A DNA stretch of 64,000 bases, taken from NCBI GenBank assembly GCA_030998225.1, contig JAPYXD010000723.1, forward strand, positions 23,577,501-23,641,500. Direction: 5' to 3'. Made by a program: the position numbers and the translations under genes. Positions 1 through 64,000 of this stretch are shown here, in pieces. Position 1 is the stretch's first letter. Each line of letters opens with the position of its first letter. Source of the DNA: Diplolepis rosae (taxonomy: Eukaryota > Arthropoda > Insecta > Hymenoptera > Diplolepididae). The notes under the pieces are model-generated. The model saw only the letters and a list, made by a program, of their open reading frames with translations. It did not search any database and was not told where the DNA came from.

Positions 1-50
1 TCGAAAGCGTCTTTTTTTCCATAGAAAGATTTCAAATTCTTTAAAAATAA
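1..50 (+). mobile_element. SINE tail, cut by window edge
   Basis: The first ~50 bases closely match the tail of the tRNA-derived SINE at 56784-56904. The shared blocks are TCGAAAGCGTCT, a T-run, CCAYAGAAAGATTTCAAATT and then an A-rich end. Its tRNA-like head would lie just upstream of the window. It is non-coding and shows that this SINE has more than one copy nearby. Confidence 0.7.
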
Positions 51-593
51 GTAATCTTGTGACTATTCGTGAGAGGAAATATTATATCCGTAAATATAAT
101 TATCTTGTTCGGTACAATATGTGTCCACTCCGTGTACTTTTGAAGAAGAGTTTTTATCACGTGATTTCGAAAAGAAAGTAGTCTGAAATTAATTAAATTA
201 AATTATGTTGTGACATGTTCGATATCATATCTTGTGTTATATTGACCCTCAGTAATTAATAAGAAAATGATTTGATACTCGCATATGGTCAGATTTATTC
301 TTTGTATATCTGTATTGAATTCCAAACGATATTCAGTTACTTCTTAGTAAATTTAAGAAAGAAATTTAATTTCCACTCACAAATTACTAAATATTCCAAC
401 ATGATCGTATCCGAAAATTACGAATTAAAATGCATCTTAAAAATCCTATTTCCTTGCTTTACAGCCAGGAAAAAAATTAAACCAAATATTTTGTTTTGTG
501 TCTTTTGCGAAATTAATACACCTATAAGTGCACATATATGTATCTTATGCCTAAGATATTTGATTCTTCATTTCAATTTCAATTTACTTAAAA
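51..593. other. AT-rich, no recognisable gene
   Basis: No conserved domain, RNA gene or clear repeat boundary seen. A 112-codon open frame at 272-610 is AT-driven (rich in I, F, L, K, N), matches no family I know, and runs into the transposable element that starts at 594, so I do not call it a gene. Confidence 0.5.
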
Positions 594-1225
594 TTAAGGC
601 CGTAGGGTAGACTCTGACGTCACTAATTACATACGACCGCTTTATAATTAAAATAATAATTTAAATAAATTTTCCGGAGAAGACAGTAATGCGTTACATT
701 TTCCTGCATTACTATATTTTTTGGAAAATTTTTTAAAATTATTATTTTATTAATAAAGAGCTCGTATAGCCGTGTGAAAAAATTTCATGGCAGTCTATTG
801 TCTGATCTGGCCCAGGTCTGGCAATGTCCAGACCGGCTAGTCTGGAAGTTCTGGTCTGGCTCAGATCGGGCGCTGGTCAGCATTCCATGACAAAAACGTT
901 TGTATGTGACGAACGAAATTTAATTTTGTGAGGTTAGGATTTTTAATCGAAATCGATAAATGTTTCATGAAAATGGTTTTTCGACCAAAACTTTATTAAC
1001 TGACCACCAATTAGTGGTTAACCAGCCGCGAATTAGTGGCTAACTATAGCTGCTGACTTGCGGCTGATCGTAAAAAAACGTTAAAGTTCTGGCCAGCCCC
1101 AGACCAGGCCTTATAGTCAACGACAGAACTGGAAACCAGACAGTCTGGTCTGGCGCTGGCCAGCGCCATGAAATTTTTCGACTCGAGTATAATTGGTAAT
1201 GATAGACCTTACCACACGGCCTTAA
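594..1225. mobile_element. TTAA-bounded inverted-repeat element, interrupted
   Basis: The left end reads TTAAGGCCGTAGGGTAGAC. The right end, reversed, reads TTAAGGCCGTGTGGTAAGG. TTAA sits at both borders (594-597 and 1222-1225), as in TTAA-targeting DNA transposons, although the inner ends do not start with the CCY usual for piggyBac. A second copy of the left half lies at 59268-59440 and shares the GACGTCA and GGAGAAGACAGTAATGCG blocks. There is no transposase frame, so it is non-autonomous. A GC-rich element (777-1178) is nested in its right half. Confidence 0.65.
777..1178. mobile_element. Nested GC-rich inverted-repeat element (CTGG/CCAG-rich)
   Basis: The ends are inverted copies of AAAAATTTCATGGC (left 777-791, right 1165-1178). 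The subterminal parts are full of TCTGG/CCAGA repeats in both orientations and are much richer in GC than the surroundings. The related second copy of the host element at 59268 lacks this block, which supports a later insertion. It resembles the elements at 3686-3860 and 52167-53009 in style. No coding capacity. Confidence 0.65.
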
Positions 1226-1878
1226 GATCCATTTTTACCCCCAAAATGATATTAAAGCTAAGAACATTTTAACGGTGATATATTCTTAATACTCTATCCC
1301 GCATATGAATTTGAATATGGCGCTCTTCGGACCCTAATAGAGCAGCAAAAGACAAATATTTTCAAGGTTTTAGTTATAAAACGTGTAAATTGAAAAGAAT
1401 TTTGTTAGCAGTTTAACATATAAACCGGCGAAAGAAAATTCAAATGCAATTACTGTTGTAAAATATTATAAGACAATCAAAAAATACTCTCATAAACATT
1501 CTTTATTATTCACTACAATTTATTATTTTTCTTATGTAAATTTCTCATCTTTTTACTGTAGAAAACACTGTTATTTTTACTCGAAACGTTACAACTTAAG
1601 CTGAATTTAAATTGTTAAATTTTTCACCCACATTCGATAGATTCAGAAATAGATTAAATTAGGTGTTCACCCTACTTTCACAGTCTGGTAATTTCTCCAG
1701 ATACGAATACACCACATTAGCTCCTGCGCCACATTGGACGTTGCTCTCGTAAGAGTCTAAAATTCAGTGTTAATACCCAGTATTATCTTTAGATATTGAA
1801 ACCTAGATCATAAATTATGCTAATGAAGAAGTCTAGATTGATAACTGATATTTCTGTAAAAAAATTTACGTTTAGTTC
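1226..1878. other. AT-rich, nothing recognised
   Basis: No gene, RNA or repeat boundary that I can support. Confidence 0.5.
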
Positions 1879-2001
1879 TTTCCGGCTGATTCTCCAATAA
1901 ACAAAAAAGAGTGTGACGCCAATTGGCAATGATTATTGAATACCAGTAATCATTGTCAAGTGGTGTTACACTCTCTTCTCTTTATTCGGGAATCAGTCGA
2001 A
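1879..2001. repeat. Imperfect palindrome, ~55-bp arms, 11-nt loop
   Basis: The arms 1879-1935 and 1947-2001 are inverted copies, perfect near the centre (CAATGATTA / TAATCATTG) and about 75-80% alike further out (CTGATTC, GAGTGT blocks on both sides). The loop is 1936-1946. It could be the end of a foldback element or a pre-miRNA-like fold. The neighbouring 1.1 kb repeat begins just downstream. Confidence 0.6.
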
Positions 2002-2037
2002 ATATTTTTTAAAAGAAATTTCAATAATCAATTAAAT

Positions 2038-3110
2038 TTACTTAAGGCTATATCAGCCTTAAGGAACACATTCTCATCATGGCATTCGCGCGCTTCGAGC
2101 TCGATTTTCTGTATACATTTCTGTAACTTTCTAATAATTTACATGATTAAAAAAAATCTATTTTCTTCCAAACTATTTTTTATTTCAAAGCTTACTTTGT
2201 ATCTCACATATTTGGCATAAAAAATGGAATTTTTAATTTTCAATATTTATAATTAAAATATTAAAGAATTTGAAAATCTTTCTGTGGAATTGAAACATAA
2301 AATATACATCTTGTCAAAAAATGTCCTACTGAGATTTTGTAGACCTCATTTAGGCAAATAATTTTTCATCTTAATGTTTTTTTCGTATGTCACAAATTTT
2401 GTTTAAATAATCGAATTTTTAAATTTTAATCGTATTTTTTTAAATTAAAAGGAACAATCTATGTTTTATAAGAAACTATGTCAGACAAAATTTGTAGACC
2501 TTACTGAAACAAACGATTTTGAAAACTTACGTTTTTCTCGCATTTTACATATTATTATTAAAAATTGAATTTTGATATTTGTAGATCTTTATGTAACAAA
2601 AAATTTTGTATCATAACTTTGTTCCCTACATCGTATAATATTACTGAAAAATGGAATTTAGATATTGACTTTTTCCAAGTTCTAACATACTGAAACTTTC
2701 CTAATTTTAGTTTAATCTAAAAATGTTATTGGGATAATTAGTAGAGATTTATGAGAACTATCAGAAATCAGTATTGGAATTGTGGAATTTTTCATAAATT
2801 TTTTTTCAAAAACACAAAAAATTCTTCTATTTTGACAATTTTTGTCGGATGTGGTGGTTAACGAACTTGTCCTTACTTTTTGGGTTCCGATAAAGTATGC
2901 CAAAACTCAATTCAATCCGATAATTCTATCAAGATTTATCGAGTATATGACATACAGACAGACATACACTTTCGTAAAAACCGTTTTTTCTGACTCAGGG
3001 TGTCTCAAAACTTAAAGATTTGATGAAAATTTCGAAAGTCATTTTTTGCATAAAACTAATACCTTCTTATCTATAATGAGAAAAAAAATAATAAGAAAAA
3101 ATTTGCAATA
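2038..3110 (+). repeat. 1.1 kb dispersed repeat, copy 1 (family E)
   Basis: This block matches, in reverse orientation, 24880-26035 from end to end, and partly 32025-32640. It starts with a short palindrome (CTTAAGGC...GCCTTAAG at 2043-2065), then an ATTCGCGCGCTTCG stretch. Next come several diverged units of ~150 bp, each with a TTTTTTCGTATGTCAC-like motif (near 2380, 2532 and 2620) and a TTTGTAGACCT motif. It ends with a conserved block: GGTTAACGAACTTGTCC, GACAGACATACACTTTCG and ATTTCGAAAGTCATTTTT. No coding frame is seen. It is a non-autonomous element of unknown class. Confidence 0.7.
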
Positions 3111-3685
3111 AAATGATTACGTTAAATGAATAAATTTATTTTCTGATTAAGCCCGAAGAGCAAAAACGGAAAGGTTTTTAGAGTGATGATAAGTCGGAAG
3201 AGAGAAGTAGAACGAGTTTGGCAGCCTAAAATGTAAATGTGTCGAGATATACAAGTATGAAATCTTATATAAAAAATTAATGGTCGCGCCCCTAACCTAG
3301 ACCAAGTATCTTCGCAGTGCGTAGCACGCTCAGTCTTTATAGTTTTCTCTTGCATAAAATGTCCTTTCAAGCAGTGCTTTGACGGGATGATAATGTTAGA
3401 TTGCATTGGTAACGCGCATCTGTTTGAGCCGAGTGCCACGGTATGGCGTTTGCACACGAGCTGCTCGTTGGCCAGCGCAGCGGTCGTAACTATATAAATG
3501 CATGGGGTGGACGCCCGCCGCCCGGTCAGTAACCCTCATACTAAGAGACGCTCCAGCCATGTTACCTTAGAAACGACCAAAAGGTGGACTGAATAATTAG
3601 CGATAAACAATCTTCATGCCATCTTTCAATCTTCATAGGGAGTGCTTTAATTGAGATTCCGCTGCTCAATTAATCAGAAACTAGA
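3111..3685 (+). promoter_or_regulatory. GC-richer patch with TATA/initiator-like site
   Basis: TATATAAA at 3491-3498 is followed about 35 bases later by TCAGTAA (3526-3532), which fits the insect initiator consensus TCAGTY loosely. The GC content between ~3290 and 3560 is clearly above the background. The first ATG after it (3558) opens a three-codon frame only. The TATA-to-initiator spacing is a little long, so this is a weak promoter candidate for a + strand transcript. The alternative is chance. Confidence 0.25.
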
Positions 3686-3860
3686 TACATGCCCATGCCG
3701 AAATTTTGCCGTGGCGTCGAATTAAACACCACGTTCGATATGAGGAAGGGTCTATTGCAACGACCTTTGCCGGAATTTTAACCTCCCAGACTGGGCCCAG
3801 AGCGGGCACGACCTTTCATTCCAGATCAGAGCCAGGCTCAAGAATTCCTGCATGGGTATG
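3686..3860. mobile_element. Small GC-rich inverted-repeat element
   Basis: The ends are inverted: TACATGCCCATGCCGAAATT on the left, and CATACCCATGCAGGAATT when the right end is reversed. Inside are CCCAGACTGGGCCC and related palindromic GC blocks, unlike the AT-rich flanks. Non-coding. Same style as 777-1178 and 52167-53009 (shared CCRTGCAGRAAT-type end). Confidence 0.55.
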
Positions 3861-3984
3861 TTTTCGTAAAATTCAGTTTCACTAATAACTGAATATCTAA
3901 TAAAAATTAAATTGTTTAATTTTAATGCAAATTTTCAAACAAACAAAAAATCTAAGGAAATCTGAAAGTAATTTTTTTTATAAT

Positions 3985-4390
3985 TCCCAAAAATAATTTG
4001 GTAGAACAAAATCGTTTTGTTCACTTCATTTGGTTGATTTAAGAACATATTTTTTGACTAGATGATCTAAGTTTCTGTTGATCTGACCAAACCCGTTTAC
4101 TTGAGTAAATCAATGTTTTAGGTTGAACGATTTTGTTACGTTTGCAAAATATTTGGTTGATCTGATATAAAGTTGTTTTTGTTGAATTCACAAATGAATT
4201 TGTTTTAATTAGATCAACAAAATTATTTGACAGCTTCAAATACATGTTTGGTAGAATGAAGAAAAACATTTGATAGAGTCAATCAAATATTTTCTACCAA
4301 AAAATAGTGTTGGATTAACAAAACATTTAATTGTCTGCACAATAACAAAATTCTAGAGTCCAAGCAACCAAAATTTTACTGATTTAACCA
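3985..4390 (+). mobile_element. TTTGTTG-rich MITE, copy 1
   Basis: About 400 bp matching 18776-19075 plus 19955-20098 in the same direction, and 29325-29672 in reverse. Shared blocks in order: TTTGGTTGATTTAA, ACCAAACCCGTTT, GCAAAATATTTGGTTGAT, ATCAACAAAATTATTTGACA, AATGAAGAA, AATAACAAAATTC. In the best copies the ends resemble inverted CTACACYYA. No coding frame; a non-autonomous DNA element. Confidence 0.65.
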
Positions 4391-4395
4391 GTGTC

Positions 4396-7280
4396 TCGCC
4401 TTGTTTCACATAAAAGCTTATGTCGACTGTAACCGTCGGAAATGCTCCTACCATAGCCGACCATTATTGAGCGTATGGTGTTATTTCACTCGCCATAATG
4501 CTCCGAGCAACTACATGGGAATTGTGGTCGCGGAACCACGACGCTGAGAAGATACATAATTTTTGCATCCTCTCATAAGAATTGCGTTTAGTTATTCTTT
4601 GTCCTCCTTCTTCCTGTAATTTTAATCAATTATCGTCCTTATTAACTCATTAGAAACTGTCAGAAAATCCTTTGAAGCCTCATTAAACTCATGCCCTTAA
4701 AAATCTTCCAAGGGCCTGATTTATATTATTCCTAGTGTGAAAATGAAAGCATTGTTTATAAAATCACTTTTTATTCATTTATTTTTTTGTTAATTGTTCC
4801 AATAATATTTTCTTTTATATTTTCAGGTGAGTACAAAATGCAAATCAGATTTGCCACTTTTCCCGTGCGAAATAAGCAATCGTAAGTAAAAATATTTAGT
4901 CAAGTGTTTTATATGGAACAGCAACCTGTTGGATTGTTTATTATTCGTTATAAATTAGTTGAAGAAACAACCGCGAGATGTCAGAATTGGAGTGAAAGTC
5001 ACTGTCGGTCAGGTTGTAAACTTCATTGATTCAATGCTGTTCGGTCCGACTAGTACCGCCACCTACTACTTAGCGAAAGCCTGATAACTGCCAGGCTGAC
5101 TCGGTACGGAAGTTATCTACTGAATTACAATTCTGGTTCATTTCCACGACAGAATATCGTTTCACTTTTCAAATACCTCAAAGTCTCTTACAAATTATTC
5201 CCATGCACTAAAAACTAATTATTTCAGATAAAATTCTAATCGAAATATAATTCATGTAGTTAGGATCTAAGAATACTATTCAGATAACATTTATAACAAA
5301 GTTATACTACATAGATCTTGAAAAGATATCAAATTAATTAGTTGATAATTATAATCAACTAAGTCTTCGAAATTCAATATAAAAAATTCAGTAAAATTTC
5401 TCTAAATCTGTGATAAAATTGTTCAAACTCTTTTAATCTTAATTTATGAATTTATAATAAAGATTATAGTCTTTTGTATAAAAAATAAATTAACATTAAT
5501 ACTTTTTTAAATGAAAAAAAATAATTAAAATACAGACACAGAACTGATCAAGAATAAAACAAAAATTCGTTATTTTTTTAAAGAGTCTTGGAATCAAAAA
5601 ATCTAAGTAATAATTGCGAAATATTTCAAGAAAGAATTTTGAAAACTTTCCCAGAAACTGAATTTAAATTACTCAATATTTGTAAAGCAATGTATCATAA
5701 GAATTACTAAATAGTTTCGGTAAATTCTTCATAAGCAGTTGGCACAGCCATATAGCATTTAAAAATGTTAATAGCGTCAAGTTCATGTGAATACATATTT
5801 TACTATTGCCTATTTAATTGTATAAAAATGAAAATAACTTGGGTGTCATAATATTATAAAATTTATCATAAATCATTTTTTCCGTTGACAAATCAATCAT
5901 CATTTCCCGGAACTGGTCCTCAGATTATTCCATAATCTGCACTTCAACAAATATTAGATTGCCTCGGCTTTCGAATTTTTCTGCTTTTTTCTGCTAAAAA
6001 AAAACACATCTAGACGTTTTTAATGTTTATTATTTTCATTTCAATCAGTTACTGAATACTACCTATAAGTCAGCTGATTTAAAATGATTTCTTAAGTAAT
6101 GTGACTCAAACTTAAAAATTGTTTAGCTAGATTTCAGTCACTGATTAGAATGAGTAAAAAACCACTGATTAGAATGACTATAGTACTAAAGTTCCCTCTA
6201 TATCCATGACTATTGTACATTAGTTCAATAAAATCTAATAAACCTTTTATTCCCGTGAATTTTCTGATATTGTGCAACCGATTTTTTTTCAAGAAAACAG
6301 CAACCTCTGAATCGTAATAAAATGCATTCTCACAAGTAGTTTAGCATTGTTGATTGAGAGAGAGGGAAAGTTGCTGGATTATTAGTATCCTTATTTTGTA
6401 AAACCTGTTACGTAATGCTACAACCAATCATGTGGCAACAGCTTCGTGTGACCTACGAGACTAGAAGTCGGGTAGTTTCGCTTTCTTTTGGCGACTTTTA
6501 CATTCCACGAGCTCTATCACCAACAACTTTGAGACGTGAAAGTGATTTCGAGCCAGTAAACTTTTTCCTTTTCCTCAGATGTAAATGTGAACGGGTGACC
6601 AGAAAATATTTACAAATTGCTTTATTTCTTGATCTAAATTCCAGTAAAACAATAAAAACAGGAAATCTAATATACTATGAACGGTGATTTAATATTTTTC
6701 CAATTTCACGCTTTAAAATAGATTTGGTAGAATAAATGAAATTTTGATTGATTAAACCCTAGAATTGTATTATTATACCAACATTAAAAACGATTTTGTT
6801 CCGCTAACTAAAATTTTTTCTCAATTTATATCAGGGATTATTTAAAATCGTCTTAAAACGTACAAAAAATCTTTGCAAATCACGCGTTTATTACAAAAAT
6901 TTAGTATTTTTTATTGAGAATTATACAAAAAATGTAGCAATTAATTTCCTAAAATTAATTGTTTGTTAAAAAAAGTTCGATTAAAACCAAGAAAATTATT
7001 ATTTATTAGACATTCGGTTATTGATGGAATACAAATTTACAAAAACTGTTTGGAACAAGAAAAGGATTTCAAAAGAATCTGAAGATTCTATATTTTTTAC
7101 AATCTAATTTTTTTTCTGTCTTTTTTTCAATACAACTGCTGTGCATTCGAAAAAAGTGATTGGTATATTGAACCTGAAACAATATTTTCTTAATATCCAT
7201 GTTCGTGAATGAAATAGAATCGCGACAAGTGGTGACACTAGTGGTTCGTATTAAAACTAATAATGTAGAGCTGATCGGTA
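4396..7280. other. Mostly featureless intron-like DNA
   Basis: Apart from the ratchet-point-like junction at 4826/4827, I see no gene, RNA or clear repeat. The open frame at 6415-6687 (90 codons) matches no family I know. Confidence 0.45.
4790..4834 (+). other. Candidate recursive splice site 1
   Basis: A long pyrimidine-rich tract ends in TTTTATATTTTCAG and is followed at once by GTGAGTAC (junction 4826/4827). An acceptor fused to a strong donor with no exon between is the known form of ratchet points in long insect introns. It allows stepwise removal of a giant intron. The reading is on the + strand. Three similar sites lie at 33820, 46716 and 54419. Confidence 0.55.
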
Positions 7281-7289
7281 TTGTGTATG

Positions 7290-8260
7290 TGAAGTATATG
7301 TGAAATGTGTGTGCGCGACTGACGCACACCACTCAAGTCAAAGTTCAGTCACTTCGTAACCTCCTTTCAATCGAAACTATTACACACTAGCCAGTGACTC
7401 TCAGCTTAGCTTTTTACTTTCGTTTGAGCGAGTCACCTTCCCTGTGTAATGAAATTGTGAGTAGCATCGAGTAGACCTGCTTGTAAACAATGTATCGATA
7501 TATTTATGGATACATCCACGCACAGATTCCAACCAATTCGAATATTCATTCAACATTATCGATCATTTTATTTTTTATCAATTTGTATCTTATTTTAAGT
7601 GGTTATCATACAAGTTTATTGTCCTTTTATTTTCTTTGAAAAGGTATTTCTTCTCGTAGAAAGTATTTTTTAATTCAGATATCAATTGAAATATTTCTTT
7701 TTGAGGGTGAGCGGTACTTGTAATGCTGTAATTCGCTAATTATGCAATATTTCTCGTAACTGCTATTTGTCATAAAGTCACGGGTCATGGTCGTGAGACT
7801 AAAATCAGTTGTAAACTTCTAATGTTTTCCAACTTCATTAACGCGTTGACATATCCGCTTGGTCTTGTTTGGAATACTAACACTTTTTAGAATCCCTAAT
7901 TAAACTAAGATGGAGCTGATCAAATGCTAGAGTACACAGCAAATGTGTTAATTATCAATAAAGTCGAAAACAAACAAAAGACGTCATTCAACTCCTTCGT
8001 CATATGTAAATAAAAATGATATCTTTTTCTTACATACTTACAACAGCTTTTATTGCTTCAAGCTTTATTGCTTCAAGCTTTTATAATAATTCAATAAAAG
8101 TGTACAAAAATTTCGTAGATTTGACATTGCACTAAATTTAAATACGTTTGATACAATAAATTTGATTGACTTTCTTCTGGGACAAGTAGATTAGCAATCA
8201 GCATCGAACGGAACAGGTTTCATTTCGAGTCAAGTCTGAGCCAAGAAAGTAAAAGTAGCG
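7290..8260. other. Moderately GC-rich then AT-rich, no gene called
   Basis: At 7343-7350 TTCAGTCA resembles an initiator, and a donor-like GTGAGTAG follows near 7457, so a short untranslated first exon on the + strand is conceivable. Nothing else supports it. The rest is AT-rich and shows no pattern. Confidence 0.2.
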
Positions 8261-8900
8261 AAGAACGTATGGCGATTTACGCACGGTACGTCAGCATACA
8301 TTTACGTAGAAATGTACATACACGAATGCAAATTGTTTCAAAAGTGTCCTCGAATGGTCGCTGCACCGTTTGCGGAGTGACTCGGCCGACATTGAGCAAC
8401 CGGTTCTATGTTAACTGTATTTCGATTTCGCTTCTTCGCTTTCCAGAAAGTTCTCTTAATGTTTACAAAAATGAAAAGTTCCTTTTCAAAAAGCCTTTTC
8501 TACATTTTTTTTCCGAATTAGTCTTTATTAGTGTCTTCCGGGATTTAAATCCGGTTATTTTTACAAATATGTATTCAATTTTCCGGACCGATGAGGCAAT
8601 AAAGATACATCGTAGCAGCTTGTTTCCAGAAGGTCCCTGGACACGTTGTTCTCAATCGGATGCTCGAAGGGAGCTTAGTCGGTCGTTGCGTTGAGCAAGC
8701 GAGTGAGCTGCAGTCACCTCGATAGCGAGTGTTGAACCCGCGAGAATCTAGGCCATCACACGGACACACACATTCACACATCTAGGCGAATTGTACTCAC
8801 ACGCACTCATCGAGCTAGAACACACACACTATTTCTCACTCGTGCAACTATCTATTCGTTATAAAGTATCTCCTTTGTGCTTCTCAGTGTGAGTTTGTAC
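8261..8900 (+). other. GC-richer block, possible non-coding exon or promoter
   Basis: 8630-8830 is GC-rich and carries CA-rich tracts (ACACACAC). A GTGAGTTT donor-like site follows near 8890. The 141-codon open frame at 8269-8694 matches no known family. Codon content is arginine/serine/phenylalanine-rich and not protein-like, so I do not call a CDS. It may be an upstream exon or promoter region of a long + strand gene; weak. Confidence 0.2.
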
Positions 8901-9435
8901 ATCACCGATATTACCAGTATCACTCTCATTGATTTACATACGACGCGTTTCTTATGAGATCTACAGTGCTAAATTCTAGAGCAAGAAATGTCTTGCTGAT
9001 ATCAATTTTGTAGCATTCTTGCATAACCCTTTGTCTACGTTTAGCTAGGTACTAGAACATAAGTTGACCGGAAATTGATATTTTCCAAAAAGGTTCTTTA
9101 ACTTAGAGTTGAGAGTGGAAGGGCGTCTTCCAGGCAGTTAGATACTTGACCGTCATGGAGATCACCTCGTCTCTCAATTCAATTCCGATTCTGATTCCCT
9201 AATGTATAGTTGTTATTTGAATTAAATAAATTAATTGTTAATACATAACGTTTTTAGTTAATCAAAATCACAACTCGAATTTCCTAACTTTCAGCACATA
9301 ACTACCCACAGTTTAATTCCGGATTTGGCCATTAAGCGGCTACTCTGCTTTTCGCTCTCATAAACGGCGTATGGCAGTTTTGAAATTCCAATCACTTTGA
9401 TACGACGAGGGCGTCTTCTGGGATTCATACTGCCA

Positions 9436-9874
9436 ACTGTTTAAACCGAGGGTCTGTTCACTCTCATCTGAATGATTTTTAAGTTACTCGAATCTATTAC
9501 GAGTTACGAAATTCTTTCCAACAATAATAAATGAATAAACTTATGATGAAATCGTCATGAAATGATTTTCTATATGTTTCAAAGGTTTCCGTGTCCTCAA
9601 ATCTACGCGAGTCCATACGAGTCATGGAATATCAACGCGAGTTCATACGAGTCATGGGGAATCAACGCGAGTCCACACGAGTCGTAGAGATTCGACGCGA
9701 GTCCCACTCTTTACATTCCGATCTACTCAAGTATATCAGAGTGGATAGAACTATTTGTCATTTACTCGAATATTCGAGTTACTCAAAATCATCACCAATC
9801 TTTAAAAATTATAAAAAAATTACCCGATATTGTCGGATCCATTCGAGAGTGAGCAGCCCCTCGGTTTAAACAGT
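9436..9874. mobile_element. Inverted-repeat element carrying a minisatellite
   Basis: The ends are inverted copies ACTGTTTAAACCGAGGG (left from 9436, right ending 9874), and the similarity runs on through CTGYTCACTCTC. The centre holds a 30-bp tandem repeat (9606-9710). The open frame across it (9591-9869) is periodic because the unit is a multiple of three, not because it is a gene. Confidence 0.65.
9606..9710 (+). repeat. 30-bp minisatellite, ~3.5 units
   Basis: Units starting at 9606, 9636, 9666 and 9696 begin CGCGAGTCCA/CGCGAGTTCA and contain ACGAGTC half-way, so each unit is itself two related halves of about 15 bp. The exact 30-bp step keeps a frame open. Confidence 0.8.
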
Positions 9875-11340
9875 AAAACATTTCAGTTCTTCTAATAAAG
9901 ACTGGTTGTTTACCAAATTTTTCTTCTCACAAGTGTTTCATTGTAGTTTTTTCTTCCTCGGAATTTTCATCACCTCCGGTCATTTATTCCTGAGGCTGAT
10001 TCTGTTATTAATTTCACTCATACTTTTGAAATGAGGTACTTACTAATCTGACCAATAGGTGACAGAATCATCTTTCATTATCGCAAATACTGAATAAAAA
10101 TTTCGTATTTTCTCCAACTTCGTACTTTTTATTGAAATAAGGTTCTCATATTTCCTTCCATGATTGCCAGCAGTAATTTATATCCTATAAATCTCTCCAA
10201 GTTTTTCGATTTCATTCGATTTTTTCTTTGCCTGGACAAGGGGCCGATTGAAGTGTAAATCTACCCAAAGATTCTTAGGGATAGTGAGAAAAGAACTGAA
10301 AATGACAAAGACCTTCTTAATGGTAGCACTCGTCCCAGTTCAGAAGGAAGTTTACGTGCTCCAGAGCACAAATCTGTGCCTACATTGATTTCGTGAGAGT
10401 GGGAAGAGGGGTGGAAAGAGGAGTGGAAAGAGGATGGAAGCTGTATAGGGGATGAAAAGTGGGGATAGATAGATGTGGAAAACTGGTGCGAGGATGGGGG
10501 GGGGCGATAGCCCGGACAACTCCTGACTTTGAGTTCGTCGTCCTTCGACGTCATTGCGAACCAGGCAACCACCCTCTGACCCCTCAACGCTGTTCTTCGA
10601 CCTATTTAGAAAGTCGAGATATTTATGTCCTAGGATAAAAGTTCAAACTTTCCAAGTTAATTAAAAACAGTAATTTACAAATTTTCTTGTCTTCCTTTCG
10701 CTTAAATTAGAAGATTTTTTTTCGGTAGGACGAGTATAAGACAATTTTTCATTTGAATTGCTGGATTGTAATAATGTTAATAATTGGAATAAATAGTTGT
10801 TGAATGAAAAATTGATACTTGTAGGACTTTATACGGAGAGAATTGATAATAGTCCGAGCGGAAAACTCATTAAATGACGTATAATAGATCAGTGGGAGGG
10901 GAATAGAGGCTGATAGGAGGTCGTTGTTCGCTGACGTTACTAGGACACTTTCGGCTTTACCGTCACTCCAAGCACACTAATAATACGCAGGTTACATTAC
11001 TCACATTTGCACACACACACGCGCACACATACGCATACTTAAAATACTTGCGAGATCAGCAGACTCTTGAGAACTATAAAAAACTTCGTAACGATGACGA
11101 TGGCCTGTGAACACAGCTAGGCGTGTAGACGCAGCTCAGCTACAGATATGAGAAATGATTTGATGATACTTTCATTTTTCATCTGATGCTCTACGCTTTG
11201 ATACGCTGCATTAATATTAAGATATTCGCGCACATGTGAAATTTTGTACACTTTTCCCTGTAAGCGTTTAGAATGAAATAATCCACAAAAGAATGTTACA
11301 AAAAGAGAAGGAAGTGTAGCCAACGGTAGACTGAACAAAG
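9875..11340. other. No gene; includes a purine-rich tract
   Basis: 10396-10440 is almost all purine on the + strand, with repeated GGAGTGGAAAGAG-like units, followed by a G-run at 10494-10504. CA/CG dinucleotide runs occur at 11010-11030. The 108-codon minus frame at 10261-10587 is the shadow of the purine tract (serine/proline/histidine-rich) and no recognised protein. Confidence 0.4.
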
Positions 11341-11344
11341 GAAT

Positions 11345-11660
11345 AAAGCCACCACAACAAAATAATTTTGTTGATTATATTTTGTTGGCATTACTAAAAT
11401 TTAGTTATAATTTCAAAAAGATGATTAGTGTGACAAAAACATTAATTTTTTCCGAATAAATTATTTTGTTGAAAGCTTTGGTTAAGTCATCCAAATAATT
11501 TTGTTCTTCTTAGAAAATTTTTCTACCTGATCCTTTTCCTAGTCTCTAAAGTCAGCTAAGAACTTTCAAGGACCCTTCCCTTTTAGACAATTTCTACCCC
11601 CATAAAATTGTTTGGTAGCACGAACTAAATCGTTCAACAAAAAAATTTTGTTGGCCTGAC
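11345..11660. repeat. TTTTGTTG-rich diverged repeat
   Basis: Many AATTTTGTTG motifs in both orientations resemble the TTTGTTG-rich MITE family (3985-4390) but are too diverged to align with confidence. Confidence 0.35.
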
Positions 11661-12970
11661 GATTATCATCACTGGACCAGCGTATAAGACTGGAGTGGAT
11701 CTGTACCATAAGGATTTCTTCCAGTACTGGGCCAGAGCTGGTCGGTATTGAGATAAAGATCTTGTTGTTAGACAAATATATTAATAATATACGATAAACT
11801 TATTATTTATATGAGTGTCTAACAAAAGAGATGAAATCCGGCAAGAAACCTTGAAACAATTCGTCTTCTTTGTTTGAACCCACCGAGAGATAAATTTGAA
11901 AGATCATTTCATTGTGTGCATATGACATAATAAGGTAAATAACGTGAACATTGTCTGCAGAACGTTTCTTTAGATATGAATAAATAAACTTCTGAAAAGA
12001 ACCCAAGGTCGGTATTTGTATTGCTGAGCTCATGACTTAACCCAAATTCTAAAGGAACTTTCATTTCTTGTTTATTTTTATTGGACTATCATATGCAGGG
12101 TGATTTAAAAAAGCGTTATCTATATGTCGTTACTAGATATAAGGGAAACAGAGGGTTTCCGAAAATGACATGAAGATTAGTTTAGAGTGAATGATCTCTA
12201 TGCGGAAGCACTATTAATCAAAATGAGAACCACTCAAGCAACTAGGAGAGAATTTTTTTGCGTTCCTTTCCAATTTTAATGGTAGGAATACTCCCCACGT
12301 TATATGAATTTCAGAAAGTTATGGAGGGTGAAAATGGTTAGTTAATGGAAAGATACGCTCTAAAATAGTATATAATTTATTATAATATAGTATTATTTGG
12401 GAAAACACGGTACTCATTTTTGAAGCAAAACAAAAAAAGCATTTTACAATTACTGTATAGATTCAGCGCCAACATTAACAATTTTCATGTAAAAATTAAA
12501 AAGAGTTTCGCGCTTTTTCGAAAAATTAATGTGATGAATTTATAGAAGATTTTAAAAATACAAAAGACTCAATTTTGTAAATTTTTAGGGTTAGCTTATT
12601 TTGACCGCCAGCTCTTCACATATGTTAATATATATTGTAGTATTGTGATATTTATATTTTAATCAGACAGAAATTATTGTATATCTAACAGAGTAATTTA
12701 TACATTCACATAATAAAAGAGTCAAGTGATAAAAATGACCAATCGAGGGGAGATAAACAAAGAGCTTGCACGGAGAAATATAGATAATACTCACTATAAT
12801 CTGTATTATACCAAGTATAATATTGGTGTAGTGATTATGGGACAGTTAAGCCGATTATAAAATCGTCTATCCAGGGATATTAAAAAAAATATTGTAACAT
12901 ATAATATCTAGGGTCATAACGTATAACATTGCAGTCACGTAAACTACGGCAAAATCTATCCACACGCATA
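11661..12970. other. AT-rich, no gene recognised
   Basis: Short open frames on the - strand (11566-11775, 11803-12033) match nothing known. A possible element end lies at ~12097 (CAGGGTGATTTAAAAAAGCG), without a partner that I can find. Confidence 0.4.
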
Positions 12971-12975
12971 ATATG

Positions 12976-13017
12976 TCACTGATGAGGGCTCCGATCAGAG
13001 CCGAAACGTCTGATTAA
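12976..13017 (+). ncRNA. Hammerhead-ribozyme-like motif 1
   Basis: The core boxes of the hammerhead family are present in order. CTGATGA is at 12979-12985. A stem-loop GGCTC/GAGCC follows (12987-12991 with 12998-13002, loop CGATCA). Then come GAAAC at 13003-13007 and a GTC cleavage-type triplet at 13008-13010. A short stem I forms between TCA (12976) and TGA (13011). Stem III is only the self-complementary ACGT with no loop, as in the minimal hammerheads reported for Penelope-like elements, which are thought to act as dimers. One G (12986) is unpaired. The identical 42-mer recurs at 35009-35050. Confidence 0.6.
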
Positions 13018-16000
13018 CATTCAGTTTTTTATTTATGTATTATTTGTTGTTTTCAGATTATGAAATCGATCAATTCAAATATTACATTCTATTAATAAAA
13101 ATTTAATAATATTCTACTATATTTAAATTTGTATTTAATTTGAAATATTACATATATTGTATACGTAGGTTAATTATTTATTCTTTAATGATATAATAAG
13201 AATTGACAATATGATAACCTGATAAAATTTGTAAATGCAAATTTCCAAAATTGAGGATAGGTTGCTCAAAAGATCACATTGTGAAAGAATTTAAAATTTA
13301 TCTAGAAATTGAACATAATAAATCTGTTCACTTACACTGAATTATAAATTTTAATTAGTTTTGAAACTCACTAATATTATTAGCACTTTACAAGACACAA
13401 CGCAAGCACTACTTCGTGATGCCAACTAAAACTTCCAAGTTTGAGTTCGATTCCAAACTTTATAATATAAAATTATAAACTGGTGCTACTATAAATATTA
13501 TAGAGGTATAAAATTCAGTATAAATACCCAGTCTTATATTTAAATATTAAAAGCTAGATTACTAGATCAATAAAAAATAATAATTCATTTTTCTCTATAT
13601 GTAGTTTCGAAAAATTGAGATCATTTATAAACCACAGATGGGGTAATAAAACGGACACCAAGTCAAATATTTGCAAACTGCACGGCTGATTCAAGGCTGC
13701 GATCTGCATTTTCTCTTGAACACGTCACCCCTACATCCCTTCCCTGACTTGAAAAAAACTATTAATTTCTTAATTAAACAAATCATATAAAAAAGTATAT
13801 TTTCAATTTCAGAATGCTATTTCTATTTGAAAAATTTCTGGTTTTTAAGCTGAGTTTAAATTGCGCATTTGACGTTCATATAGTTTCAAACTCAATTTCA
13901 GTTTCTAATCTTTATTGCTTTTTTGTCAATGATTAATTGACTTTCCTCAAAGGTGGCCTACTTACTGTTTTCTGCTATAGATGCAGAGAGCAAACAATTT
14001 GATTCTTTCTCAAAAGTTCTACCTCGCCTCTGATATCGATGTAATAACTCCGATATGTGTAATGAACTTCGTTGCTCTTTGTCTGCATTCGATATTGCAC
14101 AAGAGTGCATGCAAGAAGGGAAAATTATTCGAAAATGAAAACGTATACGTATATCTATTTTCATAAATTTGATCTATGTTGTATAAGACAAACTATAGTT
14201 GTGCATCATAAACCTTAGCTTGAAACCTATACGAATTGAGTGTCTAATCAGAACCTAATTTCTAGTTTTCGCGATTGTGATTACTCTCTGAGCAAATTCC
14301 CATGACTTATGTAACTGCAATGAAAATGCAATGAAATTCTGTTAATGATCGACTCTCGAGTGCGAGAACATACGCAACAATCGATTAGAACCGCATCTTG
14401 AGTTCAGTGACACGACGAAGTGATGTAATGCAATTTTCATGACTTGATCCAAATTACTTACTGTACGTAACATTTGAATAATTACAGTAGTAACCGTTTT
14501 TTTCAGAATCATCTGAAATAATTACTCTATAGACTTGAGAGAAAGCTGACTACACTGTTAAAAATTTGTATATTTGTATTTCCATTACATGTAATTACAT
14601 TTTTTTTCATTAATGTATATAAAATTTAATTTACTTTCATTTTTTTAAAATACTCTCTTTTATTCGAATTTAAATACGCACGCGTATTTATGTTAATAAT
14701 GTTTGATTATTATTTTAATATACTATTTTTAAAACAAATAAAAATTGAGATGTAAGTATATTCATTTTTTAAATTTCAGAAAAATAATTATTTTAGTTTA
14801 CTTCTTGTATATTAAAGTGTATTAAAATAGATAAAATATTAAACAGTAGTGTATATTTAACGTTTCTAGAATAAGGTTGGAACTTGATCAGATAATATTT
14901 TACGAGTAACTAGAAATAAATGCTTTAAAATAGAGGTCTCTAAATTCTGTTAATTTTTTTGTAAGTTGAGCTGATTTATATATATATAAACCACAATAAT
15001 GTTAACATTTAATCACCCATATGGAAAATGCACAAGACATTTTTCAACAAGTTTCTAAGGCAGCCATATTTCTCTTTCAAACCTACACTTTTTTCTTCTT
15101 TTGTAATGTTCTTTACAAAAAATATTTGGAACTATAGATCAACCAGACCCCGTGACTTCGGTAATTGAAATTACAATGTCTTAAATATTATAAAAAACGT
15201 AAAAAAATATAGATGGTTTGTCTAGTACAGGAAATCGGTTTTAGCTATTAGTTTTTGAATAAACTTAGTAAAATAGAATTAAATATATTCAATTATTCAA
15301 AACTAGATAGGGTCTGCAGGTCTCCATTATTTTTCCCTTTATCATGTCACGAATCTTCGGTCCAAAATGTTTATTATCGAAGAAGAATCGTGCATGTGGT
15401 AAATTAAAATATGTACTTTTCTTGATCACGTGACTTACTTATATCATGTTCTTAAATTATAAATGATTTATCATTATTAATTCAAGAAATATTCTTCTTT
15501 AAAAATTTAACTTTGTTGAGCACCGTAATTATTTAAAAACCAAGATTTTTTGGGTACGGTTTTACGAATGAAGCAAAGGAACAGGTCATGGCCTATTACA
15601 ATTCAGATCTAAGTCACTCGGAAGCCTAAAATCTAAAGCTAGATTGGGTTTAGCAATATGTTTCGTTTGCAGCCTAATAACGAGATAGGCCCCCTATCAG
15701 AACTGGCAGGGTTTGCATCCAGCCAGTAATGAATTTCGCAAGATACATCGCGATTAAAACGAAACGCTCGCTTGTGGGCGGTGTATCCTTGGGCTTTCGA
15801 GAGCTAATACAGAGACAAATTATAATACTTTGGTATGGTGGAGTGTAGGACGTGTGGTACTCTCGCCATCGAGAGTAAACCTAAACGCAACGTTCTCATA
15901 GTCACGATTTGTATCCGCCCTCAACCAAATTTACGATCCCTGGGAAAAGTCCAACTTATCGCATAATTTTTATATTTTCAGGGTGTCTAGCTGATCTTAA

Positions 16001-16560
16001 GGCCATGGTCTATCCAAAAATGTGGAAACATCCATTGAAATCTTGTATAAGTTCTTCAAAAACATTTAAATTTCTCAATAATTTTTAATGTCCTAAAAAT
16101 TGTCATTGTCTTGAATATGCATCAAATGAGAATAAAATATTCCTTTATCTGAAAAGTAATATTTATATCATCTAGAATTTTAATACAATCACTAAACATT
16201 CTCGAATCTCTTCATTCAACAATTCATAAACTTATTGCTAAATTTATCCAAGCAAATTAATTTAGTTGAATCTTATTGAATCTGACAGAAATATCAATGA
16301 TTTCATATAATTTATATATCTTTATTCCCAGCCGTTGATATCCTTTTGCTGTAGATTTATTCCAGTTATACTTTATTGTGATATTATAGAATGAAAGAAT
16401 TACAAGAATCGAAATTTCCTCCCTTTATAAAATATTGCACATGAATTTTCGCATCAAACGCTTGCATAAGATGTCCATAAATCTCTAGCGTCAAAGTATA
16501 ATTAGGTATATAGTTGCCACTTAAATTTATTAAATTTTACAGCCTGGTCATTTAATTGGT
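13018..16560. other. AT-rich, no gene recognised
   Basis: No conserved coding region. Short overlapping open frames at 13958-14166 are AT-driven. 15580-15960 is richer in GC and holds no frame or repeat that I can name; it may be regulatory. Confidence 0.4.
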
Positions 16561-16590
16561 TCTATGAAGTGCAAATTTGAAAGTTTCTAG

Positions 16591-16651
16591 TTTCGTTGCG
16601 CCAGCAAGTTCAACGACCTGTCGCGTCGGCGCGTTCGAAGTTCCCATCGAG
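16591..16651 (+). other. Candidate small exon
   Basis: A 61-base segment, GC-rich against a strongly AT-rich background, sits between TTTCTAG and a GTAATA donor-like site. All three + frames are open across it. Length 61 would change frame if skipped. The acceptor's pyrimidine tract is weak, so this may simply be conserved non-coding DNA or chance. No protein family is recognisable. Confidence 0.2.
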
Positions 16652-17446
16652 GTAATATGCCTCTCTTTTCTAGATATTCCAGTGCAAAAGTATCCCTCTG
16701 AAAATCTATGCACGTGTTTAACAACACTTTAAATGAAAATGTTCTTGTTTCTCTAGCAATAAAATTGCTAAGTTGTATACCACTCGATACTCTTTTCTCT
16801 CTAGAACTACAATTATCATCGTTATTTAGTCATAAGCAATAATCATTGTTGGGCGTTAAACATAGCGCATTTATTTTCATAGCAACGACCAACGACTTTC
16901 GCGTCGTATCAATATTCCATCGACTTTTGCACAAAATCAATCTGACATTTGTTGGGATGGAAAAATTCTTACTCGAGTTTTTCGAGTAAGTTCAGCTACA
17001 TTGTTTGCTGGCGTGTCTGTCTATGCAAATTATGCTCGATGTAAGTGCAATAGCTCTACTCCGCGTAGCCGTATATGCAACTATCTAAATTACGCGAATG
17101 TTGCCTGTAGCCAGACATAAATTGATTCGTGCACTTGCGAAACCAGTCTACCTTCTTAATGTTGTTCTATGCCTTGTTGCTGCCGTTCTTATCTGCTTTA
17201 TTCCTGGGGTCGTGCGAATATTAGACCATTTGTGGGAAATCCGCAACTTTCACACTTTCACTCCGTTTTTCGTATAATTTAAACAAAATTCATTCCAATT
17301 TCAGCCCTCGCTCTTAATATTTATCAACTCAAAAAATCTGAATGGGTTCTTCTAAACAAATCATCAAATTCTCATGTTGAATACAACACTGATGGCTAAA
17401 TCAATATTAAGCTTCCTTAACAAGTATTAATAATAATATAATGCGA
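16652..17446. other. Non-repetitive, moderately GC-rich stretch
   Basis: Contains an ATGCAAAT-like octamer near 17020 and several CpG-containing words (TTTCGCGTCG, TCCGCGTAGCC). No frame, RNA or repeat seen. It could be a cis-regulatory region; evidence is slight. Confidence 0.2.
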
Positions 17447-17514
17447 CATCTCGAGTCGAAGTTCTTGCCTTCTCTTCGAGATTGAGGTGAGTCTCAGGAT
17501 TTCGACTTGAGATG
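17447..17514. repeat. 68-bp hairpin element (family J)
   Basis: The ends CATCTCGAGTCGAA and TTCGACTTGAGATG are inverted copies. Reversed, its two halves match the two outer ends of the composite block 55500-57471: one half carries GTCGAAATCCTGAGACTC, the other GGCAAGRACTTCGACTC. So this is either the empty form of that block or a derivative deleted internally. Confidence 0.6.
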
Positions 17515-17659
17515 TTTGAGAACATGTCTGCAATTATATTAACCCAAAATTCACAGAATTTTTATTCATTCTGTTATTTTGGCATAGGGTCAGATTCTTT
17601 TTATTTTCACATTAAAAATTATCAATGGCAGGTATAAAAAAACGTCAAAAGTAAGAAAA

Positions 17660-17695
17660 ACGTTTCGGCCACATGTGGGGGCCCTCTTCAGTGCC
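17660..17695 (-). ncRNA. Hammerhead-like motif 3 (minus strand)
   Basis: Read on the - strand: CTGAAGA (17691-17685), a GC stem-loop built from GGCC...GGCC, then GAAAC (17666-17662) and GTT. CTGANGA and GAAA are the invariant hammerhead boxes. Stem I pairing is poor (one pair), so activity is doubtful. It lies 270 bases from motif 4 on the same strand. Confidence 0.35.
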
Positions 17696-17930
17696 AGAAA
17701 TTAAAAGATTTATTCAAAATTTCATTAAAAGATTAAAATATAGGAGATTATTAAAATAAGGAAAAGCATAAAAATTAAAAACTTATCTCATAGCTTGCAA
17801 GTTAAAATGAAGCAGTCCGGTATGCATAACACGTATTGGAAAAATATGTAAAATTACAATATTAAATATTTTTGGTATTCTTAGTTGGCTTTCGGGTCCA
17901 GAAAAAATATAACTCAAAGTTTCATATTTT

Positions 17931-17966
17931 CAAACGTTTCAACTCAGATTGGAGTCATCAGTGAGA
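17931..17966 (-). ncRNA. Hammerhead-like motif 4 (minus strand)
   Basis: Read on the - strand: CTGATGA (17961-17955), stem-loop CTC-CAATCT-GAG, then GAAAC (17940-17936) and a GTT triplet. Stem I is better than in the other copies: TGAAAAT downstream pairs with ATTCTCA upstream, with one mismatch. Stem III is again the loop-less ACGT. Confidence 0.45.
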
Positions 17967-18009
17967 ATTTATTCCTATAAAAATACAAAAAGAAGAAACT
18001 TGAAAAAAT

Positions 18010-18775
18010 TGCACCTGTGACGGATAAAAAATGTGGTAACAAACAATAAAAATGAATTGCACGTGTGAAAACTATAGAATTGGTTTAAATAACTAAATTC
18101 ACAAAATATTAAAGACAACTAAGAACACGAACAATATTTAATATTAATACTAAGGGTCGATATAAGTCCTGTTCATTATTAATAATAATTAATGACTTTA
18201 GAAATCGTCGGTTAGAAAAAAGGTATCTATTCAGATAAAAAGGTAGGAAGGTACATATTTAGAAATTCATTTTTGTTACCCCATTTCAAGTTGCTAGGAA
18301 TGGCAATATTAAAAAAGAATCGTTTTAAAAATTGTATTCTCTTTCTCCCTTTCTCTGTGCGTCGCGCAAAATACACTTAAGAAAATGAAACCATTGTTTT
18401 TATAATAGATTAATATTAAATCCTTACATAAAAGAATGCTCTCATTATATTAGTGCATTTCACTTAATAGTAAATCTTAATATGATTAAATATTAAATCC
18501 TTATGAAAATAATAGTTCCATTTTTCCAAGTGCATTTTGCGCGAAAGGGATAAACAAAAGAGAAAATAATTTCTAAAATGAATTTTGAAAATATTGCTTC
18601 TAGCCTCTTTTCTGAGTAGGTACCTTATTGCTCCCAATCGAAGATATATACAAATTTTACTAAATTTAGTGCATATTTTCACTACCATCCAGACTTCTAA
18701 AAACTTTTATCTTTTTTCAATTGTTTAATAAATGTTAGCATTAATAATCTAGATACATCAAGAAAAGATTCATTG
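18010..18775. other. AT-rich, no gene recognised
   Basis: Two related CATTTTGCGCGAAA/GTCGCGCAAAATACACTT words (18360, 18530) suggest a diverged inverted repeat of ~200 bp around 18340-18560. No coding region. Confidence 0.35.
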
Positions 18776-20098
18776 TTGGTAAAAACAAAATCATTTTGTT
18801 GACTGCATCTGGTTGACTTAAAAAAATCTTTTAATTGGATGGACTAAATTTTTTTTTTCATTTCACCAAACTCGTTTGTTCGAGTAACTGAAGCTTTTAG
18901 CCGAATAGTTCTATTAACTTTACAAAATATTTTGTTGATGTTACAACATTTTTTGGTTGAATTCGACAAATAAATTTGTTTTGGTTGTGTCAACAAGATT
19001 ATTTGACAGCATCAAACACGTGTTTAGTGGAATGAAGAAGAACAATTGGTGATTTGAACTAAAATAGTCTATTAAATATTTTAAGTAAAGAAAATTGACG
19101 TAAGACAAAGTTTGCGCCCCTTCCCCTTTGTTTCTTGAAAAAATGTTTTTTAATGAATTTGGTATGGATAGAAAAAAATAGAAGAAATTTTTTGTGCTAG
19201 GAAAAACGACAAATGGGGGAACAAATTTGGATTCAAGAACAAGTTTCATTTTAATTATACTTGTCAAACTGTTACAATTATATAAAGAATTATATTGTTA
19301 ATAATAATATTCATATGTAATTATACGACTATAAATGAATTGTATGAGTTTAACATTCTGGCTCTCTCTATGTTTTCCCTCCTACTATCAAAGAAAACGT
19401 TATGCAAAAGCTTAACAACTAACTTTTAATGTTTTGGATTAGTAACTTGTGATTACTGAAACAGAAAATCAGTAAATGGTTAGTCAGGTCAATTTCGAGT
19501 CATTCGTTGAATGTTGTTTGAAACGATTACATCTTAACCAAGTCAAGGGCTTCGGAGAAATCTGGGACTTCTAGGTGAATGATCGATTTACGCAATTATC
19601 GGAAGGCTGCTCGTCTCTTATATACTGAACTCATGTGTTCTTGTAACACCAGAGAACAATAACCTTAAATAATTTTATTGCTTACACTCTAAATTGGAAT
19701 CAGTGAGATTTGAATGAGAAAATAGCTGAAAATGGGTTGCACTTTCACTTTAGTCAAAATTTTACTGACAATTGATGCTATTTAACTAAAAAACAGTGAA
19801 ATGGTCACTGAAGTTGAATCAGTAAAACTCACTCGGTAAAACAGATTTTACTGGTCAATTTCAGTGCCAATTTCACTGTTCTTCAGTAAAATACCATCGA
19901 TTGACGGTGACATTTTCAAAATCAGTTAGAATTTTTAATTGTGTTCATTTAAAAAAATTTTTACTAACCAAAAAAATTTGTTGAATCAATGAAATAATTT
20001 TGTTGGTTTAACCAAACATTTCGTTGTTTGTATAATAACAAAATCTATGGTTCAACCAACAAAATTGTTGATTTAAGCAAATAATTTCCTAAGTGTAG
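18776..20098 (+). mobile_element. TTTGTTG-rich MITE, copy 2, split by insertion
   Basis: 18776-19075 matches the left and middle parts of the MITE at 3985-4390. 19955-20098 matches its right end in the same direction (AATAACAAAATC, then an end CTAAGTGTAG). About 880 bp lies between, including the ACTGATT element at 19686-19945. I read this as one MITE broken by later insertions. Confidence 0.55.
19686..19945. mobile_element. ACTGATT-rich inverted-repeat element, copy 1
   Basis: The left end ACACTCTAAATTGGAATCAG matches the ends of the copy at 39325-39610. The interior holds many CAGTGAAA/TTTCACTG words in both orientations and pairs with itself. No coding frame. Confidence 0.6.
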
Positions 20099-20279
20099 GT
20101 ATTATATCGCTGAAATTTCATTGACTAAAATTTATAGAGTAAAAACCTGAGATAATGTTCATTACTAAATAAAACTGCACGAAGAAGAAAATTTTAGAGA
20201 ACGCATTCTCCTGATTAAAAGAGTATAAAGTTTTTAATTGTAATTGATTCACGGATTTGAGAATCTGGAAACCAGCTAT

Positions 20280-21263
20280 CATATCGATACCCACGTTCTA
20301 ATATGTCGTATCCCACATTTGGAAAATTTTTCAGGAAACGATAAAAACGTCTTGCTAGCACAAATAAATAAATGTAAAGAAATTTTTGTTTTATACGTTC
20401 ATAAAAATGCATAAATAATAATAATTAAAGCAAAAAAAATTATTTAAATAAATTTTATGATATTTATGTGGGTTACGCAAGAAGAAAAAATGGAAATGTA
20501 TTTTAGAAAAGAAATTGATTTAATCGTTTTATAATTAAATATTGTTTTATCCCATACATAACATTTTCCTCTCTTATTTTGTATTGTTTAATTCATAATT
20601 ATCATAATATAACATTATTGATACATTTTATTTTTACTATCTTTAATATTGCTTAAAACATTTTTTTTTTCATTTTAAGTACTCTTAATTTTTTTTTTTT
20701 TACTTCAGGTACATTTTCTTGCTAAAATTGTTGAAAATTTCTTGTCCTCTTTCGTCTGGTATTATCACAATTTTTTTTATAATTAATATCATTATCTTCA
20801 GGTTTTATAAATCTATTATTAGTACGCAGCAACACTTTTTTTAATGCCTGTAATTGTTGCCATTTACTTTTAGTTATTTTTAATCGATCTACAAACAGAG
20901 GTTTCAGCGGATGCTCTAGATTTAAGAGGAGTTGTAAAAATATTATTTGTAATTACCTTCTTACTCGTTTTATTAAATAATTTCTTAAAATAAACTTGAG
21001 ACTAATCACAAAATAAAAATTCACTGTCACATCGCTGGCGCTGACTTAACCAATGGATGTGGGATACGACATATTAGAATTCGTGAAAATCGGCATGTGG
21101 GATACGACATATTAGAATATTTATTTAAAAATATTAAATAAACAATTTGACTCCCAAGATTTTAATACAAGCTGTAATACATTATTATTAATCCATTTTT
21201 CAAAAAAAGTCAATTTCTCAAATTTTGTGGGATACGAAATATTAGAACGTGGGTATCGATATG
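20280..21263. mobile_element. 984-bp element with subterminal repeats
   Basis: Left end CATATCGATACCCACGTTCT (20280 on) is an inverted copy of the right end (to 21263). The adjoining GTGGGATACGACATATTAG word occurs four times: inverted near 20300-20315, and direct near 21058, 21095 and 21227. Subterminal repeats of this sort serve as transposase-binding sites in several DNA transposon superfamilies. A minus-strand open frame lies inside (20722-20952). Superfamily not recognised. Confidence 0.7.
20722..20952 (-). pseudogene. Start-less 76-codon ORF inside the 984-bp element
   Basis: The frame runs 76 codons to a TAG at 20722-20724, without an ATG at its upstream border. The peptide is basic and mixed in composition, with segments such as KPLFVDRLKITKSKWQQLQ and TRRKRTRNFQQF, more protein-like than the AT-driven frames around it. 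It may be the last part of a transposon-encoded protein with its upstream exon decayed or spliced. No family is recognised and no catalytic motif is visible. Confidence 0.3.
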
Positions 21264-21888
21264 TTAATTGGATACACACCAAAAAAAAGTTGTTTAATTC
21301 AAAAATAATTTTTTTTTTAATTTGATTAACCGAAACGTTGGTTAATATATATTTATGACAATATTAATGCATTTACTTAGTTGGTGCAACCAAATTTTTG
21401 ACAAATTAACCAACTTATTTTTGAACGCAGAAACAATAGAAAGAAATGTTTAGCCGACAAGTAAATGCTTGGTCCCTATATTCCTGAGTCCATGTACGCA
21501 CTGAACGAAGATGTATAATTAGTTGTAAATGATAGTTGCGATTCACAAAGGAGCTCAATGAATTCCCACACGCTCGCAAAATCATCGCCCGGTCTATCGC
21601 AAGGCCTTTTCTGAGGTCGACTCCGCCTGAGTTCGTTCTGGAATGGAGTTCCCCATGGAAAGTAAGAATGGCTGATGGCAACGATGGCGTTCATCATGAC
21701 GAAATGATGACGCATCTACTAGTTCACAATGCGCTCGTCCAACGCATATTACAATAAACCAGATAGTTTACATCTTCATAGTTAAGTCACTATCTTTCAA
21801 AATCACCTGATCAACTCTCAACAAGTTTAGACATTACTTATTTTTACCAAACACAATTTTTCAAGGTCATCGGCCAACCTCACCTGAC
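21264..21888. other. Small AT element remnant and GC-richer block
   Basis: 21280-21425 has ends CACACCAAAAAAAAGTTG and an inverted AACCAACTTATTTTTG, suggesting a diverged MITE. 21530-21760 is GC-richer, with overlapping open frames on both strands (73, 79 and 88 codons) that match nothing I know. No gene is called. Confidence 0.35.
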
Positions 21889-22215
21889 CACATGACCAAA
21901 TATATTTTTCTAGGATAACCTTTTATGTAAACAAAACATTTTTATAACAATTTTCCAAATTCGCAAAATCCAATAAGAAACGTTTATCTGGTATACGTTT
22001 GAAAACAAAATTTAAACAGAAAATAAAATTGGGAATTTTATCGATAATTACATTTAATTATGAATTTTTTTGTAAAAGTTTTAGTAAAACGTACCAGTCA
22101 GAAGTTTTTTAGTGTATTCTTTTATATCTTCATAATTTTCAGAAAGATATTTTATGGGCAAAAAAACATAACTTACACAAATTTAAATTACAATGAAATC
22201 ACGTGGTCAGGTTGC
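21889..22215. mobile_element. CACGTGA-ended MITE, copy 1 (family K)
   Basis: Ends CCTGACCACATGA and, reversed, CCTGACCACGTGA. Interior blocks CAGAAAATAAAATTGG and TTTTCAGAAAGATATTTT are shared with 34667-35310, and more weakly with 27888-28210. Non-coding. Confidence 0.65.
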
Positions 22216-22750
22216 TCCGCATGGCTTTAAATAATCTTATTGGATATAATTTTTATAAAAAAAATAATTAGTTTCTAGTGATGGATGTCTGTTAGACGAA
22301 TTATAAATCTCGCGATAGACCTTGTGTCAATCTTATTTTTCGCGCATTGTCCTATTTCTAAGTGCAGCTGCCAAAGTTTTTCACTCATCAACGTTTGAAA
22401 ACTTTGGCATTGTTCAAGTGAATCTGATACCAGTTTGAGCTTATGGTTGTCCCAGGAAAAGTGCATTCTGTCCAGTTTTCAATTTCTACCACATGATCTG
22501 ACATATATACGTAACTAAATTTAAGTTCGATTTTTTTAACTGAAAAACATCCATCTTTTGCTATTTTGTCTATTTTATAACAAATAATGAAACGTAGTTT
22601 CTACATCCTTGCGTAATAAATGTCGAGGTCCTGTAAAAAATACTTTTACTTTTATCTTTTACTTTTTTCTGCTGCAATACATTTTCCAAATATGTCACGT
22701 TATGATACTAATATTGTTTTGACTTTTCCAGTCTGCAAGCATTCTCAATT

Positions 22751-23459
22751 TACACAGAGAAAAATAGATCGAGAAACTTTACTTGACGTTTGAACAAAAT
22801 AGGGACATATGGACTAGTTGGAGATTATTTAATATTTTCAATCGTTGTCGATGTTACAAGTTGGCATTCAAAATTATTATTACACACTAAAAAATATTTT
22901 AATAAAATTTATAGAACTGTTTAATAATTGCGGATACAGGCATTTACGAAACAGAGTTCTGGAAAATTAACAGAACTTTTCAGAACAAAATGTGAAACTT
23001 TCAATAATTTTTCGTGAATGTTTCGTATTTTATTTTAAAAAGTTTTGTGAATTTTCCAGAACTCTGTTTCGTAAATGCCTGTATCCGCAACTCATGAAAA
23101 GTTCTATAAACTTTATTGAACTATTTTCTTCCGATAAAGGATCGATGTGAGTCTTATTTACAATTATTATAATATAATTTTGTGACATGTTTGTGATCAT
23201 GTCTTTTATCTTTATGATAACCCAGATTTAAATCGTTATAATACAAAAATAATATAACAATAACAATTATTATAATAATTTGTTAATCAACATTTTTAAA
23301 GTTTACCGAACTGTTATTGCATTATTTAATATTTTGTACGGCAAAAATTCTTACAATAATAGTAAATAATTTCAAATTAATGTTAACCCCAACTTGTCCA
23401 TATGTCCTAATTTTGCTAAAAGTTGAGTAAAATATCACGAACTATTTTTCTCCGTGTAT
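22751..23459. mobile_element. 709-bp element with ~75-bp terminal inverted repeats (family C)
   Basis: The left end TACACAGAGAAAAATAGATC and the reversed right end ATACACGGAGAAAAATAG continue in parallel through ACTTTACT, GGGACATATGGAC and AGTTGG. The same ends flank 40995-42171, and a lone end lies at 55393-55480. A younger palindrome sits at the centre (22897-23122). Non-autonomous DNA element. Confidence 0.8.
22897..23122. repeat. Nested palindrome with 41-bp perfect arms
   Basis: 22928-22968 and 23050-23090 are perfect inverted copies (TTGCGGATACAGGC...CTGGAAAATT). The symmetry extends outwards with mismatches to AATAAARTTTATAGAACT on both sides. The loop is ~80 bases. Perfect arms inside a diverged host element point to a recent event or to arm-to-arm gene conversion. 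Confidence 0.85.
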
Positions 23460-23689
23460 TCTTGTCACTTGATAAAAAATATTCCCCTTCAACATTATCA
23501 CCCTCTGCGACATAATCGAACCTGATACATTTTATTTTTATAGTAGCTTACACAATAGAATTGCTCACACAATTATTGCACAAAAATGAATAAATTGAAT
23601 TCTAGAAATATGAGTGTTTAGGTAATTTTGAAAATTGTTTTTTGAAAAGCAGATTTATGCTTATATGTACTGTACTGATAATAAAAGTT

Positions 23690-23960
23690 GTTCCCTTGCA
23701 CAAAATCCTTCACTCGTGAATCTCTCTTGGCATTCTGAAGCTTTTCTCCTTTTCGATTGGAGCGCCCTGGTTTCCGAAGGTTGTGCGGCCAACGAACCAT
23801 CGAGGACGGGGTGAGCTACTCTATCTATCCACCTCCCGACTGACTGCTATCTGTCTTTAGGGTGTGTTCACACTTACTACACCCACGCATCTTTTAACCG
23901 ACACCAGTAAATAATCGACTTTTCCTTCAATCTCAATAACGTTGTTGCTCTTCGAGCATC
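23690..23960 (+). repeat. Diverged local duplication, copy 1
   Basis: Three blocks recur in the same order at 24670-24830: GGCC..GAAC..TCGAGG..GGGGTGAGC, CTTTAGG..GTTCA and TCGACTT..TTCAATCTC. Both copies are GC-rich and carry a GGGTGAGC donor-like site at the same place. The sequence between is an unrelated inverted-repeat element. Function unknown. Confidence 0.45.
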
Positions 23961-23980
23961 ATTAATTATTATTCCTACAC

Positions 23981-24530
23981 ACTGAACAAAAATTCGTCCA
24001 ATTTACAGAAAGTTCGGTACTTATTTTTACAATTTGACATTTCAGTAGATTTTACAAGAAGTTTAGTTCAACCAACTGATCAAGTTTTAAATTCGAATTG
24101 GTTCGAATCAATTCCAGCTCAAAGTTGATCTTAATGGAATTTTCAATCCGCTTCGAGATCCGATTGAACCCGGCATCGGAATCATATAGATCAATTCAGA
24201 TTCTGAATTTATTCAGATTAAAGCCTGAGATTGAATCTGCGTAAGTCGGATAAGTCTGGTTCTTATTGTTACAACTTGACATTTTAGTAGATTTTACAAG
24301 AAGTTCAGTTCAATCAACAGATTTTCTGTACGTTTCACCTATCTTCTAGTAAAACCGACTAAACTCGGATTCTTTTGTATTTTGTCGATTTTACTGGTCG
24401 CTAAGTGAAGCGTACAAACTATCTGTTGATTGAATTAAACTTCTTGTAAAAGCTAATAAAATTTCAAGTTGTAAAAATGAATACCAATCTTCCTGTAAAT
24501 TTTACGAATCTTTTTTTTGCGTGTATTACT
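23981..24530. mobile_element. Foldback element, composite (family F)
   Basis: The left part from 23981 (ACAGAAAGTTCGGTACTTAT, TTTTACAAGAAGTTTAGTTC) and the reversed right end (to ~24530) are inverted copies over ~100 bp. A second internal left arm begins near 24250. 24250-24530 alone equals the 280-bp copy at 31715-31998. The added 24085-24248 block is rich in GAATC/GATTC words. Non-coding. Confidence 0.65.
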
Positions 24531-24669
24531 CCTTTACAGATATTCCGCCAATTAACATCGAAAGTTGGTTCAAACTTTTCTCAAAAATCAAATATTTTAA
24601 TAAAAAAGTAGATACATGTTTTAGGACTCTATATTTCTGTAACCCTTTCAACCCGTTCAACCCTTTCGT

Positions 24670-24850
24670 TAGAAAGAGAATCTGGTGGCCTGAATAGAAA
24701 AGGCCGATCGGCCGATGAACTGTCGAGGCCGGTCCGGGGTGAGCCTATCACCTCCTTAGTCTATGCGGACTTTAAGCTCCGTTCATAACAACTCGACTTC
24801 AATCTCGACGATCGATTCTCACAGTATCTCACAATCACTTCTCTGGTTTC
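24670..24850 (+). repeat. Diverged local duplication, copy 2
   Basis: Collinear with 23690-23960 (see there). Contains GGCCGATCGGCC and GGCCGGTCCGGGGTGAGC. No frame or RNA recognised. Confidence 0.45.
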
Positions 24851-24879
24851 AGTTTGCATTGAGAAAAAAATTTAGTATT

Positions 24880-26035
24880 ATAATTGCGACAAAATTGTTT
24901 TTTTACATTCTCATCATGGATGAGAAGGTATTGGTTTTATGTGAAAAATGACTTTCGAAATTTTCATCAAATCTTTACGTTTTGAGACCCCCTGAGTCAG
25001 AAAAAATGGTTTTTACGAAAGTGTCTGTCTGTCTGTCTGTCTGTAGGTCGTGTGCGGCATAACTCTCGATAGAATTATCAGATTGAATTGAGCTTTGGTA
25101 CAATTTATCGGAGCCGAAAACGTAAGGACAAGTTCGTTAACCAGCCACATCCAATCAAAATTGAGGGGTTGAGCACTACTTTTGTGTTTTTGAAAATAAT
25201 TTTTTGAAAAAATCAAAAATTTCAATACTGGTTTTAGATAGTGCTCATAAATGTCTAAAAATTATCCTGATAACATTTTTTGATTAAATCAAAATTAGAA
25301 ATGTTACAGCATATTCAAATTCGAAAAAAGTCAATATCAAAATTCCATTTTCCAATTAAATTATACGAGATACGAAAAAACGTTATGATACAATATTATT
25401 GAATAAATAAAGACCTACAAATTTGAATTGTAACATTTTTCCATAAGATGCATATTTTTCTTTTTAATTAAAAAAAAAGCTATTGAAAATCCAAAATTCA
25501 ATTTTTTAACAATAATATGTAGAATAAGAAAAAAACGTAAGAATACAATGTTGTTAGTTTCAAAAAGATCTACAAGTTTTGTCTCACACAGTTTCTGATA
25601 AAAGATATATTTTTCGTTTCAATTCCAAAAAATATGATTAAAATTAAAAAATTCCATTTTTTAGACAAAATATGTGAAATACAAAAAAAACTTTGAGATG
25701 AAAAATTGTTTGGCTAAATAAGGTCTACACATTCTTATCGAGAAATTTCTCGACAGGATGTATATTTTAATTTTTTGATTTTTAATATTGAAAAAATTCG
25801 ATTTGTTTCACCAAAATATGTGAGATACGAAATAAGCGTTGTTCTGCAAAATCGTTTCCTTAAATAAAGTCTAGGATTGTTTTTCCTTTTTGAGATATTT
25901 GGAAGAAAATAAATTTATCAATAATCATGTAATTTATTAAAAAGTTACAAAAATGCATACAGAAAATCGAGCGCGAAGCGCGAGTGTCATGGTGAGAATG
26001 TGTTCCTTAAGGCCGATAGAGCCTTAAGTAAATTG
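24880..26035 (-). repeat. 1.1 kb dispersed repeat, copy 2 (family E)
   Basis: Reverse-oriented partner of 2038-3110 over its whole length. It contains (TGTC)n at 25022-25044. Four internal units, each with a GTGAGATACGAAA-like word near 25367, 25519, 25674 and 25816, give a period of about 142-155 bp. At its far end it carries GAGCGCGAAGCGCGAG (25972-25987) and CTTAAGGC...GCCTTAAG. No coding frame. Confidence 0.75.
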
Positions 26036-26165
26036 AATTTCCTGTTTCACTTAAATTCAAAAAGAAATAGAGTGACTTTGAGAAAATGACTAATTTACAT
26101 CATCTTTAATATCATTAAATTGGTTTGAGCTTCAGTATTAAATTATAAGAAATAAACTTAAACGT

Positions 26166-26468
26166 ATGCGAAGAACACAAGACCGAGCGCAAAGCGCGAG
26201 CTCCAGGAAGAACGGAGCGCGAAGCGCAACGTTCAAAAATTCCGGAGCGCGCAGCGCGACGATCGAGTATTACGGAGCGCGAAGCGCCACGATCGAATCG
26301 CGCGCCCTAGGCGCGCTCAAACTTGCGAGCGAAGCGCGCAATGAGAATGTGCCCGCGAAGCGGGCAGATTTTTTTAGTAATTTTTGTTGTTGTAACAAAA
26401 TTGTTGCTATTAACATAAAATTATTTTGCTGGGTCTTGTTTTGTTTTTCTGAGCAAAGTTTTTTTTAA
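26166..26468 (+). repeat. 30-bp array of GCGAAGC mini-hairpins
   Basis: GGAGCGCGAAGCGC-type palindromes recur with an exact 30-bp step (GAGCGC at 26185, 26215, 26245, 26275), separated by unlike AT-richer spacers. Further hairpins follow: GCGCGCCCTAGGCGCGC (26300-26316), GAGCGAAGCGCGC (26326 on) and TGCCCGC-GAA-GCGGGCA (26350-26366), then a T-run. GC content is far above the flanks. The open frame over it repeats ARSAT every 10 residues only because the unit is 30 bp, so I do not call a protein. It sits next to family E, whose end carries the same word. Confidence 0.8.
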
Positions 26469-27885
26469 GACAAATACTTCCTAGTTGCTTTTTTTATAAA
26501 AACAGTTTTAAAAAAGTGAAGGTTCTTTCACTCGTTCTACGTAGATAGCACAAAACACAAGAAAAAATATTTTGGAGAAATGAGATACAACGAAGTTTAG
26601 TTGCCTGATAAGGTAGTTTTGCAGATACAACCAAAATAAGGTAGAATGTTTGAGATGAGCAAATCATTAATTTATTTATAATAAAAATTCATTTTTATTT
26701 TGAAATACCTTCTAAAGACAAATCTCAATAATCAGAATTAGTGAAGAGAAAAATTGATAATTTCTGATTAATAAATTTTCCTTAAAAAAGTTATTTTCAA
26801 ATAAAAATGGATTTAAATTATAATTAAATAAATTAATAAATCTGTTTTTATCACGATTAAAATTTCTAAGTGCGAAAATCATTTTTTCCACTTTATAGCA
26901 TTTAGTTCTATCTAAAGAAATAATTTATCAAGCCTGAACCTATTTTCTTAAGACAACAACTATTTTATTAGTCGGGCAAAAAATGTTGTTGAGCCGATAA
27001 AAAAAATCATTTCTGAAGTAAAAAAAATTTATTAGGCTGACAAAAAGACTCAGCAACAATTTTTTTTTTGTACTTATAGCAAAAAAATTTAGACATTGAT
27101 GGAAGACTATTCAGAACCAAACAAACTTATAAAATTTTTTTAAACAGTAAGTTTGAAGCATTCCGAAGAATCCACTTATACTATTTATACAATTTCAAAC
27201 TTCTCACTTTTGAAGTATATTTTTTCATGAAATTCAGCCTGATGAATTTAAAAAAGTATATTTTTGAAATTGAATAATTCAAAAAATGTTTCAAGTAGGA
27301 AAAATATTGCTAGTGTCCTTTTAGGAAAGACTTTTTTAAAAGTTTAATTTGTTTACATTTGTATAAGTAAGTTCCATATTGCTCGAATTTTTCACATAAA
27401 TGAACAAGAAATATTATAAAAAGTTTATTTTTTTAATATCACAATAGATAAATTCTACATTAACGCCATTTTAAATATAAACAAACAAAAAATGAGTCGA
27501 AAAACATTAAAAATTGTATGATCTTTTAAGCGTTTTTGTAAAAAAATACATATTATAAAAAAACTTAACTGATTATCTGAATAGAATCATTCCTTAAATT
27601 TATTTTGCTCTCTTAAGCAAGTTTCAACTTTAAAAATTTCAATAAAGTAATTAATGAACTTTTTTAACTATACTTAATCTAAATTTTTCTCTAACATAAA
27701 TACGGAAGTAAATTAAAAAATGATTTTATCATTTTAAAAGTTCTTACATTTTGAAAATATTTTCTTTTAATTTTAACAAAGAATTGTTAACAAGTGAGAT
27801 TTAAGATGCAGAACTTATGAAATAAATGAAAAACAGCTAGTGTAAATAGCGATTGTTTCCTTTCTAAACACTAAATTCGAACAAC
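26469..27885. other. Very AT-rich, no gene recognised
   Basis: Long A/T runs, no coding frame, no clear repeat border. Confidence 0.5.
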
Positions 27886-27887
27886 CT

Positions 27888-28210
27888 GATCAAGTATATG
27901 GATGGATATATTTCTATGAGATTACTTTTTCTGTGAACAAAATACCTTTCTACATGTTTGAAAAATACGATCTGGTTCGTTTTTACAAAAATTCTGCTAA
28001 ATGTTTATCTAACAAAATATAAAACTTAAAATATTATTGGTAATTGCAGTTAATTGAATTTTTTTTCAAAATTCTCACCAATACGAAACAGACTGACGTC
28101 CTTTATTGTATTCTATTATATCTAAAAAATTTTAAAAATATATTTTGTGCGCGTAAAAATGTATCTTAAATGAATATAAATTATAATTAAGTCACGTGAT
28201 CATGTTCTTT
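27888..28210. mobile_element. CACGTGA-ended MITE, copy 2 (family K)
   Basis: Ends ACCTGATCAAG and, reversed, AACATGATCACGTGACTT. The interior ACGAAACAGACTGACGTC and TCTATTATATCT blocks align loosely with 22085-22135 and 35230-35275. More diverged than the other copies. Confidence 0.45.
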
Positions 28211-28261
28211 AAGTTTTAAGTTTTGAGTGCAGCGTTTTTATACCTCAGAACTTGCTAAGTC

Positions 28262-28478
28262 AATAGTCTATCAATTTAAACTAGTGGAATTTGACTGATG
28301 AAATAGCTGAAAATAGACTACTCTTTCACTTCAGTAAAAATGTCACTGAAAAACAGTGAAATTGTCACAGAAATTGATCAATAAAATTGAATTGGATAAC
28401 GAATTTTATTGGTCACCTTCAGTGCAATTTCTAGCTTTATAGTCAGTGTTATCTTCTTGATTCAAATTTAGAGAGTGA
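28262..28478. mobile_element. ACTGATT-rich inverted-repeat element, copy 2
   Basis: Shares GAAATAGCTGAAAAT, CACTTCAGTAAAAATGTCACTG and AAACAGTGAAATTGTCAC with 19686-19945. The right end TTGATTCAAATTTAGAGAGT matches the family end reversed. Confidence 0.55.
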
Positions 28479-28479
28479 G

Positions 28480-29324
28480 TATATTGCATATTTATTGGAT
28501 TAAGATGGAATTTTGAATATAGGATTATGTTTGTCTTTGTAGGGATGAAGGAAAGGAATATATAGTTGAGAAACAGAGTAGAAAGTAGTAAAAAGGTAGG
28601 AAGTTGGAATTCCCTGTTCGACAATCTATTTATCATACACTTTATTGTATCAGCGAATCACAAATTTCATCTCAAACAGTTCACCGGACTGTCCTTCATG
28701 TATCTAGGGCGCTTATACATCCAAGTATAGAACGTACCTCTTTATCATAATTCATGACATGCGAGCGAGTGCATTGTAAACGCCACCAAGCTCCTTTGAG
28801 ACACCAAAGAAAGTAAATACCCACCTTGACAATATCTTTACTTTGTTGACAATAAGAGCTGAATAATTTATATTAAGGTAAACACAGAAAACTGAATATA
28901 GAGTTTAATGAATACATAGTCACGATAAGTATATTTTATATCAATATGAAACTCTTTAACAAAAGGATCTTGACGTAAAAATTTGAATTAAAAAAAGATT
29001 GAGCTGCTCTTATTAAAATTTTTCATGATAAAGCGCTAGAAGAATTTACGAGGTCCTTGGGTGCAGTACACTTTCCACTGAGCAATGCTTCTTCAAATTA
29101 ACTTTACCTTCCAGGTGAAGGTTCCTCAGGTCGTATCCATGGCAAAAGCTAGATATTTCACATTGACTATGTCATGACTGAAAGCTTCTTTTGCAAAGTA
29201 GCTGCTCCGATCCATCCTCTTACCGAATTTTTTTAAAATCAAGAATCATGTGACTAAATCATCAGTCTATTCATTTACCTAGGATTACTTTTTTCTATAC
29301 GAAATTTCGTTATCATACAGACAA
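28480..29324. other. No gene recognised
   Basis: Non-repetitive, moderately AT-rich. 29050-29220 is GC-richer with a short palindrome (CCTTCCAGGTGAAGG). Nothing codable. Confidence 0.4.
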
Positions 29325-29672
29325 AAAGTGTTTAGTTGACCCAACGCAAGTTTTTGGTTAAAAATGTTTGGTTCGTTCTATTAAATATATTTTTTGACCC
29401 TACCAAACATGTGTTTGATGCTATTAAATCATTCTTTTGATCCTGCAAAAACAAATTTATTGGATAAATTTAACCAAAAATGTTGGAAACACTAACAAAA
29501 TATTTTGTAAAGTTAAAAGCCATTTAACCAGAAACTTTGTTTCGCTCGAGCCAAAAAGTTCGGTCAGATGAACAAAAATCCAATTTCTCCAACCAAAATT
29601 TTTTTCGAAATCAACCAAACTCAATCAACAAAAGGATTTTGTTCAACCAACTAAACTTTTTTCATGGGTGTA
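29325..29672 (-). mobile_element. TTTGTTG-rich MITE, copy 3 (reverse)
   Basis: Aligns in reverse with 3985-4390: CAACGCAAGTTTTTGG, CCAAACATGTGTTTGA, AAATATTTTGTAAAGTTAA, CCAACTAAACTTTTTTC. Its border CATGGGTGTAG defines the family end as CTACACCCATG. The + frame at 29537-29746 is repeat sequence, not a gene. Confidence 0.65.
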
Positions 29673-31714
29673 GTATTTTCGAATTTTTTAAATTTTATTT
29701 CCTAATAGTCGCACATTTCAAGAATATTTTCGTCCACATTATATGAAAAAGTCTTAAAAATTGTAGAAGATACAGCCTTAAACTCAAGAACGGATGGTCC
29801 GAATGACTTCAAATTTGGAGACAATCTTTAACAACTGATTCTGTATTCGGTGAATGAGAATATATTAAAAAATTAATAATTGACAGAGTAAGTAAAGATG
29901 ATAACCAGCTGTAAAAACGATTTTTAAAATCATTTTTGTAGCGTGGGGGATGGCGATTGTTTACCTTTTGTGAAAAAAAGTACCCTCATTGTTTAAATTC
30001 CAGCTCCACCATTTTGTAACATTTTTGACATTTTTTTTCTTAAATACTCGTTATAAGATTTGCAAGTAAACGTCCAATTTTCATTAGGATCTGTTAATTA
30101 GTTTTCTCATAATCCTTTCCTAAAAAAAGGGAAATTTTTCAGATAAGTTTACGTATATACCCCCTTAAATTAATCTTAGTTTATCATGCAGACTCATAAG
30201 ATTATAAATATGAAATTTGCCTCTCTCTCCCTTCTAGACTCGAATAACGTCTCTTATAAAATGATAAATTTTTCTCCTAAAAGCATTTCATCTAATAGGA
30301 TGCAACAATTTTCAAGAACTGTTCCTGATATAATCTAAAGATAATTTGAAAAGTTCAATTTCATAAGTTCTCTTCGAATGTATTGGAGGGGAGGGTGAAC
30401 CCTTTGACTAGATTGGAACAAGCCCAGTTTCCAACAAAGGAGTGTAATACGAGAATCGGTCTGTTTCTGGGGAAAGCGTGCACCGAGCACTGAAATGCAC
30501 AGGTTGAGTTGACTGGTATAGCATAACAAGTAAGTGAACAAACGAGCGGGAGAGTGAGAAAGAGGATGACGTCAGAGAACAGTTGCAGTGCCCTAGATTG
30601 GAGGAGGTCATCGTGTGCTAGGCCGATGGCCCGCCGAGGTCAAACCCTCGGACTCCTCACAAGTATGCTTTTCGTCTAACCTATAGACTTCTAGGTAAGG
30701 TTATATTACGCCCGCCAACGCAAATCGAGCGTAATAAAGAAGTTAACGTCCCTACAAATCCCATATGTATACATATATAAATATATACCATATATGCTTT
30801 TGATTCAAGAGCACTCAGAGCCCCCAGATATGTTTCTTCCTAACTTCAATTATCACTCTCCATATTGAAATGCCTGATTATATGATTACCACATATTCCG
30901 AATATTTGCTCTTCTTAATTTGCCATAATACGATATCCGAAAACGGAGTTCAAGAAATCTGTTAGATTTATCAAGTCCATTAATTAAAATAGTGGCAGTA
31001 GAAAATCCACTCTTTTTTTGTAAACATAACAGATTTGTCAATAAATATTAGAGAAATGCCTGTTGAATTTGCAGGATAAGGGATTTTCCTCAAAATCTTA
31101 ATTCGCTTAATAAGCATTTCTCTCATATTTATAGTGAAATATGTTATATGTTGATCCTACGTCAAGAAAGATCGGAATCTTGAGCTAAATCAGAACTTGA
31201 AATAATCCATCTTGTAAGCTCAAAATCCAGAATACTCCTTTGATACGGGATTGAATATCGTAAATATAGAGATCTGAGAGGAAAGGAGAAGCGTTTGCCA
31301 CTAGAACAATGTCCCGCGGTGAACCCGTGCGATACTGCACAACGGAATCGCGTGTCAAGCGCGTCAAGAGCAAAGATACATTCACTATAAGTTCGAGTAT
31401 TAGCCTTCAAGTACGTCGACAGTACGCCACAACTAATGGATACTTGGTGTTTTTATTGAGAAAAAATCTAAAAATTCTCAATGTGCGCTTCGCATTCGGT
31501 CTCGGCATTTAAGTTACCGATAAAATACAAATCAAATATTTATACAAAATTAAATAGTTGTGTCGAAATTTAAATTTACATATATATTTTAGAGTTAAAA
31601 TTTGGTGAGGAAATTAATTTACATAAGGTTCTACAGACTTTTTGGTGATTTCTATGAATCTCTACAATTAACAAATAAATTAATCATTTTATTTTTATTA
31701 AAAAGACAGAAAAA
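29673..31714. other. No gene called; GC-richer patch 30390-30660
   Basis: 30390-30660 is GC-rich, holds a TGACGTCA site (30565-30575 region) and overlapping minus frames (67-68 codons) that match nothing known. 31300-31390 is another small GC patch with overlapping frames on both strands. Either may be regulatory. Confidence 0.35.
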
Positions 31715-31998
31715 AGATTCGTACATTTTACAGGAAATTTTGACAACATGACTTTTTAGTATATTTTAAAAAAGGTGCAGTTCAATCAACAGATCTTATG
31801 TACGTTTCATTTAGCCTCCGGTAAAATTTAATAAAGTCGGATTTTTTTCGTATTTTATAGATTATATTTTACTTGAAGATAGATTAAACCTATGGAAACA
31901 TGAATACAAATCAATGCATTCAACTAAATTTCTTATAAAATCTACTAGAAGACTAGTTGTGAAAATAAGTACCGAACTTTCTGTGATTCTTACTAATC
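31715..31998. mobile_element. Foldback element, copy 2 (family F)
   Basis: A ~280-bp unit whose two ends are inverted (CATTTTACAGGAAATTTTGA versus reversed ACAGAAAGTTCGGTACTTAT). It matches 24250-24530, sharing CAGTTCAATCAACAGAT and GTACGTTTCA. Confidence 0.6.
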
Positions 31999-32024
31999 AT
32001 TTTTATGCATGAAAATTTCGATTT

Positions 32025-32640
32025 AACTCATGAAATTCCAAGAATGCCATAATTCAAAGATTTTTCGGCTATGAATGGTTAACGGGCTCGTCCTTTCTAT
32101 TTGACAATTTTGAAATTGAAAAAAAATATTTATTCACCTCTACAGAATTAGATAAAACTTGAGTTTAAAGAATTTTTAGTTGATGCTCCCTGAGCAACAC
32201 GTATGCAGGATTAAATATATTTAGGATGAGAATGTGTCCATCTTGTATGGGCTGATTTTTTATTTTTTACATAAAACTGATTCAATTTATTTGTAAAATA
32301 AATAATTATTGATTCTTTTGAGTTTTAAAATTCTCTAGCTTTGTTAATATTGATCTGTACAAAAAATTTTATGAGAATGATTTATAAAACTTTCTACTAA
32401 ATGTTAGAAAATATCATTAAAAATTTTGATATCATTAAAAATTGCTTTTACAACTCCAAAAAACTCCCAAAAATGCTCTAATTTTCGGAATTCCAAGTGG
32501 ATATGATTGGATAACAAACGTAAATCAGTAGGGGAGGGTTGGGTCTCAAAACTTTGAAATTTGATGATAATTCAAAAAGGGGAATTTCACATAAAAATCA
32601 ATACCTTCTCATGTGTGATGTGAATGTACAAAAATCAAAT
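32025..32640 (+). repeat. 1.1 kb repeat, degraded copy 3 (family E)
   Basis: Keeps ATGGTTAACGGGCTCGTCC, GGGTCTCAAAACTTTGAAAT and ATCAATACCTTCTCATG in family order and direction. The internal units are mostly lost or rearranged. Confidence 0.5.
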
Positions 32641-34666
32641 AAATTTGCTCAAGTGAAGAGTTAAAAATTTGAATTAAAGTACTTATTGGACTGAAAAAGA
32701 TGTCTTCCAGGCATATATTGAACTGCAACGTTCACCAGGCACTTCAAGGATTTTTTCGAAAGAGTGCATAAAAAAAGACTTCGCTAACAAAGAAACTAAT
32801 GTGTTTAGTAAGACATTAAGAGCGAGAGAGAAAGAGGAAAACGTTCCCAAGAAGAATAATAATTCAAGAATATCAGAATGAACAAGAATTATAGCTAGTG
32901 CTCGTTCACTATTACACTTCTCAACCTTTCATGTCATTTAACACAATATCTACTCTATTATTAACCACTTCTTAAAATTATAGACTGCTATGTCAGGTTA
33001 ATTATGCCAAGACAATTTTATTAAAAAACCTTAGCACGATTAATTCCTTAATCAGTCATATAACTGTATTTTGCATTCATTTTATTAAAGCAATGCAATT
33101 ACCATTGGCAACAATTAATGCTAAATTAGAATCTTGAATATTTCATCTATGTCTTAATGATTTCACAATTGAGAAACTGAAAGAGTTGCAGCTGCTTTAA
33201 CGCAAGTGGGAGCACCTGAAACATTTTCGATTAATCGATAGCTGGATCGGAATTATATGCGATCGGAATAATGTTATTGTTTGCATACGTCACGATCGAT
33301 GTATACCTTTTAACTAGTTCTAATAAGGTAGCTATTGTCTTATCCTATCGCATTGTATTCTTAATACAAGCCCAACCCTAGACGGGAGATTATTCAGATT
33401 AGCAACGATTAATTTAAATCGATCGAGTTAAGCCATCAGATTCACCGTTACACGTCTTCTCTAGCGTGACGACTATTCTTTTTGATCGTAACTAACGAGC
33501 CATCAAAGGAAAGAAAATGGCACGTGATGTCCTCCAGCATCTCCAAAGATGCGAGTACTTTCTTCAATAGTGCCAAGATACACTTTCCCTCTGAATGGCA
33601 CGAGCTTACGTTTTTTTTTCCTTCGTTGGTTCTTCAAGGAGGAAGCAATCTAATACGGACAGTATTCGCTTTTAAAAATTAATCACATCTTTGCATTTAT
33701 TTATTAAATCAGAGAAAATTAAACTGTTGTTAATTTCAAGGATCTTTGAATTAAAAATCACCTAAGGCTACTCGAGAAAAAAACTTTATTCCAAGTTTTG
33801 TGTTTTCTCTTTCATCTTAGGTGAGAATTGGGAAAAAATAAAAATCCAAAGAACTATTGATAAATTTAATAAACTATTATCAAGAATAATTATTTGGTTT
33901 AGAGGATGTATCTTAACTTATAACATAGTGAGAATTTGTGGCAGTCGAAAAATGAAGATTTCTAAAAACAGTTAAAACTTTACCACAGATCATAGTAAAA
34001 TTTACTTCTTGCTATAGTAAAGTTTTAATTGTTTTTTAAAATTTAATGCTTTTACTGGCAATAGTTTTCATTCTGACACATCTATCTCTAAATTAAAAGA
34101 TAGATTAGCAAAAACTGTATACGTGGGTTTCTCACTATAACATCCTTGACACAATTTTAGAGAAAATTCATCATCAAACAAAAGAAACGTACATTTTTAA
34201 ATTCTCATCACATGGAAAGATATTAATTCTTTCTTCTATTCCTTATTCATTTAATTGAGAATAAATTACACAAAAAATTAATACCTACAATTAATTGAAT
34301 CTTAGAAAGTTTGTGAAGATCCTATTTGTAGGAAAATAAGTAAAATGAATCCCTCTTTTTGTAATCATGTTTTTATTTACATTCCAAAATATGTCATAAA
34401 ATCATGAGACTTCTTTCATACTATTTAAATCATTATATACAATTATTCTAGTATATTATACTATCATCATGTATGCTTGTGATTTTAGCAGCTTATTATC
34501 TAAATAAATTCCGACTAGAACTACTTTAGGTCCTTCATAGTTGGAAAATAACTTCTCCAATTGTATTGATAGCAGTTTCCCACGAAAGGGAAAGTAATTC
34601 CTCTCTTCGGAACACAACGAAATCTCAGAACGTAAATTTTCGTTTAATTAAGGACATGGATCAACC
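32641..34666. other. No gene; possible regulatory cluster 33180-33490
   Basis: 33180-33490 is non-repetitive and dense in words that resemble transcription-factor sites: GCACCTG, TCGATTAATCGAT, TTTGCAT, TACGTCA, TCGATCGA, and CACGTGA at ~33522. This is only suggestive of an enhancer. The rest is AT-rich. Confidence 0.25.
33785..33828 (+). other. Candidate recursive splice site 2
   Basis: The tract TTTTCTCTTTCATCTTAG joins GTGAGAAT directly at 33820/33821. The pyrimidine tract is the best of the four sites. The donor has A instead of T at +6, so it is weaker than sites 1 and 4. Confidence 0.45.
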
Positions 34667-34776
34667 GGGCCACGTGATTAAAACATATATTAATTTCTTC
34701 TTGCAAGATAACTTTTTGAATTGACAAAATATCTTTCTTAATATTTGGGAAACATTTAAGAAAAGACACTAAAGAA

Positions 34777-35105
34777 GATAATTAAAATGGTAGATTGTAT
34801 TGACCCTTCATTTAATTTATAATACTTGGTACGTTTGCATTGGCTTTAGGGTCCATAACATCTTACAGCGAGTTGGTGGGAAATTATGTGTCTTCTAAAA
34901 ATATTTCATAGAAAACGGAAAAAAGGATAAAAAATTCTGTATTCAATCAAAGTTTTTTACTAAAGGAAAAGGATTCCCTACTTCCTACATAGAAGATTTT
35001 AATAAATATCACTGATGAGGGCTCCGATCAGAGCCGAAACGTCTGATTAAATAGACTTTTTCATTTATGGTCCCTAAAGCCAATGCAAATGTACCAAGTA
35101 TTATA
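34777..35105 (+). mobile_element. Hammerhead-bearing insertion with 11-bp target duplication
   Basis: The block is flanked by ACACTAAAGAA at 34766-34776 and again at 35106-35116, as expected of a target-site duplication. Inside are ~40-bp inverted arms (AATACTTGGTACGTTTGCAT at 34823, its reverse to ~35105) and hammerhead motif 2 just before the right arm. It has no coding capacity and is too short for an autonomous element. Penelope-like elements carry hammerheads in their terminal repeats and make variable-length duplications, so a non-autonomous Penelope-like relative is the best guess. Confidence 0.6.
35009..35050 (+). ncRNA. Hammerhead-ribozyme-like motif 2
   Basis: Identical over 42 bases to motif 1. 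CTGATGA is at 35012-35018, stem II is GGCTC/GAGCC (35020-35024 with 35031-35035), GAAAC is at 35036-35040 and the triplet GTC at 35041-35043. Stem I TCA/TGA is extended by one A-T pair. The flanks differ from motif 1, so the core is conserved beyond its surroundings. Confidence 0.6.
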
Positions 35106-35310
35106 CACTAAAGAACGTCTGATAATTTCTTTTTAGTAAAAATTGAGGAAAAAATTTGTTTACAGAAAATAAAATTGGATGTTCTATTGACAATTACGCA
35201 GTTATCTGTGAAATTGTTTGCAAAATTTTTATTAAAACGAAATTAACAGACGTTTTGTATTTTCTTCTGTTGTATTTCCTAAATTTTCAGAAAGATATTT
35301 TGTAAACTAA

Positions 35311-37550
35311 ACAATTTTTTTTGGTCCAACAAAATTTTTGTGTTGGGTTTTTTTGTTGGGCTAAACATTTTTTTTTTTCTGGCCAGACAAAATGTTTTTG
35401 TTTCCTTAGTAAAATGATTGTTGGCTTTACAAAATATCATTGTAGGTAGAAATAAATGCCGTGTAAGGTGGGAAAAAATATTTGTTGTGCTTTATAAACT
35501 GAATTCGTAATAAAAAGTCATTTATTAATTTATTCAATTATAATTTAGATCCACTTTTATTAAAAAGTAATATGTTCTGCGAAGTTTCATTAATCAAAAT
35601 CAACTAATTTTCTTCTGTTAAACTCTGATTAGTGAAATTCAACTTTAAAAAGTTATCTTCAAATAAAAATCAATTTTATTTATATTGGAGATTTTGGAAA
35701 ACGTGCTCCATTTCTAGATGAGGTGAATTAGTACGCATGCGTGGTCGGGCATTTAGTTTAGTTAATCAGAAAGTTTTGATAACTCAACAAAAGACTCCAT
35801 AAAATAATTTTGTGAGGCAAACAAAAAATTTGAGTATGAGAAGAAGAGTTTTCAGCGTATATTTTACAAATACTATTGCCACTAGGCAACAGTTTTTTTG
35901 CTTAAAGTATTAAATTTAAGTTAATTTCACATATTCGATTGAGTTTTGTTTGACACGATTATCAGAGGTATGCAAAGATTGTAATAAAGGACATTGCATG
36001 TTGCAATAATTTGCAAATGCCTATTAAGAATTATTGGAGCAAGTAAAGGTATGCATAGTCCGGGCCATAGTGTTGGTCACCTTATAATTTACACGAGATA
36101 GCGATATATTAACTGAGATCATTATTCTGCATATCACAGTAAACCTTAACAGATCAAACTCTGATCCACTTTTGAAAGTAAAAAAATAAATATTTGCACA
36201 AGTTCACTCGTATCTGTCGAGCTTCAATTGTTACTTGTTTATTTATTTATGTTTTTTTTACTATGTTACTTTGGTAACAGGTGATTGATTCCGATAATCG
36301 GATCATTTTGGTCCGCAATTTCGAATTAAAAAAAAATCCTGAAATTTGTATCAAAGTGTTGCAGATCATTTTGATCCAATTTCGGGATCAAATATAATAA
36401 AAAGTGATTTCAGAATAAATAATGTAAAAATATTGTTTTTAATAATTGCTATATAGAAATTCTGCTTATAGAGATTAAAGGAAATTTTTAAAATAGATTA
36501 GTCTTAACGATCTTTAATTTAGTTGTTCGTGTTGCATGTACGATCTATATTCTATATCCGTAGGCTAGAATGGCACGGTGCGACGTTGAAATAAATAGCT
36601 GGAGCCTAACCGCAGATGTTAATACGGCCGATACTCCCTGTGGTGGCAGTGCAATTTGTAACTGCTTCCATCTGTTGTAGATACGACGTTCGTCTAGTAG
36701 CTGGACTCCATTGCCTATTATTGTTGATTATAGCGTTTAGCCCACGAAGTGCCGTAACAGGTATGTGGGTAGGGCCCTTGCAAAGTATTATACCGCCGCG
36801 CCGCGCCGCACCGCGCCGCACCGTTGCGGTTACAGCTAAACGTGTCAGATATCAGGAATAAAATATAAATATAGATGTATCAGTTGTAAGCTATTCGAAC
36901 CACACATTTAGAAGTTTAACACCTGGAAGAGAAATCTAATTTGACCTCCCCTTTCACAACCCTTTAAAATCTCATCTATTTTATAATTTTCATCTCTCCC
37001 AATACTTATAGATTTATTAGATATATCATTCAAGAGAAATGTTTTGAAATAGTCTAATATTAGGAATTCATATGATTAATAATCATCAATATTTTTTTAT
37101 GTAAGGATGGAAAGGTTGGAGATATAGCACACAAATTTTAAATTACTGTTAGAACTCAATGCTATTCCATTTCTTCACGTTATTGTTTGGAGGTCGTACT
37201 GAATTATGATTTGTTAATTAACAGTAATGAATTTTCATTGATTTTGATCACATTTTGTTTGTTGAGTCCTCTAATTCAATGATCTAAAGTAATAGAAAAA
37301 AATTGTATATATATATATAATATATTAGTCGGATTAACAAAAAAAATTCACAATCTTCATGACAAATTATTTCGAACTCAACCACCTAATTAAAAACAAT
37401 CTTTTTTTCAAATAATTACACTCGCTTGAAAAAAAATAGAGTATAACCAAGTTTTAACAATGATGTCAATTATTTTTGCAGCAATCTTCTATTTTTAGTA
37501 GTTTCATTCTAACAAATATATTTTATATAATGTTCATGAAAAATATGTAA
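35311..37550. other. AT-rich, no gene; GC microsatellite at 36794-36825
   Basis: 36794-36825 is a (CCGCG/CCGCA)n run. The opposing frames across it (71 and 81 codons) are low-complexity shadows. 36290-36390 holds GATCATTTTG/GATCAAAATG words. Nothing else supported. Confidence 0.4.
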
Positions 37551-37551
37551 T

Positions 37552-37745
37552 AACTGCACTGAATAATAATTCAATTTTAATATCTAGATGTTCAACTGTA
37601 ATATCCAAGATATTAATCTCTGCATATTTTAACATCTTAGATATTATTACAGCTGAATATATAGATATTATAACTAAACATAAGATGCCTGTCCCACAGT
37701 TAAACATCTAGATATTAATTCTGAACATCCATTTTTCTCTGTGTA
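37552..37745. mobile_element. Small inverted-repeat element (ATCTAGATGTT-rich)
   Basis: AATATCTAGATGTTCAACTG near 37580 is inverted near 37700-37725. The outer border reads ATTTTTCTCTGTGTAC. Related words recur at 57595-57665 (AAATATCTAGATATTG), marking a second, degraded copy. Confidence 0.5.
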
Positions 37746-39320
37746 CCGATCGTTTAGAGTTTAATTAAAACAATTGCAACTTACGAGATATGATTACTGT
37801 ATTCATTTTCTTAAAAGCCTAAAAAACATATAAAAGAATATTAAATTAATCAAGTGTTTTTACGGTACTTATATTTCATGCAGACCTTTTATTATCAATA
37901 TTTGTTCATGAATGTTGTAAAATTCAAAAAAATGAATATCATAGTTAGGAAATTAAAAAAAATGTGGGTGTGCCTCACAAATAGTAATTGGAATAAATAA
38001 TAATTGAAATAGATGAATGTGATGAATATAATTCTAGGAGTTATATGATATCTTTATAGAGAATGAAATGCGCTAGGAATCTGAAAGGTGTAATAAAATA
38101 TAGACATGTATAAAGTGGTAGATAAAAAGGATGCCGGGAATGTCTTGATCGTCGTTTCCGACGCCTGTATGGGCGCCAGAGTCGACAAAGTGGGTTTGAA
38201 GTTAGCGAAAACGACAACGGAAAAGGAATAGAACGCGACAAGTCGCTCCTTCAAATAAGTGCGCGAGTTCCGAGCTTACGTAATATCTGGCAAGCTCGCA
38301 AACTACGTGTCCCGGACCACGGGTAATACGATGAAAATTCGATAAATATAGTCCACACTCCGTGCCGGTGTGCGACATTGATTGCAGCATCACCCACACG
38401 CATCTTTTCTACATCCTAAGTGCACGCACGCATGACCTCGGAAACTTCCCGGGAAGACTGTCATGGAAATGAATCATTTTAATTTAACAGCTCTTCATCC
38501 TTGCCTATAAACTATAGACCTCGTTACAATACCTCCCAAGTATCAGACATCATTAAATATTTAAAAGTACTTGCTTTGTATACTCAAGTTATTACTTATA
38601 TAAGTGATTATTCATAAGTTCATTTAATAGATTAATTTTATTCATTTTCTTGTGAATCATACTTTAACGTCACCAGATTGTAACCTAGAAATAATGACGG
38701 AGATTGAATTACAAGGTCTCAGTTGCATATGTCTCCAAAGCCAATGGAAGACTCCATTAATTAGACTAATTGTACGGATTGTGAAATTATGTATCAACGG
38801 GATTAATACAATATCTTTTGCTGAAAATGTAACTTAGAAAACCTCTAGAATGTGGCTTTTAAAATGATCAAGGAGTTGAATTGAGAAACTTCTGCGCTAT
38901 CTTCATTTTTCATTTTAAAATGTTAAAAAAATATATATTTGTTAGTAATTTTTATGATCCTAATACTTCTTCAATTTATAAAAAATATTTTAAAGCAATT
39001 GTTTTTTTAATTACTTAAAAGTTATTTAAAAAAAGTTATTCATATGCAATTTTGTATGAAATTTTTAAAAATATCTTACAGTGTGTCTTTTCCTATTTGT
39101 TACATTCTAACTATTGTTTTGTAGATACTAGATTTATTTTTTTGAAAATTTCTTTTGAGCATAGAATTTTGAACAAACAATTTATTGTATTTTCTCATCC
39201 TTTTTAAATTAAAATTAATAACAAATGTGCATCTATTGAGCTCCGTTAGAAAATTCATAAAATCCCTTTTTTAGAATTTGGTTAACAAACATCAAATTAT
39301 ACAATTAAAGCACTCTTTTT
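37746..39320. other. No gene recognised; GC-richer 38140-38460
   Basis: 38140-38460 is GC-rich and carries overlapping minus frames of 65-66 codons that match nothing known. It may be a regulatory block. Elsewhere AT-rich. Confidence 0.35.
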
Positions 39321-39324
39321 CTTC

Positions 39325-39610
39325 AACTTCACTCTAAATCTGAATCAGTCAAATTTTCACTGATTGAATGAATAATTTGCCTTTTCACTTATTCATCAGT
39401 GAAAACAATATTTTTAACCGTTAAATCAGTTAATTTTCACTGATTAAACAGTGAAAGCAATATTTTCCACTGTATAATATTTTCTACTTTTCACTGAAGT
39501 AATCAGTGAAATTCGACTGATTCACAGTAACCTCCTTTTAGCTATTGGAATCGGTCAATTGTCACTCATAATCAGTAGATTTTGACTGATTCAGATTTAA
39601 AGAGTTAAAG
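39325..39610. mobile_element. ACTGATT-rich inverted-repeat element, copy 3
   Basis: The best copy of this family. Left ACTCTAAATCTGAATCAGTC and the reversed right end ACTCTTTAAATCTGAATCAG pair over ~30 bases, and the interior is built of CACTGATT/AATCAGTG words. Non-coding. Confidence 0.75.
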
Positions 39611-40994
39611 AAATGTTTCTTTGATTTATAAAAACTGTTTTCTGAGTGAAATTTAGAAAGACTTTAAAGTGTTGGATTTGATTTATAATAGATATCTTAT
39701 CGTATATCAATAATTCATCTACCTTGAGGTCTTAAAATATTTTTTTCTAAATATTAGATTGTTTGAGAAAATTTGTAAATATTTTATAAAAAGAGCGCAT
39801 ATTTAATTTGAATAATGGTATATTATACCGGTACAGCATTTGCCGCCACATGCCTCTATTCATTTTAAAGTTCATTTTACATAAATCAGTAATACCATAA
39901 TAACAGTCTTGCACCGCACGAAATATTCGTTACAATCGTTAAAAATGCATTGCCTAACAGTTGGAGTAATAATGTAATGCAAGAAGAAGAAGTCAGGCTT
40001 ACATAACAACATTCGGCCTGAAAATACGCAGAGAAAAATTGTCTCCCTGAAATAATCTCCTTTTGGGATGAATAAAAAAAGAGTGCATATGAATCTCGAA
40101 TACCTTTCTGAATTTTGAGCACAGGTAATTTGACTTTGCGTGTGGCGCCAAACTCGGAATATTCTGAAAACAGGTGGAGTGTAATTCGTTGATATCGTAC
40201 TAGAAAATAGGTTGAGTCAGGTCAGGATCTCTCTGTTGGCTCTCCTACGCAGATGCACTCATATATCGGCTCGAGTATGCGTACTAGATCTATACACACA
40301 GAGGTGCACTCATACATGCACCTATACTTGCGAATACGAAAACACGTTGGTTTAATGCACTGAGCTTGATAGCGATGATAACAGCGCGACGAGAGAATTA
40401 AAAAAGTGTAGCGCGTGAACCGAGCTAGAATTGCTAACATTCAGTTTCTTTTCTTTTTTTTTCTCCTTTACAAGACCGGGAATTCAGATTGTTACACGGT
40501 GGGAAACTAACTCACCGACTTCCAGTTTCTCTTTCATATATGTCAGCTACAAATTCGACATTTTTCTCATCTCACACTCTTCCATTTCATTATTTTTATT
40601 CTGTTACACGGAAAAACTTTTCATAGCAACATATGTTTTATTTTATAATGATAATTCTAAAAAATATTCGGAATCTAGGGATATACTAGATACTATATAC
40701 TATCTAGGGGGTATACTTAATCTAATGTTTAGTATTTCGCTGCGAAAAATTCTCACTATTAGACATTTTTACCTAAATTGAAACGTAGTTTAATAAAAAT
40801 TGTAAACTTGGGTTTCTCCATGTACGTTTAGCATTTTATCTTCCATATATACACTGTAAACAATTGTAGAAATATTTCCGAAATTGGTAAGACAATCTTA
40901 CTAACCAACAAAAAATTGGAGTTGTTGAAAGAATCTTTGCCAATTTTCGAAACTTTATGCTTAAAATTCAATATGTTAGGAAAAATTTCATAAA
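39611..40994. other. No gene recognised
   Basis: The 116-codon + frame at 40431-40781 is F/S/I/L-rich, reads through AT-rich DNA and matches nothing. 40200-40440 is slightly GC-richer. No RNA or repeat found. Confidence 0.4.
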
Positions 40995-42171
40995 CATGGA
41001 GAAAAATAGTTCGAGAAACTTTATTCAATATTTAGCAATGTTGGGACATCTGGATAAGTTGACAATTAAAAAATGTGATGTTACATCGACCATATAGCAT
41101 AACCTTGCACCATCAAATTACTATTTATTTCGATCTTTGCAGAACCCCTTGATATGGTAAAACTTTGAATGATGATAAAGCTGTGAAATCGCACTTGGTT
41201 CAGTTTTTTGCCGATAAAGAAAAAAAGTTCTATGAGCGTGGAATCATGATTTTACCAGAAAGATGGCAAAAGGTCATTGAACAAAATGGAAAAGGTATCA
41301 TTAATTAAAGTTAATTCCTTGTATTTAAAAAAATGTGTTCAATTTGTTTGAGAAAATCGGCAATTACATCTGGGACAACCCAATAGTAGAGAGACTACCG
41401 AGCTTCTTCTCACAGATCGTAAAAGTTTTCACAGTACTTCAGCAAATAATGAAGGTGCTACATTGCAAGTGTCATATCACGACGATGCTTTTATGAATGT
41501 GTTCGTTGTGAGATTAGGTTAAGTTGCGTTAAATTAGTATTTGAGCGTGTATTTGGTATATTTTATATATATATATTGATACGTTTATACGCGTATGTGT
41601 ACGCAAGTATGTAACTGTGTTTATGAACACTCTGTCTATGTAGTCCACAAAATCTAATAAGAACTATGGTAAAATTTACGAATGACTGAGTTTTTTTTAT
41701 TATGCAGGTGCAATTATTCCCTATTTTCGATAGGAATAGTTATAAATATGTTTCCACTATCTCCAGAAGACTATTGTAATTCGGTTAGACAGAAGATGTG
41801 ACTTTACTATTGGTCTTTTGTAAACTTAAAATTCTTTTTTTAGCAATTAATGAAACATTTATTGGGTTTACTTCAATATAATTCGTTTGATGTTTCGATC
41901 ACAATTTTACTATTTCAGGAAATAAAACTTGCTTTTATTTTTAGGCACAAGTACAATTATTTCATCATTTTCTCCAATATTATTAGTAAACCCATAGTTT
42001 AATATTGAAAATAGTAATTTTTAAAAAACTGCCGTTATATCCTCGTTTCCTATTGATTTTTAGTAAAAAATAAATATAATAATACTAGATTTTACAATAA
42101 AGAGTTTTTCCGTGTATGTCCCATTTTTGCTCAAAAGTTGAGTAAGGTTTCTTGAACTATTCTTGTCTGTG
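40995..42171. mobile_element. Family C element harbouring a mariner remnant
   Basis: The left end ATGGAGAAAAATAGTTCGAG and the reversed right end (to 42171) carry GAACTAT, AGTTGAGTAA and GTCCCATTTTTGC as in 22751-23459. Between them lies the 3' part of a mariner element (41101-41385). Confidence 0.65.
41104..41308 (+). pseudogene. Mariner transposase C-terminal remnant
   Basis: The reading LAPSNYYLFRSLQ (from 41104), then after a frame change near 41150 GKTLNDDKAVKSHLVQFF and YERGIMILPERWQKVIEQNG to a stop at 41306-41308, is the well-known carboxy end of mariner-family (Tc1/mariner) DDD transposases. The family's third catalytic aspartate in APSDY is asparagine here, a frameshift is present, and the first ~80% of the protein is missing. 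It is dead. Downstream, CAATTACATCTGGGACAACC-CAA then TA (41361-41385) looks like the mariner 3' inverted repeat and its TA target. Confidence 0.85.
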
Positions 42172-43294
42172 AAGGTCTTAAGAATTAACAATTCTCCTTG
42201 GGTAGATTTTTCGACTTAAATTACGATATTTTTCTCACAGAATCCAAATTTTTGTGTCTAATGGCTTTGACAAAAATAGATAAGTGTCTTATTACAATTA
42301 ATTAATCTTCAAAACGTTAAGTTTTAAATATGGAGACGTCGGATATGAATTAATAAAAATATTATTTCCTTATACCTTTTTCTATAAATATACTATGCGG
42401 TATTAGAAATATGAAACTAGCATAAAATGTAACTCACCCAAACATAGAATAAGTCGTTTCCAATAAAAAAAAAAAAAATAAAAATGTGTATTCAAACTTA
42501 ATTCTCAGACGAATATACTGTGACGAAATTTAGGAGAGCCATGCAGGACATGATGAAGACATGTAAGAGCTTACGTTGCATGTATGCATGTCCGTTTATC
42601 ATTGATAGGTACAATTCATGCGTAGGTACTTCGGTTTCATTAGTAGCAGTGACCTGTTTCTAAACTTGGCCAAGTTTCTTAAATACACTGTTAGAAATGT
42701 TTTGAAATTCACGAAATTATATTAAATTTATGACACTTCTGAGAGAGTGACTGCATAATACTTCAGTTCGTATTTCGGAAAATTTCGATAAACATTTTTA
42801 ATACTATACATGTAATATTGCGCTTTTTAAATTATCTGTCTGAGTTATTCTATTTTGATTTGTATCTCGCGAGTAACTTGAGTTTTTGCCGCACCAAACA
42901 ACATCTTTGTGTGAACTAATTTTTTATCTTATACTATTTGTGTCTAAGATATTTTCAGAAACAGAACAAAAAACAATCTTCAATTTTAAAATTAACGAAG
43001 AAATTTATTTTATTTTTTACACTTGTTTAAGAATGTTTTACTTTTTCGTCAAACTGATTAAAAAGTTTTAAAATAATCGCACAAATATTTTAAAAGTTTG
43101 TTCAAACCCATAAAGTTAGAACAAATGTAATTTTTAAGACTTTTGCAGTTGAAGGAATCGCCTGTTTCCCAATTTCTCTTATTTCAATTCTTCGTACTGA
43201 CAATGAGAAACTTTTTGATGCCGAAAAAATTTGATTCCTTTCTCATGGTAGTTAATGTAATAAAAATAGAGTAGTGAAGTTATTGTATGGGTAG
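42172..43294. other. AT-rich, no gene recognised
   Basis: ACACTGTTAGAAATGTTTTG at ~42686 resembles ACACTGTCAAAAATGTTCTG at ~54257, probably the end of another diverged MITE. No coding region. Confidence 0.4.
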
Positions 43295-43567
43295 CAATGC
43301 TTGACAATAACGCGTTACTTGCAATGACGTTACCAGAACAGTTACTTTTTGCAATAACGGTAACGATAACGCATTATTTTGAAAAATAAGTAACGGCTGC
43401 GTTACTATTTTTGCTATAATTTTTCTGAAATGATAATTAATTGGTTTTTAGTCAAAGTCTAACTTACGCTTTAACCATTTTCTTTCTAAAAATAACGGCA
43501 AGGTAAGACGTTATTTTTTTCAGTGACAGTAACAAGTTACTTTTAAGTTGTAACGTGATAAACACTG
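43295..43567. mobile_element. 273-bp hAT-like MITE
   Basis: Left end CAATGCTTGACAATAACG and reversed right end CAGTGTTTATCACGTTAC fit the hAT terminal pattern CAGTGTT. The interior is full of GTAACG/CGTTAC words in both directions (subterminal repeats). The flanking 8-mers ATGGGTAG and CGTAGTAG agree at only 4 of 8 positions, so the target duplication is unproven. Confidence 0.5.
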
Positions 43568-43732
43568 CGTAGTAGTTATATGTTAGGAAAAATGTGATTA
43601 CAGTTACTTTATTTCTGTTATGATACGGATATTTCTTTCCGCTAATTGTGTACGTCATTAATAGAATGGCACTGCTGATTATTTATTTAGCAGAACGCGA
43701 GGCAAAATACGTCATACGTATAATATCTATCA

Positions 43733-43771
<39 letters not shown>
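43733..43771. repeat. (TA)n microsatellite
   Basis: Uninterrupted TA/TG-type dinucleotide run. Confidence 0.95.
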
Positions 43772-43777
<6 letters not shown>

Positions 43778-43895
43778 TAGATATATGCAAGTCGGAGGCA
43801 GGCGGACGTTCACCTACAGGCCGAGGACATCCAATAGAATAGATGTCGAAGAGATCCGAGTACAGCCGAGTCCTCGAAGCTTGACGGTCCTCGGC

Positions 43896-43946
43896 AGCCG
43901 CGCATAGCCGCGCATAGCCGCCCATAGCCGCCCATAGCCGCGCATA
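43896..43946 (+). repeat. 10-bp GC-rich tandem repeat, 5 units
   Basis: AGCCGCGCAT/AGCCGCCCAT units at 43896, 43906, 43916, 43926 and 43936. GC-rich against an AT-rich background. The open frames across this stretch are repeat shadows. Confidence 0.9.
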
Positions 43947-45068
43947 TCACTTGAATGATATTTTTACTTGAGTACAATAATGTTCCAGATAAAATCCTCC
44001 CTCCTTCCTTCTATAATCGACCTCGTAATATTCTGGAAGCGATCCTCATGATTATTCACCACATCTGAGGGCAAGCAACCAACTAGAGAAGAACAATGTC
44101 GGTCAGATAAAGCAAGTCGACCACGATAAACCCTTTTAAAAGTTTCGCACGTCACGCGAGATTCGGTTTTAGATTTTCTAATTTATTTTAACGTGCATAC
44201 TAATTTTTTTATTCCCTTCCGTCTGTATTTTATTTTTAACTACAAGTTATTCATAGCACCTTCAAGTTAATCAGTATCTATTTCAAGCTTACTTTTTCGG
44301 CTATTTCTTCACACGAAATATCAATCAATTGCCTTGTTTTGAATTTTCTAAATCAAATTGTTCTGTCATTGTTTGCAAACATTGAGCCAATAAAATCTTG
44401 AGGTTTTCACCGATCTACCATGACATGAATCGTACCAATTAAATTGATCAAGAGTTGTAAAAACGCCTCTACAATTTCTTTGTCTCAGCGTCGACTCGTT
44501 CCTCTCCAATTTAATATTTGTTGACTTACTTTTTGATCCTTCGGTAGAAAAAGATTACATTTTTTATATTATTTTGCAGCAAAATCCTAAAATACTGAAA
44601 AATTTATATCTCAAATACATAATGTTTTATATAAAAATATATTTTGAGAAATAATTTCAAGGAAATTATGCAAGTTTTTAGTATTTATTTAGTAACTGGT
44701 GGACGGAAGGACCTGCTGGGCGATAATCGGGTGATAAAACGCTGACAATGAGTTCCTAGTTGGCCCGCGACCTGATTAACAAGAAAAATGAACGGACAGT
44801 GACCCTTGGACACGCGGAGTCGTGAACTGTAACCAGGTCTCATAAAATTTTGAATCGATGGCTTCTCTCCATATTATAGCACTTCTGTATTTTGCGCTTT
44901 TTCATCCTCACTATTTTGCTTATGATAATTGGTCATTTCAAAACTCACATCAAAATACTGTATGATTTTACATAAATGTCATACCCCCTTTTTATGCTCT
45001 TCTCTGGCACAAATAAAATCTGTAATTCCTAGGAGTGATGCCAAGAATCTCATTTGTATGACTTGAGT
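43947..45068. other. No gene recognised
   Basis: 44690-44850 is GC-richer and non-repetitive; nothing codable or RNA-like identified. Confidence 0.4.
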
Positions 45069-45830
45069 TTTTTTGCACAACTTGTGAAACCTGCACAATT
45101 TGTAGAAACGCCGAACTTGAAAAACATATACAATACAATACAATACACAAGAAAAACACACGGAGTAAAATATTTGTCTAAAATTACCAAATTATTTTGA
45201 AAGGTATTATAAAATTCTAAAGCGACGTACTTTTTTCTTATAAAATGGGAATTTTTATCGGTAATTCAGCGTATTTTATAATAAATAAAAAATAGTTCAA
45301 GAAACTTTACTCAACTTTGTCAAAGTTAAGTAAAGTTGCTCGAAAAATGTGAAACTCACAAAAGCTACCCAATTTGTAGATTGCGCAAAACTTCAAACAC
45401 ATGTAAAATCAACATTATTCGAACAATTTGTAGAACACGCACAACTCGAGAAACATATGAATCCCACAAAACATGTACAAATAAATAACTAAATTAACAA
45501 CCCGAGAAACATTCATAATTCACAAAACACTTTTAATTTCAAAACCTCACACATCTCGGGAAACATGCAAAAATTGCAAAACTCGCACAATATGTAAAAC
45601 ACGCTCAAAACTTGAGAAAACATTAACAATTGGCAAAACATGTTTAATTTTAAAATATCGAAAATTTCGGGTTGCATTTTTAAAACATGACCAACTTGGG
45701 AAACGTATAAAATTCACAAAAGATACTACTCAACTCACGAAAAGTGCATCACTCAAGAAGCATCCGCAACTTACAAAACCCGCATAACTTGTAGAAGACG
45801 CACATCTTAAAAAGCATGCACAACAGGGAG
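45069..45830. repeat. Degenerate short-period array (ACTCGAGAAACATG-like)
   Basis: Variants of CACAACTYGAGAAACATG, CAAAACATGTACAA and CAATTTGTAGAACACGC recur every ~18-25 bases over ~700 bases, without a fixed register. A block at ~45160-45345, with ends resembling family C (AATAGTTCAAGAAACTTTAC), interrupts it. Non-coding. Confidence 0.55.
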
Positions 45831-47285
45831 AAAGCTCTAGGGCCTTCACAAGTTTTTATTTACCTCTAATTATTTTTAGGTCAAAGGTCAATTTTAATAA
45901 GGTCTCTTTCAAAATTGAGTTATTTACTTAAATTCTCTAAACCTCAAATTTTTAGTTCAAAATCGATATACAAAATTGCAAATAGAAATTATCGAGTCAT
46001 TGACACCTTGAAGTAACTTCTACATAGAGGACCACGTCCGCCAAATTGTTTGGTCACCGTGACGCCTATTGGCGCAGTCTTAAGTGTGGGTTTCGTCGAA
46101 ATAGCTCAGTGACGAATCTGCATTCTGCATCAAACTGGACTGGAACAAATTTACTTCACTTGTCTTTCCTTGACTTTTATTACTCCAATAATTTATCGCA
46201 TATATGCATTTCGGAAATAGTCTTTGTCTGCGTTTCATGACAGTTACGACTTTCCTTTGATTACTGTTCAACGTAAAACTTATAAAATTTTCCTTTCTAT
46301 AATTCCTACAGTAAAACACTTTTCTAAACTACTATTCCTGCACAAAGCCACTGTGAACGTTTTTCAAAAAATTAAAATTGAATTTTATTTCATATTTGAT
46401 ATATGACGCGAGATTTTATCAAACCAGAGGCATAAAGCTAATTGAAATAGTCACATAATTAGTCATCATACCCAACCTCAATGGATAATTTAAATTCATC
46501 GATTAATGTGATATTTGCCTGAATCATGGAAGTGATAATCTTCAGGAATATAGGGATCGTCGAAAACTCAAGAATTCTGCAATCGGCCGTTAATAAATGT
46601 CCAAAAGAATGTTAAAAATCGCACATGATACGGCTAGCTTAGCAGCTCTGACTTGTAAAAGCAAAGAAAAGTGTTTAATCGACCATTCACAGGTTAATAT
46701 TTCTATTTATTTGCAGGTAAGGTGTACCTCATGCATACTTAACGTCTTTGCATCAAGACTCCACCGAAACATAAATCTGCGAGTGCGATTGGGGCTGAGA
46801 GAGACGAGAGGGCGCGTTGGATGAGAAATCCCATTCGAATTGACACGGATATTATAATTATCCATTTATACTTATAAAATAACCATTCGATAAATTATGA
46901 CATCGAATGCATTTCAATCTTGCTGTCGAGTGTAATGTTGCAACCAAAAGTAATATTACTGACGTGTCAAAGAGAAGGTACAGATCGTCGACCTTCTAGG
47001 GCAACTTGTTTCATTGCTCAACGGATTGTGCACTCGGTACCTAAATCGTAATAAATTATCAAACGTTTAATCTGGCCTTCAACAATAAATTAATAAGAAT
47101 AAATAGGCACCAATTTTTTAGAAAAATTACTCAGTAAACAAAACTTCTTTGTACCAAAGAAACTTGTTTATTGGTAGTAAAAGAAGAGTTTCTGCAATTC
47201 TAATAAATTTGTGTTGATTCAAGGAATTGTTTACTTTCGAGTGAGAATCGCTATAGGTGTGGCGAATCAAACTAATTTTCCTAAA
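45831..47285. other. No gene recognised
   Basis: Contains candidate recursive splice site 3 (46716). 46046-46406 and 46597-46824 have short frames that match no family. Confidence 0.4.
46690..46724 (+). other. Candidate recursive splice site 3
   Basis: TTCTATTTATTTGCAG joins GTAAGGTG at 46716/46717. A GTTAAT branch-point-like word lies ~20 bases upstream. As with the other three, an acceptor and donor abut on the + strand. Confidence 0.5.
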
Positions 47286-47287
47286 GG

Positions 47288-47742
47288 GGGTAGACCTGTG
47301 TCAAGAGCGATTTTCGAGCGCTTTTTTAGGATCAACGTTTAAGTAAAGTAATTAAAATTTTTTAATTATTCCTTCACGATTTTCTCGTTTTATTCTTAAA
47401 TATTTTACATTAGTTCTTTCAAAGGTGTTATTAAATTAGTAAATAAATGATCGAAGCGGTAACGAGATAAAAATTAATTTCACAAAATTTGAGCCGAATC
47501 GATTGAATAGATTTTCCGCAATCTCGCACACCAACTTGAAATACACGGTTTTGAGAAAAACGAGCTCAAAGTTTGAAAACGGGATGAATCATTGTTTTGA
47601 TCAACTTACGTTCATTCTGCAGCTCAAAAACTAAGCTGGTTTCGAACAAACCCTTTTAAAAAAGTCTTTTTAAGATCTTTTAGATTAGAAATAAGCAATA
47701 AAAAAAAAATCGATTTTTCGAAAATGACACACAGGTCTACCC
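47288..47742. mobile_element. 455-bp inverted-repeat element (GGGTAGACCTGTGT ends)
   Basis: GGTAGACCTGTGT at the left and its inverse at the right, followed inwards by ATTTTCGA words on both sides. The flanks also mirror each other loosely (GATTCAAGGAATTG / GTTTGAATCAC), hinting at an outer foldback. Non-coding. Confidence 0.65.
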
Positions 47743-48586
47743 ACTCAATTCAATAACAATTTCAATTTTTTCGACTAGAGAATTTGTTTGAATCACATGG
47801 ATTTCTTTTCTGGGTAAATACCCAGGTTTTTTTTATAATTATTGATTACTAGTACAAAAATGGTAATTGATCTCTTACACTGTTGGACAAGTTATGTATA
47901 ATATAATAATCTAATATAGATATAATATAATAAAATTATATAGATAATTGACAGTCCAAATTTCACAACTTGTTGGCAACGAACCATAACTGATTCTGCC
48001 TATTTTAAACATATTTTAGTACAATTTTTCGATTTTCTGTAACCATGACAGACTTGTGGGCAAATATTAGAGAAATTTTTGCATTTAAATTTATGAAGCA
48101 ATTTTTCTATGTTGTAAATCTGGCATACATTTTAACACTATGGTATGGATATATAATAGATTGTTTTCTCCATGAAAGTATTTGTGCATTTACATTTTAT
48201 TCCAATCATCCCCATAATATTATATATATTTATATAAATAAGAAGATGGGTAAAGTAAAATAGTTTGTTTTCTCTTAGAAGCAAAAGTATTTCTTTAGTG
48301 GTGAAGGGAATTGCATGAGCTACTGTTTTCTATTCAATTACGTGCCGATATCTAGTGCGAAATGTGGGTAACTGGGCTTCGTCCCTATTTCACAACAAAC
48401 CCTGCGATATAGAGTGTAAAGTATAGATAGGAATAGGTTTCCAAGGTAGGTTGACTGGAACGGTCAGGTCAGGGGAAAGTCTATTCCAAATCTAAAGTTA
48501 GAAAAGACAAGAGTTTCCTTTAATGAATGGACCCAATTTTTGATAAACTATACTTATATCTTAACTTGGCCTTCTTGTCGAAAGTT
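47743..48586. other. AT-rich, no gene recognised
   Basis: A 72-codon frame at 48045-48263 is AT-driven. No repeat border seen. Confidence 0.4.
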
Positions 48587-49105
48587 TCAAACTGGAATTC
48601 AATCAGGGTAAATCCAAGACAATCAGAAATCTGTTTCTGAACCATTCTAAATAATTTCGAGCCAATTCAGTTCGAATGAATCCAAGGTAGTATTGATTCC
48701 AATTAAAAATACGGTTTAGATTCACCCAAGTTCGGATTCATTCGGTTTGATTTGGATTGTAAACATTGTTTATATGTATTCATTAGATTTGAAGCCTCGG
48801 ATTGATTTTTAACTGTTTTTCATCCCTGGAGAAACTTCCGAAATTGAATTTAATCCAAGCGAATTAAAACATTTTTGAACCTTCTTCGATGCAAGGTGGT
48901 TAAAAATCAATCCGATTAATTTTGATTGAATTAGGACTTTAGTCCTGATTCGGATTCATTTGGATTTTACCCGAATAAATTGGAGTGATTTTAAACCGAT
49001 TTGTATCGAACGAGATTCAAAAGGTTTTTCGGATTGGTTCGGAATAATTCGGGAATAGATTTCCGAATGGCTCAGATTTGCTCGGATTCAATCCTAATTC
49101 GAAAC
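48587..49105. mobile_element. ~520-bp GGATT/AATCC-rich foldback
   Basis: Left AGTTTCAAACTGGAATTCAA and reversed right AGTTTCGAATTAGGATTGAA are inverted. The interior is dominated by CGGATTCATT/GGATTGGTTCGG words. 24085-24248 is made of similar words and may be a fragment of the same family. The frame at 49001-49183 is repeat sequence. Confidence 0.55.
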
Positions 49106-51970
49106 TTGCGCATGGACTACGCGAAATTTACAAACAACATTAAAATATTAAGCATCTTGGATACTAAAAAGCATACCTTTTAGGTTAAATTGCAAGTGTA
49201 ATGATTCTGCACCGATGAAACAATGGTGAAAAAACTTAAATTATTATTATTTCAAACCATATACGGCACATAATGTACATGTACATGTAATTTATAGGTT
49301 ATGTGCAACTCTGAGGCAATACTTGTCAACATAATGACATGTTCACATTTTGTGTGTTGCGCAACCAATAACTCTTGCACAGAATCTACACACGGAGCAT
49401 GAACGCACCTTCATCCTTTTTGAATTTCTATTTAATAATTCTTAACCTACATATTTCTCAGTAAAATGAACTTTACATTAAATAACATCAACTTTGATAC
49501 TATTGATGAGATCTTTGTATATTAAGAGTGACACTCGAGTAAATAATGCAGCGATATTTCTTTTATAGAGTCGATCCTTTTTTACTAATAGGTTTCACGT
49601 AAAACTTATTATTATCATCTGAAGAGATTTACATTTCGACAGACAGCTCTTAAAAATTACTTGGAATTAAAATACTCTATTTTCAAATAAGACACTTCTC
49701 AATATGTGCTTACTCATACGGAGGGTTTAGTCGAAATTGCAACAAACACATTTCGACAAATCAGTTAATTGGATGACAGCCAATGTTGATGTCGTCGCCA
49801 CAGGTCGGAGTCCTTGCGTACACTCATATGATAATAAAAGTGATCAACTCGATCAATCGCAATACAAAGTCTGATAAATCAGTCTAAAAATTACATACTC
49901 TCATAAAAAAGAAGTAATAGACTTTTATAGGGTATAAATCTATTATAAAATGACAAATTATTCCTGCATTAAAGTTTTTTAATCATAATTCACAGTAGGT
50001 AATAAGGTTTGTTGAATCTCAACCAAAGCGTGAAATTGAAACAGAGTTAATAATTTAGATTGTTCAGATTAATCGATTACTACTGGGACAGTTATAAGCT
50101 CCATAAAATAAATCATATCTCGATATTGAAATAAATCAGTGCAGTGAAAATTCATATTGATTTATAAGAAAAAGTAGAAGAGCTGTGCACGCGACTGAGA
50201 GAAAAAGCACGTGGCTAATGACAAAATGGATAGAGAGTAATAATTCGTACATTAAAATCAGTGATGAAGTCGCGATTTTTATGGAATATGGGAAAAAAAC
50301 GGTTGCGTAGGCTCAAGGTACGCGAATGATCGATACGGTATAATATTATGACCGGTTTAACAATATTTTCCTCTGGTTTACTCGTGGCTAACAAAGTTTC
50401 GACATTCTTCCATCCAACTATCGATAATTGACCTCTGACGCGAAACCACCAGAGTCGGGAAAGTTTACCGCACACGCGCGTGAAAAACCGGGTGAATGAA
50501 CGGATAGAGCAATAGATCAGATAAACGAACCCGATTCCTCACTGGACTGCGAAACGATTCTCCTCCCTTTCCAGAGAAAAAGATCGAGAGTGCAGACCCA
50601 ACTTTCTTTCTTTATTTCCTCATGTGTGAGTTGTATTTAGAGTTCGAAAATTATCGGTGACATAAAATTCGAGTAGGTAACAATGAACATTGCCATATAT
50701 TACCGATAGTGCGAAAACTTATTGGGAATTTACGAGATGATTCATTTTTAACCTTTATTTGTTATGTTCATTCATATGAATAATATTTATATTCTTTTTC
50801 TATTTTTTATTTATTATTATTTTCAATCTCTTGAAAAAAGCTTCATAAAATACTTATTCTTTCCACATGGACAATGCGGAAAAAATAGATTTTTCAAATA
50901 CCAACAGACGTGAAGCATATCGGGTTTTCATACGATACGCACGAGACCAGACAATTTTAGCAATATTATTAGATTATTTTTCCTGAACAAGGTCGATTTT
51001 GTGAATGTAGAAACCTTTGAATTTTCAGTCATTTTTGAAGTGTAACTGTTGGAAAGCTATTATTATTTACTATATTTCCTAAAACTATGTACATAAAAAA
51101 CTTTAATTCAAGCCGTACTTAGAATCAATGGGTCGAAAGTCAAGAAAAAATTGAATGTTACCAAATTGATAAATAGATGGTAATAAAATTAAACATAGAA
51201 AATATTAGGTCATCATTAAAGTACAATAAAAAACGAGAGATAAGATTATTTTAAAGACTCTTATCCGTGTGTCTTGGTGTAATAAGCGTTTCTAACTTTA
51301 CGTTTACCAATTTTCTTCGGCTATTAAAAACGTAAACGTTAGACGTCTCGAGGACTCTCTCACCTTTGATGCAGTTATGGGACAAGGCACTGTTCCGAAA
51401 ATGTAGTCTTAACTTCACTGCGCATGCCTCCCTCAAATCTAACTGACCAGTCTCGTCATCAGTCCACAAGAAATAGCCAATGAACTTGAGTCAAGTAAGA
51501 ATTCAAGAGCTACACTTGCTTCTGACAAACGAACAACCTGCAACTCGAAAGTAGTTTGAACAATCGTGTCAAATGACACATATTATATAACGGGGGTCTT
51601 GCCGCAGAAAGAGAACAAACTCTGACTAACAATGCACACACACACACACACACACACACCCTAAGCAATAAATGTGTGCACTGAGAAGCATTGCACATGC
51701 ACTTGAATTGCCCAACCAATCTATGAAGCGGAATGTACTCGGATCAGCAACTCTTTACAGCTTACATCTACGGATTTATTCCGATAGTTTAACTAGGTTC
51801 ACGTTGAGTAACGGATTGCCACCACATTTTTTCCTAGTACTTAGGTACAAGAACCCATCGAATGCACCTAATCAAAAGGACATAACTTAGATTTTGCAAC
51901 TTGCTACTTATATTATTCAATCATTATGGGGCTCAAATTTATAACATAAGAAATTTTTTTCAAAATTTAA
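49106..51970. other. No gene recognised
   Basis: (CA)n run at 51633-51659. 50200-50600 and 51270-51460 are GC-richer, with short minus frames of unknown nature. No RNA gene or conserved domain. Confidence 0.4.
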
Positions 51971-52166
51971 AAGCACACGGAGAGAGTTTTATATTAATTC
52001 CTACCGTCAGAAAATATGATTTTTTACTATGTTCCATTTGAAAAGTGGACCATACTGACATTACACCAAATTTCAGTAGGGTTCATAGTAATTTACGGGA
52101 TGATCAGAATGATATGAAACGTTAAAATAAATGCTATAAAACATAATAAAATACAGTCTTGTCTCT

Positions 52167-53009
52167 ACCCGTGCAGAAATAGCCCAACTTGTTCGCAAGT
52201 TCCGATCCGGGCCCGATAGGATTTTCCACATGTGGCCTCAGGGGGGCATATGGTGTGGCCCGGGTCAGAACCATATCGGATTATGATAGACAAGATTATT
52301 TGTAAATTTTGTGTTGTGGTCGTGATATTGTAGTGACTATATTGAAATTAAAATGGCAAAAGCAAAAAGTACATGGCGAGTTCGGAAGCACAGAATCGTT
52401 GGTGAAATTTCTTATATCCGCATTATAGATCAAGGTAAGTTAATTCACTAGATTCTTTACATAAATCCTAACATTGCAATGCACTAGATTATTACTTCTT
52501 ATATTTTTTTATTAACGGTAATTTGAAAAGAAAAGAAAATTATAATTTTAAGTGTAAAACTTTATTGTGTTTCATTATTTTTTATATCGTATATTCAATT
52601 TTCCAAAGTGAATTTTTTAGAAAGAAGATTATTAATAATGTAATTTATTTTTAGATTCAAAAGAATCGAATAGTTCTACAGACTACGAAGATGGGCTTGG
52701 AGATTATACTGTTTGTATACTTTTGATTATACTGTTGCATTACTAATCTGAATTTATGAAAAAAAATTTTTGAAACAACTATTTATTGTAATTAAACAAA
52801 AACCTTTTAAATTTTACTATTTGTAGAAATACAAAATTAGAAGGGGCCATATCTAGGCCAAATCGGGCCCCCATTTTACAGGCCCAGATCTGGGCCCAAT
52901 CGGGTAGGGCGTTTCATTACTGGTCTGGCGCTAGACAGATTGCCATATCGGGGCCACATTTTTCCCTATCGGGGGCCGATCGGCGCCCCATCTAAATTTC
53001 TGCACGGGT
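52167..53009. mobile_element. 843-bp GC-ended element with a mini-gene
   Basis: ACCCGTGCAGAAAT at 52167-52180 is perfectly inverted at 52996-53009. Both ends then carry many GGGCCCGAT/ATCGGGCCC words, as in 777-1178 and 3686-3860. Its AT-rich middle holds a possible two-exon frame (52353-52746). Confidence 0.75.
52353..52746 (+). CDS. Possible two-exon 57-residue ORF in transposon
   Basis: Exon 1 (52353-52434) starts with ATG and ends CAAG before GTAAGTT. An intron of 220 bases ends TTATTTTTAG, and exon 2 (52655-52746) continues in frame to TAA. The product begins MAKAKSTWRVRKHRIVGEIS (basic) and continues DSKESNSSTDYEDGLGDY (acidic), ending in a hydrophobic tail. No family is recognised. 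It could be the amino end of a decayed transposase or host-derived passenger. The strong donor and the frame match across the splice are the only support. Confidence 0.3.
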
Positions 53010-53688
53010 TCAAAAAGTTTCTACGGTTTATAATGAAATTCAACGTTCCTTTATTGTCATATTTTACTATGGTCCATTGTAAATTTTCAAAGCAGACATT
53101 GCTGAATCCGCTATATACCCAATGAAATTTTACACTTAATACTCCGTATTTTACTATAAACAGTTTTAATACAAACGATGCGAATTTGTTAAATTTTTTT
53201 CAGAATTTCAAAAAATATCTCAAATAGGAAATTAATTTTCTACTTGATAGATCAATGTTGAAATTCAATAATGTTTCCATTTACAATTATTATCTAATAT
53301 ACAATAAAAATTTAAATAAATTCATTGATAAAAACACTGTTACGATTAACTAATAAATCTATCATGATAATTCGAAAATTATTTAAAAAAATAATAGATA
53401 AAATTGCAATTTTTTAGAGAACAACGAAAAATCTATCAAATTAGTAAAATTATAATTTTTAAAACAGGTAAAATATTAATAATTTGATGGAAAAATTTTC
53501 TAACCTCAATATTCAATGATCTTGTGTTTAGAAATAAATTTGGCGAAACTTACCTTTTCATCCAAAAACACTCGAAAATCGCACGTAAAAATAAAAAATG
53601 TACTATTTAATGTTTCTGATAATTTCTGTGTCGTCCACTGTTATGGTGCGAGAATTGTAATATTTAGTATAAAACTTTCTCTGTGCAG

Positions 53689-55392
53689 ACATTTCTGTGA
53701 TATTTGCCGAAAAGTTTGTCATGTTTACAGAAAATTGGAAAATTGCAATAAAATTTCTTAAAAATCAGCAGAATCAGTCATGGGTCGTTGGCGAAAAACT
53801 TTAAAATTTAGACTATCAATTTAAGAAATAATAATCTCAGTATCAGCTGAATTTATTTTATTCTATCATTTGCAATTTAAAACATTATGCATATAATAAT
53901 TTAAGAAATCATTAATTATTTTGGAACCAAGAATCAATAATCTACATGCTAGGAAAGTTACCAAGCGGACATTTTGCCTATATTTTAATTTTATGTTTTT
54001 GGAAAAAAGCACCTAAAATTTTGTAACTTTACTGAATACTACTCCAATTTAACTACTTTAATCTAGGATAAGTAAAAAATATGTATTAAATAATGGAGAT
54101 GCGTAAAATGCTGGGACTTATATTTCACAGTTTTTTGGCAATGTCCCATAATTATCATTTGTAATTGATTATATTATTTTAATCATCATTTCCTCGTCAT
54201 GGTTGCACTCAGAAAAATATTTGGTTAATTCAACCAAAAATATTTTATACTATATACACTGTCAAAAATGTTCTGAAATTTGTGAAATTTGTAAGCTACA
54301 AAAGTAACGGAAAATTATGTGTAATTTATGATACTTTTAATTTCTAGCCAGATAATTAGACTAAGTGATAAAATAACCATCTTACCAATAAATAATTCAT
54401 TACTATTTTTCTGTTTCAGGTGAGTGTCTTTGTTGCAATAAGTATGTACATTGAATTTGGGGCATTAAAAGTGAGTAAGATTTTCCGTGATATTGAAAAC
54501 TTCCATCTCTTTTATTCTCTCTAGATATAGTATTTATTCTTCATTTTTTACTGGCATTTCGTTACACCAAGATTTTATTAATTTTTGAACATTTTATCGA
54601 ATTAATTATACCTGAAGCAAATTAATTAAAATGTAGATGTACCTATATAAATTTTAAAGTCAGCTGAATAACGATTGAAAAAAAATTCTGAATTATAATA
54701 GTTGAAAATTTTTTTTTATAACTTTATTTTTTTAGATAAAAAGTAAATTAAACCTTAGGAACGTTACGATCAAACATAAAATAAGGATAAAAAATTCATT
54801 TTGGAAATATATAGAGTGTCCATAAAAAATTTTATAACACTTAAAATAAATTTTCCGTACTCTATCGGATTGATTCTTTGAATTCCCAATTACATTTATA
54901 TTTTGTAGCTTTTAAATATGTTCTAAGTCGTAAGGTCTTTTTGAAAAAATAGAAAGGGTATTAAGAGAACCACAAACCGACCCATTTTCAGCTAACCTCA
55001 GAATTCTTTTAGCTTCGAGTTTAAACTCTTAAATATACATCACCATTAAGCGCTTCTCCGGGCAAGATGGCGTTATTGTTTTCGCGTACTTATGTTCTTT
55101 ATTTGCCTCTTGTCGCAATTGTGTTTGAGAACACAGTACATGACGATTCTCCCCAAGTGAAACAAATAACGATCTTAAGTCGTGTGTCCTTTATTTTGTC
55201 TTGGAGTGACCTTGTCTCATGCAATTGACAATCGTCCAAAACTCGACTCAAAGGAATTAAATGTAAGTTTGAAGCATTTTGAATTATTTATTCCTTGCTT
55301 AGAGAGCAAAATGGATATTTAAGATCACTATCAACTCTCTTTATTTAAATCAGCAGTTTTTTTTACTACTTATAATCAGTGGATAGATTCTA
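53689..55392. other. AT-rich, no gene recognised
   Basis: Contains candidate recursive splice site 4 (54419). The 81-codon frame at 53516-53761 overlaps the outer transposon end and is not called. Confidence 0.4.
54395..54428 (+). other. Candidate recursive splice site 4
   Basis: TACTATTTTTCTGTTTCAG joins GTGAGTGT at 54419/54420. Strong pyrimidine tract, strong donor and no exon in between; among the two best of the four sites. Confidence 0.55.
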
Positions 55393-55480
55393 CACGGAGA
55401 AAAATATAGAAACTTTACTCAACTTCTAGCAAAGTTGGGACATATATATACAAGTTTGAGATTATTTAATGTTATTATAA
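55393..55480 (+). mobile_element. Lone family C end
   Basis: TACACGGAGAAAAATATAG, ACTTTACTCAACTT and AGTTGGGACATAT match the left inverted repeat of 22751-23459. No matching right end was found downstream, so it is a truncated copy. Confidence 0.6.
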
Positions 55481-55939
55481 TAATTTGTGACGTGCCTACC
55501 CGAGTCGAAATCCTGAGACTCGCCTCAATCTCTATACTATCGAGGTTGAGGCAAATGTGTAACGGCGGCTACGAGAATCTGAGAAGGGAATCTATAAATT
55601 TTCAACATTCATAGTTAACTCTCTTCTAGTGATCGAAAACTGCACATATTACCGTTTTCCCGCTTTCCCGTTTTTCGAGGGTGAGGCGATGGCCAACTCT
55701 ATGCAAAATTACCTCGTTAAATACTCACCTCGGTCTCCTTATGTCCTCTTTTACATTCGTTCAGTTCTCTTTTCGCTCTCGCTTTAAGGAAAAATAGCCT
55801 ATTATTCATATTATTACTTTTCATAATTTATTATTGGTTATCAAAATTGACAAATTGACATTGACAACGAAATTTTCGTTGGCATAAAGGTCAAAACCAA
55901 AGAACTTGGGTAAAACTCAATGATTGTATTTGAATTACA

Positions 55940-56579
55940 CAGGCTGACAAGATTTGCAACCCAGAAACGAGGCAATACTTATCCGAAGGTTTTTAGTGAG
56001 CTGAATCGTAATTCGACCTCAGAATTGCTCCATCACCTCAGGTTTTTTAAAATTCCCTAACTGTGTATAGAATAACCCCTAATATAGCGAAAAATGTTGT
56101 ATTTTGCACTTTTAGGTTAGAAAATTTAAAAAACCTGAGGTGATGGAGCAATTCTGAGGTTGGATCTGGATTTACATAGCAAGCCAAGAAACATAGAAGC
56201 GCATTATTTCTTCTGCTTTCCGGACGAACTTTTTTTCGGTAAGGTTGTATTCACGAAAACGATAAAGTACTCAACTTCATTGAACGATATCTCCAAGAAA
56301 AAAAAAGATATCTGAAAAATTCAAAAAGGATTTTGAAGGGTAAAAGTGGTACTTTCAGACGCCGTAACGAGTTTCGAGAAAAAAAATGATTCGCGATATA
56401 ATTCAACTCCGAATATAACAATAAACCTTGTTTTTGCATTTTTAGGTTAGGATATCTCAATAACCTGAGGTGATGGAGCAATTCTGAGCTCGGATTACGA
56501 TTCAGCGCACCAAAAACCTTCGGTTGAGTATTGTCTCGTTTCTGGGGTATTCGTTCTGTGAATTGTTGTCGGCCTGTCT
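55940..56579. repeat. Foldback with three copies of one module
   Basis: CCTGAGGTGATGGAGCAATT occurs at 56133 and 56463 (direct) and near 56022-56043 (inverted). The outer arms AGGCTGACAA...CCAGAAACGAGGCAATACT and its reverse at the right pair over ~110 bases. Confidence 0.75.
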
Positions 56580-56589
56580 TATTGTTGTA

Positions 56590-57075
56590 TTTAGTACAGC
56601 TGATTAAATCAATAGAATAACTTTCAAGCAAGAGTTTTCTACAATAATGAATTTATTTAAGCTGAAACTTTAGGGCATAATAAAGGACATACGAGCGGAT
56701 GGCTGTAGACTTCCATTAGTTCTAAACAATAATAAAATAATAATTTAAAATTAGGTGGTTGAATTCGAAATTTTTGCCACTACGCCTGCGTAGCTCAGTT
56801 GGTTAGAGCAGTCGACCGGCAATCAAGAGACCAAGGCTCAAATCTTGGCACAGTCGAAAGCGTCTCTTTTTCCACAGAAAGATTTCAAATTCTTAAAAAA
56901 AAAATCCCTATTTTACCGACACCAAAATTATTTTAATTGCTAAAAACTAATTAAAGCCTATAGCCATCCGCTAATATCTCCTTTAGTATGTTTTAAAGTT
57001 TCAGCTAAAAAAATTCCTTATGATTGAAAAATCCTAGGGGAAACTGATTTTATTGATTTAATCGGCTGTATACTA
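56590..57075. repeat. Foldback, ~135-bp arms, SINE in the loop
   Basis: TACAGCTGATTAAATCAATA, AGCTGAAACTTTA and GCGGATGGCTGTAG on the left are inverted at 56943-57075. The unpaired centre holds the SINE. Confidence 0.75.
56784..56904 (+). mobile_element. tRNA-derived SINE
   Basis: The head GCCTGCGTAGCTCAGTTGG has a clear Pol III A box (TAGCTCAGTTGG, 56791-56802) and D-stem. GGCTCAAATCT (56835-56845) is a B box with a T-arm-like CCAAG/CTTGG stem. The anticodon arm does not fold properly, so it is not a working tRNA. A ~45-base tail follows (CAGTCGAAAGCGTCTC...) and then a short A-run (56895-56904). Window positions 1-50 are a second copy's tail. Confidence 0.8.
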
Positions 57076-57471
57076 ATTGATCCATGGCCTTAAGTAAACT
57101 CGGTTATAATAAAATAAAACTCCCCAGCCCTACTGTTTTTGGTAAATTATCTTTGTCATGCATGCATAATTATACATGCATATTACTCATTGCAACAATG
57201 TACATACATCTGTTCCAAATAATTAAATATACCTTCTTAAACTCTAACGTTTCTGATCTTGAAATTAGAATTTTTAATATGACTTCGCTCTCGTTTCACT
57301 ATCGCTTCATACTCATTCTTCTCTACGTTTATCTTATAAAGTATTCACCTTCAGTTTTTCGAGACTTTGAGAGACATAATATTCGCTTCACACTCGCCCA
57401 AGACTCGATTTTTGAAATAGAAAGTGTAGCGAGGACGAAGCGAAGGCAAGGACTTCGACTCGGGAAATGTT

Positions 57472-57808
57472 AAATGATGCATCACAGTTCGATAAACTTT
57501 AGAAATTAAGAGTGAACTTTCAAAATGTAGATCATAATTAGGATTCAGTCATTGTTTGAAATTAGTGAAAAAAGCTATTGATTTAAATTAAGGTATTAGA
57601 TGTTTAGTAGAAATATCTAGATATTGCAAGTGAATATCTTAGATCCTTGTCTCGTAGTTAAATATCCAGGTTATAATCGTTAAAGCCATCTGATAATTGG
57701 GAAGTTTGCAAATTTATGTAGCTAACTAGGATTTGCTAAAAACTTTGCTAAAATTAAACTTTTTAAATCATCTTAAAAAAAAATAGTTTATCTACTTTAT
57801 TTTTTTGC
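57472..57808. other. AT-rich; degraded ATCTAGATRTT element
   Basis: 57595-57665 resembles 37552-37745. No gene. Confidence 0.4.
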
Positions 57809-58532
57809 TACACGGAAAAAAGGTGCCGCTTAGAGAGGAAAGTGAATCCTTGTTACAGGTAAACATTCAGCTGGAAACGAACAAGTGAATGTAAGAAGAT
57901 CTTTGAATCAGCTAAAGTAAATATCTTTGACCAAATTAAAGGTTTTAACGATATCATTTTTTCGATCCAAACATTATAGTATAGCTAGAACAGAGATATA
58001 AGAAATAACTGCTACCTGATAAAAAATATGGCGAAAGTCACATTAAATCACAGTTTGAGGTTAATTTAGGCTTTTAAACAATTTAAAAGTACTAAATAAT
58101 ATGCGTGTTGATGTCAACATTCAATATAATACTGTGTTTATCTAATAATACATTGGAAATAGTTCGTGCGAAAATATATCTTAGTTCAAATAATAAGAAA
58201 TAGTAGATAAGTAACAAATCTGGCTTCTAAATTTGATTTATTTCGAACAGCGATATTCACTTTTATGGTAGTTACCAGACGAACAAGTGACTACAATAAG
58301 AATTTTTATACCCGTTCTATCTGAATCTTTCGTTAATTTTAAGGTATAAAAACTATACTCAATTTAGCGAAAAGAGTCATTTTTCTTATTTAGAAATTTT
58401 GACAAATCTTGTTTCAGTTTAACAGTTTATACAATATAACTAAAAGTTTCATATAATCTTGTTATATAGATTCTTTAAGTTGATTAAATTCTTGATTCAC
58501 TCGGTCGCCTAGTCAAATTTTTTTCCGTGTAT
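57809..58532. mobile_element. 724-bp inverted-repeat element (TACACGGAAAAAA ends)
   Basis: Left TACACGGAAAAAAGG and reversed right ATACACGGAAAAAAATTTG continue with GCCGC..AGTGAATC / GGCGACCGAGTGAATC. The interior has GAACAAGTGA twice. Non-coding. Confidence 0.65.
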
Positions 58533-59267
58533 ATTATACTGTACTATACAATATATTACACTACTATTATACACCCTATAATTTCTAAAATTTTTAAAAC
58601 AAAACTTTCTTTATTTTCTACATATACATGTAGAATAGTTGAAAGTGTTTTTAATATTGTAAAACTGACTAGCGGAACTTTTTTTTGTGAAACATGAACA
58701 TTTTTATTGCGGAACTAGACCGCGATAAAATAATTTCTCTATAACATATAAGTAAATACAGAATCGATAAGTGTCCGGTTTTTTCGTCATCATAAGATTT
58801 ACGTTACTCGATTTTCCAATAATATGACCGCTGGTGGAGAAAACGCCACAGGATGTAATTTGTATGATGTTGTCAGTGTGAGAATCGAAGCTAGCTAGTG
58901 GGGTAAAAGTAGATAGAAAATATGTAAGCGAAACTAGACCGAAAGTGCGGGAACTCAGTCTTCGTAACTTTGTATGTAACAGTATACACGTATACGTATG
59001 CACTTTACCTAAGATACAGATATAATCACTTACCTTTACACGGAAGAATAAAATAGCACAGAGTTCCATTCTAAATAGACAAATGAAATTCCGAAAGAAA
59101 AAATGATAATCATTATATTTTATTTATAAAATTTTACCATCAATTTGTTAAAAAGAGAAAGAAAATGATCAATAGTGAAATTTGCAAAAGTAAACTATAA
59201 CAAAAAGAGTTATCTTACACGAATATATGTACCTATTTTTCTCACGTGGTCGGGTTATTCTGTAGCC
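58533..59267. other. No gene called
   Basis: A minus frame at 58704-59069 (121 codons) matches no family. It has an AAG|GTAAGTG donor-like site after its first 12 codons (~59030-59036), so a minus-strand exon cannot be excluded, but nothing else supports it. Confidence 0.3.
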
Positions 59268-59440
59268 TTAAGGCCGTATGGTAGACCATGACGTCACCAA
59301 TTAGATAAAACCGCTTTATAATTAAAATAATAATTTTAAAACATTTTCTGGAGAAGACAGTAATGCGTTATATTTTTCTGCATCACTGTCTTTTACGAAA
59401 AATGTGTTAAAATTATTATACTATGAATTTCGAGTATGCT
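59268..59440 (+). mobile_element. TTAA element, left part only
   Basis: Matches 594-760 closely (TTAAGGCCGTATGGTAGAC, GACGTCAC, GAGAAGACAGTAATGCG). The right inverted end is not found. Confidence 0.65.
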
Positions 59441-59769
59441 TTTTCTGAATCTGAAATTTATCAGTAGATTGGTAATCAGTAATTCAAAATCTTACACATT
59501 TTTAATTCAGATATAGAAAAAGTATACGCAAAAATCACAAGACAAACATTTTTATAAAGATAAAGATGGATGCCATTTTGGGATTAAGCGGGCTAATTAT
59601 GAAGAGTCTTCTATTGGAGCATGCTAATGTAAAAAATCTTATAAATCCTTAAATCAGGTAGAAAGTGTGGGTCTAAAGTTTTTCCTACAATTCAAACTGT
59701 TTCCAAATTGATTTAACCCTCATTTCGGGACAAAGTCTTTCTGTCAGGAATAAGACATCAGAAATATGG

Positions 59770-59890
59770 TTTTCATAGCGTCTCCTTTGAAAATCCGATT
59801 TTCGGTACCTGTAGAGTGGATTGAATCTACAATTTTCAACCCGCTCTACAGGTACCGAAAATCGGATTTTCAAAGGAGGCGCTATGAAAA
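59770..59890 (+). repeat. 50-bp near-perfect hairpin
   Basis: Arms 59770-59819 and 59841-59890 pair over 50 positions with only two differences, both giving G-U pairs in a + strand RNA. The loop is 21 bases. It could be a hairpin RNA source or a foldback element. Confidence 0.85.
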
Positions 59891-60024
59891 ATAGTATACA
59901 TTACTCGAAACAAAACACAGCGAAAGCATTTCGTGTGATTGCAGCCCTCGTTTCACTCGGGCAGCAAAATTCACACTCATGCAATCGCTCTGTTTCGCCC
60001 CTTATAATGTAATATACTATTCCT
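59888..60024. mobile_element. Small inverted-repeat element next to the hairpin
   Basis: AATAGTATACATTACTCGAA on the left is mirrored by CGCCCCTTATAATGTAATAT-ACTATT on the right, with CGAAACA and ACAGCGA words pairing inside. Confidence 0.5.
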
Positions 60025-61249
60025 GAAGTTTTTGTAGTCGCTGAATTTGAATACACCCCAGAATTTTAAAGTTTGTGATGGCAAATATTTACTTGGTGGA
60101 GGGAGGGGGGGGGGGTGATAAATTAAAAAAATTATCTTTACCTAATGAATGATAGTTTCCTTATGTAATTCATAAGTTATTTGGCTAAAAATATATTTTA
60201 AAACAATTTTTATGAAAAATTGTAACTTGAAGACTTCGGAATGAAAAATAAAAATATTTATCGAAACAAATTAATAAAAAATGTAAATACGTTATTCTGT
60301 CTCGCAAAAATACTAAAATTCGTTTAACTTAACTGTGAAAAAATGAAAAAGGACATTGAGTAACCGATACCATCGAAAAGCCAATCAACTGTGGAATGAA
60401 GTGGGAAGTGCGTTAATTCCATTATATACTGAACAGCAACTTAAAATGATTTGTCTGCTTGAAAGACTTATAAAAGTCGTGACAGAAACAAAGTTCCCAA
60501 GAACAGAGAAGGGTGAAATAAACCGATGAAAATCCTCGACATGACTGGAAGCTGATAATGGCGGACGTTAGATCGTCGCGGATTTTGCAATGAGCCGTAA
60601 AGGGAAATTTTTAGAGGTCTGTGCTCTTTGTGAGCTGAAAACACGTGTGGCAATAGGAGAGTAGAGCGAACCTTGTGAAAGTTGAAATTGGTAGGTTCGT
60701 TGCATGTCAGACGTGACCTGTTGAGATATGCGATGGTGTTATCAGAAACCTAGTAATTGTCACGACACCGGTTAACGTATTGCCATCTTGCTTTGATTTA
60801 ATACCTTCACTTCGTTCTGATTTTCATAGGTGAAATACTGTGTTATGCCTCTAGAGATGACATAGATCCAAGAAATAATATCTTGTGAATTTCGTTTCCT
60901 AATAATTTTACTTTTATTTAACTGTATTTACTCACACTATTAGAAAGTTTTGTAGTGAATTTAGTTGTACAACATTGTTAAAAATATGTAAGAAAAATTT
61001 CAGATACATATCTAAAAAAAATCTTCCGTTACATGTATTTCAGATTTAAGGGCATGTGGTACTTCGGAAATGAGCAAATTTGATTAATTTTAAATTTCTA
61101 GAGTTTGTGTTCAAAATAAATAGAATTTTGATTTCAAAATTTGAGAAATAACAGAGACGACGATAAAAACGGACGTATATAGACAAGTTTCATAACTAAA
61201 TTCAAGCCCGTATCACTACAAACTCAAATTCATCTTAACGTCCAAACAA
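60025..61249. other. No gene recognised
   Basis: G-run at 60104-60115. 60350-60800 is GC-richer without a recognisable frame. No RNA gene seen. Confidence 0.4.
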
Positions 61250-61535
61250 AGGTATAATTCAAAATTTCAAGAAATCGTTACCGTTCGAATTCTGAAAATA
61301 CAAAAAACGACCAAATTTGGACCAAAATAATTTCCCAGGATCAACGATTATGAGAAACCAACAAAAAATGACGAAAGAATGAAAAAGAAGGAAGGGGTTT
61401 TGGAAGGTTGCCTTCTTTTTTCTTTCCTCCTTTTTTGTTGGTTTCTCATAATCATTGATCCAAGGAAAATTTGATTGTTTTTTGTATTTTGAGAATTCAA
61501 ATGGTTTCGAATCCTTGAAATTTTGAATTAAAATT
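61250..61535. repeat. Long inverted repeat, ~110-bp arms
   Basis: AAATTTCAAG...GAATTC..AAAATACAAAAAACGA, GGATCAACGATTATGAGAAA and CCAACAAAAAA on the left (61256-61362) are inverted on the right (61425-61527). The loop is a ~60-base purine/pyrimidine-asymmetric tract. Non-coding foldback. Confidence 0.75.
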
Positions 61536-64000
61536 TAAACTTTTGCACTTGGAATTCAGTTATATTAATATTGATTGAAAAAAAAATATTACGTTTGATT
61601 ATTTTCAATAAAAAATTATTCATAAACAGTGAATTTAGCGGAATTTGAAAGTAAGCTGTAAGACAAAGTAACAAATACAAATAAAATTGACGTTGACTTT
61701 ATCTTGAACGAAAATACACGAGTTGGAAATGTCTTTGTGAATGTTTCGAAAGCAGTGCTAACTTAATAATGTTTCCTTTGCACTGATTCGAAGCAGACTT
61801 GTCTAGAGTAAATGTAAACTTACTTTGCGTGGGATTTGAGCGTTTCTGTATTGCAACTTGTGGCTGGCCCACAGTGGATATGAATTTTTCAGGGGCAGGT
61901 TGTCTCTACGAGAGTTTTGCAACCAAAGAGAATTTCTTTTGTCTGATAAAGCAGTGATCATGTTTTCAATAATCTATTGTGTCCCTGGTATAATGCACAG
62001 ATCTACATAGGAATTGACTTATCTATGAGGGAAAATATCTTAAGTCAACCAGAAAAACACGATTTCAAGCACTGTCTGCTCATAAATTCAAAAACTTCAT
62101 AGCGATAAAGTCAGTAATAGAAAGTTTTGGTGATAAGGACGCTTTACAATAGTAAGACAATTTTTAAAACTCTATTCTCATGTATGAAATCGAATTGACA
62201 GTGAGAAGGGTGGATCTGACTTTTTTTTCGTGACGCAAAATCAGAACATTTTATCGAAACAATACATTGCCTCCTAAGTAATTTTGTTCTCATTCGATTA
62301 CCTGGAATAGTGTTAACATACATAAGAGTTCGTATTCCACTGACATACATTTATAGTTTCGAACTCAATTCTCAGCATAAAAACCAATCAATATTTTTCT
62401 AAGATACATATTGCACTAAAAAGATCTACGACTATAGCAGAAACTGGGTCAAGTGCAAGGTTATGCGAATCTTAATATTCTTTTTCTTTGTTTAATACAA
62501 ATGAATACAAACGAAAATACAGATAAGCAGATTTAAGTGTTTCAATCTGGAAAATGATACACTTTCGAAACCTTGTTTAAGACCTTGACTTTAAATACGA
62601 TTTCAATATGTTTTTGCTATCTCAGCGTTTTGAGTAAATACAATTTGACCCGATCTCGTAATATATTGAAATCAGAGATTGTAAACAAAAAATTGCTCTT
62701 TCTGAAAATTTGTTCACCCAACAATCATATAAGTATACAATTATTGAGTCGGTTCCACAAAATAATGAGAGAAATACGTTTCTTTAGTCGACTTTAAGTC
62801 ACGCGATTTGGAGGTTGCTTTTAAAATCGTGAATAAAAGTTTGAGTTTAGTACTTACATTAAAATTAGACTAAGTGAATTCTTATCAAAAAGGTTTAACT
62901 TGCAGTTAGGTAGAAAAATGATAAATTCCAAGTAAAATACGCAATTAGTGATGATTACTAAAAAGGAAGACTATTCTAATAGTTATTTTAAATTGCAAGT
63001 TAACTTATGGAATGATCATCTGATTCAATAAAAAATGTTTCTAATGTACTTCTTATTCGATTTAATCTTTCGAGCACCAGTGAGAGTCATATTTTTTCAA
63101 GATCAGATTCATAACTGGACGAGACAAAAACTACTATCAAGCTCGTAATGTAGGTAAATTGCTATTAATAACCTTGATCGAATATTACAATGAATACATA
63201 AAACATATAACAAAATATAATGTTTTTTAATGTTATTTAAACTAAAGTTAGCTAGTAACGCACGCAAAAACTCCAATAATACGTAAAATAACGGAATATG
63301 AAATTTTCAAAAATATTTTTTTCACGGCATAATTGCCTAAAAGAATTTTCGAATAGAATGATTTATGGTTAAAGTTCGCATAGTAGAAGCATCTTGGTTA
63401 AAATTTATGATCGCTCCGTAGTGAAAAGAGTGTGAAAACCGCAGTCATAAAAGTTGGCCGCAACCTCTAACCATACTGTCATCTTTCCTAAATTGACTAC
63501 CTGTCGTTCATAGTGACAGTTTATAGCCGAAAGTTTTACAAAACCGACAAGTTCCTCTAAAATCGCCGCCTCTTCGATCAGCAGGTTGCCTTCCAGTTGT
63601 GGGGAAAGTGAAAATTTACTATTTTTATACTGAGCAAACTATTTGTCTGATTCAAATAAAATTTATTTCTATCAAACAAATTCTTTTTTATGAACCAAAC
63701 AAATACATTTTTACTCTTAGATTCTCCGCGTGTGTGAAAATGTTACCAGAAAGGCACATATTTTAGTTTACACAAAATTATTCTTATAATAATCTATATT
63801 TTAAACTATTTTTTTTAAACTTTAGGAGATTATACAAAACACTTTCACGGAGAAACTTTTTATAACAATGTACACTATTAGAAACTTCTACCGCAATTTC
63901 TCAAAACACGTGACTGAAGTTCTATTCAGTTATAGTTTTTTGAAATCAAAATAGAATTTCAGAAAATTCAGTTACGTTTTAGTAAATTTAAGGAATAATT
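61536..64000. other. AT-rich, no gene recognised
   Basis: Short frames only. CACGGAGAAACTTTTTATAA at 63847 resembles a family C end and CACTATTAGAAACTTC a MITE end, both cut or diverged. Confidence 0.4.

What the first reader, a model, noticed from the sequence alone, without database searches (positions are those of the whole stretch)
12976..13017. Hammerhead-ribozyme core, identical to a second copy 22 kb away
A 42-base match carrying every conserved hammerhead box (CTGATGA, stem II, GAAAC, GTC, short stem I) is shared with 35009-35050 while the flanks differ. Stem III is a loop-less ACGT, as in the minimal hammerheads of Penelope-like elements. Conservation of the core alone suggests selection or recent amplification for the RNA structure.
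Basis: partly seen in the sequence, partly recalled or inferred. Interest (0 to 1): 0.85.

Follow-up and report, generated by a model that had tools for sequence, protein, structure and literature searches.

The report
Minimal hammerhead in small retroelement
Two far-apart spots carry the same short motif that looks like a self-cutting RNA, and one of them sits in a 328-base jumping element whose ends can be drawn to the base, most likely a small retroelement of a kind already known from animals.

Summary
The 42-mer is real, exact at both places and far beyond chance. It has the complete hammerhead core with a loop-less ACGU in place of helix III, plus one extra G between A9 and stem II. Rfam has no match at its cut-off; copy 1 scores a weak sub-threshold Hammerhead_3 and copy 2 nothing. 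ACGU cannot close on itself in one molecule but gives 4 bp between two.

New here: copy 2 is not a bare core. It lies in a 328-nt insertion (34777-35104) bounded by an 11-nt target-site duplication; three relatives of the surrounding repeat show the site uninterrupted. The insertion ends in an inverted repeat that would form a long hairpin, 61 nt after the predicted cut. A decayed relative on the minus strand (about 18179-17858) shares this plan with a broken hammerhead. The likeliest reading is a non-autonomous, retrozyme-like retroelement; movement by Penelope-like machinery is inferred. Copy 1 shares only the ribozyme, and no carrier was found.

Probably a new member of a known kind. Selection and recent spread cannot be told apart from two copies; the host genome search did not complete (15 tries).

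The parts
12976..13017 (+). copy 1: 42-nt minimal hammerhead motif; predicted cut after 13010; no carrier element found
35009..35050 (+). copy 2: the same 42 nt; predicted cut after 35043
34777..35104 (+). 328-nt insertion that carries copy 2
34766..34776 (+). left copy of the 11-nt target-site duplication ACACTAAAGAA
35105..35115 (+). right copy of the 11-nt target-site duplication
34811..34858 (+). left arm of the inverted repeat (48 nt, 92%), starting 34 nt inside the insertion
35065..35112 (+). right arm of the inverted repeat; its last 8 nt fall in the target-site duplication
17858..18179 (-). decayed relative of the insertion; limits approximate, no target-site duplication identified
17933..17961 (-). 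broken hammerhead of that relative (3 nt of stem II missing, U at position 17)
17659..17691 (-). fourth hammerhead-like motif, stem I lost; no element found; could be chance

Best explanation
Copy 2 is the ribozyme of a 328-nt non-autonomous retroelement of the retrozyme or Penelope-associated kind. Shown by sequence: a discrete insertion with an 11-nt target-site duplication, a hammerhead core near its 3' end, an inverted repeat that would fold into a long hairpin ending at the insertion's 3' end, and a decayed relative of the same plan. Inferred: in a multimeric RNA, hammerheads of two units pair up, their palindromic ACGU giving the 4-bp helix III that one unit cannot form, and cut the RNA into units; a unit RNA, perhaps circular, is copied into an AT-rich target by a reverse transcriptase made elsewhere, most likely of a Penelope-like element, starting at the foot of the hairpin, so that the cut site ends up inside the new copy. 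Copy 1 carries the same ribozyme in unrelated sequence: a fragment of such an element, or a second family sharing the ribozyme.
For: Exact core twice, 0 in 100 shuffles. The 11-mer of the duplication occurs exactly twice in the window, both strands searched; 34 of 20,000 random 131-nt stretches (those within 600 nt of the site skipped) held any of the 21 11-mers around the right boundary. Flanks joined there align without a gap at the junction to 3 of 3 relatives (two elsewhere in the window, one the same repeat's own right arm), scores 87, 84, 113 against 56/49, 47/51, 66/54 for left/right flank alone. Inverted repeat 0 of 500 shuffles; relative's inverted repeat 0 of 500. Relative: left ends 5 of 1000 shuffles as good, whole alignment 0 of 200. 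Fold of the insertion -106.2 kcal/mol, z -9.45. The double-hammerhead pairing is nested and evaluates to -18.9 and -18.3 kcal/mol. Animal retrozymes: 170-400 nt, target-site duplications above 4 bp (PMC7229834). PAc element: copying starts in a stem loop downstream of its hammerhead, at AT-rich targets (PMC11167929 passages).
Against: No Rfam match at cut-off; extra G next to the core. Other folds are more stable in silico: dimers -34.4 and -33.8, tandem pairs -31.4 and -30.8 against -15.9 and -15.3 for the double hammerhead, and monomers in which GAUG pairs with CGUC. No tandem units at copy 2 or the relative. No intact reverse transcriptase frame: one stop-to-stop frame of at least 150 aa; 10 of 58 frames of at least 45 aa near the copies tested against Pfam, none at cut-off. 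Only two of four arm-to-arm comparisons between insertion and relative beat shuffles clearly (7 and 1 of 500, against 186 and 115 of 500), and the shared TATYGACCCTT is by itself at chance level (34 of 100 shuffles). Published invertebrate retrozymes mostly have a stable helix III. No RNA data.
Confidence: 0.66

Rival explanations
1. Both 42-mers are leftover pieces of pLTRs of autonomous Penelope-like elements; there is no separate small element, and the 328-nt insertion is a truncated Penelope copy.
For: Minimal hammerheads are known from Penelope pLTRs, and many are dispersed (passages of PMC7761336). The 3' end in a stem loop downstream of the hammerhead resembles PAc (passages).
Against: The relative has matching left and right ends, which random truncation would not give. 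No Penelope gene seen in the window (partial test).
Confidence: 0.2
2. The insertion is a MITE, moved by a transposase, which picked up a hammerhead by accident.
For: 48-nt inverted repeat at 92% around the ribozyme and a similar one in the relative.
Against: The left arm starts 34 nt inside the insertion and the duplication is 11 nt.
Confidence: 0.08
3. The 42-mer is a repeated sequence that only resembles a hammerhead and has no RNA function.
For: No Rfam hit at cut-off, extra G, unremarkable folding of the short pieces.
Against: Every conserved core position is present in both copies, with stems I and II and the ACGU plan of published minimal forms.
Confidence: 0.06

Closest known systems
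Minimal type I hammerheads of Penelope-like elements and Terminons, and the dispersed ones in animal genomes (Cervera and de la Pena 2014; Lunse, Weinberg and Breaker 2017; neither held here, known through passages of PMC7761336 and PMC6155905)
   Same: Core; no free nucleotides in helix III; dispersed in non-coding DNA; thought to cut as dimers
   Different: Here one copy sits in a small element with both ends and a target-site duplication; one extra G after A9; no Penelope gene seen. Whether the published motifs also have the extra nucleotide was not checked
Non-LTR retrozymes of animals (Cervera and de la Pena 2020, PMC7229834)
   Same: Length (328 within 170-400 nt), low G+C, target-site duplication above 4 bp, strongly self-paired RNA
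   Different: Published invertebrate ones mostly have a stable helix III and occur in tandem; neither is seen here. Amphibian ones (about 330-350 nt, short helix III, better cutting as dimers) are nearest
PAc, a Penelope-like element of Anolis (PMC11167929)
   Same: Hammerhead upstream of a stem loop in which copying starts; AT-rich target
   Different: PAc codes for its own protein; its hammerhead was inactive without protein and not needed for insertion in vitro

Membership tests
Hammerhead ribozyme | C3 U4 G5 A6 N7 G8 A9, G12 A13 A14, A15.1 and U16.1, H17 | tested here: met
   read directly in both copies
Hammerhead ribozyme | Stem II joins the core without extra nucleotides | tested here: inconclusive
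   one extra G after A9, or a bulge within GGG; five stem II pairs form in the folds of both copies
Hammerhead ribozyme | Rfam match at gathering score | tested here: not met
   none in the window; 18.1 of 48.5 bits for copy 1, none for copy 2
Hammerhead ribozyme | Self-cleavage after position 17 | not testable with these tools
   needs in vitro transcription
Minimal (Penelope-type) hammerhead | Helix III without free nucleotides | tested here: met
   GAA-ACGU-C in both copies; 4 bp between two copies, nested
Minimal (Penelope-type) hammerhead | Lies in the pLTR of a Penelope-like element (some do, many do not) | tested here: inconclusive
   no long frame in the window; only 10 of 58 short frames near the copies tested, no match at cut-off
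Non-LTR retrozyme of animals | Unit of about 170-400 nt with a type I hammerhead | tested here: met
   328 nt; coding content not tested apart
Non-LTR retrozyme of animals | Target-site duplication, where present, above 4 bp | tested here: met
   11 nt with empty sites
Non-LTR retrozyme of animals | Tandem dimers or multimers in the genome | tested here: not met
   single unit at copy 2, none in tandem in the window; the rest of the genome could not be searched
Non-LTR retrozyme of animals | Linear and circular unit RNA | not testable with these tools
   no RNA data
MITE | Inverted repeats at both ends and a short fixed target-site duplication | tested here: not met
   left arm 34 nt inside the insertion; duplication 11 nt

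The most novel reading that the evidence does not exclude
Part of the scattered hammerheads without helix III in invertebrates belong to small non-autonomous elements built as hammerhead plus long hairpin, with copying started at the foot of that hairpin, and unrelated element bodies can carry the very same ribozyme, so the ribozyme passes between families as a module.
Probability: 0.27. Interest if true: 0.55.

Novelty: new member of a known kind. Interest (0 to 1): 0.36.

Why it matters
[quoted passage not shown] A copy with both ends, a target-site duplication and uninterrupted relatives of the site gives a concrete unit to count, transcribe and test: whether it cuts only as a dimer, and whether its hairpin is where copying starts.

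Tried and rejected
Rejected. (a) A MITE, once the empty-site comparison put the left end outside the left arm. (b) Homology of copy 1's flanks to those of the other three motifs: of eight flank comparisons, one involving copy 1 was low (right flank against the 3' side of the 17961 motif, 1 of 300), but it aligns an AT-rich stretch outside the relative's element and is not counted; the 0 of 300 for the left flanks of the two minus-strand motifs is void, because the two stretches overlap. (c) A duplication longer than 11 nt through GATAATT: the relative has a matching left end, so I count these letters as element; this is a judgement. (d) A covariance model of the four motifs: aligned, not built, because two are nearly identical and the third aligned badly.

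Led nowhere. Scans of viral contigs for a slightly loosened core (0) and for the arm sequence (0); genome contigs, bacteria and archaea, for a loosened core (0); a looser viral scan gave one contig, L001. The phage collection at distant setting gave 49 records, the 20 listed ones all weak (best E 0.3) and over the AT-rich flank, not the core. Ten of 58 frames near the copies against Pfam: two weak rows (E 0.024 and 0.12), both under the cut-off. Six paper searches: I saw listings of 10 to 25 papers each; none was recognisably about such an element, but most subscription papers are not held and the two closest papers are not held.

Full report
Observation. The 42-mer stands at 12976-13017 and 35009-35050, both on +. 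Its 32-nt core is exact in both, has no third match within three mismatches in the window, and gave 0 in 100 shuffles. BLAST lengthens the match to 70 nt at 90%, but the flanks are no more alike than shuffled ones. The window is AT-rich (27.5-38.1% G+C in 2-kb steps) with one stop-to-stop frame of 150 aa or more. It looks like eukaryotic non-coding DNA; the host was not identified.

The motif. Stem I is UCA/UGA, with a fourth pair G-U in copy 1 and A-U in copy 2. Then follow CUGAUGA, an extra G, stem II GGCUC/GAGCC with loop CGAUCA, GAA, ACGU and C17. The extra G can also be drawn as a bulge in stem II; Rfam's alignment shows it as an insertion after A9. ACGU is a palindrome: in one molecule it has no loop to close, between two units it gives 4 bp. 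The double hammerhead of two copies is nested and evaluates to -18.9 and -18.3 kcal/mol. In silico this is not the favoured fold: the best dimers reach -34.4 and -33.8, the best tandem pairs -31.4 and -30.8, and short pieces of both copies fold no better than many shuffles (z -0.80 and -1.77). Rfam has no hammerhead at gathering score in the window. In 401-nt stretches copy 1 gets Hammerhead_3 at 18.1 bits (cut-off 48.5, E 0.33) and copy 2 nothing. A stretch of L001, a viral contig that my pattern with the extra purine found, reads by eye as a three-stem type III hammerhead and is also missed by Rfam at E up to 1. If it is one, Rfam's silence says little.

The carrier of copy 2. A 48-nt inverted repeat (92%) flanks the ribozyme (0 of 500 shuffles), which suggested a MITE. 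The surroundings decide otherwise. Copy 2 lies within a repeat that has relatives at about 22000-22175 and 27975-28175 (minus) and in its own right arm at 35195-35345 (minus). ACACTAAAGAA stands once, with changes, in these three and twice here, at 34766-34776 and 35105-35115. The exact 11-mer occurs only at these two places in the window. Of 20,000 random 131-nt stretches (those near the site skipped) 34 held any of the 21 11-mers around the right boundary. The flanks joined at that point align without a gap at the junction to all three relatives, scoring 87, 84 and 113, more than either flank alone. The insertion is therefore 34777-35104, 328 nt. Its left end lies 34 nt outside the left arm; its right end lies in the right arm, 8 nt before the arm's outer end. 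An 11-nt duplication and unequal ends fit retrotransposition better than cut-and-paste.

A relative. On the minus strand, about 18179-17858, lies a stretch with a like left end (5 of 1000 shuffles as good), an inverted repeat of 35 nt (30/35; 0 of 500) and a decayed hammerhead. The whole alignment with the insertion scores 104.5, shuffles at most 92 in 200. TTGGCTTTNGGGTCC, the inner end of the arms, occurs within 2 mismatches at three places in the window, all in these arms, and 0 of 100 shuffles have three. Weaker points: of four arm-to-arm comparisons two are clear (7 and 1 of 500) and two not (186 and 115 of 500); TATYGACCCTT at the left is at chance level when searched alone; no target-site duplication was identified for the relative. 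Its hammerhead lacks 3 nt of stem II. A fourth motif at 17691-17659, minus, keeps the core and the extra G but not stem I. It has no inverted repeat (143 of 500) and may be chance: 13 of 40 random sequences gave at least one hit in the same relaxed scan. Copy 1 has no inverted repeat (321 of 500) and no exact direct repeat of 11 nt across it within 500 nt on either side.

How it most likely works. Shown: an insertion with a ribozyme-like core and a hairpin (fold -106.2 kcal/mol, z -9.45, no shuffle of 100 as good). Inferred: hammerheads of neighbouring units in a multimeric RNA cut in pairs; the unit RNA is copied into an AT-rich target by a protein made elsewhere. In PAc, a Penelope-like element of Anolis, copying starts internally in a stem loop downstream of the hammerhead, at AT-rich sites (passages of PMC11167929). 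In copy 2 the 3' end of the insertion lies 61 nt after the predicted cut, at the foot of the hairpin. Were the template a circle, the two ends of the insertion would be neighbours at the open side of that hairpin, and the cut site would come to lie inside the copy, as seen. This is a hypothesis. In PAc the hammerhead showed no activity without protein and was not needed for insertion in vitro, so cutting need not be part of integration.

Known kinds. Reviews say that many animal genomes hold thousands of minimal type I hammerheads, most dispersed in non-coding DNA and some in Penelope pLTRs, possibly cutting as dimers (passages of PMC7761336; PMC6155905). In the coral Acropora millepora, 1508 of more than 6000 motifs were canonical and the others minimal (passage of PMC7229834). 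Animal retrozymes are about 170-400 nt, low in G+C, with duplications above 4 bp (PMC7229834: abstract, passages, Discussion). Most invertebrate ones cut as monomers through a stable helix III; amphibian ones cut better as dimers. The insertion fits in length, duplication and dimer type, but no tandem copies were seen and RNA cannot be tested. I file it as a probable new member of a known kind, not as a proven retrozyme. The two papers on the minimal motifs are not held.

Open. The host genome could not be searched (15 unanswered calls, last). Copy number, ends of other copies, tandem arrays and the carrier of copy 1 stay unknown. Two intact copies cannot separate selection from recent spread.

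Noticed in passing
L001:3709-3763 (IMGVR_UViG_3300038701_000842): Viral contig with what reads by eye as a type III hammerhead: GACGT/ACGTC, ACGGGC/GCCCGT, CTGAAGA, extra G, GGCC/GGCC, GAAAC. The search pattern asked for the extra purine; Rfam finds nothing there at E up to 1.
   Followed up: partly
34704-35345, 22003-22166, 27980-28160: An AT-rich, partly palindromic repeat family; the element of copy 2 is inserted in the left arm of one member.
   Followed up: partly
2006-3091 and 24899-26063: An inverted repeat pair in six listed pieces, 80-90% complementary, spanning about 1.1 kb, 22-24 kb apart.
   Followed up: no
59770-59890: 56-nt inverted repeat, 95% complementary, 9 nt between the arms (I17).
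   Followed up: no
26185-26297: 30-nt tandem repeat with GGAGCGCGAAGCGC in AT-rich surroundings.
   Followed up: no
56784-56856: tRNA-like sequence, 33 bits, the only Rfam match at gathering score in the window.
   Followed up: no
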